Shown in pieces: positions 1-64,000 of a stretch of 64,000 nucleotides of DNA (the stretch's first letter is position 1; each line of letters opens with the position of its first letter). A program made the position numbers and the translations under genes. A model generated the notes under the pieces. That model did no database searches. It was not told the DNA's origin and saw nothing but the letters and a program-made list of their open reading frames with translations. Source of the DNA: Phycomyces blakesleeanus NRRL 1555(-) (lineage: Eukaryota; Mucoromycota; Mucoromycetes; Mucorales; Phycomycetaceae); NCBI RefSeq assembly GCF_001638985.1, contig NW_017265188.1, positions 310,001 to 374,000 of the forward strand, read 5' to 3'.

Positions 1-665
1 TTACTATCGGAGGCACGATTCTTATTATCCACTAACATGGTATATGTGGTAAACAGAACACCAGAAGGACCGTTGAAAGGCCATTTCTTGGCTCCAGCAA
101 ACATTCCGGTCTTTGAAGCCATTAATGTTGTAAATCGTAAAAACTCGTTGCAGAATTGTTCTGCTGCAATGATCGTTGAACATACTACAAGTACAGGTTT
201 CTTGATTGCAGCCGCGATCAAGATTGAGGTCAAAGATTTTCCCGCACCACAAGGCAATACAATAATACCAGATTTAACAGTGTGTTTACTAGAATCCTGA
301 CTATCTTGGTTGACGACTGCCTTCAGTGCTTCTGTTTGATAGGGTCTCACTTCGATCTCTGGACGCAGCACAAGATCAAGTTTAGCCAGACTCGGATCTG
401 ATTCAAATGCGTAATCTGGCAATGCTTCCCCAGGAATCGCTGAAGCCAAACTTGTTCCAGATCTAGGTCTCTTTGTGCCTACAGTTTTGGTTTGGGGGTT
501 GCCAGCTGGATTTGTCCCCTCCTCTACAGTTGAACCACTATTTGTGACAGATGATTTGGCATTTGAAATTTCCACATTTTTCTGTCGCACAAATGCTAGT
601 AGGTTGGATATTCTTTCTTTCCGCTCTTCATTCGACTGCATATTATTGGCTTCTGTTTGTACCAT
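1..665 (-). CDS. XPB/ERCC3-family DNA helicase, 5' part (runs off the window)
   Basis: Uninterrupted frame of 221 codons from the ATG at 665-663 to the left edge. A second in-frame ATG lies at 641. Residues about 100-150 read RPEIEVRPYQTEALKAVV and then GIIVLPCGAGKSLTSI, that is a Q-motif-like RPYQ followed by an XPB-type Walker A (LPCGAGKS, residues about 137-144). Next come a strand-rich stretch with CST..AAEQFCNEF and a TTYTML motif, as in XPB/Ssl2 (STYSML). XPB proteins are SF2 3'-5' helicases or translocases of TFIIH that open promoter DNA and damaged DNA. Odd: only about 136 residues precede Walker A, against more than 300 in canonical XPB/Ssl2, and they are low-complexity, so the usual N-terminal damage-recognition region seems missing. 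It could be a divergent XPB paralogue rather than the TFIIH subunit. An in-frame stop sits about 27 nt above the first ATG. Confidence 0.7.
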   Translation of the reverse strand, partial: MVQTEANNMQSNEERKERISNLLAFVRQKNVEISNAKSSVTNSGSTVEEGTNPAGNPQTKTVGTKRPRSGTSLASAIPGEALPDYAFESDPSLAKLDLVLRPEIEVRPYQTEALKAVVNQDSQDSSKHTVKSGIIVLPCGAGKSLTSILIAAAIKKPVLVVCSTIIAAEQFCNEFLRFTTLMASKTGMFAGAKKWPFNGPSGVLFTTYTMLVDNKNRASDS

Positions 666-1677
666 CGTATTAATAGAGGCGTAAGAAGGTTAAAGGGGGT
701 AGTAAGCAGACAAAGGTCCAAATAAGGGCAGTCTGAGGAGAGGGTCAATGCCCATCCCACTTATCGGAATGGCGAAATTTTCTAATCATGTGATGTGACT
801 GTTTTATACAGGGATGTGTTGAAATTGACATTAACATTGGAAAACAAGTTTAATTATGGGTGCATTGAGGTTTGGCATGTAGACCTGGATCCTGTAGTAG
901 CAAATTAACACGGATATACACCAAAATAGGATATAAGAGCAACGGTTTTTAGCTGCTGCACACTTGTCGGAATAATTTAATCGTTCAATCTAGACCATCA
1001 GTTCAACCCCAACCTTTGGTCGTTTCAATCCAAATAATCATAAAGCCAAAATTATATATCGGTGCTTTGCGTTTGTACGTTTACATAATAAAAGTGGCAT
1101 TCGTTTTTGTTAAATATATACACAGATAGTTCATTATTTAAAAAAATGTCTTATTATGATACATATAAAAAAAGGTTTCTCCTATTTACAAACGGTTTGA
1201 GGTGGCGCTCTCTTTCGATACAATTAAAAGCATGAGTTTGTTCCACCTCAGACCGCATCTTCAATTCAGAAGTCGCCTCTCTGGGCATTTGAGTTATTGG
1301 ACTTCTTTCCATATATGCCCAGGTGACTCTGTGTACCTACCTGACTAATCCGAGACGATTTTCATATACTTTGTATGCGTGTGTATGCTTTTTTGTTTGT
1401 TTTTTGTTTTTTTTTTGTCTGTGGCCTTACCCGTTGGGCAGAATAATTGTCTTGTCTGTCCATATTGTTCAAGCTCCGAACATTTCCTCACCAACTTCTT
1501 TACCGTCTCCTTTTTTCCATAGAAAGTATAAAATCCGAAGAACAAGAGAAAAAATAAATCAAATAATTAGAAAATACAAAAACAAGTTGTGTCTATTTCC
1601 AGTATATATAACTTAGAGCTGATAATAGCAGATCCTTACAAGTAAGTTACAAAGGAATGAATGAATGAATGCATAAG
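666..1677. other. Intergenic, no convincing gene
   Basis: AT-rich spacer between two minus-strand genes. Short T runs occur near 1400 and 1800. On the minus strand around 1260-1475 a short open frame could be spliced (donor near 1440), but it has no recognisable domain, so no gene is called. Confidence 0.5.
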
Positions 1678-2307
1678 CTACTGGTAAATGTCTTTGCCAG
1701 TAGGAGCCTGGAATCCAGAAGTAGCCTCTAATGCTGGGATAGCAGTCAAAGAGAGGCGAACGATAATAACTGGTAACTGCTTGTTGATTGAAATTCTTTT
1801 TTTTTTTGAAAGATAAATGAGATTTCATTTCCTTATAGATAAATATATATAAATTAATACTTACTTGTCCAAGTTATTTTCCTTGACAGGATCCCATGTA
1901 TCTACAGTCTTTGTGCTTCCGATTTGTGTATACTGATATAGTCGACCTTCCATGCGTCGCTTGATAATCTCTACCACGCTCACTGCCTTGTTTACAGTCT
2001 TTCCTTTCCCAATAATTACAATACTAGGCTTCTTATCTTCCTGTTATCAAGAATCAAATTTTAGTTATTTAGCTGAGGCAGGCTAAACGACCGATTACTA
2101 TTATTATTACCTGTAGTGCCTTGAGTCCGACATCAACATAGAGTGTGATAGTTCCGTTAGAACCTATAATGATCTCGTTGTCTGACGTAGGTTTATTTTC
2201 GTCGGATCTATCTGCTGATTCTGTTGTTCTACGATACTCCTCCACTATAAATACATATTAGTTGTTGTTTTTAATACAAAGGTACATTTTCAATAAAAAA
2301 GCTTACT
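1678..2307 (-). CDS. RPP25-like Alba-domain RNA-binding protein (RNase P/MRP subunit family)
   Basis: Four coding segments on the minus strand: 2307 (one base), 2244-2111, 2040-1865 and 1795-1678, giving 429 nt and 142 residues. Introns are 62, 70 and 69 bp, all GT-AG. The protein starts MEEYRR, like the MEHYRK start of animal RPP25/RPP25L. It continues with an Alba core: SIVIIGKGKTVNKAVSVVEI, then IKRRMEGRLYQYTQIGST, then a TVDTWDP loop and a LPVIIVRLSL strand. Alba proteins of this branch form the RPP20/RPP25 dimer that binds the P3 domain of RNase P and MRP RNAs; that role here is inferred from similarity. Odd: the start codon is itself split, with A in the first exon and TG in the second. 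Without the third intron the frame would stop at 1861, but that would lose the last Alba strand. Confidence 0.82.
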
Positions 2308-3452
2308 TTTTGTTCCAATAAAAAAAGTCGGGTCCTTAAACTTTCACGTGATCCAATAAAAGAAAAGAATAATTAATAAACCAAATAGTTGTTTGTTAAT
2401 CCAATGAACCCCAAATATCCCAAGTCGATTGGCAACAATATTCAGCTTTGCAATTGTTCACATTATATCCACTCTCGTTTTGTCGCCTTCCACCCTTGAA
2501 CACTCCCATTTTTTATAGACAACTCGCACAAAGAACCACTGCAGGATCATTGAATGGATCCGAGTGGCCTCTTTTGAGAAGACGAACCGCGACACATTGT
2601 TTTCATCCCGTTCTCCAAGAAGAATTTGGATGAAAGACAAGAGAAGGGTCGATACTTGATATTGCTTTAATTTATCCACCAACAGCATCTTGACTCATAA
2701 TGTCATGGTTCAGGAAAAAAGCTTGATAAATAAATGTCGTGCCACCCTTTAACGCCATAGAAAAAATCTCCCACTAGACGATCTAACAATGGCAGCAGGA
2801 ATTATTCCTACCTCTGAAGGAGGTAGTGGTAGATTTCCCCGAGTTTGCTCTTTGTCCGGCCTTACGGAACCACATCCACAGACTAAAGAAGGGTACCAAG
2901 ATTACGGACAGTGATGATCGGGCACCTTTTTAGGGGTGCTAATGGATGTGCTCTGGGGATAGACGCGAGAGAGGTCTTCGAACCTTTTACGTCTTCATCT
3001 TGTGATTGCCAATCGACCAATGCCGTACACACACACACACACTAGAGCAAAAGTAACAATTGAAATATATAAATACTTACTTTTATATATATATATATAT
3101 AATATTTAAAGGGTTTAGTAGAGAAAGTTGTTGAAAATGAGGTATTTTCAAAATAAAATAATAAAAAAATGAAAAACCTCCATTTGCATACGTGTGTTAT
3201 GATAAATGTTTAGAATAAAGATGTCGTCATCTTAACCAACTCCGCTTGTCAGATTACACGATAAGTTTATATACTACAAAATACAGGCAATCACACTTTC
3301 CTGAACCTGAAAGAATTCGGCAGGTCCGGCACAAACTGTATTTCTATTGGCATTTGTATTTCTCTGAATTCATCTTTTTTGATGCATCTGGTGCATTCCA
3401 TCTTTGCACCAAATCAATTTTTATTTTTGCAACCAATAATTTCCGGAAAAAG
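2308..3452. other. Intergenic, AT-rich with small repeats
   Basis: Holds the presumed promoter and 5' UTR of the RPP25-like gene. There is a short CA repeat near 3029 and a TA repeat near 3088. A 41-codon plus-strand frame starts at 2789 but shows no domain. I see no supported gene. Confidence 0.5.
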
Positions 3453-3855
3453 TTGGTGTGGACAGACTAAAAGTTCAAAAAAAGGGCAAAAAAAGGGCAA
3501 AACTTTAAGTCATATCATTGGGCGAGAGTTTCAATTAATTTTGCCCTTTTTTTAATCGACTCTAATTAGCTAGCATTCTTCCATTGTCACTAGGATTGAG
3601 AAAAGAAGCATTTTTATAGAGACGTGCAATATAATGAGAGGTCTAGAAAAACTCGCAATAAAAGGTTCTCACTTAATGACAGAGACGGAATTATATGCAC
3701 AAATTTATCTAATATGTACTTTGAACTAATTTGTAACTTTTTTTTTAAAAAAAAGGTGTGGACAGTCATAAATTAGCCTGATTGACTAAATTCTGGATGA
3801 AGTTGTTTTACCCTTTTTTGCCCCTTTTTTTGAACTTTTGGTCTGTCCACACCAA
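3453..3855. mobile_element. 403-bp inverted-repeat element (MITE-like)
   Basis: The left end (3453-3502) and the reverse complement of the right end (3806-3855) match over about 50 bp: both begin TTGGTGTGGACAGAC and run into AAAAGTTCAAAAAAAGGG. A further partial copy (GGTGTGGACAGTCA) sits inside at 3755-3768. There is no coding capacity. Size and structure fit a non-autonomous DNA transposon, possibly of a Tc1/mariner-like family. No clear target-site duplication is visible. It lies just upstream of the Fanzor-like relic. Confidence 0.65.
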
Positions 3856-4084
3856 ATGATATCAAGATTAAAAAAGTTCCTGGCTTCAACCTCGCCGAAT
3901 TGCTGCATTTTGTTACAACTAACGATCCAAAACACACCATCCAGCCGTTGGACAAGAATTTAATTGCCTCTAAGCGATTTGATACAGACTTCAAGTATAT
4001 CTTCATAAGCCAGCGTCTGCAAGTTGTGCATAGCTATTTTTTTGTTACAGTGGTGCTAAAGAAGACAATTTAAGCCCCCACCAT

Positions 4085-6359
4085 GTGCAGAATGGTTTGT
4101 TTTGTTCTTTCAAAGAATCTGGTCTTGATAAACAGAGCTTCTGTCTTGAGGAAGTATCATCATCTGCAATGGTGATGGCTCTTGAAACGTACCTGGTTAA
4201 CTTCGAGAATATGTGGGACGGCAAAAAGATAATCAACAAACTTTTTGACAAAGTAATATTAGTGCTACTTCGCCACCATCTTACACGCAATAGAGAATCA
4301 AAGCGTATCTCGACCACAACAACAAGAAACCCATCTGGAAAGAAGGATATGAGAAACCATGTGCATCATATTTGCCGTGTAGAAGGATAAAATACTGAAA
4401 AACGTAATACAAAAAAGGAAAAACGGATAAATCAGAAGGAGAAAAGTGGATCACTAAGATAAACAGTGCGAAGTAGCGTCTAGCAAATTTAAGGCATACT
4501 TTTAAAAAGATAAAGTGGAAACATATTTTATTGGCTTGAAATCGCCAACTAATGGTTAATTTTTATTATAGAAGATAAGTCGAATGCTGAATGATAGACA
4601 GGAAGCTTCTGCTTAACACAAGCTTGTTGATCTGCAATACATTGAAGAAGTTCTTGCCTCCGAAAGGACAATATCATGTAATTGCATATAAGATCTATCT
4701 CTGTATCTTTGTAAATTATGTTCTTAAATATGGACGTTATACAAAGTTTACTCGCCCACTATGTCCTTCGGCATTATTTTCGCCATTGAGTGCCCTACAT
4801 CTGGATTCAGTTGTATTGTATCGGTTATTGACCCATAATCTAGACCAAGAAAAGTCGGAATAACCGCCATCAAATACTAAGCAACAAGAAAAGAAAGTGT
4901 ATAGTTAATTGATACTCTAGGGTATTATAGGGATGGGCTGATAAGGTCCCAAGACAAAGCGCGCCAAAACAAAGATACCACATTTAACATAGTATTTGAT
5001 ATGGGTGAAATTCAGAAAGCATGTAAATTGTATGGTCTATCTTTTGCACATCGGATAACATGTCTACCAGGAATGAAAACAGTACGATTATTGGGATCGA
5101 AAATAAAAACCCACTGCACCGTAAAAGAGGAAACAAAACAGTCATATGAAGCACGGATTCTAATAAACCCAGGCGTTAGAGCATCTTCAGCAGTGAGAGA
5201 ACTTTTAATTTATCTAAAGTTAAACACCGCTACTTTAGCTAAAGAAAAGGGACTGTCTTTTATATTTAAAGTGAATTTAATCGAACTGCTGGGAGGACAA
5301 ACTTTAGCTAAATCTTTAAATTTAATGTAAAAGTGGAGATAAAGCGGACTGCTGAAGATGCTCTTATACAAGAAGGACGAAAAACAAAGGATGTTCTTTT
5401 TCTGGGCTTCAAAGCTTAACAGAAGATGTCAAGACACTAGAATATGCAAGTAAAAAATAGAGAAATTCCAAAAGACAATCAAGGAATGCAAACACAATTT
5501 GGGGACAACACATGACAAGAATCAGTTATACCGGACGATTGAAAAACGTAAAGAATCGAGATTTATATCTTATACGACGGTTGAAAAGATCAAAAAAGAG
5601 CCCACAGAAAAAAAAAGACAGCAGATCTATTTCTGATATATGGCAGCTTGCTTCAAATTAAAGCTGCATAATATTAAAGATATCCCTCCAAATAGCAGAA
5701 CCCCAATTGGGAGATGCGGCAAAGGTGTGACTAAGGCGGAGGACAGAACTATTGTGAATCCTGATGACTTTAACTATGCAGGTACTGACAATGGCCTGGT
5801 AAATATGACAACACTAATACCGATGTCGTTACCAAGAATGAACTTCCACCTAAAGCTTTTCAACTATTACACTGTGTTAAGTGATGGGTCCAATGAAGAC
5901 AGTATTACTATTGTATTCAATTTTTATTAATGCGCATCTTTTTTTTTGGGCTCAACAGATAAGTCGTCTTCTAAAAACCCCTTGATAATCTTCATTGGTG
6001 TTTGGGGGACCGGTGTAGGTTTTCGAATCAAAGGCTTTAGAAAGTATGGTGGTAAGTGGAAGCAGAAGATACACGGAGAGGCGGCCAATGTCTGCATAAC
6101 AAATGAATGTAAGACCTCCCAAACGTGTATATTCTGCTTTTCGCCTTTAACCAGTCCTAGGATTCCTGGAAAGAAGGAAGGAAGTTACAAAATCAATAAA
6201 GATGTTTTCCTTTGTATCAATCTTAATTGCATCACAGTCATGAATTGATGTGCAAGTAAGCCGAGAGATGTCCTTTTAGCTCTCGCGATTGCACTGGTAG
6301 GCTTTAGCTTTTTTATGTTTGGTGCTGCCCCCCTCCGTTTTACAAGGTCAGCTAGATAA
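4085..6359 (+). pseudogene. Decayed Fanzor/TnpB-like (IS605 OrfB-type) RuvC nuclease gene
   Basis: Broken into several frames. The C-terminal block at 5946-6248 reads ITNECKTSQTCIFCF, with a second cysteine pair in FLCINLNCITV. This is the RuvC-II glutamate (codon near 6105) with the zinc ribbon of TnpB/OrfB proteins. After a stop and a one-base shift, PRDVLLALAIALVGFSFF at 6261-6314 supplies the RuvC-III aspartate. Upstream, FNYAGTDNGLVNMTT at about 5772-5816 looks like the RuvC-I strand with its aspartate (codon near 5787). Open stretches at 4085-4390 and 5001-5330 probably are the diverged N-terminal half. Fanzor proteins are eukaryotic TnpB relatives, RNA-guided nucleases carried by transposons. 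The stops and frame changes mean this copy cannot make a full protein as read. The exact 5' limit is uncertain. Confidence 0.68.
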
Positions 6360-6558
6360 CTGCCGAATATTATACAATAATAACATTTGACTTTTGTAGA
6401 CGAAGAGATTATTTGACAGCTACGTTGTAGCTCTGGAGGTAAATATCATTGTATAGTACCTGCTTATGAATTTTATTTATTTATTAATTATTATTATCTC
6501 TTTATAAAAAAAAGTGGCTGCCTACTTTTTGTGGGGAAATAAATGCACCCCAGATTGC

Positions 6559-6699
6559 TCAAGAGACAAAAGGACAATAAAACATCAATAAAATTATCAA
6601 ACCAAATATTATAATAGCTAAATATAAAGAATGTTTCAATTCTTGGTTTAGCTCTTTTTCATAAATTAAGCTTTTCTTTGGGTCGTAGGGGTTCTGCAT
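6559..6699 (-). CDS. Possible 46-residue single-span membrane protein
   Basis: Frame from ATG 6699 to a TGA at 6559. A polar head (YDPKKSLIYEKELNQELKHS) is followed by one hydrophobic span (LYLAIIIFGLIILLMFYCPF) and only two more residues, so it would be tail-anchored. The open frame extends upstream without another ATG, so an upstream exon is possible. I do not recognise a family. It may be chance in AT-rich DNA. Confidence 0.25.
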   Translation of the reverse strand: MQNPYDPKKSLIYEKELNQELKHSLYLAIIIFGLIILLMFYCPFVS

Positions 6700-6970
6700 A
6701 AAATATTTAAATTGAGTGCGAGTGTATTTTGTTGTGCGACGCAAGGGGCAGTAATTTAATATTGAAGTATGATGTGGAGTGGTTATTTAGAGAATGGTTA
6801 GAGTTGGCGCCTCACTAGAACACCGTTGCCCTTGCAATCATCTAGAGAGGGGTTAGGAATGAGATGGGCCTGTTCTTGTACTAAAACAGTCACAGGACAA
6901 GCCACTGGTGGTCTTACTTTGAGTTGGTTACCTTGGTATAGTCAGACCTTGTATACTCTTGACTTTAACA

Positions 6971-7320
6971 ATGTCTCTCCTCTTCCGCACATGCATACGC
7001 ACTAATGGACCATTGATGGTTGCCAATGCAATGGCCAAGGTTTGGTTACTGGGTTGTTTTTTAAAAATGTTTACTGACAATTATCATCATAGAGAAGTGC
7101 CCACAAGAAAGCATCTATTCAGGTCAAGTTGAACCAGTTCATTGAGGGTCTTGGTTTGAAAGGTAAGTTAGGAAGAAGAAAAATCCCCCTTTTTTTGAAG
7201 TCGGAAATGGGATAATAAAATATTTATCATAGATGAACTTGTGTCTGTCCGACGTAAGTAAAACCTCAAAGGGAAACTATAAGTACATATATATCTTTTA
7301 TTTAGATTATAATATATATA

Positions 7321-7356
<36 letters not shown>

Positions 7357-7895
7357 TATATGTATGTAATTTATAGCTGGTTTGATGCGTAACATCCTTT
7401 ATCCCGCAAGTAAGGCCAGCTATGTACCTACCTTTACTGGTCCCCGCAATCGTCAATTGGAACTGGAATTGGAGAAGTCGACAGCTACAGAAACCGATGC
7501 TGGAAAGGTAACATATGCGTATATGAATATATATATATATATATTATGAGCAACAAAATGACACGTGTTGGGGTTACTAAACATTATTTGCATCATTGTA
7601 GTTCTTGAATCAAGAGAAACGCCGTGAGAGTGCCAGCAAACTAGCAGGAGGTCTGACAAGTGTAGGATCATTGGTATTTAAGCGTGCAGTAGTACCCAGT
7701 AGCACCAACACTTTTGGATCTGTTACGGCTGATGACGTGATCTCCAAGTTAAAGGATGTCGGTCTCCAGGTGGAAAGACAGGCTATTGTGTTTCAATCAG
7801 AGGGAGGTCGTATCAAGTCTCTTGGAGAGCATCTTGTCACTATTCAGATTGGAAACCAATCAACAACCCTCAAAGTGCTTGTTGAGGCAGCGTAA
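6971..7895 (+). CDS. Mitochondrial large-subunit ribosomal protein bL9m
   Basis: Five exons: 6971-7039, 7093-7162, 7233-7253, 7377-7507 and 7602-7895, giving 585 nt and 194 residues; all phases agree. The start MSLLFRTCIRTNGPLM is a plausible mitochondrial presequence. Residues about 30-65 carry the bL9 N-domain pattern: VKLNQFIEGLGLKDELVSVR, then PGLMRN-L-P--KA-Y. The C-domain has FGSVTADDVISKLKDVGL and a LGEHLVTIQI strand near the end. bL9m binds domain V of mitochondrial LSU rRNA (yeast counterpart MRPL50). Intron 3 contains a TATG microsatellite (about 7328-7368). The next gene in the same direction starts 150 bp downstream. Confidence 0.88.
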
Positions 7896-8044
7896 TGAAA
7901 ATACTATGTGTTTCCAAAAATAGACATTTCCATTTCCATTTCTGTCCCTCCCAAACATAACAAATAGATAGAGAGAGAGAGAGAGAACAAGAGAGTTACC
8001 TTTGTCTTCTTCTTCCTTTACTTTTTTTTGTATTCATTGTTACT

Positions 8045-9352
8045 ATGGGTCAGACTTCTAGTAAGACCCACGGTGCCACTATCTTTGGTTACTTGATTAC
8101 TCCTACTGCTCCAACTACACAAGAACAGGTCAATGACCCCTTGAAATCTCATCCCGATCTCTATGGCCTGAAATCAATCGAGGGATCCCAATCCATCGAT
8201 AATGACCTTGCTTATATTGATTCAAAATATTATCCCGACACGCGTCTTATTCAACCTCCACAAGAGGACCAAAGCAAAGAAGCCCCCAAGCTTACCTTTG
8301 CAACAGTGGCAGCTGCTTCTCATGAGGGAAAGTTGCTCGAGGTCAAATTGTCTTTACGTTCACTTGCCTCGCTCTCACCAGAAATTGGTTTATTGAGAAT
8401 GATGAGAAAGTTAGATTTGTAAGTTTAAATGAAGTTTGGTTTATCACACTTGAAGCCATAACCTTACTCATCCACATACATACATATATACATATACACA
8501 CATATACATACATCTTTTTTGCTTTAAAAAAAAAGATCCTCAAACTATCTTGAATCTTTACCTGATACGATTGGGTACCTTGTCCTTCTTGAGGAGCTTT
8601 CGCTGGCTAACAATAAGATTGTCGAAATCCCAGACACAATCAGCTATCTTTCCCGTTTACTAGAGTTAGACCTTTCCAAAAACCAACTTTCTCACATTAC
8701 CCCTTCGGTCGGGTACCTGAAGAAACTGCGAATTCTCGGACTTTCTTCTAATCAGCTCAGCCGCTTACCCGAAGAGATCGGCAACCTGAGGCAACTGACC
8801 TCATTGGACTTGTCTCATAATCCTATATGTATATTACCAGCTGAGATTTCACAATTGTCCTTCCTCCGACGACTTGTACTTGAAGGCTGCAACCTACAAA
8901 CCACTCTGGAATACAAACTTGCTCACGATCCACCCAGTCTCAAAGAAATATGCGCACGACAAGTTGTCAGTCGAAAATTAGCCCTAAAAAGTCTTGCCGA
9001 TCCACTTGCCAATTATCTGGCCTCTTCTAAAGTGTGTACCTCTTGCCACGAACCTTACTTCACTAGCTACGTACTTCGAGGTAGATTTGTTGAGCGTTCA
9101 GATACAATGATTCCTCTCGAATATCGACTTTGTTCGGCCCATTGGCAAAATCAAGACGACCGTCTCCTTTATCTATTCTCGTCGCCACCCTCGACAACTG
9201 CCGTCTCTCCTCCAGCTAATCCAACCAGACCACGACTTCCAGCACTAGAAGCACGTGTGCCTACCGAACGACAGTCTGTAAGACGGTCATTTGCAAGACT
9301 TCGCTCACCACCCATCGCAATGCTATCCCAACGGTCCAAACAATCCGTCTAA
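8045..9352 (+). CDS. Leucine-rich-repeat protein with an N-myristoylation signal
   Basis: Two exons, 8045-8418 and 8536-9352, 396 residues. It begins MGQTSSK, with glycine 2 and serine 6 fitting an N-myristoylation site. Residues about 120-260 hold six LRRs of the short plant/SHOC2 type (LxxLxLSxNxLxxLPxxIGxL, e.g. LRILGLSSNQLSRLPEEIGN). The C-terminal part has CTSCHEPYF (about residues 285-293) and a later LCSAHW, a possible zinc site, then a basic, Ser/Pro-rich tail. The layout suggests a membrane-tethered scaffold of the SHOC2 or LRR-signalling kind. Closely similar fungal proteins are usually annotated only as LRR proteins, so no precise role is claimed. Intron 1 ends in a run of A just before its acceptor. 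Confidence 0.8.
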
Positions 9353-10022
9353 GAAATATACAGCATATCCACCCCTTCTTATTTCTCTTTCATTTTTAAG
9401 AAAAATAAGCAAACACTATGAGACCTTAATTCTCTCAATCGTCTTTCTTCTCTTCCTTAACACATTCACTTGCACTCTCTTACTCTCTTTCTCACTCAAG
9501 CACACATATTAACACAAACACAAAAGACTGCCTTTATTTATTGCTTTTAAAATGGCAAAAGACCCTTTTCCTGTATTTCTTCAAACGTCTGTGCACTCGA
9601 TCTTTATTTGTATATTCATCAGCCCCTCCTTTTGTATCACATTTATTCTTCTATTTCTTCATATTGTATACCCTCCAAAAAATATTTCATACCATAGATC
9701 GGATTACTGTTTTTATATATATATATATTTTGTTTTTTTATTTATCTCGTCTTCTTATGAATTGCGCCACTTCAAATAAAATTCTGCGTCCATTTAAAAA
9801 AACAATAATGAAAATAATAACAGTAGGTTTTATGGGCAGTATTATTTTGATCAATAAATATGACGGTAGGGTTTATTAAAAGGGGGGGAAAGGATAAGAT
9901 AGAAGAATAAGAAGAAAAAAAACTAGCATTCAAGTTGCCAAGACTTACTTCTTTACTAAACATTCGAATCGTCTTTATTAGCAAACCGGTATCTCACGCG
10001 AGTAGTTGTGGCCAATCACAAG

Positions 10023-10053
<31 letters not shown>

Positions 10054-10617
10054 AGAATATTAATCACAGATTTTCCAAATATAGAAATAGGGTTAAAATT
10101 GACACATTTTTGATCCCAGACAATGGACCCCTAGTCAATTACGGACTACTTGCAATCATAATAATTATATATATATATGTATATAGTCTTATTCTATCAT
10201 ATATGCAGAGTATAAATTTAGGATTGAATATTAGGATTCTAAACAATTTATAGGCATAGAAATATAACACATGTCTTTCTGCGTAAATGAAAATACAATG
10301 GGTAATGTATTCATTTAATTGATAGTTTTTCCATGAATATTAAAGTATTATGTTAAAGAATCGATCGTCGTTGATCCTATGTGTTACTGGAGCTCTAGTA
10401 TATGTTCAGATATGATGATTAATAAAATAAAATAAAGTACAGTACAGTACTCAATTGCAGTTGATTAAACCCCTAATTATTATAACACATAAATTACTAA
10501 TAAGAAAATTCTTTATGTGAATTAGATCATCGTCTCTTATTATCATCATTATTATCTATTAATTAATTAATTAATTAATTATAAAACCAAATCAAATTAG
10601 ACGATATATTACAGTAT
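9353..10617. other. Intergenic, AT-rich
   Basis: Probable 3' UTR of the LRR gene, then a run of about 27 T at 10023-10049 and a TTAA/AATT repeat near 10557-10580. No gene seen. Confidence 0.5.
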
Positions 10618-10950
10618 TCAACTTTAAACGTTTGAACAATGACATCCTAGCTCCACACCTCAAGGCAGAGACTCTAAAAGAAGTTTTCAAGTTGACCGAC
10701 CAAACAATTACGTCGACAACTGGATTGTCATCAGTCACTCCAGTCAATCTTTCCTGACACAAACACACATCTCATCAAGTCTAAACTGGAATCTCTAGGA
10801 TATATTGTGAACGAGAAGAGGTCGTCCCTGTGCCCATCCCAATAATTAGAACGTTTCGGATATGTATTGGATACTCAGGAGATGATTACCAAGATCCCGG
10901 GAACCAAACTACGGGATATCCGGGAATCAATTCGACAATTTATCAGTCAT
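10618..10950 (+). pseudogene. Reverse-transcriptase relic, DIRS-like
   Basis: Pieces in different frames can be read. YVDNWIVIS is a degenerate YxDD catalytic box near 10711. It is followed by KLESLGYIVNEKRSSLCPSQ and ERFGYVLDTQEM, then KIPGTKLRDIRESIRQF. This order (YVDDW, LGW.vN..KS.L.P.Q, FLGf.iDt, lP..K) is typical of DIRS-type tyrosine-recombinase retroelements. Stops and shifts separate the pieces and the rest of the element is gone. Confidence 0.6.
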
Positions 10951-11619
10951 CTTTTACACTACGGCAAAAAAGAATTGCCTTGTTTAGTGTATAAATGGCC
11001 AAGACAGGAATTGTTACCATTTTTTCAATGAATAAACAAATTAAGCGTCCTTCCTTTTCTATATTACATTCTCTTGTTTTTTACTATAGGGTATTGAATT
11101 GGGTTGAATTGAGTCAGATCTCTATTTTAATGCATGCTTTATTATATGAAAAACATTATTGCCAAGAAAATAATGATAATCTTCTATTGGCTACTTGCAA
11201 CAACAACAATAACAACAACAACAAAATGGTACCGTTTAGCCACTGCAAAATGTACGCAGTAAAACACTATTATTCAAATTTAATCTCATATGATTTGAGT
11301 ACTCTGATATATCTTAGATACTTATTATTATTATCATCAATTTCTACAAACATACCAATTTTAGAGAAGAAAAAATGCACCAAAAACAGACTAGAAAATC
11401 AAACTGGGCTAATCAAAAGGGTCAAAATATGTTCTTTGGCTTCTCTTTTAAAGCTGGCTCCACCCGCGTCCTTGCTGGAGAACTATATAAAATAGTAAAA
11501 AGCTTATATTAGCTTTGTATTAACAGCTCACGAGCAAAAGTAACATTTGTAACTTGCAGAATATCTGTCATTATGGGTGATTCAGCATCACCAGTTTTAG
11601 ACACATTAAGAAAAGAAAA
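10951..11619. other. Intergenic with a low-complexity open frame
   Basis: The plus-strand open frame at 10995-11495 includes a poly-asparagine run from CAA/AAC repeats near 11200 and no domain. I treat it as chance. Confidence 0.45.
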
Positions 11620-12360
11620 TGAAGAATCACTTATATCTTGCTGTGTCTATAGCATAATAAAAGAAAAAAATAATAATTGATAAACTTACTTTGTTCTTCT
11701 TTTCCATTCTTCTCTTGTATATTTGGTTGTCCCATTTGAAGCTTTCCCGAAGGCTTCTTGTAAAACATATTATTTTACACTGGTAGATATGCAATCCACC
11801 GTTCTTTGTCAGCCTCTCCAAATGCATCCTATGGTATTCCCATTATTTTTCCGGGATACTCTTCCATTCTTTGGAGGCCGCAGGATAGTTTTTGTTAATA
11901 AGACCGTGTTTTACCATACGGCATAGCTTTTTGAGGTATAGTTTCTTTACTGTCAGATCATGATCTGAGAGAGGGACTAATGTTGACAAAGGCTGTCCTC
12001 CTGGAACTTCTTTGCAGCGCGCCTTTTAGTCACGCTCTTGACGTAACTGAAGCAACAAATTGTACTTCTGTTAATTGTTCTTTCCCTTGAACTCTCTACT
12101 TGTATCAACCACCTGCTTGCCGAGGTGATCAAGATATTCTGTGAGTTGGGTTCTTTTCACGGACTACACAATACGTTCAAGAGCTACAGGAAATATATAA
12201 GAATATTGATAGAGTAAGTAAATATCCAAGCACAGAATATATATATGACTTACAGCTCTGCTCAATAATGCTCTGTTGCATCGAATTCAGGTCTTCAGCA
12301 CTGGTCATTTGCGCAAATTGTTTGCTGAATTGCTTTTGGAGCATTCATAATGTTAATTTG
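11620..12360 (-). pseudogene. Decayed gene of unknown family, minus strand
   Basis: Fragments with coding character follow each other on the minus strand. One has KQFAQMTSAEDLNSMQQS near 12300 and a possible intron at about 12185-12255. Others have LTEYLDHLGKQVVDTSREFK near 12100 and LYLKKLCRMVKHGLINKNY with AASKEWKSIPEK near 11870, then HLERLTKNGGLHIYQCK. Several stops interrupt them. The neighbourhood is full of transposon relics, so it may be an accessory protein of an element. I do not recognise the family. Confidence 0.35.
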
Positions 12361-13254
12361 ATAAAGAAAACTGAACACAATGTTGCTAAGATAAAGCAGA
12401 GAAGAGTAGTGTCTATGTTAGACATGTTTAAATTGGTTTGTTTTTAACTATTAATGAGTTCGAAAGAGAATATTGTAGTTTAGGCAAGTAGGATAAGATA
12501 GAGATTTAAGCTTGAGAAAGACAACGTTTTAATATAAACAATTGATAGTTATTTACATGAAAGAGATGAGGACAGAGATACATACAGAATAAATAAAAGA
12601 AGGGATATTTATATACTTGTATGTACCTGCTTGCAGTAGCTCATGTAGACAGAGGTACAATCCTTTCGTGTCCACACAAAATATCTGCAGGAAAGATAAA
12701 GATAAAATGAATAATACTTTTAGTTTCTGTTACATGTACATCTATATTCATGATTCACACTGTCTACACATTAAACATCTTAAGGTACATAATATTCTAA
12801 ATATATATGTACCTCTTTATAAAGTTAAAATAATACCTAATATTTTAAAAGTGAATAATCCATGCCTGTTGCACCAGTGCTCTTTTGATGGTACCCCCTT
12901 GTTAACCAAGAGGTGTTTTAACTAGCATCAACATTACTATAACCATTGTCATATCATCACTACGAGAGGAAAACAGAAAAAGAACAGCAAGCGTTTTGGT
13001 CTAAAATAAAGAGTATATAAAGCTGTCTTTTATATTTCCCGAATAGCACCAAAATTCTCTGCAGTTACATTTTATAGATTACGTACGTACCAAGCTAACC
13101 AGCAAAAATATATTATCTACACAAATATACACATATGCTCAATATGTCTTGCCGTTTGATAACTACCATCAGCTTCAAAATTATAAGAGAGTTCACAAAA
13201 GCGATCATGCAACAATAGCTGTCACTGACAATTATATTTTGAAGAAATGCTGAA
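12361..13254. other. Intergenic, no gene seen
   Basis: AT-rich, between two relics. Only short open frames without domains. Confidence 0.45.
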
Positions 13255-14200
13255 ATGGAATTTGATGTTGGAGATAATTCTATTAATGACAATGAGCCTA
13301 ATAGTGCTTCAAGTAATAAATAGCCGCGTAATTACATTATTAATTTATCGAATACTTACTCAATGATACATTATAGATCATTCTATGAGCACCATGGAAA
13401 TTGATACACCCATATTTTACAAATGTCGTTGTAGTTTTTAAAAGAAGTTAGGGTAAATCTCGCATTTATGATAACGGCAGAATCGGCACTGATATTTTCA
13501 CCAAGGCCGAGTTGATAAGTATTCGTTTAGCTCAGCTGATGCTGCAACACAAGATTGACAGATCATCATACCGAGATATTGTTAGATTTGTGAACACCAT
13601 CATCTGGAACCACGATGAAGTAATATTGGCTAAAATACTATATTTACTGCTACCTTATAATTTAGATAAAAACTGTTACCATTTAGTGCATCGTTTTTTT
13701 TAGAGCCTGAGGCTACGATCAGCCATGGTGATGCCGTTGGTGCTTTACTACAATAAAAATCAAGCATTAAGGGCCACGAGTATGATGTCTGCCTGAAAGG
13801 TTCCAAATTGTATGGTATTGATGAATAGCAGAAAATTTGCCTCGATTGCGGTGAGAATCGCTACAAGGACAGTAGCGAGCATATCAAAACGCCAGTCGCC
13901 ATTATGAAACTCTTGCCAATTGGTGGCAATCTTTCACAAATTCTAGCCGATCTAACCACCAGAAAGCTTCTGCGCTATAGGGCAAATTGAGAATCTGTAG
14001 TTGATCTAATAAGTGGAATTTTTGACGGGGAAAACTACAAACAGTTGGTGCAACGAGACTTGTTCTCTAACCCAGATGATATAGCCATTGTGATTTATAC
14101 CAACAGTTTTGTCAATCAGGAGAAAGGCTACTACTCGTCCTCTGCTTCTCTGGATCCCTTATTGCCGAACTTGTACGGTGGGTTGACGAGGCGTATATTA
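13255..14200 (+). pseudogene. Tnp2/CACTA-like transposase relic
   Basis: An acidic N-terminal piece starts at 13255 (MEFDVGDNSINDNEPNS). It is followed by LAQLMLQHKIDRSSYRDIVRF at 13518-13580. Then come YDVCLKGSKLYGIDE and a CLDCGE-NRYKDSSEHIKTP zinc-like block near 13780-13895. Next is FDGENYKQLVQRDLFSNPDD and IAIVIYTNSFVNQEKG at 14020-14130. The order of a cysteine block, an FDG-Y--L motif and a D..FVN.-KG stretch is that of Tnp2-type (En/Spm, CACTA) transposases common in Mucoromycota. Several in-frame stops, including one after GIDE, show decay. The C-terminal half is not visible. Confidence 0.6.
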
Positions 14201-15990
14201 ACTAGTTACAGGCATGGATGTATTTTGAAGGCAACACTAGTATTATACCTGGGCTTTTTGCTGCTGTTGTTGCTGTTGTTGCTGTTTACCATAACATCAG
14301 CCAATAATTTTGATCTGAGCTTTGGCTTCCACATGAGACTGCGTATGTATGTTTGATTGAAATATACGAAATCATAAATAGATAAAATATCATTCAAATT
14401 TTCACGCACATAAACATCGTTATATGTTTGCAGGGTAGGCTTAGAATGGATACGGACAGCATGATAAGTAATAGCGAGTACGGTACTGATATGAGCAACG
14501 ACGGGAGATCTAGTCAAACTATTGGTGAGAATTATTGTATTAAAAGTGTTGCTGGTAAACCGGTTCCGCTATTTATGGCGGTGAAAATTTTGTTGACAGA
14601 GACCGTATGTCCTTGTACCGTCGTTATGCTTCATTTTATAGCAAAATCCATTTCCAATAACTGCTAATTGCTAATATTAGCAGGATGACGAACAAGCATA
14701 TGCCTTTTAACTGCGATTATGTACAAAATATATTAAAAGGTAAATTTTAACTGAATTGAATTAAAGATAAATTCTTACAAATTTACATGTATTTTTTTTT
14801 TTAAAAAGAAATATGTTAGAGTAAAAGAGAGTACCAAGACAAGTAGGTGAGCAAGTATTTGCAGTAAGTAGCAAGAGAGGAAGAGCAAGAGAAAAAAGTA
14901 AATCAATTATACAGACATACAGGGCATTTTTAATATATAAATCTCAAGAAATAATTCTTGGAAACACTCTGATTACAATCCTGATTTACCAAATGCAGAT
15001 AAAAAGGAGTGGACACAAATTGTAATACACAGCTAATATTTTATATTCTCTTAAAGAACAATACCCACACCTAAAAAGAAAGTATTGAGTATTATATATC
15101 CAAGGATAACAAATTAGCCAAGCAAGAGGTAGCTAGAGCTACAAAGTATTATTACTAGACTTGCGAAATGGGCTTAATCAATTACACCATCATGCGACCA
15201 TTGTAACTATGAATTCAGATTGATGTGATGTTTAATGATATTGGTCTTGAATACAGCAGCCTTTGGAAGCTAATTATCTTTAGCTTTACATATTAAATAG
15301 AGAAAGTGTAGCCTTCATTATTTTTATTATATAATTAGGTATAACTATGTATAACTGTATGTATACCATTTTCAACATAAAAATGAAGATTAAAGACATG
15401 TCATTTGTTTTAATCTCAGACCATCTCAAAAATATATATAGAGAGAGAGAAAAAGGTTCCATACCGTGGGGTAAGAGAGAGAGAGAGAGGGAGAGAGAGA
15501 AAGAGATTTGGCTGACCACCACCTCCTCCTCATACCCCTCCCGAAAAAAGAAGAAAAATTTTCTTTAGATGAGATTCACTGTATATATATATATTACTTA
15601 TTTGATTCAGATAAATTATAGCTGTATGCAGATTCTATTTTATCATCAAATATATAAAGTTGCATGGAAGAAAATAATATGTCAGATGCATTTGCACAGT
15701 AAGATTCTCAATCAATACTGACTTGTACAATTTTTGCCTTTTATAGTAATATCTTTTTTTTTCTTTTTCTTTTTTTCTTTTCGTGACTACTCTGACAGAG
15801 TGGATTGGCTCGGGTCCGAAAGCTTCCTCTAATGGTAGGTAGATCCATAGACATTTCTCCACAGGTGGTCCAATCGGTCCTCACCATCTTATTTAAAAAG
15901 AACAACCAAGATTTTAATTTTTATTTTATTTCTTTGATCAACCTTCTCTCTTAAATCCGTTGTGGGCCACTCCAGAAACAAGGAAACGAA
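14201..15990. other. Intergenic, degenerate
   Basis: A short frame at 14428-14667 may be a further transposon scrap. A GA-rich stretch lies at 15440-15505 and a CT-rich run near 15750-15780. The last 100 bp are presumably the promoter and leader of the glycine decarboxylase gene. Confidence 0.45.
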
Positions 15991-16958
15991 ATGTTGTCTC
16001 GTATTGCCCAGAGCTCCAAGAAGATCGCCCTGACAAGCGGTGCTGTCCGTCTTTGCTCGCCTGCTCGTGTTGTGGCAAATGTTCGCTTGTCTGCACCCAA
16101 ACCATTCGTTCGCCTTCAACATACCAAGCCCGTTCACCAGGTCTTTGCCCCTCTCGACACCTTTGCTCCCCGTCACATTGGACCCGATTCAAACGAAATC
16201 CAGGCCATGTTGAAGCAGGTTGGTGCCAAGGATATGGAAGAAATGTTGTCCAAGACAATCCCTTCCTCTATCCGCTCTCCAAAGCCCTTGGCCATTAAGG
16301 AAGGTATCCCCGAACGTGAACTTTTGGGCCGTCTCAAGGCCATTGCTTCCAAGAACAAGGTCCACAGATCCTACCTCGGACAAGGATATACCGATACTGT
16401 CGTTCCAAATGTTATCCTCCGTAATGTCATGGAAAACCCTGCTTGGTACACACAGGTGCGCAATTCTTTAAATATTTGCTGTTTTTACTATACATTCCAT
16501 AAATATATATATATAAGAAAAAGATATGCACATGTCTTGAATAGAAAGTTTTCAACCTGCTAATCTTTTTTTTTACTCTTTATGTAGTACACTCCTTATC
16601 AACCCGAAATTGCTCAGGGACGTTTGGAGTCTTTGATTAATTTCCAGACTATGGTGACAGATATGACCGGCCTTCCTATCGCCAACGCCTCTTTGTTAGA
16701 TGAAGGTACCGCCGCTGCAGAAGCAATGTTGATGACATGGCAAGCTGCCCGTCGCAAGAAGAACCTTTTTGTTGTCGACGAAAACTGCCACAGCCAAACT
16801 ATTGCCTGCCTGAAAACACGCGCAGAGTCTTTCAATATTGAGGTCGTCACTGCAGACATCTTCAACTACAAGTTTGACGAACACAAAAAGGATCTATGCG
16901 GTGTACTTCTGCAGGTAAGCTAAATATAGATTACAAGAGTTTTTACTACTACTACTAC

Positions 16959-17001
<43 letters not shown>

Positions 17002-19277
17002 TTATTATATTGGTATCATGATATAGTATTAACTTTTCTGATTAGTACCCCAATGCCTGTGGTACTGTTGAGGATTACGAAGCCTTGACAAGCTCCATCC
17101 ATAGTGCTGGTGGTCAGGTTGCTGTCGCCACAGATCTCATGGCCCTCGCTCTCTTGAAGTCTCCCGGAGAGTTTGGTGCCGACATTGCACTCGGTAATGC
17201 CCAACGCTTTGGTGTTCCTCTCGGCTTCGGTGGTCCCCATGCTGCTTTCTTTGCCTGCAAGGACGAGCACAAGCGTCGTATGCCCGGTCGTCTTGTTGGT
17301 GTTTCCAAGGATGCCAATGGCAAGCATGCATACCGTCTCGCTCTTCAGACTCGCGAGCAGCACATTCGCCGTGAGAAAGCCACCAGCAATATCTGTACTG
17401 CCCAAGCTCTCCTGGCAAATATGAGTGCTATGTATGCTGTTTACCACGGTCCTGCTGGTATTAAGGCAATTGCCCAACGTATTCACAACATGACTGCTGT
17501 TCTTGCTGCCGGTATCCGTGAAAACGGTCTAGTTGTTGAGAATGATGGTGCTTTCTTTGATACCCTTTCCGTAAAGGTCGACAGCTCATCTTCCATTCTG
17601 CAAAAGGCTCTCACAAAGAACATCAACTTGCGTGCAATTAACGGACAAACTGTTGGTGTCACTCTTGACGAAACCGTTACTCAGGCTGATGTTGCTGATC
17701 TCTTGGAAGTATTTGCCCAGGAAGGAGCACCAGCCGTTTCAATCGATACCCTTGCATCTGCTCTTCCCCAGGTCAACTCTTTCCCTATCCAGCTCCAGCG
17801 TACTTCTGCTTATCTCGAACACCCCATCTTCAACTCTCATCACTCCGAAACAGAAATGCTCCGTTATATTCACCACCTTCAGAGCAAGGATCTTTCTCTT
17901 GTCCATTCTATGATTCCTCTCGGAAGCTGCACCATGAAATTAAACGCCACTACCGAAATGATTCCTATCACCTGGGCCGAGTTTGGAAACATTCATCCTT
18001 TTGCCCCTGTCGATCAAACCGATGGTTACCGTATCATGCTCCAGGAGCTCGAGAAGGATTTGGAAGAGATTACCGGTTTTGATGGTGTGTCACTCCAGCC
18101 CAACTCTGGTGCCCAGGGCGAGTATGCCGGTCTCCGTGTGATCAGAGCCTATCATGACGCTCGTGGGGACAGTCATCGTAACGTCTGTTTGATTCCCATA
18201 TCCGCCCACGGTACTAATCCTGCTTCTGCTGCCATGGCCGGTATGGATGTTGTTATTGTCAAGTGTGATGAAGATGGAAACCTCGACATGGAAGATCTCA
18301 AGACTAAGGCTGAGAAGTACAAGGATAACCTGTCCGCTGTTATGATTACGTACCCCTCTACTTTCGGTATGTTTGAGCGTGGTGTTGCAGAGGCTTGTGA
18401 AGTTATCCACAAGTACGGTGGTCAAGTTTACATGGACGGTGCCAACCTCAACGCTCAAATTGGTCTCACCAAGCCCGCCGAGATCGGTGCTGATGTTTGC
18501 CACATGAATCTCCACAAGACATTCTGTATTCCCCACGGCGGTGGTGGACCTGGTATGGGTCCCATTGCCTGCAAATCCCACCTTGCACCCTACCTTCCTG
18601 GCCATCCTGTCATTACTACCGGTGGACAGAATGCTATTGGTCCCATTTCTGCTGCACCTTTCGGTTCCGCTTCTATCCTCCCCATCTCCTGGGCTTACAT
18701 CAAGTTGATGGGTGGTCAAGGCTTGACTAACTCTACCAAGGCTGCTCTCCTGAACGCCAACTACATGGCTAGCCGACTTGCCCCTCATTATGAAATTCTT
18801 TACACTAACGAGAACGGCATGTGTGGCCACGAATTCATTGTTGACATCCGTCCCTTCGTTGATCATGGTGTTGCTGCCATAGATGTCGCCAAACGTCTGC
18901 AGGACTTTGGCTTCCACAGCCCTACTATGTCATGGCCAGTAACAAATACCCTCATGATTGAACCCACAGAGTCCGAGTCAAAGGTTGAATTGGATCGTTT
19001 CTGTGATGCCATGATTGTCATTCGCAAGGAGATCCAAGCTGTATTGGATGGAAGTGTTTCAAAAGAGAACAACGTACTTGTCAATGCCCCCCACTCTCTC
19101 GAGACTTTGATGGCTGATGAATGGAACAAACCATACAGCCGCGAGTCTGCAGCATACCCCATGCCTTATCTCCGTGAGAAGAAGTTCTGGCCCTCTGTTT
19201 CACGTGTCGATGATGCCTACGGTGATCGTAACCTCATGTGCACTTGCCCTTCCCCTGAGGAGTATATGGATCAATAG
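15991..19277 (+). CDS. Glycine dehydrogenase (decarboxylating), P protein of the glycine cleavage system
   Basis: Three exons, 15991-16455, 16588-16914 and 17046-19277, give 1007 residues, the normal length of P protein. The first 40 or so residues are basic and Ser/Ala-rich ([20 protein letters not shown]), a mitochondrial targeting peptide. [17 protein letters not shown] is the family's N-terminal signature. The PLP lysine is in [16 protein letters not shown] (Lys755), next to the glycine-rich loop. [12 protein letters not shown] and [10 protein letters not shown] are also diagnostic. The enzyme decarboxylates glycine and passes the aminomethyl group to the lipoyl H protein in the mitochondrial matrix. 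Exon 3 uses C-ending codons more than the neighbouring genes, as expected of a well-expressed gene. Intron 2 contains a TAC/TAG triplet array. Confidence 0.97.
16941..17001. repeat. TAC/TAG triplet array forming an inverted repeat, inside GLDC intron 2
   Basis: A short run of TAC units flows directly into about 16 TAG units. TAC and TAG units are partly self-complementary (CTA/TAG), so the junction can fold back on itself. Confidence 0.8.
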
Positions 19278-20232
19278 ATATTCCACCTTACACCTCTTTC
19301 TCTCTTTCTACATTTTCACATTAGACCATTATAATTTTGTATCTTTCTAAAAAAAAAGCAACTATTTTATTGTTCATGTACTATAATCATATACACATAT
19401 TCTATTATACAAACGATTCATTCATTAAACCAAACTAAACCAAACGAAAGGATTACTATTATGTTTTTTTTGCAAGTGTGGTCTTATTATTTCTACTACA
19501 TAAATAGCGAAAATTTTGCTAGACATAAAGAATTATCTCAGTGACTTTAACCGGGTTACAGACCAATACTACAAGCCAAAAACATTAACACCTTAGGGCA
19601 ACAAATAACAAGTAACTTTGCAACCTTTCACTGATAACATTAGAAAAAAGCTCTGCTTCCATTTTGTAGTTATAGGACTGCTTTATCAATGTGACCGTAA
19701 TTAGGCTTGGGATACATTCCATTAATCTCTATACACTTTGGAAATTGTTAACTTTTTATCAGAGCCACTTTTAAAGCGGATGCTACGATTCTAAGGTGAA
19801 AGATGGAGGCATAATCATATGCCATAAATTGTGAATGACCACAGCAGATAAATAAAAGTCTTCTATACGTTACTTTTATTTGCTAGAGCCATTCTGCTAT
19901 ATTTCCTGATTGACAGGAACAAGTGTATTTAATTTATAAAGTACAACAAATTATAAAGCCATTGTGCTTTATCTCATTTTACTTTGAACCTTCTTCTAAG
20001 TATAAGCTTAAACTCCGCCAGAGATAAAAAGTTGTATAAAAAAAGTTTAAGTTTTATTATCGTTTTCTTTACTCTCTTATAATATTACTCTTATAATTTT
20101 ACTTCTACTTAACATAATGTAATAGTAATAATACGCCGAATTTTTTTTTAAAAAAAAACACGTTTGAATCATTTTAAATGAATCCTATAAACGAAACAAG
20201 AAACATCCAGTCAGGCAAGTTCAGCTCCGTAG
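19278..20232. other. Intergenic, AT-rich
   Basis: 3' flank of the glycine decarboxylase gene, then spacer. A T/A run lies at 20140-20158. An ATG at 20178 opens a 20-codon frame that stops just inside the Myb/SANT-like frame below. Confidence 0.45.
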
Positions 20233-20958
20233 GATTTTGAGACGATCGTCAATGGAGATAGTAATAATCAGACAGCACAATATGGAATAATAGACCAGCA
20301 AGATGGATGGGACGAAGCCACGGTGCAAGTTTTGCTAGAATTAATGATTGACATTCGCTTTTGCGCGGAATTCGAGAGACTTGACGATTCTGGAAAGAAC
20401 AAATTATGGAAGTCATTTCACGCTGATTTTTGTAATCTTCCCAAGGTGGTTGCATATGCAGCAAGCCCTGGTGGTCGAATTTTCTCACAGAACTACAAGA
20501 ATATAGACTATATGGGAAATAAGTTTGAAATGCTGAGGAGGGAATTCGGTATTATTCTGGCGGAAATCAGAGATTCTAGATTAGATGAATTCCAGGCTCG
20601 AAGGAGATTTCCTCATTATGATGCTATGAAGGAGATTACTTCTACCAATCCCAGTTTCTGGCCTGACTACGTTCTTGAATCACCCAGTGTCTGTCAAAAC
20701 GACAAGGCGTGTCCTGTGCTTTATACACCCCGAAAATACACCGACACCTACGATGTCACGTACCTCCAGACACCTGATTTTTTTAAAAGAATTATGCGAG
20801 AGAGAGATATATTCATGTCTGCCTCCCCTATCCCACCTCCAATCCCAATTCCAATCCCAACTCAAAAACGAAAACGAAATGCAACAAAAGCAACAAATTC
20901 AACAATAGCAGCAAGAACAGCAAGAACAGCAAAACCAAAAACAGCGAAATCAAAATAA
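20233..20958 (+). CDS. Myb/SANT-like DNA-binding domain protein, start unclear
   Basis: A 242-codon frame begins after a TAG at 20230. WDEATVQVLLELMIDIRFCAEF opens a domain with a tryptophan-rich helix pattern (later LWKSFHADF), followed by YMGNKFEMLRREFGIIL. This fits the Myb/SANT-like type often found in Harbinger transposons and domesticated genes. The tail is low-complexity, with Pro-Ile repeats and then Lys/Arg/Ala-rich sequence that could act as a nuclear signal. No ATG lies at the start of the frame: an ATG at 20178 is in another frame, and the first in-frame ATG (20343) would cut off the start of the domain. Either an upstream exon exists or one base was lost and this is a relic. Confidence 0.5.
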   Translation, partial: DFETIVNGDSNNQTAQYGIIDQQDGWDEATVQVLLELMIDIRFCAEFERLDDSGKNKLWKSFHADFCNLPKVVAYAASPGGRIFSQNYKNIDYMGNKFEMLRREFGIILAEIRDSRLDEFQARRRFPHYDAMKEITSTNPSFWPDYVLESPSVCQNDKACPVLYTPRKYTDTYDVTYLQTPDFFKRIMRERDIFMSASPIPPPIPIPIPTQKRKRNATKATNSTIAARTARTAKPKTAKSK

Positions 20959-21484
20959 GTAAATAAGTAGAAAAATATATTAAAAACTTCTCTGCAATTC
21001 ATGTATACTACTTTCAACAACTCGATAAGACAAGCAAATTTAATAGCACGTACCTTTGATATATTGAATTGTAAGAATCAAAAGCTAGGTTATATATATA
21101 TATATACTCAGGCTTAATTCCAAAGACAATCTGAAAGAAAATTCGCTCGAGTCGACCTAGAAAAAAGATGATTGTTTAGAAAGGATGAAAATCTAGGATT
21201 TGCTTTCTTGATATATTTGGTCAAAACATGCAAACAAATCCCTAGGCTTTTTCTTCCTCTGCCTCTTCTACCTCGCCTACCTCAACCCTCCTTTTGAGAA
21301 TAGCGTATCAAATTAATGGCTTTAGCCTTCTTTCACTATTCTAATTATCAGTGATATATGTATGTATCAATTTTGCTCTCATTAAAATCAAAAGGTCAAG
21401 TAAAGTAAAGTTAATTCGAAATATATTTCAGTTAAACAATGTATATTTTAAAATAAAATTCTTAAAAACATATTTCTTTTAATC

Positions 21485-21526
<42 letters not shown>

Positions 21527-22387
21527 TTTATGCATAGAATAGCTGAGACTTTCATCAGCTCCAAGACTAATTTATTTGATATTTAACCTGACTTTACCAA
21601 GTCACTATGTTTCAAATTTTACTCTTTTTGTTATTATACCACACAAGGTATTTGCAAATATTAATATCAATAAATGGAACTCGTAAACCTTAAATAATAG
21701 CGCGGGTTTATGATGTGCAAAGCTATACATGTTTTTATAGGTAACAAGGGGGTTTTAATTCTCTATTCACTCATTTAATAAAGACATCTATATGACAATT
21801 GATGACGACTGTTTTGATACTCAAGCATGTTCTGTTATTCTCTTGCTATGTGTATTTCAGCAGCCTCGTTTTAAACATATCTGGCCGCCCTGTTTCTATC
21901 CAGCCTTTACTTAATTGTGCGTTTAAAAATTAAGAAACTATACTAAAATGGACATTTTTGTTTGGGTAGAAAACTTGTACCTGCCATTACTCAAATAGAT
22001 TATCGCAGGTTACTTTAATATATATATAGTTTGCAAGGAGAAGAATGGTTTGGTTAGGTATTTGCATACAAGGTGTAACTTGTGGTGTGTCGAGCGTTTT
22101 TTTATAGAGGGGTCATGCAGACAAGAAAACAACAAACCGTATTATTTTAAAGTTTCTAACCATTGGGATCTCAGCAATATAATGAATAATACCCATAATA
22201 TCTACTTAAAAATAAAGAGTACTGAGTCTCTTGGACGTACATCTTTAAACTTTTTTTAATAATTAAGATACACTACATTTGTTTTCTTTTATAAGTTGTT
22301 TTGTGTTTTCTAACCAAACATAGCTATTATTTTAATTTTAGACTAATGCCTTTAAAGAAAGAAATTGTAGATATGCTTGTGTGATGC
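20959..22387. other. Intergenic, AT-rich
   Basis: No gene seen. Contains a GT dinucleotide microsatellite at 21487-21525. The region lies downstream of MLH3, which is on the minus strand. Confidence 0.5.
21487..21525. repeat. GT dinucleotide microsatellite
   Basis: About 18 uninterrupted GT units. Confidence 0.9.
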
Positions 22388-25300
22388 CTATTTCAACTTT
22401 AACGAATCCCAGTGAATTGATCTTCGTTGCTTTTTTGGAGGAGAGTAAGCTGACAAGATTGGAGCTACAGATGGCCTGTTGATTGTATTTAATATATCAT
22501 CTACCAATATAGTTTGTAGTAGCTACTACATACCTTCCGTGAGCACACTGGAAAGGATAATTACAATCGGACAGGGATTTAATGATCGATTGACACTGCT
22601 CTAGGCTCAGAATATCATTAAACATTATGGCGCCTATTCATCAAATAATAATTAACGCCAGATTCATGCGATTTTCGTTATTTCTTACCACGACATGCCT
22701 TTGATTTAAAAATTTCAATCATACCCCGTGGACAAGTTCGTTTATCGTTCACATCATCTCCTTTATAATCTTGAAGCCAAACCAAATAATCATTTATAAG
22801 CTGAGTAAGGGTGTTCGGAAATGTACAGCATCGATCAGCAATCAATCTTGGTAATCTATAAACATATAAACAAGGCTCGGATGGATTTGTGTGATTAAAG
22901 TGTGAAGAAGTTTCTGGTGTGGCGAAATATTTGGAGCCTCTAAGCAATAGATTCTCTGTCAAAGGAGGGATATCCAGATAGATTCCCCATCGTTCAAGAA
23001 ACGCGCGATACTGGATTATAAGTTTGGATAGAGAGGGATGGATGTCAACCTTTATAGGCGGATTGAGGTCTATTGTTTCTAGAGGTCCTTCAATTTCTGT
23101 CAGCATTCGTTCCAATTTGATACGCTCGTCTGCTGCATGTTGATCAACAAAAAGGAGCGACAAGGCAGGTTTCTTGATACCAAGTAGGATGTATTTACAA
23201 TCAACTTGACCTATCACTGTTGCCTTTTGTAAATCTTCTTTGGAAATCTTGTGTGGCACATGGTTTATGCTTTCTATCCACTCTGTAGTAAAACTGGATT
23301 TTTTTGTAGATTCTTCTAGGGTCTGTGGAGGTTGGATACGTAAATATGTTCTGTTAATCGAATTTTGGTTGAATTTTGTTTCGTCTAAAAGGTTTAAAGA
23401 AGATGGAAGGATGTCATAACTAATTAAGAAAAGTATTAGTAAAATAACCCTGTTAGTGAATGCAACCTACGATCTTCCGGTTCTTTTATCAATGTAATAT
23501 ACTGTTCCTGAGCCTGGGTCCTTCCAGGTCACAAACCCTGATGAATCCGCTAAGGCTGGACTCAAGTTTGGCCTTGGCTTTGGAGGTGTTTTTCTTGTAG
23601 ATATCAAATGGGGTGAATGTCGTTGATAGACACTGTTTCTTTCCCACGGGAATTGTTTGTTCTTTATTTTCTGTGAGCCAGATCCTTTTGGGTTGAGAGT
23701 ATTGAACATATCATGTGACTTGATAAATGCGTAGACAAACTCTCTTAAAAGCTGCTGTGCACGACCATGCGGCTAATTTGACGTTAATGAGATTAAGTTC
23801 TAGGTCAAATACTGGATCTTGATTTGCTATTCCTTTTTCTCTTGTACCTCCTGCTCATTTAAGGTGTTACTATACAGATTGATGTCATGGGCCAAGGAGG
23901 GGTGGTCGATCTGGATGAGAAATATAGGATATTTTTGGCCTGTACGTGCTACATGAATTCAATTGAGAATATAGTGTAGCCGTATTAAATCTGTTATCAA
24001 ATCTGTAGCAGAAAAAAAAAATACTTCCTTTGATTATTACCTCTTCTATTGGTGTAGAGACTATCTGGCTTAACTGATTTCTGGTATCAGATAAAGTCAG
24101 CTGATAAGAACTTGTATATATATCAAAATAATATCTCACATAATCCCAATTGTACTTCAGCAATATATCTTCAACCGTCTTGTAGAGATCGTTGTGTGGA
24201 ACCCAGTGTCGATTTATATCTGCCAAAAATATGTTCAATACCCTGAGAGACTTGATAAAGACGTACATATATTCTGGTGACTCTACGATTTTTTTTTATC
24301 AAAAACAAATAGAAAATGTTAGAGCTGCTATCAATATTAAGATTACTGATACCTTGTTTGGGAATCCCCTCGTTGAGATATATCCATGTAACCGAAAATC
24401 GTCTTTGTGAACCTCAAAAGGTTCAAGAATCTGCGAAAGGTTTAGCACTTTACTGTCATCTCCGAAATTCTATCTATTCATCCACCAGTTGGTGTAATCT
24501 AGTACTATTTTCCACCGTGAAAATGGAAAAGGAAAATTACCTGAGCTAATGCGTGTCCAAATAGCTGCCTAAATACTCCAATACTTGAAGAACACTTTGA
24601 GTTACGATTAGTGTTCTTACACGAACATTCAATATAAATATAAATATAGACCGAAAAAATACCTTTTTTGTCCTCATAATTTCAGTGTCCCTAGCCATAT
24701 TGAATACACTAAAACTAACGGCTGGGAAAACAAGACTAATGATCGATATTGCTCGTTTGATTTGTTCAAGTCGATATTCAGTTGAATACTGACTCTCTGT
24801 CAATTGCTGCTTTTGGCGTACAGGGTGCTATGAAGACATCATTGGAATAGATATACTCACGACCCCCGCGAGTTTCAGCTTACCTTGTAAAAAAGATTAC
24901 GTACTACCACCTTAGTTCCCTGCTGACGATATTGACGATTTGCTAAAGAATGTTCGACTAGTACACCATCCTAGAGAAGACACAATAATCTTCACACAGA
25001 TTAATATTAAGGTGCCGCATTTCAGGACGCACAAACTTGGCTATATTAAGAACTATGCTATCTTTCCCCACTATTTTATTTAGATGGGACTTGCCTTCCA
25101 AATGGTCATATATGTTTTGTGGCAATCGTGTTTGGAAGTAATCTGTAGTATTGATGCCTCCGCCAAGGCCGCCAAAGCTGCTTAAAGTAAATATAACAGA
25201 ATTAAAGATAAATTGATCATTACAAACCTTCGCCGCGGAATCCAAATGTCTTTATATTGTTCAAATCAGAAATAGAATGGCATTTGGAAGTACCTACAAT

Positions 25301-25786
25301 AGTCGGGGGGGTACCAGTAATCTATGAAAAACCCCATAGAGGTATACACTTTTTCTGAGAGCGAAACCTTACTGTGTCGCTTAGCAACCTGTGTCATTGA
25401 TTCTGGGTGGATACCGATACCATTATCAGTGACTTGAACAGTAAAGTTTTCTATATCCACCCTAACTTCGATCGCAGTAGCATCAGCGTCCAGTGCTGTT
25501 ACATACAGATATGCGCAAATATTTAGTATTAAAATAATATATTATTTCCAGGCGTATAATATTGAAGCAGAAGACTTTAAATAGTTGGTACCATTATAGA
25601 TCAACTCAATGAGACATTGTTTTAAAGAAGTAATCACAATCGATCTACAATATTTTTTTTTAGAAAAAGAAAAAAAAACAATTTTATAATTCGTTTTCTA
25701 TCTTCTTGTTCATTTTATATATAGACATACGAGCGTAGCCGGCTAATAACGCTATCATCGAGTAATGTCACACTTGTAATCTCCAT
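22388..25786 (-). CDS. MLH3: DNA mismatch-repair/meiotic endonuclease subunit MLH3
   Basis: Exons with agreeing phases: 25786-25731, 25644-25592, 25495-25373, 25293-25228, 25180-25095, 24970-24884, 24827-24663, 24594-24541, 24430-24353; then after an unresolved stretch 23939-23848, 23754-23471, 23419-22689, 22633-22534, 22475-22388. The N-terminal GHKL ATPase has [23 protein letters not shown] and GFRGEALA motifs. [12 protein letters not shown] is the linker motif of MLH3. The C-terminus holds the metal-dependent nickase motif [12 protein letters not shown] (DQHA-x2-E-x4-E), plus ACRGAI and QCAHGRPS. MLH3 pairs with MLH1 to nick DNA at crossovers and in repair. Oddities: the intron after 25095 starts with GC (AAG|GCAAGT), and between 24352 and 23940 the conserved SHQ/YMYVFI and INRH..LYKTVED pieces lie in inconsistent frames. 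An unusual intron or a frameshift is therefore present. Confidence 0.88.
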
Positions 25787-26463
25787 TCTCTTGTTGCTAA
25801 AAGACCTCGGAGTAGATACAGTAGTTGGTGATAAGAACCCTTTTTGAATACCAGTCACGTGCCTTCTGTGATAGGACTTGAAATATGCATTGATACAATG
25901 CTGAGTGGGGGATTTTTTTTTTGCTTTTGGTAAATGCCCAGGAAATTTTGATATTTCAAGCAGCAGGTCTGTTTTATTAATTCACAAGAAGATGTATAGA
26001 TAATATTTGTGGGGTGATTCTTGTAGAATATGGTCAGCACTGACCAACTCTTTATGATTCCCGCTCGACGACTTTGCAGGAAATCAATCATGTTGTGCGC
26101 TACAATCTCAGAAAGAGAAGGTAAGCATCTAGAAAATGACACAAGCTTAAACAGGAAAAATGAATTATATCTTCGATAATTATTAAGGTACAAAATACAA
26201 TTAGCATGGACTTAGTCCAAACTAAACTAAAGCTACCTCAGGTAGATTTCTCACGGTGCACACATATCTAATTCACATCGAAACCTAATAGGCGGGATAC
26301 ACATTGAAGAGGAGATGGTTTATCTTGTAAAGTCTTGATTGCTATATTTCAAGATGCGATTCTAGCTAACTACTATAAAAGAGGTTGACCATTTTCATCT
26401 TCCTTTACCACACAATCATTCACATATCCCCTTCTATTTAAAAACAAAAAGGATACATTTAAA
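25787..26463. promoter_or_regulatory. Shared upstream region of MLH3 (minus) and the amino-acid transporter (plus)
   Basis: The two genes diverge from this 677-bp spacer. A TATA box candidate lies on the transporter side. No other gene seen. Confidence 0.5.
26374..26381 (+). promoter_or_regulatory. TATA box candidate
   Basis: TATAAAAG 83 bp upstream of the transporter ATG, followed by a pyrimidine- and A-rich leader. Confidence 0.55.
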
Positions 26464-27968
26464 ATGGCCCTCGATTCAAAACAAAAGAGTAGTTCAAGTA
26501 TAAGTTCTGAAACCGTACCTTATAAATTTGGTGCCACGATTGAACACCATGAAGACTACTCTCCTTCGGATTGTGAAAAGAATGATCCAGGACAGCTTGA
26601 GCATGCGCCAGAAGGAACCGCCTCTCTAGGAAAAACAATTTTTATGGTGTTGAAAGCTTTTGTTGGTACCGGAGTTGTGTTCTTGCCAGGGTCGTAAGTA
26701 TTTGGACATCAAATATATGTATATTATTATTACATTTACTAATGTGTACACAATTATATCTATAGATTTGTATCTGGTGGACTTATCTTTTCAATTTGTC
26801 TCTTAATATTCATTTCAATTGTCTGTACCATCTCTATCCATCTCCTCGTAACCACCCGAAGTAAAATAGGAGGTACCTATGGTGGTATCGGAGAGTCCCT
26901 CTATGGTCGCTGGATGCGATACGCCATTGCGTTCTTTGTTGCTTTGACACAAATGGGATTTGTGGCGTCTTATATGATCTTTATTTCTACAAATATTGGT
27001 ATTGCCATTGATACATTGACCGAATGCCATGCTGCATTTGACAGTAAATACATTATCTGGATGGCTATTCTGGTTATTATCCCCATGACATGGATTCGTA
27101 AAATTGGCCGCCTTTCTTGGATTGTCATTATTGCCGATACATGCATTCTATTTTGTCTTATTGTTGTTCTTTACTACTGCTCTGACAAGATTGCCAGAGA
27201 AGGCGCCGGTCCAAACATTATCATGATGAATAGTAATGACTTTGCACTCATGATTGGTACTGCAGTCTTTGCTTTTGAAGGAATTGCAATGGGTATGTTT
27301 TATTTCAAGTAAATTGATAATAGCTAATACTAACAATAACTTTCATATACACTTTTATATATATAGTTGTTCCAATTGTTGAAGGCATGAAGAAACCCGA
27401 GAAATTCCCTTTGGCTGTTAATATTGGCATGGGAATTATTACTGTTGTATTTATCATTATTGGTACAATTGGCTACGTTGCCTTTGGAGATCAAACCAAA
27501 GCAAGTGTCATTTTCAACCTTCCGCAAACAGCCCTTTCCTCTACCACCCAGATTGTCTACTCTTGCGGCATGCTGTTTAGTTCTCCATTTATGCTGTACC
27601 CCGTCATCGTCTCGCTCGAGAAATCCCTCTTCCGCGATCGTAGTGGCAAGCTCCACTTCAAATGGAAGTGGCTCAAGAACCTCACACGCTCTATGGTTGC
27701 TCTTGTCTGTGCCGCAGTCAGTTTTGGAGTCGGCGCTGATAGCCTTGACAAGTTTGTGTCTTTGGTCGGTTCGGTTGCATGCATGCCACTTTGTTTCATC
27801 TTCCCTGCCATGTTCCACTACAAGGTCACGAATGGCACCTGGAAAAAGGGAGGAGATATCCTCTTGGGAGTTTTTGGAGCTGCAGTGATGGTGTACACAA
27901 TGTATGTCAATATTAACTCCTGGGTCCATCCTTCCCCAAAAGCCCCAGCAGCTGTGTGTGGAGCCTAG
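26464..27968 (+). CDS. Vacuolar amino-acid transporter, AAAP family (AVT3/AVT4-like)
   Basis: Exons 26464-26693, 26766-27292 and 27367-27968 give 452 residues. An acidic, Ser-rich cytosolic head of about 60 residues precedes GKTIFMVLKAFVGTGVVFLP, the family signature in the first membrane helix. About ten further hydrophobic spans follow (for example CLLIFISIVCTISIHLL and TVVFIIIGTIGYVAFG). The motif AVFAFEGIAMVVPIVEGMKKP in the middle is characteristic of SLC36/AVT3-type proteins. These export neutral amino acids from the vacuole to the cytosol with protons; localisation is inferred from the family. Start chosen at the first ATG after the TATA candidate, in an AAAATGG context. Confidence 0.88.
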
Positions 27969-30853
27969 ATTGGTTTCTTTGTAGTACTCGTTGATCGATA
28001 TTACTTTTTGTAAATATATTTATCCTTACACTTATATCTATTTTAAAACAAATAAATAATAATCATAATACTCATAAGCATAATAATTACCACTGGTTTT
28101 ACATAGTGAATAGTAATAATCTACTTTCTTTCTTCTTAATAAAAATATTATACAGCTTGTTTTTGCTATTTGTTGTTTGCTCTATTTATCAATTATTATA
28201 GACGTTTATAAGAGTGTTATTCACGTTGATTTGAAACAAATTGATTTATAGACAAATAAATCGAGCAACTAGGAATACTCGATCAGATTTGAAACCAGTA
28301 TATTTCGTCAATTATTTTCTGTTTTTGTAGTACTTTACTTGAATATACCATAGCACTTACTAATCTAACTTTTTTCGATATTAGGGTTCAAATAATGAAT
28401 CTCTTGCTTTCTCAAACTAATATTATGTTGCATTTGCTTATAAATAAAGTATTCTCCGCACAAGTTAAAATTCTTTAAATACAACATTATAATCTATAAT
28501 AATTTTCAAGTAATATATTTCTTAGTCTTTTCATTATTTTGAAAAAAAAAATTGGGAATTTTTCTTTGGCTCATTATGTAGCCTGTATTCTAAGGGAAGC
28601 ACTACACTAAATATTACATACTATCTTATCTAAACCTACTTCATATATCTTAGCATATCTGTTGAAGCGTTACTGTTGCTAATGTATCCATACTACTTAT
28701 GTCACCATATTTTGTGCTATCAATTGTTCTTCTTATTATTATACATAAAGATTATGAATAAGCAAACAAGCAAAAAATGGAAATCAGATATATTATTTGT
28801 TATATAAGCTATCAAACAGCTTTCCACCCTGTTTATCTCCTTGATACTAATTGGGGCTCATTAAAGATTAATGATTTATAATACAATCCATAGTAGAAAG
28901 TCAGAAAAGGTGGTATTTTCTACATGAGTAGCACGGCTAAAAGTAATATTAGATATATCTTCAGATAGCAAAACATGATGATAAGGTACGCTTAATAATA
29001 ATGATGTTACCAGAAAGCCAGTTTCTTTTTGTTTTGTTTTTTTTTAAAAAAAAACTACTGCTGTAATATAAACACATCTTATTGTTATTGCTAATTGTGT
29101 TTCTCGATCTGTCAAGTAAAAATATCTTAATATACTACTTGTCATTATTGTATGAATGTGATAAAGATTATAGTTTCTTGTTGAAAAAATTAGTAGATTA
29201 ATTAGTAATGTAAACACATTCATTCCCTCTCTGCCACAGCTTTGTTTCTTTTTGCTACTACTGCTATCAAGTATACGCAAGTACTATATAACAATAATGT
29301 ATTCTTCACTATTCTTTCCGACTATAAAGTATAAATAGCCTTACAAGAAACGTTAATGTAAGGCTTTACGTTAAGGAGAGAGAAAGCCCTATTTTTTTTT
29401 TATTTTTTTGCTATTACAAAAAAATAAGGAAAAAAGATAGGTAGATAAAGAGAGGTATAGTATTATTTATCGGTTATTATAGATAAAGACCAACCTTATT
29501 TGCAGTCCTCCTTTGATTTAAATAGATAATGCTTTCGTTATCTTTGCCAAGTAGATAGGGTTTGCACAGATTTGGTGTGCAACAATGCCATAAAAGATTA
29601 TGAGGAGTTTCCGCTACAGTGCAGCCGGCAGATTTTGTCAGTTTGAGAAAAGTAAATGTTGTTTCGCCAAAAAAAAAGCCACTTTTAAAATCTATTTATC
29701 GATTTATACTTGTAATTAGAGTAAAGGACAACTTGTACAGACTGGCTGTAGGAAATGGCAAGATTTAAATTGTCAGCCTGGCAACATTCTTCTAAGACAA
29801 TAGAGTCTTGGTATATAGGCATTAGGCTCACCTATTTAAGCAAATAAAATGTGTGGCTTTATAGGTTCAAATCTTATTTTAACCAATAACATTGGAGAAT
29901 AGTTTTCTATTGTTATAATGGGTTTCATGCGTATCTGGGGATCAGTACACTTATCAGGGAGTTATAAACACTCAAATTTATGTATCTTTCCAAGTTGAAA
30001 ATATCGGGGCTAAAGAGCCTCAGTATGTGTCCAAGTACTTTATGACTTTTAGCAATTTTGTATTTGATACCTTCTACACTATACTCATACCTTTATCTTG
30101 AATATTTATTCCTTTAATTGTCTAGATGATGTGAGCCTAATTATAATTTAAATGAAGTTTGGTTAGTAGTTGGCTCATCCCGAATATTGATGTCCATATC
30201 TATTGTCTCGAGAACCTATCTTTTTGAAGTGGTTTACTGTCCCTTGTTACCACTTCTCCATTAAAGATTATCATTTATATTAGCTAGTCAATCGGACATA
30301 AAAACTACACAACTTGAACTTTCATTCTCGTAATATTATCATAATTAGTTTCATTGCCTCTTAGAAGTACTCTACGTGTCAGTTGCCAGGTTTTCTTAAG
30401 ATCCTGGTGCATTTATTTCTTACAGTGTATATAAAAAGAGAAAAAAATTAGTGCTTAGTTAAAACTTCACTGTAAGTCACACTTTAACCCCTATAAAACT
30501 TCCAATAATCTCACTAAAATCATCTTTTTACTTCTTTTATAGTGCATATATAATACTCTGAAGAATATTCCCCTATTAACCAACTGAAATTATATCAGGC
30601 TTCTTATATGATTAATATATGTACGCGTATTTATTTTGTAACATAATCGTATTGACTTTACTAAACAATATCCAAACACACCCCAGTGTGAAATTTTATA
30701 TCATATGCTTTAAACAAAGGTCTGGAATATATACATATACGTTAAATACGGATGTTTTCAAATGCTATAATAATTTGACACGGTATACTACAAGATGTTT
30801 ATCTCTGATAAAGCTACCTATTAGGCACTTTTTAAATCATATTCCTCGGTTTA
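27969..30853. other. Long gene-free AT-rich stretch
   Basis: Convergent 3' ends of the transporter (plus) and PEX13 (minus) border 2.9 kb in which I find no domain-bearing frame, tRNA or clear repeat. T and A runs occur at 29031-29055 and 29390-29410. Confidence 0.5.
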
Positions 30854-32196
30854 TCAACGGCTCTTTCTTGAAAAATCATCAAACATATTTTGTTGATGTT
30901 CTATCTTTGATGGAGTAGCCACATAATTTCCAGGGAAAATACCAACAGAACCATCTTCCAGTTGCCCTTGCCACCATTGACTTGGAACTCCCGTAGCCGG
31001 ATCCACCTTTGAAAGTATGTACACCGTATCTCCACGTCGAAGATTCAATTCCATGGGGGTTTCCGCTACAAAATCGTGAAGTGCATGTGTGACTTCCTGA
31101 GGTTGATTAAAATGACCACCTCCTTGAGGACCAAATCCTCTAGCCTGCATAAGCATCTGTCTTTCCATCTCTCTTCGGTAGCTTGCACGTTGCATAAGCT
31201 TAAATACCATGTAAGGAAGGCCAAACACAACTGCCATAAATATAATAGCAGCCCGGCGACGATTAGTAGGCTTTGCATCCTCTGATTTTCCGGTAAGCTC
31301 TCCTTCTGCAGTTGATTCTGAGCTGGTGACCTGTAAATGTTCTCCTTCCCCAGGCGGTGCTACGGGCTCTTCTAGTTCCGGCGGGGGTGTTCGCCCGGTC
31401 AACTTGTAAAACATTCGCTTCAGCCATCGAATAAGAGCATATATACTAAAAAGTCGACCAAGGTACTGCCGAAGATGACCAAACTGTTCAGCAACACCGA
31501 CCATTGCCATAAAGCTAGAGTATGTTGCCATGTATGTTGAATCGAGCATCTGAGCAAACCCACCAAACGCACCAACAACTTGCTCTATAACATCAAATGT
31601 CGCTCGAGTTCCAGACTCCATGCGCTGTGTTAGACTAAAGTCTCCAGGTCCTCCAGGTCCTCCGGCACCATACATTCCTCCACTACCGTACCCAAATTGG
31701 CTGTATGGCGAGTAATTACTACCGTACGAACCAAGACGATTATAAGATGAGTATGAGTTCATTCCACCATAAGAAGAACCATACGAGCCATATCCGCTGC
31801 CATATCCGCTGCCATATCCACTTCCGTATCCACTTCCATATCCACTTCCGTATCCACTTCCGTATCCACTGCCTAGTCGGTTGTAAGAGCCGTATCCACC
31901 GCCTAATGTACTACCTACACCATATCCAGCTGTACTTCCAAGGCATATATAAATAAGAAAAAAAGTATTTCTAGATTAGATCTAATGAGCACAAGTGTTA
32001 TATATATATTAGGGGGTTACGAACCTCCCAAACCATTCGTTGTCCCTAATGTTGATGTTCGTAATGGTACATTTGGCACAGCTGAATCAGCGTTTGTTAT
32101 ATTAGAGGTTCCCGTAGTTACTGCTTGTGGTGATACTACTGCTGTTACAGGTACAGCGGCATTATTGACTTCCCAGGGTTTTGGAGGCGATGGCAT
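30854..32196 (-). CDS. PEX13: Peroxin 13, docking and translocation component of the peroxisomal membrane
   Basis: Exons 32196-32021 and 31934-30854 give 418 residues. The start MPSPPKPWE is typical. A long tract of G-S-G-Y and Y-G units (residues about 63-110) forms the YG domain, followed by TRATFDVIEQVVGAFGGFAQ, the conserved membrane-associated helix of PEX13. A second hydrophobic span (AAIIFMAVVFGLPYMVFKL) leads into the SH3 domain: ALHDFVAETPMELNLRRGD, then WWQGQLEDGSVGIFPGNYV. PEX13 docks PEX5 and PEX14, and its YG repeats are reported to build a selective meshwork in the import pore. The intron uses donor GTAACC and an AAG acceptor, fixed by reading frame. The promoter side faces the giant palindrome 435 bp away. 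Confidence 0.92.
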
Positions 32197-32631
32197 TTCG
32201 ATGAACTTTTATTAAACCATTTTTTCTTGTTCTTCTTTTTCCTTTCCCCACAAAGATCTTTCACCTATCACGTGAAATTAGATATTTGTCTCCGGTGCGT
32301 TTTTGATGTGTAAGGATTTCTGTAGAACCGTTTGATTGATTTATCCGGTCGGGATCAAGAGAAGCAAAACTCAAAATATACAATTACACCTTGACGATTC
32401 CCCATGCTTATAATACCAAATTATGGGGAGTCGACCTCAACTGGTGTATAGGCTAACACACTGCCTATATTCACAAGTTTCTTTAAATTTTATAATTGGG
32501 GCAGTATACTGGATATATTTCTTACCTAAGAACTCCAGTTACGGTGGTTTTAAAGTTAAATCAAACCCCCATTTCTTGCTCCAATTCTGTATAACCGGGT
32601 GATATTGTCTCATAAGAAAATATACTCATAA
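32197..32631. promoter_or_regulatory. PEX13 upstream region, now bordered by the palindrome
   Basis: AT-rich DNA between the PEX13 start codon and the outer end of the palindrome. Together with the 100 bp between the palindrome and CENP-W it looks like one former divergent promoter split by an insertion. Confidence 0.45.
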
Positions 32632-32633
32632 TA

Positions 32634-33127
32634 GGGGGTTTCACCAGCTTTGGATGCTTGACTGTTGGATGTAGCGGTAGTTTAATTCGAAAATGATTGG
32701 CTATGACGAATCTTCAAGAAATGAAAACTGAGCATCCAGGCATCCAAAAAAAAATAGTTCGATAGTCTAATGTAATGACTTGGCCAAAATTTACAAGATT
32801 CTGTACTTTATGTACGATTGATGGCAAGGTTCATAGAAAAGCAATGTCAAAAATAAAACATAATTAATCTATGTAAGAGTGGCTATCTTAATACAAAGTT
32901 ATAGAAGTCTAACTTACTTGTAGGGAATTTGAGCATGGGCAATATATTTATGAGTATTCTAATCAAGTGTATTATAAATATGAATTCTGACGTATATGAG
33001 AGAAACCGTATCAACCAAGAGACATTAATGGTATTCAATAGTTGTTTTTTGACATTGGTTATTGTTGGATAGTGCTTAAACTAACAATACATCTAACAGT
33101 CAAGCACCCAGAGCTAGTGAAACCCCC
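32634..33127. mobile_element. 494-bp terminal-inverted-repeat element, left palindrome end
   Basis: Begins GGGGGTTTCACCAGCTTTGG and ends in the inverted version (GGGGGTTTCACTAGCTCTGG read from the other strand). The repeat extends about 50 bp with several mismatches (shared core TGCTTGACTGTT). TA lies directly outside each end (32632-32633 and 33128-33129), matching Tc1/mariner-type TA duplication. There is no coding capacity, so it is MITE-like. Confidence 0.8.
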
Positions 33128-34080
33128 TATAAGGAAAAGCTCTTTGAATTGAAAATCTAATATATTATGAGAAAAGGATAGTTTTACAATCTGGGTCTAC
33201 TTCACCTTATTTCTGAATCATTATTCTTTACATTTGAAAAGGTGATACGGACAGTATTGGTTTATATGATGAAGTGGTCCAAACGGTTAAAAGAAAGAAA
33301 AGAATAGATATCGATCTCCTTTATCATATCCTTGACTCAAATATTTGCATTTGGCAGCTTGTTCTCTCAAGAAAGATAAAAAGAAAACAAAAGTGCTGTG
33401 TAAGGATGGTCTTTATCGCTTTCATCTTTCGATGTTTATATGGCTATTTCGATAGTTAATAAAGAAAAATAAGATAATCAGTAAGATATTGTTAAGCTAT
33501 TACAAAGATGTTGGGATAGAATATGCTTCTTTGGATAATTAATAATGAATAAGAGAGAGAAGTAGAAATAGCTAAATATTTCTGTGGTTGATTATTACAA
33601 TTCTTGTGTCTTTTAATTGATTTCTTCGCCAGCTATAAGAATTATATTCTTTTTGCGGTTACGACTTGAGCAATTTTTTTTACATAATTGATACAAAGAA
33701 AGGTTTAGGAAGATAGGATATGTCTGGGTCATATGGAAGTTCAAAGACACGCGCAATTAACTAATGAACTAATGAAGAATCTTCTATTTATGCAAGCTCT
33801 CAATGAAGATAAAGATAGCGAATATATCTACTAAGAAGATAATGCTCCCTGTCACAAGTTTAATATTGGATAAGAGTGGAAGAAATGACATAATTTTATA
33901 GTAATAGTAAGGCTGCCAAGTAGTTTAGATTTTAGCTCTATGGAGATCTCATAAGAATATTCCACCAGAAGAGTGAAAAAGAAAAAAGAGGTTAATCTTC
34001 AAATACTTTTAAGGAGGTGGCGGTTATTACCTATATGGAATAAAACAATACTCGGACTGGTGTTTATAATATTAAGTGCA

Positions 34081-34153
34081 TGTTAATGCCTAATTGCTTG
34101 TCAATGCCTAATTGCGTGGCAATGCCTAATTGAATGTCAATGCTTAATTGCAT
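34081..34153. repeat. Four tandem 17-bp units, left arm
   Basis: Units follow the pattern CAATGCCTAATTGC plus three variable bases, with small differences between copies. Mirrored at 42769-42841 in the right arm. Confidence 0.85.
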
Positions 34154-34481
34154 ACATGAGATGAGAAAGGTTAATGAAAGGTCATAAAACTATTGATTTT
34201 TTTTAAAAAAAAACTATACCTTTGTATTTATATGTTTTCAGGCATGAGTTGTCAAGTGAAAGAAGATCGGCTAAACCAAGAATGCTAAAGAAGTTGTAGT
34301 ATTGATTTATTAGAACTTAATAAGTATGATGCCCATTGTTGATACGTGTCTATACATATACATACCTTGCTTGTAAAAGAAAATTCGACCTGATTTTAAT
34401 ACTGAATATTGTATTAAAATATTCATTTATATACTTTTAAAGTATATCCGATAAATCCCAAAAGTAAAAATAAAGATTTTT

Positions 34482-35682
34482 TTGTCAAGACCTGCGCTTG
34501 AAGGCCGATCCACTCAAGTTTACACCCAAGCTTCTCAACAACCCTCATTCCTGCCTACTCGGCATGGCATCAAATTTACCATGACGGCAAAGTATCGGTG
34601 AAATGCTTTAATGCCAAACTGCTCGGGACAGGTGTCTGAGACACCCAAGTGAACAGCATAGCATTTACTTAGGCACCTTAACTTTGCTTCGGGTTCGTCC
34701 CTCATGTCCAGTTCTGTTTACCAGAGCGTGGGTTACAAGTATCAAAGTCTAAGCAATGAGGGACTTGAAAAGCACAGGGATCATTTCAACAGGAAGCAGT
34801 AAAATACAGGCGATTGTACTGGGTAATCTGTCGATTCTGCTGGGAATCTACCTGTATTACCTCACGTCCAGGTGCTCAACGAATTTAAAAAACTCTACGC
34901 ATCCAGGTGATACACCCTTATACTTGCACCTTTCTGTGACAATCTTGACATGCCCCAAAGGACAAAATCTGGAGAGCCAATATCCAACGTCCTAAGAAAA
35001 TAGCATAAAGCTACCTCTGCGTTCCTCAGTCTTCTCCATGTTATGTGCCGCACAACACAGAAAAAACTGACGTGGATTTCATCCGGCTTTCGCCTTCATA
35101 TGAGTGGCTCAGGAAGGTCTTTAACGTCCAGTATGCTCTACACTAAGAGCTACTTTCCCTTACGGTACTTGTGTTCAGTTGGTTTTTTATAAGTATATTT
35201 AGCCTTCGATGAAACTTTTCACCAGGATTAGGGAGTTTGTAAAACAACCCGACTCATCGGAAGCTACTTAACACAAAGACAAGAACTCAAGACAAGGTGA
35301 GGGGATTGCACCCTCCAGTAACCTTTTCCAGGGAGTGAAGGCTACTGACTTGTTGGTATGTCTGGAAAAGCAGTTCACTAGTTCACAATCCAGAGCAGTC
35401 AAAAGACTACTCCGGTTCAAACATTGGAGCTTCTCCATCTCAAACAATAAAGTCCAAGACGGAATCCCTTTTGGTTTCTTTTCCACTGCAGTAAATGCAG
35501 GTAGAATCGCTCAAAGTACGGACCAATTTTAGGCCATGGTACCTTGAGCGAACTCAATGACTAGACGCCAAAGAGTGCAGTGCGTTCAATAAAAAAACCA
35601 GAATCTCATATTAAGACAAGCCTTATAAATAAGGCGTCTACAATGAGCGAGTTGGAAAAGAGCCCGGAGACTCACTGTTAAA
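34482..35682 (-). ncRNA. 5.8S/LSU-rRNA-like structured RNA, left-arm copy
   Basis: Exact mirror of the module described at 41240-42440. The landmarks and helices listed there apply with position 76922-p. Both copies are identical over the landmark segments I compared, which indicates recent duplication or ongoing gene conversion. Confidence 0.7.
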
Positions 35683-35861
35683 GACCATGATATACACATT
35701 TTGCATGAAAATGTTTACGTATATTCCTTTTGATATATCGTGACCGATAGAATACGAGGTACTCAGTGACCACTCCAAGAGTAGAGATATAAATAAAAAT
35801 CGAGTATAAGGTTAATATACTTATTGTGTCAAAGTGTGTGCGCGTGTGCGCGTTTACTTAC

Positions 35862-36753
35862 CTAGCTGTTAACTGCGAAGGGTGTAAAATACTGAGCTGG
35901 TTCTCGGTACACCTCTCCATAAGCATACTTTGAACACTATCAAGAGAATAAAGTAATATAAAAGTATAAAGTGAGTATGTTAATTGAGTCAAAGTATGTA
36001 TATATTGACTTACCACTCAGTGGACCATACATGGTATGAAGGCACCATCAAAAGAATGGTGGTTAACAGCTAAACAGAACTAGAAACTGCAATAGAAAAA
36101 AAGAAAACATCAAATCATAGTTAGCGTGTTGATCGTGTCAAAGTATATGTGTATGTACGCGTTTACTTACCTAGTAAACAGCAGCGGAAGGCTTGAAAAG
36201 TACTTGTGCTAAAAAGCAAGACGGGACGGGACACTGGACACTGTGATAAAATAAAAGAAATATCGAATCATAGTTAGTGTATTGATCGTGTCAAAGCGTG
36301 TGTGTGTTTGCTTACCTAGCAGATAACTGCGTAGGGTTTAAAAAAGTACTTGTGCTTAAAAGCAAAACGGCACTGGACACTGGACACTGTGACGAAAGAA
36401 AGAAAACATCAAATCATAGTTAGTGTGGTGATCGTGTCAAAGCATCTGTGTGTGTGTATTTACTTACCTGGTACATGAACTTGACGTGAAGGACCTCTCC
36501 GTAGCTACAGTGGAATGGACGCTGGGCATAGAAGACAGAAAAAAAACATGCACAAGAAAACACTGTGCTGTAGTTAGTATATTGACCGTGTCAAAGTGTG
36601 CATATGTCTGTATAATACTTTACCTGCTATTAGACTGGACATCATTTTTGGAACTTAGCTAGAAACCGCGTCTGGGGTGCGTTTTCATAATAAATATCAG
36701 TATGCACCTTATACGGATAGAAAGATATAGGCATTTAAAGACAATTTTCTTAC
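35862..36753 (-). ncRNA. Row of exon-intron-like repeat units, left-arm copy
   Basis: Mirror of 40169-41060. Donor and acceptor signals are read on the minus strand, for example CCAG|GTAAGTAAATAC with its GT at 36467-36466. Confidence 0.6.
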
Positions 36754-37499
36754 CGTGTCGGAAACCAAGGACCACCGAAAGGAAACCAGGAGGAAGAGGA
36801 GGGATAACAGGAAATTGAGAATTGTATCGATTCTTATATGAAAAAAAAATGGGGATGGCGCAGCACGGAAGGCGTAAACTGTCTATTTTGGATAAATCAA
36901 AACAAATTCATATGAAAATTAAATAGTTTCATGTTTTCAGTAAAAGCTCCATGTTTTTTATCGCATATTTTTATTGCGTATTTTTTATCGCATATTTCTA
37001 TCAACGACCTATTGGTATTATCTAATAGATACATTGAATAGTACCAACACTGAATACATTTGAGTATTACCTTGTTTTAGATAACATTTATATTCCTTTG
37101 GGGAATATATTTCTATATCTTTATGTTCACACTACTGATAATCATTATTATTATTATTATTATTTAAAAAAAAAATACCAAGTAAATAAAGAAATTCTCC
37201 TTAACATTATAATCACACTTTGTTTTCTTTCGCTTCACAAAGTATCCTGAAAGTCATATAAGTATATAAGAACTACTATTAAGAAAATAATAGCATGTTT
37301 TTATTAAGCTATTTTTTTTATTTAGGCTATTCAGTTTTACATACATATGCAATATCTCTTGTGAGCTGCAAACATAATACTCTTTCTTACTCTTGATCAA
37401 TAAAAACATCGTTATTATAATGTATATTCACATATCTTAGCTAGCATGACTTATTCTTTACATAATTATGTCTAGAGCCAAAATTTTAATTATATAAAT

Positions 37500-39422
37500 T
37501 TCATGGCAATTGAGACTTGAGTGGTTTGTGTGATAGATTGCTCAAATGCGTAAGAAAAGATAATATATACTGATCTACTATAATATCATGTTAGCCTATA
37601 TATTGTGGATATCAGTCTATTCTCTTGAAAATAATAAGAAAATAAATAGAGAGATGTGTTAGGATAGTCTATATTACTTTTATTTTTTTAATGGTTAAAT
37701 ATATATACATTAACAGATAATATAATAATACAGTCAGTAAGATCAACTTCAGCAGTTTACTGAAATATTTACATTTAAAGTTATCTTAAGATATTAAGAC
37801 TTGGAGTATAGTATTTACATTTTAACAATATTTCAAGGCTTGTATAGATTATGTACTTTAAATCAATTTAATATCTTATACTGGTAGAGCCTAAGTATTT
37901 ATAGACAAGCTGGTGGCACTGTTGGTTTCGGACAAGTACCCATATTCAATTACCAACACAATTAGTATTATCAAAACTATCCAATTTTCTCAATAACATG
38001 CTATCAGCTTAACTCAGAAAAACTATATATTCCCAAATAAATCAACTCAATAAAAAACAACTTTTACACACTTATATTTTCTTTTTCTTTATTTTCTCTG
38101 GGTATTTATCCGAAAAACACTTTTATTTGCTACAAAGACTATGAATGTTTATCTGATAATCCCCTTTTTCCTTTTCTAAATGTTTTTTTTTACAAACTTC
38201 TTACACCACACCAACATACACAGCACGTCTCACCACTCTCCTACCAATTTATCTGGAATCATTCGACATTATATTTCTGTGACCTCCGTTTATCGCCACA
38301 TATTGACTACTATCATGTTTTTAATGACGTTCTTTCTTCTGCTCAAAAGTCTTACTGGAGAACAATTTCTGGCAATTTTTTGTTTGTTCTTGACGATATG
38401 TAAAATGTATTAAAAATAGCATATAAATAGAGCAGTAGTATTAAGTGTATCTGCAATATTCAATATATTTACAGCAACAAAGATAATATTTATATACAAG
38501 AAGTACAGACTATAAGAAAAGATAAGATAGTAGTTAAAAGATATACAGTTCTGTCTTTATTTCGCAGGAGTACTTAATATATTGAATTCATGTAAAATTT
38601 TGGCTAGAAATTATATTTTTCTTTCTCACTCTATTTTACGTTTTTATTTTGATTCTTCTCATTTATTGTTTATCATGAGTCAAAGATTTAAATCAAAGTT
38701 CCAATTGTCTACTTTTTTTTTCTCTTTTGTTCTCGTTTAATTGAATATATGCATTTCAGAAAAAAAATATTAAGAAAATATTGGAAACTAATCAGAAGAC
38801 TTGTTGATATTGGTGATTTAGTTGCTGCTGCTTCTGCTGTTCCTATTGATATTATATGATTAGTCTTGATGATTTATCAAGAAAAGTGCACAAAAGTAAA
38901 ACAGCAAGTAAAAGACAAGAGAAGAATAATAAAAGTATATACATATAGAGATATGGAGGGATTCTTACCTGTTATATTCTGTGCTTTGATCTTAGAAAAC
39001 ATATTATTGTTCTGATTTTATTAGATGGGCTATATCAGCATTAAATATAATTCAAAATATGTAGCTAGTTTGATAGGGTATAAGCATCATTACATTTTTT
39101 TTGTTAAAATAGTTATAGATATTGTATATTGAAAATAATGTAAAAGCAGAAGGGTCGAGTAAAGAAAAAAAAGAACTCGCCGACTAGACTCTGTATCAAA
39201 GAGTAATGTATTTATCAGAGAGAAAGAGAAAAGAAAGAGTATGAATACGTACTATTAGAGATTTACAGTAGCTGTAAAATGTCTACAATAATCCTTTAAA
39301 TAATTTTTTTAATGATTTTAATATGATTTCAAAGCAATATAAGCTGTAACAGTATATACATACTACAGTGTCCGAAAGAAAGGTTTAACAGCTTTATTAT
39401 TTATCTATAGCTTTACTAATAC
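37500..39422. other. Palindrome spacer, no gene seen
   Basis: AT-rich and unrelated to the arms. The longest frame (38180-38413, plus) shows no domain. A GCT/CTG-rich patch occurs near 38826-38850. Confidence 0.6.
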
Positions 39423-40168
39423 ATTTATATGATTAAAATTTTGCCTCTAGACATAATTATGTAAAGAATAAGTCATGCTAGCTAAGATATGTGAATATAC
39501 ATTATAATAACGATGTTTTTATTGATCAAGAGTAAGAAAGAGTATTATGTTTGTAGTTCACAAGAGATATTGCATATATATGTAAAACTGAATAGCCTAA
39601 ATAAAAAAAATAGCTTAATAAAAACATGCTATTATTTTCTTAATAGTAGTTCTTATATACTTATATGACTTTCAGGATACTTTGTGAAGCGAAAGAAAAC
39701 AAAGTGTGATTATAATGTTAAGGAGGATTTCTTTATTTACTTGGTGTTTTTTTTTTAAATAATAATAATAATAATAATGATTATCAGTAGTGTGAACATA
39801 AAGATATAGAAATATATTCCCCAAAGGAATATAAATGTTATCTAAAACAAGGTAATACTCAAATGTATTCAGTGTTGGTACTATTCAATGTATCTATTAG
39901 ATAATACCAATAGGTCGTTGATAGAAATATGCGATAAAAAATACGCAATAAAAATATGCGATAAAAAACATGGAGCTTTTACTGAAAACATGAAACTATT
40001 TAATTTTCATATGAATTTGTTTTGATTTATCCAAAATAGACAGTTTACGCCTTCCGTGCTGCGCCATCCCCATTTTTTTTTCATATAAGAATCGATACAA
40101 TTCTCAATTTCCTGTTATCCCTCCTCTTCCTCCTGGTTTCCTTTCGGTGGTCCTTGGTTTCCGACACG

Positions 40169-41060
40169 GTAAGAAAATTGTCTTTAAATGCCTATATCTT
40201 TCTATCCGTATAAGGTGCATACTGATATTTATTATGAAAACGCACCCCAGACGCGGTTTCTAGCTAAGTTCCAAAAATGATGTCCAGTCTAATAGCAGGT
40301 AAAGTATTATACAGACATATGCACACTTTGACACGGTCAATATACTAACTACAGCACAGTGTTTTCTTGTGCATGTTTTTTTTCTGTCTTCTATGCCCAG
40401 CGTCCATTCCACTGTAGCTACGGAGAGGTCCTTCACGTCAAGTTCATGTACCAGGTAAGTAAATACACACACACAGATGCTTTGACACGATCACCACACT
40501 AACTATGATTTGATGTTTTCTTTCTTTCGTCACAGTGTCCAGTGTCCAGTGCCGTTTTGCTTTTAAGCACAAGTACTTTTTTAAACCCTACGCAGTTATC
40601 TGCTAGGTAAGCAAACACACACACGCTTTGACACGATCAATACACTAACTATGATTCGATATTTCTTTTATTTTATCACAGTGTCCAGTGTCCCGTCCCG
40701 TCTTGCTTTTTAGCACAAGTACTTTTCAAGCCTTCCGCTGCTGTTTACTAGGTAAGTAAACGCGTACATACACATATACTTTGACACGATCAACACGCTA
40801 ACTATGATTTGATGTTTTCTTTTTTTCTATTGCAGTTTCTAGTTCTGTTTAGCTGTTAACCACCATTCTTTTGATGGTGCCTTCATACCATGTATGGTCC
40901 ACTGAGTGGTAAGTCAATATATACATACTTTGACTCAATTAACATACTCACTTTATACTTTTATATTACTTTATTCTCTTGATAGTGTTCAAAGTATGCT
41001 TATGGAGAGGTGTACCGAGAACCAGCTCAGTATTTTACACCCTTCGCAGTTAACAGCTAG
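40169..41060 (+). ncRNA. Row of exon-intron-like repeat units, right arm
   Basis: Six intron-like segments can be read: 40169-40250, 40299-40400, 40455-40535, 40607-40681, 40752-40835 and 40909-40985. A seventh donor is at 41061. Donors are GTAAG or GTAAA and acceptors CAG or TAG. Most introns share an internal block CTTTGACACGATCAA followed by CTAACTATGATT, a good branch-point context. The intervening exons are 48-75 nt. Those at 40536-40606 and 40682-40751 share TGTCCAGTGTC and GCACAAGTACTTTT. Three exons end in a shared form like CGCAGTTATCTGCTAG. So a unit of about 150 bp (exon plus intron) was duplicated several times. None of the exons has a long common reading frame, so a non-coding spliced RNA is the better reading. 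It leads straight into the rRNA-like module. Confidence 0.6.
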
Positions 41061-41239
41061 GTAAGTAAACGCGCACACGCGCACACACTTTGACACAATA
41101 AGTATATTAACCTTATACTCGATTTTTATTTATATCTCTACTCTTGGAGTGGTCACTGAGTACCTCGTATTCTATCGGTCACGATATATCAAAAGGAATA
41201 TACGTAAACATTTTCATGCAAAATGTGTATATCATGGTC

Positions 41240-42440
41240 TTTAACAGTGAGTCTCCGGGCTCTTTTCCAACTCGCTCATTGTAGACGCCTTATTTATAAG
41301 GCTTGTCTTAATATGAGATTCTGGTTTTTTTATTGAACGCACTGCACTCTTTGGCGTCTAGTCATTGAGTTCGCTCAAGGTACCATGGCCTAAAATTGGT
41401 CCGTACTTTGAGCGATTCTACCTGCATTTACTGCAGTGGAAAAGAAACCAAAAGGGATTCCGTCTTGGACTTTATTGTTTGAGATGGAGAAGCTCCAATG
41501 TTTGAACCGGAGTAGTCTTTTGACTGCTCTGGATTGTGAACTAGTGAACTGCTTTTCCAGACATACCAACAAGTCAGTAGCCTTCACTCCCTGGAAAAGG
41601 TTACTGGAGGGTGCAATCCCCTCACCTTGTCTTGAGTTCTTGTCTTTGTGTTAAGTAGCTTCCGATGAGTCGGGTTGTTTTACAAACTCCCTAATCCTGG
41701 TGAAAAGTTTCATCGAAGGCTAAATATACTTATAAAAAACCAACTGAACACAAGTACCGTAAGGGAAAGTAGCTCTTAGTGTAGAGCATACTGGACGTTA
41801 AAGACCTTCCTGAGCCACTCATATGAAGGCGAAAGCCGGATGAAATCCACGTCAGTTTTTTCTGTGTTGTGCGGCACATAACATGGAGAAGACTGAGGAA
41901 CGCAGAGGTAGCTTTATGCTATTTTCTTAGGACGTTGGATATTGGCTCTCCAGATTTTGTCCTTTGGGGCATGTCAAGATTGTCACAGAAAGGTGCAAGT
42001 ATAAGGGTGTATCACCTGGATGCGTAGAGTTTTTTAAATTCGTTGAGCACCTGGACGTGAGGTAATACAGGTAGATTCCCAGCAGAATCGACAGATTACC
42101 CAGTACAATCGCCTGTATTTTACTGCTTCCTGTTGAAATGATCCCTGTGCTTTTCAAGTCCCTCATTGCTTAGACTTTGATACTTGTAACCCACGCTCTG
42201 GTAAACAGAACTGGACATGAGGGACGAACCCGAAGCAAAGTTAAGGTGCCTAAGTAAATGCTATGCTGTTCACTTGGGTGTCTCAGACACCTGTCCCGAG
42301 CAGTTTGGCATTAAAGCATTTCACCGATACTTTGCCGTCATGGTAAATTTGATGCCATGCCGAGTAGGCAGGAATGAGGGTTGTTGAGAAGCTTGGGTGT
42401 AAACTTGAGTGGATCGGCCTTCAAGCGCAGGTCTTGACAA
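41240..42440 (+). ncRNA. 5.8S/LSU-rRNA-like structured RNA, right arm
   Basis: Landmarks of eukaryotic nuclear rRNA appear in the correct order. ATTGAACGCACTGCACTC at 41332-41349 matches the 3' half of 5.8S. GGAAAAGAAACC at 41438 matches the LSU 5' end. GAGTCGGGTTGTTT is at 41667, GGCTAAATAT at 41718, ACAAGTACCGTAAGGGAAAG at 41750, GTTAAGGTGCC at 42240, and CGAGTAGGCAGG with CGGCCT..GCAGGTCTTG at 42360-42436. Between landmarks the sequence is strongly diverged, yet helices hold: 41507-41517 pairs with 41522-41532 (11/11), 41552-41560 with 41591-41599 (9/9), 42277-42282 with 42286-42291 (6/6). The 5.8S-like 3' end (41371-41382) pairs fully with the LSU-like start (41404-41415), leaving a 21-nt loop where IT S2 should be. 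It stops at about yeast LSU position 1430, so it cannot be a complete LSU rRNA. Confidence 0.7.
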
Positions 42441-42768
42441 AAAAATCTTTATTTTTACTTTTGGGATTTATCGGATATACTTTAAAAGTATATAAATGAA
42501 TATTTTAATACAATATTCAGTATTAAAATCAGGTCGAATTTTCTTTTACAAGCAAGGTATGTATATGTATAGACACGTATCAACAATGGGCATCATACTT
42601 ATTAAGTTCTAATAAATCAATACTACAACTTCTTTAGCATTCTTGGTTTAGCCGATCTTCTTTCACTTGACAACTCATGCCTGAAAACATATAAATACAA
42701 AGGTATAGTTTTTTTTTAAAAAAAATCAATAGTTTTATGACCTTTCATTAACCTTTCTCATCTCATGT

Positions 42769-42841
42769 ATGCAATTAAGCATTGACATTCAATTAGGCAT
42801 TGCCACGCAATTAGGCATTGACAAGCAATTAGGCATTAACA
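42769..42841. repeat. Four tandem 17-bp units, right arm
   Basis: Mirror of 34081-34153. Confidence 0.85.
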
Positions 42842-43794
42842 TGCACTTAATATTATAAACACCAGTCCGAGTATTGTTTTATTCCATATAGGTAATAACC
42901 GCCACCTCCTTAAAAGTATTTGAAGATTAACCTCTTTTTTCTTTTTCACTCTTCTGGTGGAATATTCTTATGAGATCTCCATAGAGCTAAAATCTAAACT
43001 ACTTGGCAGCCTTACTATTACTATAAAATTATGTCATTTCTTCCACTCTTATCCAATATTAAACTTGTGACAGGGAGCATTATCTTCTTAGTAGATATAT
43101 TCGCTATCTTTATCTTCATTGAGAGCTTGCATAAATAGAAGATTCTTCATTAGTTCATTAGTTAATTGCGCGTGTCTTTGAACTTCCATATGACCCAGAC
43201 ATATCCTATCTTCCTAAACCTTTCTTTGTATCAATTATGTAAAAAAAATTGCTCAAGTCGTAACCGCAAAAAGAATATAATTCTTATAGCTGGCGAAGAA
43301 ATCAATTAAAAGACACAAGAATTGTAATAATCAACCACAGAAATATTTAGCTATTTCTACTTCTCTCTCTTATTCATTATTAATTATCCAAAGAAGCATA
43401 TTCTATCCCAACATCTTTGTAATAGCTTAACAATATCTTACTGATTATCTTATTTTTCTTTATTAACTATCGAAATAGCCATATAAACATCGAAAGATGA
43501 AAGCGATAAAGACCATCCTTACACAGCACTTTTGTTTTCTTTTTATCTTTCTTGAGAGAACAAGCTGCCAAATGCAAATATTTGAGTCAAGGATATGATA
43601 AAGGAGATCGATATCTATTCTTTTCTTTCTTTTAACCGTTTGGACCACTTCATCATATAAACCAATACTGTCCGTATCACCTTTTCAAATGTAAAGAATA
43701 ATGATTCAGAAATAAGGTGAAGTAGACCCAGATTGTAAAACTATCCTTTTCTCATAATATATTAGATTTTCAATTCAAAGAGCTTTTCCTTATA

Positions 43795-44288
43795 GGGGGT
43801 TTCACTAGCTCTGGGTGCTTGACTGTTAGATGTATTGTTAGTTTAAGCACTATCCAACAATAACCAATGTCAAAAAACAACTATTGAATACCATTAATGT
43901 CTCTTGGTTGATACGGTTTCTCTCATATACGTCAGAATTCATATTTATAATACACTTGATTAGAATACTCATAAATATATTGCCCATGCTCAAATTCCCT
44001 ACAAGTAAGTTAGACTTCTATAACTTTGTATTAAGATAGCCACTCTTACATAGATTAATTATGTTTTATTTTTGACATTGCTTTTCTATGAACCTTGCCA
44101 TCAATCGTACATAAAGTACAGAATCTTGTAAATTTTGGCCAAGTCATTACATTAGACTATCGAACTATTTTTTTTTGGATGCCTGGATGCTCAGTTTTCA
44201 TTTCTTGAAGATTCGTCATAGCCAATCATTTTCGAATTAAACTACCGCTACATCCAACAGTCAAGCATCCAAAGCTGGTGAAACCCCC
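43795..44288. mobile_element. 494-bp terminal-inverted-repeat element, right palindrome end
   Basis: Mirror of the left copy. The outer end CCCCC at 44284-44288 is followed by TA (44289-44290), after which similarity between the two flanks ends within a few bases. Confidence 0.8.
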
Positions 44289-44390
44289 TATTATAGTCAA
44301 TCAAATTGAACAACAAAGACCGGTTGTCGCTTAGCTGCTTTTGACTTTTGTAAATTCTCTCATACTGATCCCTAAGTTGATTCATTTACA

Positions 44391-44728
44391 ATGGCTAGAT
44401 TACATTCTCGGCCAACCCTCAAGAAAAAGATCAAGAACTATTTTCCAAAGCATACTCTAACAAAGCATGTCGACATTATGGTAGGATCGACTTATTAAAA
44501 TGTAATCACTAACCATATTACATCAGATCTATCTCGACTACGTCATGTTCTTAGAGCAATTAGCACTTGCAGCAGATGAAGATGCTGAAGCAGAAGGATC
44601 AAAGAATATATATGGCCGTAATGTTGATAAGGTGGCAAAGGTATATTGTCGTAATATACTCTAAATCTTTGTGTTGAAGATATTCAATTCGTTTGATATA
44701 GAGAGTACTTCAGCAATTCCGTGGTTAG
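44391..44728 (+). CDS. CENP-W-like histone-fold kinetochore protein
   Basis: Exons 44391-44480, 44527-44640 and 44702-44728 give 76 residues; the first intron is only 46 bp. A basic head (ARLHSRPTLKKKIKNYF) precedes a short histone fold: DIMIYLDYVMFLEQLALAA, a loop, then VDKVAKRVLQQFRG ending the protein. Vertebrate CENP-W ends in a similar helix finishing with Arg-Gly (ILKKSRG) and is about 88 residues. CENP-W pairs with CENP-T to bind centromeric DNA in the CCAN. The gene starts 100 bp from the end of the palindrome, so its promoter is within or beside that element. Confidence 0.78.
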
Positions 44729-44879
44729 AACAACGTTTTTAATAATGATGTTGATCTATGTGTCTAATATGTCTCGTGAATATGATTTAAATGTTTATAT
44801 CAGTAAATATATATGTGTACATATTGTATTTGCTGATGCATGGATGAAGTGATTTTGTCAGCATTCCTTTTTCTTTTTT

Positions 44880-45892
44880 TTATATTTTGCCAATGTCCCA
44901 AGTGCGAACATGCTTTATGCTGGGTCGTTTTTCCAGAGACTCATCGGTGCTACTGTCACTTGAATATTCTTCGGTCTTTCTCTTCTTATTCTTACTCTTA
45001 CTCTTTTTTTTCTTTTTCTTTTTCTTTCCTGATTCCTTCTTCTTCTTCTTTTTTTCTTCTTTACTCTTTTCTGGCTCAAACACAAATGCCTCTTCGTCTG
45101 ACAAAACGTCATTAATCGGATCGTAGCCATCTTCAAAGTATTTGTCCATAGCAGATCCCCCAACATTTATCTTTCCGCGTCCTCTGAATGATACATTTTC
45201 TACTGGTTTTATCCGTTGGGGCGTCTTTTCTAAATTGTTAGAATTTGATAAAGGCTCTTTGGGGTTGTTTCCAATGGAGTCAGTTATTTCTGGTGGTTGT
45301 GGGGATTCAAAACGAGTTTCTAATGGAGGCGTTCGTGATCGAGAATGCCTTGATATGGGTGATCTGCTTTGACGTCTCTCCCGTCGTTCTTCTCGCCGTT
45401 CTTCTCGTATCGAATTATGACGGTCATGGCGACGGGATGATCTATTGTGACGGTCTTCTTCTTCTCTCAATCTCTTTCGCCGTGCCTGTGCCGCCTGCTC
45501 TTCGTTTGATCTAATTACTTCCTGGTTGTGGCTATCTGTTGCTTTTACGACGTTGAGCAGAAAGCGTTTGTTCGGTTTTGGTAATCTATTTGGCGGTCTG
45601 TCTTGGAAGAATTAAGAATATACAATTATAAATTGTTACTCACTATTAATGCGCGTGCGTTTATCGCAGGGCAGGTTTTCTACGATACCTACAGTCCAGT
45701 ATCAGGCTGGTATGCGCGGATTCCTACTTGATTGTATTGTTTTCTCTTTGCTTCTGCCTCTTTTAGGATGACATCAGCTACATAACGATCGAGATCTTCA
45801 TCAGCAACAGATTTCGCATCACCACCTGCCGCAGCTCGTATAAGATCGTTGACGACTGACGATATTGCTGATGATTTCTTTGAAGGATTCAT
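44880..45892 (-). CDS. Lys/Ser/Arg-rich nuclear protein, NKAPD1-like
   Basis: Exons 45892-45693 and 45597-44880 give 305 residues. The N-terminal helical part (MNPSKKSSAISSVVNDLIRA) is followed by NKRFLLNVVKATDSHNQE, which resembles the KVLLRNVIRHTDAHNK start of animal NKAPD1 (C11orf57). The rest is disordered: an Arg/Glu/Ser stretch (RREERRERRQSRSPISRHSR), a short conserved-looking RGRGKINVGGSAMDKYFEDG, poly-lysine runs and an acidic Ser patch. RS-like and poly-K tracts suggest a nuclear, RNA-associated protein. Function is not known. A coding stop (TAG) follows directly if the intron with donor GTAGGT is not removed. Confidence 0.6.
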
Positions 45893-46151
45893 CGTAATCG
45901 TAAAAAGAAAGAAGGAAGAAAAGAAACAAGGCGCTTAGAAGAGTCCATTTTTGATTTCCCCGTGCCATTGTTCTGCCTTTTTTGGGCATGAATAAAAAAA
46001 AAATACAAAATCATGGTGTTACGCAAATGCAATACTCTTTCAGATACTGGTTTAGTCAGCTGACCTTTAATAAAAACTGCTTTCTGCAAAAGAATGACCT
46101 CGTCTTTGGACTTGATGTTCTTTAAAGCAGGACGATTGTCTTTGATTAAGA
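45893..46151. promoter_or_regulatory. Divergent promoter region
   Basis: 259 bp separate the start codons of the NKAPD1-like gene (minus) and DLT1 (plus), so the two likely share a bidirectional promoter. No TATA box is obvious. Confidence 0.5.
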
Positions 46152-47519
46152 ATGATTTCTTCAAAAACATCACGGCATCTTTACACAGCATCTCTCTTTT
46201 TTCTCATCTTCCTAACTGCTTTATGCCTGGCAATTTCAGCAGCAGACGTGATCATTCAGGCCCTGACAGATCGTACAGAAAGTGACAAATTCGACTATCG
46301 AAATCTCGTTGTAGTTGGGGGCGGCTATGTCTTACTTGTAAATTGTTTTAAGCTATATAGATGTCTTTGAATCCCTAAACCTGTATCGATCTCTATTTTC
46401 TTTCAGACTGTTCTTTCTCTACTATTTTCTTGTAGTCGAGTGTTTACAGTAAGGAGCTCACTGCAAGATATCCCCAAGCTATATATACCAATTAAAGAGG
46501 ATGATCTACCAAAGGTAATTTGCTTCTCCGGAAGTTACAAATAAATAGACATAAGAGCTAATATTTTTTCGTTTGCTTGTTTGTTTGTTTGTTTGTACAT
46601 CTGTATGCCACATCTAGAGAGTGTTTAGTCATATCCAAGGCCAATTTACTAATGTAAAAGAGGTCAGAAAGGAATGCAAACCTCTTTCTTCGGATATAAA
46701 GCTAGTAGGACGTGCTTTACCAGGTAATACACAGCCTTAAAATTTATATTTAAATCTTACTATGTATCGACTAGGAGAACCTTTGTTTGATGGCGTCGAC
46801 TTTAAGAGAGCCATTGCCAGAACCCCTACCATCATCGGTAAGATATCTTATTACCTAGATCCCGCAAACTATGTGCTTCTAAAACTTGAGAGAGAACAGA
46901 AAACGCAGCTATTGAATTAAATCCAGAGTATGCCCGACCTCTTTATGTACCCGTTCGACAGTATATGGAGTTTCTTATGCACCACAATCTTGTGGACTCT
47001 CAGCTAGGTTGTGTGTATTTGGAAGGATATGAACGAGCTAGATTTAGTCGAGATCAGGTTAGCCAGGCTGAATACCTTGATATCATGAAACATCTTGCCG
47101 TTATGTTGCACCATATGGGATTTTACTTTAACCTCAGGGAACACTCAGAGACATATGAGTCTGAGGACCCAAATGATGATGCCTCTGGTCATGAATCATT
47201 TGAAGCGTCTAATTCAACCGCTTCCCCGGGATCGTATCAACGCCGCAATCTTAGCATTAGGACTACAGGAACACAAAATCCTTCCAAGGCTCGTTCTATA
47301 GATCAAGGAGGTCCACTCGAGGATGATGTTGTTTCACTCGCTCAATCTGTTGCAACATGGACATCTCGCTCTACCTCAACCGTAAATCAAAGGAACACAC
47401 AATCTATTACTAGAGCATCCTTAACCAGACCAGTCCCAGATAGAACTTACACAGATGACGATAAAAGGATAACGGTTTATGAGCGCCTTATGATGGATCG
47501 TATAGGCATGCGTCTATAA
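46152..47519 (+). CDS. DLT1-like membrane protein (defect at low temperature)
   Basis: Exons 46152-46337, 46407-46514, 46618-46723, 46775-46837 and 46900-47519 give 360 residues with consistent phases. Two membrane spans sit at the N-terminus (LYTASLFFLIFLTALCLAIS and NLVVVGGGYVLLTVLSLLF). The cytosolic part contains the fungal DLT1 signature: VPVRQYMEFLMHHNLVDSQL, then YLEGYERARFS and EYLDIMKHLAVMLHHMG. The C-terminal third is Ser/Thr-rich and likely disordered. In yeast DLT1 is a little-studied membrane protein named for a cold-sensitive mutant; the molecular role is not known. It shares its upstream region with the NKAPD1-like gene. Confidence 0.8.
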
Positions 47520-47745
47520 TCATGAAACCTATTATTAGATAATCTGGATAAACAATAACCTCATACATCCTGTAAATAAACTCATTTGATACATTACTAT
47601 ACTAAACTAGTCGCCGACCCTTTCCAATTTTTCTTTTAAAAAAGGAAATATGTTTATTTATTTCTAAAACGAATTTACAAAAGAGGGGGTGTACTCTACA
47701 AACACAGGGTGCATGATATCAAGGAAAGTTTACACAAGATTTAAC

Positions 47746-49151
47746 TCAACAATCTATCTTTGTGGAAATCTCGTTTACGCAAATGACGTCCACTGGATTT
47801 TCGTTTGTCTCTGTAATGTTTTTGGCTACAATAAGGATGAGAGGGAATGAAATGAAAACAAGAATCCAACAAATAAGACATTCCCAACGAAGGGGAATAT
47901 TTACTGCATCGATACCAAATGCTATTGCTGCTCCTGCGGATTGAGTTGCCTTGTAAAACCCAGCATAACGAGCGAGTAGCGTTGGGTCATTGGACATGGC
48001 TCCCATAAGCCAGTACATATAGGTTTGGTAAAGAGAATCCGACATACCATACATCATATAGAGAACAAACGGTCCTCCAAAGTAAGGAGAGGTCCAATGA
48101 ATAGGCTGAGAAAAGGTATTATCAAATGTGAGCTGAAAAGCAAATCCGCCGGCCCAGACTGTCATAAGACAAATGAAAAGAACAGTGAAGCCCAAAAGAC
48201 CGCGACCTTTACGAGACATCCCTTGGTAGTCGAGTAATACTCCAATAAGCATGGAACCGACGATCTGAAGAGCCCAGTACATTGTATCATTAAGAGCGCG
48301 TGTGGAGGCATCAAAATAAACCGCATTGAGTCTGAACTGATAGGCATAGAACCAATTTGAAGCCAAGAAAGCTGGCATAAGGCAGAGTATACGCCATTCA
48401 CTCCAAATCATGATCGCACCCTTGAGCTCATCTTTCCAATGGGTAGCTTTTGCCATGGATATATTGGTACCATTGGGTCTGAAAACTTGTGACGGAGAGG
48501 CGATGACTAGTGTAAATACTACGCCTACCAACATTATGACCACAAAAGCAGTATAAGTTCCGGTAGAGACACCACCTGTATTGCTCTCAAGATTCAAAAC
48601 TAGGGCGATTATCGAGCCAAGGATTCCGCCTAGATTAAAGAGGGCCCAGAAGATGGCTACGTATTTTCCCTTGTTTTTCTCTTCGGGATAGGACATCATT
48701 ATAGCTCCCTGGGCAGACCAGAATACACCTGCGCAACAACCGAGAATTGCACCAGCTGCAATCACAAAACCAGATATGCTTTTTCTATCATATACCCAAA
48801 ATGCGGATGCATATATAGCATAACCAATAGATCCAAGCTATAAAAAGATACAAATAAGTAAGGAATAAATAAATACTCGGATACTTAAATAATATCCATA
48901 TTATTTACAGTGAGAGTGTATTTTACTCCAATGGTATTAGTAATCGATCCAGCAAAGAACCCAACGATGGAAAAACACCCATACAATGTACCGTTTGCAG
49001 CATCAGTCAAGGCCACATTGGAGCTCATTGAGCCACCTGCCCCAAGTCCCATCAATGCATTAAACATCCCAGGACAGCACAAGCACACAAATCCCAAAAG
49101 GATAACCTGGATAAGCGGCGTGTTGAGCTTTGTGATAAAATATACTGCCAT
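47746..49151 (-). CDS. UNC93-like major-facilitator membrane protein
   Basis: Exons 49151-48909 and 48837-47746 give 444 residues. Eleven to twelve hydrophobic spans are visible. The first half shows QVILLGFVCLCCPGMFNALM and GLGAGG, the typical start of fungal UNC93-like (DUF895) proteins. Next come GVKYTLTLGSIGYAIYASA, then GVFWSAQGAIMMSYPEEKNK and IFWALFNLGGILGSI, the conserved family segments. Substrate is unknown: animal UNC93 regulates potassium channels or receptor traffic, and fungal members are uncharacterised. Convergent with DLT1, 226 bp between stops. Confidence 0.85.
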
Positions 49152-50279
49152 GAATGAATTGAAGAAGAGTAAGGTAGCTTTGTCTGTCTACTAGTAATAA
49201 AAAGAAACTGATACATATTTATAAAGCATGAGTTGGTGTTAATCTTGATCTTGGTTTGTGCAGAAATATCAACAAATAGTCTGACTTAATCATCCCTAAC
49301 TAGGTCAACTACAATGATTATTATACTGAAACAAATTGTAGTGAGTTATTTATTGGTACTTAAAGAAAACAAAAAAAAAGAAGCGAATAAAACAGGTAAT
49401 GCATTATGTAAGCTAATCAAACAATGGTCCCTGAAAGACCCTAGTAATTTCTAATACATAATATTCTTTTATATTATTATTATTATTATTTGGCTTTTTG
49501 AACTATGAAATCTTTGCCTGTCGAATGTTCATCTAATTTGGGGTTTTTTTTTTGGAAACCAATATAATATTTCTATAGATACTACTTGATATACTCCCCT
49601 TTAAAGTCTCTTATATTATTCGTTCAGAATTTCTGTACAAAAGAATATTCAATTGAACAAACATAGGATTTTCAACTTATTGTCGTGTTAGAAAGAACAA
49701 AGGTTGGTTTGTGATTGGAACGACCATGATCTTGGTGTGAGGACTAATCAGCAATGATTGGCTGTTCTGCGTGACTTCTATTACCGTTCTTAGATCGAGT
49801 AAGTTTTCCTATCAAGAAGAACATATCCTAGTTGACCAGACCCAGATAAACAACGCCACATTGTTGGATAAAGAGGGAATAACCGGCGTGTGAGTGATCT
49901 TGCTTAAATAGATATTTTGTCATACACATGATTGGTTCACTAACAAGGCACAAGCATGAATGATTCATCCAATCATCGCCTTTTAATTGTCTTGTACTCT
50001 TACTAAACTGCCTACAGTTACACTCAAATTGATTTTGAGTTACTAATCTGCTCAAGGAGGTTAAAGGCCACTCACTCGGGGCTTATCGTATAAAACTTGG
50101 GGAATTAAAAAAAATAAATAAGATAATAGGATGTTAAGATAAGTATATTAGCATAGTATCATGAATGAATATATTTATATTTATAAATTATATATATACA
50201 ATAAAGCATAGTAAAAAGGGAAAAGAAAACATGTATAGGTAATTAAATGTATGTACAGCAATAGATTTCTATATGTGAA
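49152..50279. other. Intergenic, no gene seen
   Basis: AT-rich. The minus-strand frame at 49828-50055 has no domain. Probably contains the 3' UTR of the bZIP gene and the promoter of the UNC93-like gene. Confidence 0.5.
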
Positions 50280-52330
50280 TTAGAGATGCTCTTGGTTCAT
50301 TTGGCGCATCATTTTGTCCATTTCCCATTCATCTGGTGCACGGCCAGTATCTGCACATTGAACACTCTTCTTCACCACCTCTAGTAGTTGATCGACACTG
50401 AAATGGGCAAGTTTGTCAGGCTGTGTTAAGCGTTGCCACAATTCGCATGTATTTATATCCTGTCTACCCTTCTCAATCCCGGTCACCTCTTCTCTTCTCT
50501 CTGGTTGTTGAACGGTTTGAGCCGGACTAAGCGGTAATTTTGGCGACTCCGTTGTAGAATGTGAATTGGGAGTTTTGGGTGTCATAGGTGGGTTCTTATC
50601 CATCAGTAACATATTGAGTTCTCCTTGAGTATCGAAAAGTGGCTTGGATAAAAATTGTTCGAGTGACTCATCGGCATGTTCTTGAATAAACAAAGTTGGG
50701 TCGTTGGTTTGGTTTGTTTGATCATCGAAAAAGCTATAATCGTTCACATGGCTAAAGCTTAAAATACTTGAGGGTGAATGATCGCTCTGATGAGAATAGA
50801 CCGAGTCGTTATTGACCGTACTATGTACACTTTCAGGCGACATTTGAGATGTTGTTTGCTGAGGGCTTGGCTCTTGTATGGCTGTGGATGTGGATGTGGA
50901 TGTAGACGTGGATGTAGATGTAGATGTAGATGTAGATGGAGATGCAGGTGTTGGTATGGGTGCAGGTGTTGATTTAGGTACAGGTGTTTGGGAAGGTGGG
51001 TTGGCTTGGGCTTCTCTTCTTATTTGAGTTACAGGATGATTTTCATCGGCATATAAACGTACTGGCTTAATTGGACCTGGGGAGATAGTTTTTTGGTTGG
51101 CAATAGTCGTAGTTGCTCTAAGAGTTGCAGGGGTACTGACAGCAAATGTGAATTGCTGGGCAGGAGGTTGTGTTTGCTGCGGACGAATGGGAACTGGTGC
51201 CGTTCTGGAAGGTGTTCTTGACGTAGTATATGGCAAATATGCTGGCTGCGGCTGAACAGGTGTAGGCTGGATAGTAGCATTCCGAGAGTCCTGGACTTTG
51301 CTTCCAGGTACCAATGGTACTGATCCGAATGGTGGGAGACATTGTTGTTGTGTCGGTAGCATAGAAGCCACGTTGACAGGCATCGGCGCCGCTTGGAAAA
51401 GGGTTTGTTGCCTAAGGATGGTGTTGCCTGTCCAATTCTCTTGTCTTTCAGTTGGCTCACGGCACACGGTCTCTAATCCGGGCATATTGATCTGCATGCC
51501 TTTTAGTGCAAAGTTTTCTGTCTCTAGACGATAGATGACCGACCGCAGATATTGATTTTCCTGAAACAGCTGAGTCGTAGCAAACAGGTGGTTGTCCTGT
51601 ACCTGCTTGATCTTTGTCTCAAGGTCTTTGACGTAACGCTCCTTGCGTTCACGGAAGGCTCGCTGGGCTGCCCTATTTTGGACTTTTCGTTTAGCCTTGG
51701 GATCTTCGTCCTCCTATAGAATAGTGTATGAGTACTAGTTTCGTTTAAGGAAAAGGTCTGTAAATAAGTGAGGACACTTACATCGGCAGACTCTTCGGCC
51801 ATTGGCTTTCTGCCTGGTCTTCTACTTCCTAACTGGGAGTCGTCGCTGTCTACAATAGCAATATGTAAGTAAGATAATCTCAATCAAATTTAAGATAATT
51901 TTGCCAACCTTGGCTACGGTCATCTTGAGAGTAAAGAGAAGAAGTATCTTCATATCCATTTTCAGTATCTGTAAGAAATTTTTTTGGCTAAGTACGAGTA
52001 TTGATCACACTAAAAGTGTAATTACGTACGAGATGCTTTTGATATGTTGGAGCTTGCTTCTTGTCGTTCAGCAAATGTGAAAGAGTCATTCCATTTACGC
52101 TTATTGTCCAGGCTATCAGGGGAGTCACGTCCAGAAAAGGATGAAGAGAAAGATGGGGAGCGAGGTGACACGGACTCTAGGGTATCAGAGGTGAATGAGG
52201 TTCCCAGCTCACTGTGTTTTTCAAGATCATGGGTTGTAGGGGTAGAGGGTCTCTGGGTGGCTGGGCTAGAGAGAAGAGAAGGCTTGTTTGCGTCCAATGA
52301 CATAGTACTACTGACATTGTTGACAGGCAT
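50280..52330 (-). CDS. bZIP transcription factor, AP-1/Yap (Pap1) type
   Basis: Exons 52330-52030, 51968-51909, 51849-51782 and 51713-50280 give 620 residues. After a disordered Ser/Pro-rich head, the basic region KRKVQNRAAQRAFRERKERY (N-x2-AQ-x-AFR, the Yap/Pap1 signature) leads into a leucine zipper. This has DLETKIKQVQ, then LFQENQYLRSVIYRLETEN. The middle is Pro/Gln/Thr-rich, with an alternating Ser-Thr repeat (from 50,880) and acidic patches such as SFFDDQTNQTNDPTLF, likely activation regions. The C-terminus has CELWQRLTQPDKLAHFSVDQ and then a second Cys in KKSVQCADTG, resembling the cysteine-rich domain that senses peroxide in Yap1/Pap1. Redox control is therefore a reasonable but untested inference. 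Confidence 0.85.
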
Positions 52331-55300
52331 TTTTTGTTGTGTGGTAATGAAAGGTAATGCTATTTATTTGACTTGAGTGAATAAAACAAAGTAAACCAAA
52401 AAGAATTGAGAAGTTTAATAAGAAAAGATTGGTGTGTTTTATGTTAGACCCGCTTATATATATACAAAAGCTAGATTCCGTCATGTGTTTGTGGTGCCTT
52501 TCCTTCTTGATGAGCTTGCTGGTCTGAGGTTAGCAGAGAGTACATCTCAGCATTCGCCCGGGAAAAAAGATAGCCTTTTGGACTTTTTAGGTGCAAAAGC
52601 ATAGAAAAAAAGCTTTTGAAGCACTTAATTATCAAAACAAAGCAAAAAATGATAGATTTGACTATTTTTGCATCATACTCCACAATGCTTCTCCAGGAGA
52701 CTTCTTCTTTGATACTTCTTTAGGCTGAAGGGACTGTGCGATTCAATTTTGCCACCCGCCGAGGACGACTCCGCATCATTCGTTATTGGCCAAGATCAAT
52801 CCAAAAGAATAGCCGATTCACACAGATCCGGGCACCAAATTCGAGGAGTCTGATGAAATCTTGTGTATTCGCATCTTGTAACCTAAAAAAAAAAGGGTTG
52901 CTCTGTGGTCTGGCCAAGAACGTTCATTGCTCCGCATTTCCTCAAGAGATAAGAATTTGCCGGTAGTTCGGCTAGTGGAGCAAGAATTATTGAATTATAG
53001 TCAAGGATATTGAAAAGCATGATATTTAGTAAATGCAAATTGTGGGCCAACAATAATATGGCTCGTAGATCCATAATATTAATTATCATAATGTATGTCA
53101 TTCTTTCTGAATAAAGATGTTTGTGTTTGCTATGTCTGTATAACATATTAAACATATGGAATAGTATCTTGATAAAGATAACACTGCATGGCACCTTTAT
53201 CACTCTCAAGCTCCGCGGAATACAAAAGCAAACTGCTTGCAACGGTTTATCAACATAGTATTTTCAAAGACCCATTCTGACTCCGTTATATGAGATACGG
53301 CCACTATCAACTAGATCGCTATTCCTTCCACTAGGTTGTGCAAGTCAGGAAGGTGGGCATGGCTTATATGTTGAATATGGGGATATATTTGATTCTGGTA
53401 ATAAAAATAGTCGCAGTTTTCTTTCTTTTTGGATTGGCTCTTTCATCCCACGATGTCGTGTGAAATAGGATACATAGCCATACTTGGTTTTGTACTAAAT
53501 CTTATAGTTAAGTGTAAATATTGCTGCGTTACAACCATAGTGCTGTACACCTTGTGCTTTATATTTTACTTTAATTTACTGTATTGTTACTTTTTTTTTT
53601 CTTAAATGATAATAACAATAAAAAAGCCAAAGAACCAATTATGTGGTATATTCATACTTTCCCGGTATGACACAGTATGCGTCACCCGTACGTATTTTAG
53701 TACTGCAAAACAAAAGAAGAAATCAAGCAAGAGTAAAGATGTCAAATGAACAAAATCCAGCTACTATTTTTACGTGCTTTGATTTTCTGTAACGCATATA
53801 AAAAAATTCAAATTAAGAAAGAAAGAAAGAAAAACAAGCTCAAAGAACCTGAGAAAATGTTCTATTCTTTCTTATGAAAGAGAGTGTGGGAAGTAATTTA
53901 TATTTTTTTTTGACAAGATTAGATTACGGAAAATAAATATAATATGGCACATGAAGCTATAGCACGTACCTGTGTTTCAGTCAATGCCTCTACAGGTAAA
54001 ATTCCTGGTTTACTTTCATGGTATTCTTTCTTTCTTTCGATAGAAGCTGCCCATCAAACTGGTCGTGCTGTTGCCCTGGAAACATAAAAGGCCAATTGAT
54101 ATATTAACAGTCTATCCATGATAATTCCAAACCAATATATTAGAGTAGTCTTTGAGCAACCATAGCTGTATCCTTTGTCTTACCTTATATTTCTGTCAAG
54201 AGAATAGAAAAAAAAAGGCTTTACAAAATGGGTAAGTATGTCTGCTAACTTGTATGCAAATTGACATTAAACCTATACACGCACTTCGTTACCGATTGAG
54301 TTTGAGATTTGAGTACAACCAACACAAAAAGTGTCGGAAAGGAAAAAAAAATAGAATCGGTGAGTGTGATACAACAATTTTTATTCAAATGTTTCAATTT
54401 TTTTTCCAAGCTATAATGCGTTGTTATGAAATCTTCATTTAAGAGTGATATGAATTTCATACCGTGTGAATAGATTTTCATTTTCTCGTTTCCTTTCTTA
54501 AAAATAACTCTTTCAATTATTTTTTCCTCTGTTTTTGCTCCTGTATTTTTATTTCTTTCTTTGAAAAACCTAAGGCCCTTATTTTTTGCCACCTCATTGA
54601 CCCATCTCAAGAGGAACAACATCCACATTGCTTGTCCTATCCGAATTCTGACAGAGACACTTCATTTTGTGAGAGAAAACGATCCAATCCTCGGTGTATT
54701 TGATCATATAATTCTTTGGGGTTGTTTCTTATCATCTGAAGCCTTGGAAATCTTGTTAAAATGTAAGACAACAGTATCACAAAGTCATTTCAAGTCAAAT
54801 TTTGATCAAATGTAAAAACCACCTCTTTGAAAAAAAAAGACTTGTATATTGTCCAGTAGATCAGTTGTAAGGTGAGACCCACGAAATAATTCAAGGCAGC
54901 ATTTAGCTATCAAGACATTTTCTGGAAGTGTTTTGTGAGATGGTCCACATTAAACAAGTCCACAGACTTGGCCCATGGGGGATACTACTAGGTATAATAT
55001 AAATCTTTGCCAAGCATGAACGTTTTTTCAAAAAATTCTTTCCCTGAAACGTTGTTGACTTTGAAAACAAACAATAATTGGAGAGGTTTTCGTTTTTTAG
55101 AGTAAGTCGAGACAATAGCGTATGGCATGTATGACAAACATGCAATCAACATCTACTTATTTCCTATTGCAACAGGTTTGAGTTGATGGGTGGAAGTTTG
55201 GTATTTCATTTCGCGACGAAATTATTTCTGCCCTGATTTGTTTCTGAGGCTGTATAATTGCTCACACTTGTCTCTCGTTCGCCTGTCTAATCTTTTTAGA

Positions 55301-55652
55301 TCATGATTGCATTCATCACAACTCATCTAATCTGGTGTTCCCATTGGGCTTGCGTCTTTGATAGCACCCCATTCCTTCCCAATGCTACCGTGGCCAAAGA
55401 GTGACTGCTATCAAATAAGTATATGACCTTACCCCTAGTTAATCGATACTCTATCTCTTTTTTCTTGTCCTTTCTCTTTATATATGTATATATACACTTT
55501 TGTTTCAATTGCCGCGCATTGTATGCATCGGTAGTATCAATAAATACAATAAAAAAAAGGTGACTTTTGTTAAAAGCAATTATTTATTGTTGTTTTCTTT
55601 CTCACTTTATTTCTTTATTTTAATTACATACTATCACAAATACGAGTTTCAC
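52331..55652. other. Long, mostly non-coding stretch
   Basis: Minus-strand pieces near 52650-53000 have some coding character (DYNSIILAPLAELPANSYLL; FIRLLEFGARICVNRLFF; QPKEVSKKKSPGEALWSMMQ before a TAG). I could not join them into one frame or name a family. The rest, with runs of T and A, shows no gene. Confidence 0.4.
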
Positions 55653-58600
55653 ATGTCCAACACCATCTTCAACCTTTCGAATGTACAAAATGCATTGGTC
55701 GATTCACCTTTGGAAGGAAGAAAAATTCTTCCTTTGGATACTATAGTAGCAATAAAGGCTAGTGAATGGCAGCAATGCCTAGAGCGAATTCAATCACTTT
55801 GTTCAACAAAATGGATCAAAAAGAGAAAACTTTGCGGAAAAGACTATATTTTTGGAGAGACAAGAAAGTGCCATCGCGCAGGCAGATATACACCAAAACG
55901 TCAGATTCGCTTGGCACAAAAAGATTCAAAGCTTTGTAAGTGTGAGGCTATCCTTCAAATTAAGCAGCACATCAACAATCCAGAAGTTGTGATGCTCTGT
56001 ATGACAAAAGATCACACCAATCATATTCCCGGAGATAATTCAGACATCAGAACATTACCTTTAACTTCTGAGGTCATTAGAATCATCAAAGGCCAGTTAA
56101 AAGAAGGAAAAAGCTGTAGAAATGTTAGAATTTCTGTTTTGGAACAGATTGAAGAGTGGGGTGTTGATATAAGAAAGCCGAGTTATGAAGACATCTATAA
56201 CATAATGAGAAAGGTGTGTAAGTAATAACACGAGAAAGAAAGAGATAGAGAGAGAGAGAGAGAGCTTTTATTTAATAAAGCGTTAAATAATATACACCTA
56301 TATAGATGAAAGATGTTCTGTACAGGTTTCACTCTGATGAAAATAACACCACCACAGAAATTAGAAACCAAATATGGTAGTGTATGGTACCCAAGCAATA
56401 TTATTGGCCTAGATACTTTTTCTTTGTGTAATTTCGTGAATTGAATCTTTTCTTTTCCAAATAAAGGAGGAAAGAAGGTTTGGTCCTACTTCAAACCTTT
56501 CTGATCACAACAAAAAGCTGTTTAAGTAAGACAAAACGTTGAATAAGGAAGTTCGGAGGTTGTATTGAGCAATGAAAAAATAATTCTGTTAAAATTTGGC
56601 AAAGGCAATGATTTTCAGCATATAAAACGACTTTGTCAAAATTGCAAACAAGAAAAAATATACAATTTTTTTTGTTTCTTACATAATATCAGTAAAAAAT
56701 GCCCAACACAAGCAATCTTTTAAGAGAAAACTCAACCCAATTAAGATATAAAGATATACACATATTTTTTATTAATAATTTACAGATGTATTTTCAATTA
56801 TTTATTATTAAAGCATACCTCTTTAACCTATAAAAATAAGGCAAACCAAGAAAGAATGACTCTGCATTTTTTTAAAAACATTTCTGCGTTGCATCATTGG
56901 TATTAAAAGCCAGTAGACCAATGAGAATTCTTTAAATCGATTTTGAATAAGTGTGGGATTACGTCCTTTGCGTTGTTTCTTACTCTACTTTACCGACAAA
57001 AGTTTGTTCATTACGTGTGTTTACATGTATATTATTTTTGTAGGAGACGTGTCTATATATTTTTGTTTTTGAGGTATGTATAATAGAAAAGCAATATTAT
57101 ACTTTGTGATGCAATTATTCATCTCGGGTCTCATTAACTAACATTAGCCTTTTCATCATCTGGTCAAAATGAGTTAAGAGGTAATAACTGCACACCTAGT
57201 TTACAAAGTAATTGAATACTAACCATCTTTTATTCATTTTCACTTGTAGATATTCAAACTTTTATGAGATGCATCTCGGTAAACTCAAAGGTAAGCTTTT
57301 ATTTAACTTATTTTTTAAGCTTGAAATACTCATTCATATTTATATTTTATTAGATTCCTCTTTTATTCCACTATCAAGGTAGCTCTTTGGTGCTTTTGTC
57401 TTCAAGAATAATGAGTGATATGAACTCAATGACCCAACCTTTAGCTTAGAATAATTAAATTGATCATATTATATATTTCTGCCTATAAATTATATGAAAT
57501 AGCTTGGTATTTTTTTCAACTTTGAAAACAAAAATAAAAACCGCATTATTTGAAACATAATTTATTTTGAACCATTTTTGATATTTTGGAAAACGCATTT
57601 TTAAATCCGTGATTTATTTCGACCAGAATTTATCGCAGATACTTGTGTGTCCATATATGGGCATGTAATGAACATGTATACTCCGACACTCTTTTGGGAA
57701 TATGATTACAAGAAATTTCTCTGGTGGTGAAGTCTCTGGAAATCTGGATGCGTGAAAAGTTACCATCGCGAAATTACTGCATTTTTACCAACAATATTTC
57801 TGCAAACAGTGAAAATTCAGAGCAGTTCGCATTTGGATTCCAATCACCCACTCAAATGGAGCTCATGGGCATTTCCCAGTCGTTTTGTCTTGATGTAACA
57901 CGTAACATTTCTACAAGAAGCATTGAGATTCTATACTCGCTTGTTACATATCATCCTGAGACATGGAAAGGGTCCCCAGTTGCATATATGGTCACCAATA
58001 ATCATAGTGCTGCCCCTATCAGTCAATGGCTTGTACATCTTCAAGTACAAAGCAATTTTACTCCCATGTGTATCACCGTCGATTGTAGCATTGCAGAAAC
58101 TAATGCAATCACAGCAACATTACCACAAGCCACAGTTAATTTTTGTGAATTTCATGTTCTGCGTGCTTGGCAATATAATCTGGACAGCAAGATAACACTG
58201 GGTGCTTCATATACATCAGAACAACTTAACGGTTACAAGTATGAACTCAAGACTGCTCTCAAAGATATTCTCATTGAGTCAAATGAGCAAGAATTTCTGA
58301 GAAAATTCAAGAGTTTAAACTTCGAATCCAAAATCAGCAACAGTTTCTGAGCTATTTTGAGCGTAAATGGATTGGAACCGAAGAATTGTTGAGAAGCTGG
58401 GGAAGACCCTACGTTGTACATCACCACCAAGGATACTTGACGAGTAGCTTCATTGAATCATGGCACAGCCAATTAAAGGCAATATACTTTGACAGTGCCC
58501 GGATCAGAAGATTAGATCGTCTTGTATATACTTTGACAAATGATACGGAGCTCTACTATAGGGATGCTGTTGACGAAGTTGTTGATGTTGTTGCTGAGGA

Positions 58601-58832
58601 AACGAGTACAGTAGTTGAAAGTAGCAGAAGCTCTTCGATGATATTGCAAAGAGTTCTGACTCATATTACATCACTGTATAATCAAAGAGAGGACATGGAA
58701 AGAATGATGAATATCCCAGGACTTGATATTGCAAGACTAGAGTTAATTGATAACTTGTTAGGTGAGGCACAGAATCAAATCGACATTATCAGAAACAATC
58801 ATCCTTCCTACTTTAAAACCAGAAATACATAA
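55653..58832 (+). pseudogene. Mutator-like (MULE) transposase, interrupted
   Basis: Part one, 55653-56219, has a FAR1/WRKY-like zinc region: CGKDYIFGETRKCHRAGRYT, a C-x-C pair in DSKLCKCEAIL, and DHTNH. Part two, 57724-58350, is the MULE catalytic core: QSFCLDVTRNIS with the first aspartate, CITVDCSIAETNAI with the second, and CEFHVLRAW. Part three, 58386-58832, carries YLTSSFIESWHSQLKAI with the catalytic glutamate. Parts one and two are separated by 1.5 kb that starts with GTAAGTAATA, either a long intron or an insertion. Between parts two and three a one-base shift is needed near 58300 (restoring a QQFLSYFERKW reading). It is therefore probably inactive. No terminal inverted repeats were found. 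Confidence 0.7.
56226..57710 (+). other. 1.5-kb intervening segment inside the MULE
   Basis: Begins at a donor-like GTAAGTAATA (GT at 56219). GA-rich at 56245-56265. No gene or repeat end is visible. Confidence 0.4.
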
Positions 58833-59822
58833 CAGCAATAAAATAAAGATCATTAATACTCTATTGAAATGTGCTTTGCATAAGATCCTTTTTTTTTTAA
58901 AAAAAAAAAGTAAAAGCTGTTACTGCCCTGAAATACTCTTAACTTAAAACCCAGGGGATATATGAAATGAATGTCCGTCATATATAATTCAAACTCATTG
59001 CGATAGGAAACTGGTATATAAGCCCTTCATAGTGTATCTGCATATACAAAATATGGGGGGTTTTTTTGTACAAAGTAACCCCAATATCTGGAAACAGTAC
59101 AATATTCTTACTATAATAATTAGCACTAAATTTGTCTATTAGTATTCTTCTGCTAGTCTTAAATTGGGGTTTCCCAATATTAAATTGTACGTTTTTTTTT
59201 TTTAAAGAAACTATAAATTATAAAAAGGAAGATCACAGGAGTGCCTATTATTATCCTTATTACTATTTAATATGATAAAACCAATTATGTGTTATACTTT
59301 AATAATCAAAATCCTAAAGCTTGCTTGGGTCCAGCTCATGGAACCTTTATTTGCTATCGTGGATTTTTATTTTATTTTATTTTATTTTATTTTATTTGGT
59401 AACTAGGCAATTTTGAAGTATTTTGAACCCAGAATGGTACAGAAAATAGCCAGCTGATGTTTTCTTCTTTTCATCTTAATATCTCATCTTCATCTCTTGC
59501 TCTTGTTTATTATTTCTATTTCGCTATTTTAGAGTCTGTGTTTCCGATTGCGTCATACACACATATATATATATATATATTTAAAAATTTAATAATTAAT
59601 TTTAATAAATATATATATATATAAAAGAAAAGAAAAAAAAAGACATCTGATTTGTGTGTATTTATGTGTGTATGTATATATGTATGTATATGAGTATGAG
59701 TATGTACGGAAGTGTGAGGGAGTGTATATGCATGTATAGTAAAAACAACATCTGACAGAAAGTGAAAACAAGATAGATAATATGGAATTCAGTTCTAGAT
59801 CTACAGGCATTATCATAATGTT
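58833..59822. other. Intergenic with simple repeats
   Basis: TTTTA pentanucleotide repeat at about 59367-59398, TA repeats near 59565 and 59611. No gene seen. Confidence 0.55.
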
Positions 59823-61331
59823 TTAAGAGTAAATTGCTTGTGATCTTTGAATAGAATCATATGTAGGAAGATTAGACGCCTCGTACACAAAGTCATTTCT
59901 TAGAGCTGTTCTATAAGACGGGACTCTTGAAAGGGCTTGGTCGTCCCACCAACCTGAGGGTCGATCAGAGTAAGATAGGGGCATTGATTGTTCCCGTGTT
60001 TGGTTTTGTGCTCGTTTGATAGCATCTTCATCCCCTCTCTCCTCCCCTTCACGAATGATGATGGAATCATGTGAGCTGTTTTGGCTGATAAGAAATCTAC
60101 TACCAGTGACCGCTACTCCTTCATTTAACCCTGATGAAATAGCAGGTGATCTTATACTTTGAACAGAAGAGTCTGACGTGGTAGATGATAGGCTTTGGGA
60201 TCTACTCCTCAACGCTTCCAAGACGTCTAAACTGTAGGGAACTGATCGCCATATGTCATTGTATGCCGGTAGTTCGTCTAGCCTGTACTGCTGCTCTGCA
60301 TAAGAGTCGATAATGGTTACCGGAACTGAGCATCGTACTTCAGATAAGTATCCATCTGGGTTGGCAATTGAAATGATGATAGATATTTTGTGCTCAATAA
60401 GAATCATGTCATTACTCGCGTCACATAATACAGAAGGTGATGTGTTGGGCACTTTGAGGTTCACCACTCTGTTCCAGTAAGGAAGGTCAGAAAAAGTAGT
60501 GTCTAAAAAGGGATTTTCATGTCTGCTGAATCGTAAAATGCGAGCGTCCGTCTTGGTATGATCCTTGGTGGTATATGTACAGCATTCTTTCAAGGTAGCC
60601 ATGAGCGATATGACAGAAAGGTGTGGTGCGATGGGCAGAATATTGAATGTTACTGGTATATTTTCTCCATGGGTGTATACTTTGGATGGTAATGAGATGT
60701 CATATTCTACTTTGTCAGCCCATGTGTTGTGTATCTCAAAGGACTGGATAAGCTCAAATGCACAAGACAACAGACAACGGAAAATTCTTATGGGCATTTT
60801 CTTTACTATGTTGTGCACCAGCCCAGATCTTTGAACGGTGGCCTTGAGAAGATAGTCAACCTGTCCACTGGTTGCTGACACAGATTGAGGTAGGTCTCCA
60901 GGTACAGTCAATTCAAAATTCCATTCGTATCTTCCTGGACCAAAGCTACGCGCCTTCTTCTTGATCCCTTCTGAAGACTCTGGTAAGAAGTCCCAAAGAT
61001 GTGATATAATGGTGCGTTCTTGTTTATAATGACGCTGGTTATGAGCCGGACCTTTAGACAAATTGTCATTTAGTGAATCAATTTTTTATTTATTTAAATA
61101 AGCACAAACTTTTTATTTTTTCTTTTTCTCTCTTTTACCTTCTGACCAAGATACTCTCATTTTGCCAATAAATTCCAGTACAATCGAACGGATCTTGGTT
61201 TGTTCGGCTAGGTTGAGAACGAGTGTACCCTGGAGTAACTTTCCAGCAGACTCATCAGCTTGTCCTTGGAGTAAGATCTCATCAGTCGTAACTTGTATTT
61301 CGAGCTGTGACTTTCCAAATATAGCGACCAT
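59823..61331 (-). CDS. Alpha-arrestin (ART/Rod-family adaptor for ubiquitin ligase)
   Basis: Exons 61331-61139 and 61051-59823 give 473 residues. An arrestin N fold is visible at the start: VTTDEILLQGQADESAGKLL and VLEFIGKMRVSWSEG. It is followed by GPGRYEWNFELTVPGDLPQS, the strongly conserved FxF-xxPxxLPxS segment. The arrestin C half includes VEYDISLPSKVYTHGENIPV. The tail has LPAY and LPTY motifs and a Ser-rich stretch; these PY-like sites would bind WW domains of a Rsp5/NEDD4 ligase. Such proteins direct ubiquitylation and endocytosis of plasma-membrane transporters. The open frame reaches further upstream to 61490, but MVAIFGKSQLE fits the fold start and the extension is low-complexity. 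Confidence 0.85.
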
Positions 61332-62210
61332 GATCAATAAAATATGTGTACGTATGAGTTTGTGAGAGTGAGAGCGTGAGAGTAATTTTGTATATGGGTG
61401 AGAAAGAAAGAAAAATAGAGAGAGAGAGAGAAAGAGGAAGAGAAAATGATATGGCTGTAAAGTTTGATTTAGGGTTTTTCTACAAAACAAGAAAATCAGG
61501 GCATTTGCAATTTTTTTATTTTATAGCCAAAAGAAAATATGATAAAATATAGAGATTTTTCGGAGTGAATCGAAACTGACAGTATATATTTTTTATATTT
61601 TATTTTTTATTTATTTAAAAATAATATTGATCAATAAAGATTTATAAACCTTACAGAACTCTATAGCCTGGATAGTAAGAGTATCAAAGGCCTTCTCTAG
61701 CCTATGCTCACAAGCATAAAAGGGCTCTATTGGCATGAGCACAAGTAGTGGGCATGTATAAAAGGATTTGGTACCTGTTTAATAAACTCTATATAGATTT
61801 TTTATAGCCATTGCTGTTTGAAATTCAGATGCTTTTTCTTTTTTCTTTATTTTTATTTCTGTAAAAAAAAACCCAGCTCCGTTTCTAAAGAACAGGCCTT
61901 TAAAGACCTCAGATGACAACTAAAGATGTACATTGATGTCGTGTATCCAGATTTGGAAGGTGATTTGATTAAGGACAAGAGTAGTTTATAGGTCCATATT
62001 AGGAAATTGTGGTTAGATACAGTAAAAGATGAAGATGGCTATTTGCTATCTATAAAAGGAGTTTTCTTTTTTGTAGGGGTCGAACAGCCAAAAAGTGTAT
62101 ATAGTGTGTATGTATGTATGTATGTATGTGCGTGTGTGTGTGTGTGTGTGTGTATGTATGTGTGTGATATACGGTAATGAGAAACATGATAATTTAATGG
62201 GAGGGTATAC
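61332..62210. other. Intergenic, no gene seen
   Basis: GA/CT-rich leader of the arrestin gene (61400-61440), a TATAAAA-like motif near 61757 not linked to any gene, and GT/TATG microsatellites at 62105-62160 just beyond the next gene's stop. Confidence 0.5.
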
Positions 62211-63436
62211 TCAGTCCGTGGGGCATGCGAACCCGTTACTCGGAATCACAGTTGCAACTCGAGTCTTGACCATTCCCGCAATATGCCAAGTCACCTCAAA
62301 CCGAACATTGAGCGAGGCTTGCTCCTCAGGCATCGGATTTTGTTTTTGGGGACCACAGGCAGTATAGAGATTCTGCCAAGTGACATCTGCCTCTGACCAA
62401 GCCTTGTATGAAATAGTCATCGGAAAGGAGACCTGGGATTGGGTCCTTGCCGGAAACACACGAAATCCCGAAGAGCCTTCTCCAAAAGCACGCCCAGTTG
62501 TAGAATCAAAGATTTTGAAAGAAAGAGTGTTGACACGTGTGGGAACCCAGTTGTCCGAATTATCAACTGTCATATTGATTCTCCAGCTAGAGTCCATTTG
62601 ATAGATCGTACCATTCACATTAAAATTATTAGAAGGCTCAAGTAGGCCGGCATCAAGTAGATGCAAAGTGGGTGTCCGTGGCCAGACGAAGTACCAGATC
62701 ACACCTACAACGATCATGAATCCAAAAGCAATGAATAACACAGTTCGACCGGGCAAGCCACACAATCGCCGTCTTTTTCTTTTGATTTCTGGCAGTGGTT
62801 CGAGATGTTGCATATTTTTGATTCTGCCAGTAGAGCGAGGTGGGTTGTGGTCTACCATGTCCATTGCAATGTTGTCTTGAAGAATAGAACCCACCGTGCC
62901 GTCTTTCCCGGGAGAGTTGAAACTCGGGAGAGGGTCTTCTTCGAGATAAATAGGCTCAGATGGTGCATATGGATCGTGTCTATGATGGGAGTATGGGAGG
63001 TACGAATTGGCTCTTTGATCGGGATTGTCTCGTTTTCTATTTCTTTTTTTTTCGCCTTGGTGATGTCGGGCTGCGACGGCGTAGGGATCTTCTTCATGGT
63101 AAGGATTATTGCTGTAAGTCTGCTGGTAAATGTTGTCATCATATCCTTGAGAGTATGTAGTATTGTTCGGCTGGCTGGCGGAGGCAAGTCGACTGGTACT
63201 ACTGTCAGAGGCAGTTCTGGAATGAACTGGATTTGATTCATAGACAGAAGAAGATAAATTTGAATCAGCTAGATTTACTTTGTGTGAGCAAGATGAGCCT
63301 AGTTTATTTTATTTTATTTTATTTTATTTTATTATATTTTTATTATTTTACCAGGACTGGGAGTTTTCCTCACTGCTCTATATGGATCATGAGTATTTCG
63401 CGGAGGATAATCATAGGCATTAGGCTGATGGCTCAT
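62211..63436 (-). CDS. Single-pass membrane protein with LEA-2-like extracytosolic domain
   Basis: Exons 63436-63352 and 63268-62211 give 380 residues. The start MSHQPNAYDYPPRN opens a long Tyr/Pro/Ser-rich cytosolic part. A basic KRKRRRLCG stretch precedes one membrane span (TVLFIAFGFMIVVGVIWYF). Beyond it lies an Ig-like region with NFNVNGTIYQMDSSWRINMT, then VDNSDNWVPTRVNTLSFKIF. This resembles LEA-2 or TMEM106-type domains of fungal uncharacterised proteins. Topology is likely N-in, C-out with N-glycosylation sites (NGT, NMT). The function is unknown. The intron contains a TTTTA-type repeat (63303-63345). Confidence 0.75.
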
Positions 63437-64000
63437 TGCCTTTAGATATAAGAGAGGAAGGGAGAGAAGAAAGAAAGAAAGAGAGAGATGAAGAGTTGGA
63501 GAGATATAGAAATAAGAGGAGAAAAGGGATAATACGAATAATAATACGAATAATAAAACTGGGAGAAAACTTGGTCGGTTATCAATTCTCTGTCTGTGTT
63601 CTCTACTTGTCTGGTTGTGCGTATACCTGACTGGGTTGGCTCTGGCTCTGGCTCTGGCCGTCTGTTCTCATTAAATTTATTGTATTATATTATATTGTAT
63701 ATAAAAAGTCTATTTTCGGCATTCTTTGTGGGAAGCATCTCTCGCACTCTTAAAAACACACATACACAATATTGACAGTCCGATATTCGAGTGTGACTTT
63801 CGTGAATATGTATGATATGTGAAGGTCATTGAAAGAATATATATATATTATAATAGTAAAATAAAGGAGCTAAAAGGGAGTGTTACTTTGTGAGCATTTT
63901 GGTTGTACTTCTGTAGCAAAATATCGCTATAATGCAGCTTGTTCAATAATATTAATGAATTTAGACAGACCAATTGCTTCCAATTTGAAACAGTTTTATT
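63437..64000. other. Window end, no gene seen
   Basis: GA-rich at 63456-63500, then AT-rich. The upstream region of the LEA-2-like gene. Confidence 0.5.

Follow-up and report, generated by a model that had tools for sequence, protein, structure and literature searches.

Within a 64,000-nt stretch of the Phycomyces blakesleeanus NRRL 1555(-) genome (the window), we identified a palindrome of two inverted arms of 4,872 nt each, at 32628..37499 (+) and 39423..44294 (-), around an AT-rich central spacer of 1,923 nt (37500..39422) that separates two putative divergent genes. The arms make up 9.7 of the 11.7 kb of the element, and arms of kilobase length are a feature of the foldback or long terminal inverted repeat (TIR) class. 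They are 99.856% identical, with seven mismatches, all confined to the innermost 323 bp, and such a near-perfect 4.87-kb inverted repeat is far beyond chance. Each outer end is formed by a 494-bp MITE-like element (32634..33127, +, and its mirror at 43795..44288, -) with the terminal repeat GGGGGTTTCACC... and with TA at its inner end as well, and TA target duplications lie outside at 32632..32633 and 44289..44290. Arm identity extends 6 nt beyond the terminal repeat, TA included, and then decays. These measurements agree with the sequence-only reading, which had described arms of about 4.87 kb, a spacer of about 1.92 kb and palindrome limits that coincide in both arms with the outer ends of the TA-flanked 494-bp element. 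Inversion of the spacer was considered as a sign of recombination and rejected, because flipping the spacer between identical arms has the same outcome as insertion of the element in the other direction.

No stop-to-stop open frame within the element exceeds 120 aa (the longest is at 38041-38403), and a Pfam search with eight of its ORFs gave nothing above cut-off; a protein-coding cargo was therefore rejected, in agreement with the earlier statement that the palindrome has no protein gene. The two RNA-like modules noted earlier were also recovered, one resembling large-subunit (LSU) rRNA and the other being a tandem exon/intron array. That the cargo derives from rRNA had been overlooked, and to us this is a larger surprise than the palindrome itself.

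The LSU-like module is a 1.29-kb putative terminal exon that reads outward in both arms (34484..35774, -; 41148..42438, +, equal to C31:351148-352438) and matches eukaryotic LSU rRNA (RF02543) with an E value of 4.7e-33 and with homology that includes the secondary structure. The window scored 134 and 143 bits, and all eight further loci given scored 141-170 bits. The match surfaced only under a permissive Rfam setting on a short stretch, the fast default setting giving no RNA family anywhere in the window, and it was the sole LSU match within 33000-39500 at E<=5. In the left arm the domain II-like part, closing helix included, lies at 34484..34949 (-; RF02543 model positions 665-1455, E 5.8e-23), and the domain I-like stretch that we analysed pair by pair at 35151..35524 (-). 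In the domain II alignment the terminal helix closes at 34484 and has two pairs changed on both sides; the exon appears to comprise LSU domains I and II and to end at the domain II closing helix. The evidence for this stop is the alignment of the domain II part together with the point at which the conserved block described below ends, because whole-exon Rfam alignments reach farther and are reported as extending to model positions 1888-3401. A six-domain LSU rRNA with a peptidyl-transferase centre is not present, since the exon is 1.29 kb long and the alignment of its final portion runs to the domain II end. A 30-base pattern from the exon had no match in viral contigs.

In both arms, spliceosomal-type introns on the outward-reading strand apparently lead into the exon from upstream. 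In the left arm (- strand) these would be 36387..36467 (GTAAGT...CTAAC...CAG), 36241..36315 (GTAAGC...CTAAC...CAG), 36087..36170 (GTAAGT...CTAAC...CAG), 35937..36013 (GTAAGT...TTAAC...TAG) and 35775..35861, the last of the series, whose acceptor abuts the exon and reads GAG here and CAG in the C14, C22 and C4 copies. Four introns of the window copy fit the strict pattern GTAAG..YTAAC..YAG in the direction of the putative transcript and none in the opposite direction (shuffled controls: mean 0.17, maximum 2); 35775..35861 falls outside these four because its acceptor is GAG. All ten copies scanned had one to four strict introns and none in the opposite direction, the single intron of two of them (C2:3343550 and C4) being within the shuffle maximum. 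A possible 5.8S-like stretch upstream of the LSU-like part (35565..35690, -) was read by eye and is suggestive only: two 15-base stretches in the window and C14 copies were compared with the host 5.8S by eye only, the score of the local alignment to the host 5.8S was reached by 101 and 139 of 1000 shuffles, and RF00002 gave no match at E<=10.

The LSU pairing survives in the exon at only about 59% identity to the Rfam consensus (393/664 positions). The window copy keeps standard pairs at 150 of the 174 LSU base pairs compared, a count to be read with the tendency of the covariance aligner to favour pairings, and when the 3' partner was slid by 1-2 bases, only 34-39% (domain II) and 38-51% (domain I) of the pairs remained. 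At 53 of the 174 pairs both sides differ from the consensus and pairing is kept; the comparator is the Rfam consensus, the host LSU reading N in this assembly at C17:779847-781265, and some of these changes may have been inherited from the source rRNA. In addition, the fold of domain II beats 100 of 100 shuffles (z -3.96). Changes at LSU-paired sites were counted in an alignment of 21 distinct copies out of 29, from which the two pieces of C13:717402-722871 (<1,400 bases) were dropped; 12 of 16 changes keep a standard pair, against 8.6 expected, and the four pair-breaking ones all lie in a single copy, that on C5. Paired sites are also less variable than other exon sites (16/300 and 72/741; Fisher p 0.02). 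RNAalifold found weak covariation in the family, with only two pairs changed on both sides.

The genome holds 37 matches to the exon, comprising 33 full- or near-full-length copies (31 end to end and two without 27 nt) and four pieces. In the 30 matches read, among which are the left copy of the window itself and a rearranged copy, exon identity to the window copy is 93.0-100%, whereas flank identity falls as low as 74.6% in the 500 nt downstream, 67.8% upstream and 62.8% in the further 500 nt upstream (BLAST pieces merged per strand in each case). Four further copies, one on C9 and three on C4, have exon identities of 88-93%. The block of low divergence runs from the 3' splice site to the domain II closing helix, and one or other of its edges is abrupt in copies whose surroundings diverge differently. 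Taken together, these observations and the family of palindromes described below make it probable, in our judgement, that the palindrome is a non-autonomous Tc1/mariner-like foldback element with two putative divergent half-LSU-like RNA genes under purifying selection.

According to one alternative, which we regard as somewhat unlikely, the half-LSU-like RNA belongs at root to the host, as a family of non-coding RNA genes that serves the cell, and the palindromes are one route of its multiplication. This would fit the 13 of the 33 full- or near-full-length copies that have no full-length inverted partner (three on C13, four on C4, one each on C34, C11, C5, C9 and C14, and C2:1156293); around those on C13, C34, C11 and C5, about 1.5 kb was read on each side without an end element turning up. 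However, the partnerless copies are themselves repetitive, with at least 4 kb in common between those on C13, C34 and C11, two of the four copies on C4 have a partial inverted partner, and among the copies read no single unique locus stands out.

In an unlikely alternative, the exon rides along as a neutral passenger: a foldback element would have picked up an old fragment of an LSU pseudogene, with copies that stay uniform only through ectopic gene conversion. That the exon diverges so little is certainly due in part to gene conversion, because the copies are mosaics: the C22 copy switches between two exon types inside the exon (the alignment behind this was used for reading only, and its rows C31b and C2a are badly bounded). 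Six full-length exon copies, the window's two among them, are 100% identical at full score, arms are homogenised within copies, the closest copies are also 97-100% alike in their flanks, and C13 and C34 share 99% of the upstream 500 nt as well. Homogenisation of a passenger sits less easily with block limits that coincide with a 3' splice site and the domain II closing helix, with abrupt block edges in differently diverging surroundings, with 31 of 37 matches being end to end, with the avoidance of pair breakage outside the C5 copy, or with the retention of LSU pairing in a sequence so far from the consensus. Purifying selection on exon sequence and fold, rather than homogenisation, would account for these features.

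The mobile part of the favoured reading, a foldback element that carries its RNA genes with it, draws on the family of palindromes. The 53.5-Mb genome (G000) contains ten, each a mirror-image element of 11-22 kb with two exon copies that in all ten face outward. A search for further palindromes with the same ends had been proposed earlier, and seven of the ten proved to be bounded on both sides by the 494-bp element: that in the window, C31:409910-422055, C31:452200-463871, C35:82981-94957, C35:210771-222958, C22:730191-752578 and C2:428626-442314. Five of these seven have TA on both sides (the window, the two others on C31, C2:428626-442314 and C35:82981-94957), as in Tc1/mariner-type MITEs, and of the remaining two one has TA/CA and one a run of A on each side. 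The 494-bp element itself has at least 116 matches in the genome (the best 40 of 77 candidates were scored), and most copies scored match themselves in inverted orientation over about 40-55 bp, which indicates terminal inverted repeats; the terminal-repeat pattern had at least 30 forward and at least 30 reverse matches, and a reversed control none in either direction. An all-against-all comparison of 17 outer flanks (239-1498 bp, E 1e-5) gave a single shared 48-bp match and otherwise none. The same ends in unrelated flanks thus support the proposal that the outermost terminal repeats moved the palindrome as one composite unit, and the opposite outcome, with every other copy ending at unrelated points, was not seen among the ten.

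Spread by segmental duplication or repair, with the end elements incidental, is very unlikely: the end element does occur on one side only in three of the ten (C24, C2:750956-765217 and C2:3341118-3359737) and is inverted relative to the arm at C35:82981-94957 and C2:764717, but seven palindromes stop exactly at its outer ends, mostly with TA on both sides. Within palindromes, arm identity is 99.68-100% in the seven compared, whereas different copies diverge by several percent to more than 20% in the same stretches where the arms stay concerted. An assembly artefact in which one arm was assembled twice is extremely improbable, since, although assemblers cope poorly with long perfect inverted repeats and a run of N lies inside C2:428626-442314, the palindromes sit in different flanks and the arms of the same copy differ in six of the seven compared, in the window at the near-central mismatches given above.

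A TA-targeting inverted dimer would thus move as one unit through its outermost terminal repeats, presumably with a transposase supplied in trans, and the arms of each copy would be held identical by arm-to-arm gene conversion or by renewed inverted duplication. Each arm would contain one gene which, from a start close to the central spacer, runs outward through short spliceosomal introns and ends in the 1.29-kb exon, its RNA being a reduced 5' half of LSU rRNA (domains I and II, perhaps preceded by a 5.8S-like stretch) whose sequence and fold are preserved by purifying selection. The RNA may fold as the rRNA module that is normally the first to assemble in the 60S subunit, and may engage the ribosomal proteins or assembly factors of that step, acting as a decoy or regulator from which either the element or the host would profit. 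Tentatively, and well short of probable, we suggest that palindromic transposons domesticated the 5' half of LSU rRNA as a spliced non-coding RNA selected for entering or mimicking the first stage of 60S assembly, a mobile "half-ribosome" RNA acting on the host's ribosome factory.

The foldback or long-TIR DNA transposons Galileo, FB and Tetris are similarly made up mostly of long inverted repeat and are mostly non-autonomous, whereas the palindrome described here has a TA target, MITE-like ends and a putative conserved RNA gene in each arm. The Drosophila FB family makes a 9-bp target duplication; here there is only TA at the element ends. Tc1/mariner MITEs have in common with the 494-bp unit its TA duplication, terminal inverted repeats, small size, non-autonomy and many copies, but here two inverted units bound an 11.7-kb unit that moves along with them. 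The SINEs derived from 28S or 5S rRNA are also transposable elements with rRNA-derived sequence. They are short retroelements with an rRNA-derived head, copied through RNA, with a tail and a variable target duplication. In contrast, ours is a DNA element with kilobase arms, TIR and TA ends, LSU domains with their base pairs kept and a putative intron-bearing gene, intron signals being present in all ten copies scanned.

The palindromic rDNA minichromosomes of Tetrahymena, Physarum and Dictyostelium likewise have two divergent rRNA units that run outward from the centre; these are extrachromosomal, with complete rRNA units and telomeric ends, whereas the palindrome here is integrated in a chromosome, ends in TIRs, and carries a strongly diverged half LSU with putative introns upstream. 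The exon is collinear with eukaryotic LSU rRNA over domains I and II and shares many universal stretches and most standard pairs with it, but it is without domains III-VI and is reduced both in the expansion parts and, within domain II, in the GTPase-centre stretch.

We know of no other transposon with a conserved and apparently spliced RNA gene from the front half of LSU rRNA, no description of such an element was found in the portions of the literature accessible to us, and a transposon with a constrained rRNA-derived structural RNA is of a kind that we know from nowhere else. If expressed, the RNA would be a natural LSU domain I and II construct free of the ribosome, with which the capacities of the first 60S assembly module on its own could be studied, and ribosome biogenesis would be a target of selfish or domesticated DNA. 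In addition, ten natural palindromes in one genome are material for the study of arm-to-arm gene conversion.

Among the matches listed for the terminal-repeat pattern, the terminal repeats (best 40 of 111) and the transposase, no autonomous partner combined a transposase with these ends. DDE_3 had at least 159 matches (the best 150 of 553 candidates were scored), none of those listed being shown to carry the palindrome ends, and one of the 150 lay within 2 kb of any of the 34 terminal-repeat positions checked. Transposase genes also occur as inverted pairs in this genome; together with the palindrome family, these pairs suggest that the fungus often makes or keeps inverted-dimer transposons.

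The palindrome consists of inverted arms at 32628-37499 and 39423-44294, with 7 mismatches in 4,872 nt, around a spacer of 1,923 bp. At the outer end of each arm lies a 494-bp MITE-like element (32634-33127 and its mirror 43795-44288), which has GGGGGTTTCACC as its terminal repeat and is bordered by TA on both sides. Near-identical arms and limits coinciding with this TA-flanked end element, both proposed in the sequence-only reading, are thus borne out. The absence of a protein gene also held, since we found no ORF longer than 120 aa in the element and none of eight ORFs tested from it reached the Pfam cut-off. The left neighbor of the palindrome is a peroxin-13 gene at 30854-31975 (Pfam Peroxin-13_N and SH3).

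The sequence-only reading had suggested that the palindrome is a composite mobile element moved by its outermost terminal repeats and proposed a search for further copies with the same ends. We searched the genome of the same strain (53.5 Mb in 60 contigs; the window is C31:310001-374000) with the end element and the arm (candidates partly scored for both), the spacer, and the 1.29-kb exon of each arm (34484-35774 minus, 41148-42438 plus; all 36 candidates scored). Together, these searches identified ten palindromes with two exon copies, which read outward in all ten (left copy minus, right copy plus). The end element is present at both outer ends in seven palindromes and at one end only in three; the other copies do not all end elsewhere. 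Five of the seven have TA on both sides; of the remaining two, C35:210771-222958 is flanked by TA/CA and C22:730191-752578 by a run of A. In the palindrome at C35:82981-94957 the left end element is inverted relative to its own arm. At one more locus, C2:1154344-1161233, end elements in inverted orientation with TA on both sides accompany a single exon. An all-against-all comparison of 17 outer flanks gave one 48-bp match and no other. End elements at both ends, TA sites and unrelated flanks are the pattern to be expected if the outermost repeats mobilize the palindrome as a whole, and we infer from it that the family is mobile in this way.

Transposition would occur in trans, through a Tc1/mariner transposase. 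The genome has at least 150 Tc1/mariner (DDE_3) matches, and none among those listed was tied to palindrome ends. Among the 150 matches listed, pairs within 16 kb and with scores within 5 bits were inverted in 19 cases and direct in six, and 19 inverted pairs were reached by 9 of 2000 strand shuffles. Three inverted pairs, C11:1350045/1354648, C19:154808/159411 and C15:73774/78379, among others found, have a common spacing of 4,603-4,605 bp. Given this excess and equal spacing, inverted-dimer organization seems common for the Tc1/mariner superfamily in this genome.

Arms within a palindrome are 99.68-100% identical over their aligned parts (compared in the seven of the ten palindromes that lie outside C2), and the same stretches differ by several percent to over 20% between copies, indicating that the arms of a copy evolve together. 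The arm mismatches of the window copy are all confined to the 323 bp next to the spacer. Such uniformity is accounted for either by conversion between the arms or by recurrent inverted duplication.

The exon is related to large-subunit (LSU) rRNA. With permissive settings, the Rfam LSU_rRNA_eukarya model matched 34475-35501 minus (134 bits, E 4.7e-33) and all eight further loci given (141-170 bits). A fast default scan of the window listed no family; as default filters passed over this 134-bit match, such rRNA-like genes may be overlooked and escape routine annotation. Universal LSU stretches are recognizable in collinear order, and 34484-34949 aligns to model positions 665-1455, including both strands of the closing helix of domain II, where the conserved block ends. 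Whole-exon alignments had reported model ends of 1888-3401, so the domain II limit rests on the 34484-34949 alignment and the conservation edge. No trace of domains III-VI turned up within the element. The comparison of base pairs covered 174 LSU pairs (79 in the domain I stretch, 95 in domain II), of which the window copy has 150 as standard pairs and 53 with both bases different from the Rfam consensus; sliding the LSU partner by 1 or 2 bases left 34-51% of pairs. The agreement partly reflects the aligner's preference for pairing, and the two-sided changes may in part go back to the source rRNA. On its own, domain II folds with a z of -3.96 (0 of 100 shuffles as good). We consider it likely that the arms carry an rRNA-derived RNA gene.

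Within the ~120 nt that precede domain I, short stretches resemble parts of 5.8S; Rfam gave no 5.8S match in the exon region, and the alignment score was reached by 101 and 139 of 1000 shuffles. The host 5.8S has at least one match in the assembly, at C17:779570-779722 (39 of 1129 candidates scored), behind which the host LSU is a run of N.

Upstream of the exon and on its strand is a tandem series of ~150-bp units carrying GTAAGT, CTAAC and CAG in intron order. Transcription would proceed outward from the spacer, with splicing of these predicted introns. The strict pattern matched four times in the window copy and never in the opposite direction (single-base shuffles: mean 0.17, maximum 2). 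Ten copies were scanned: six have four strict introns (window, C34, C14, C22, C13a and C2:1157500), C11 has three, C5 two, and C2:3343550 and C4 one each, a count no higher than in some shuffles; none of the ten has any in the opposite direction. The upstream regions of C14 and C22 are only ~68% alike to that of the window. The last of the predicted introns, 35861-35775, runs up to the exon, with acceptor GAG in the window type and CAG in C14, C22 and C4. In the C4 copy (L038:3120-4609) the region upstream of the exon consists of tandem repeats of ~54 bp.

The exon has 37 genome matches: 31 over its whole length (one of them less a single base), two without 27 nt at the start, and four fragments, two of them adjoining in a rearranged copy. 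The 33 full or near-full matches are 88-100% identical to the window copy, and the 30 rows read, counting in the left copy of the window itself and the rearranged one, 93.0-100%. Flank minima in these rows are 74.6% for 500 nt downstream, 67.8% for 500 nt upstream and 62.8% for another 500-nt stretch upstream; the closest copies have flanks that are 97-100% identical as well. In several copies one or other block edge is abrupt, coinciding with the predicted 3' splice site or with the point where domain II stops. Gene conversion contributes to this likeness, as the copies are mosaic in make-up and 99% of the 500 nt upstream is likewise shared in C13 and C34. Paired sites vary less than others (16/300 versus 72/741). 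Across 21 distinct copies, 12 of 16 changes at LSU-paired sites leave a standard pair (expected 8.6), the four pair-breaking changes all lying in C5. There are six U-to-C and G-to-A changes, and five of these affect G-U pairs. RNAalifold, run on the family, detected two-sided changes in only two pairs. The low divergence of the exon probably reflects selection on its RNA as well.

In the nascent 60S subunit, the part that becomes solid first is made up of domains I and II, and for this reason the half-LSU RNA might act as a decoy or stand-in at this first step of 60S formation, a function we regard as rather doubtful. Long inverted-repeat elements, TA-targeting MITEs and SINEs with rRNA-derived heads are already known. 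Such SINEs share rRNA-derived sequence with the present family, which is, in contrast, a DNA transposon with a conserved, putatively intron-bearing LSU-half gene; we found no published description of such a family in a search mostly confined to literature outside subscription.

Other insertions occur within the palindromes. A second MITE-like unit (TGAGACGG...GTGTCA) lies inside the arm at 33243-33728 with an apparent CTCA duplication, and has also jumped into the spacers of two other copies (C35:216776-217266 and C24:375202-375693). Solo-LTR-like insertions of ~525 bp (TGTTGTAAATG...CCACAACA) are present in the spacers of two copies, C31:416362-416886 and C2:756254-756787, with 5-bp duplications GTTAA and TACTT.
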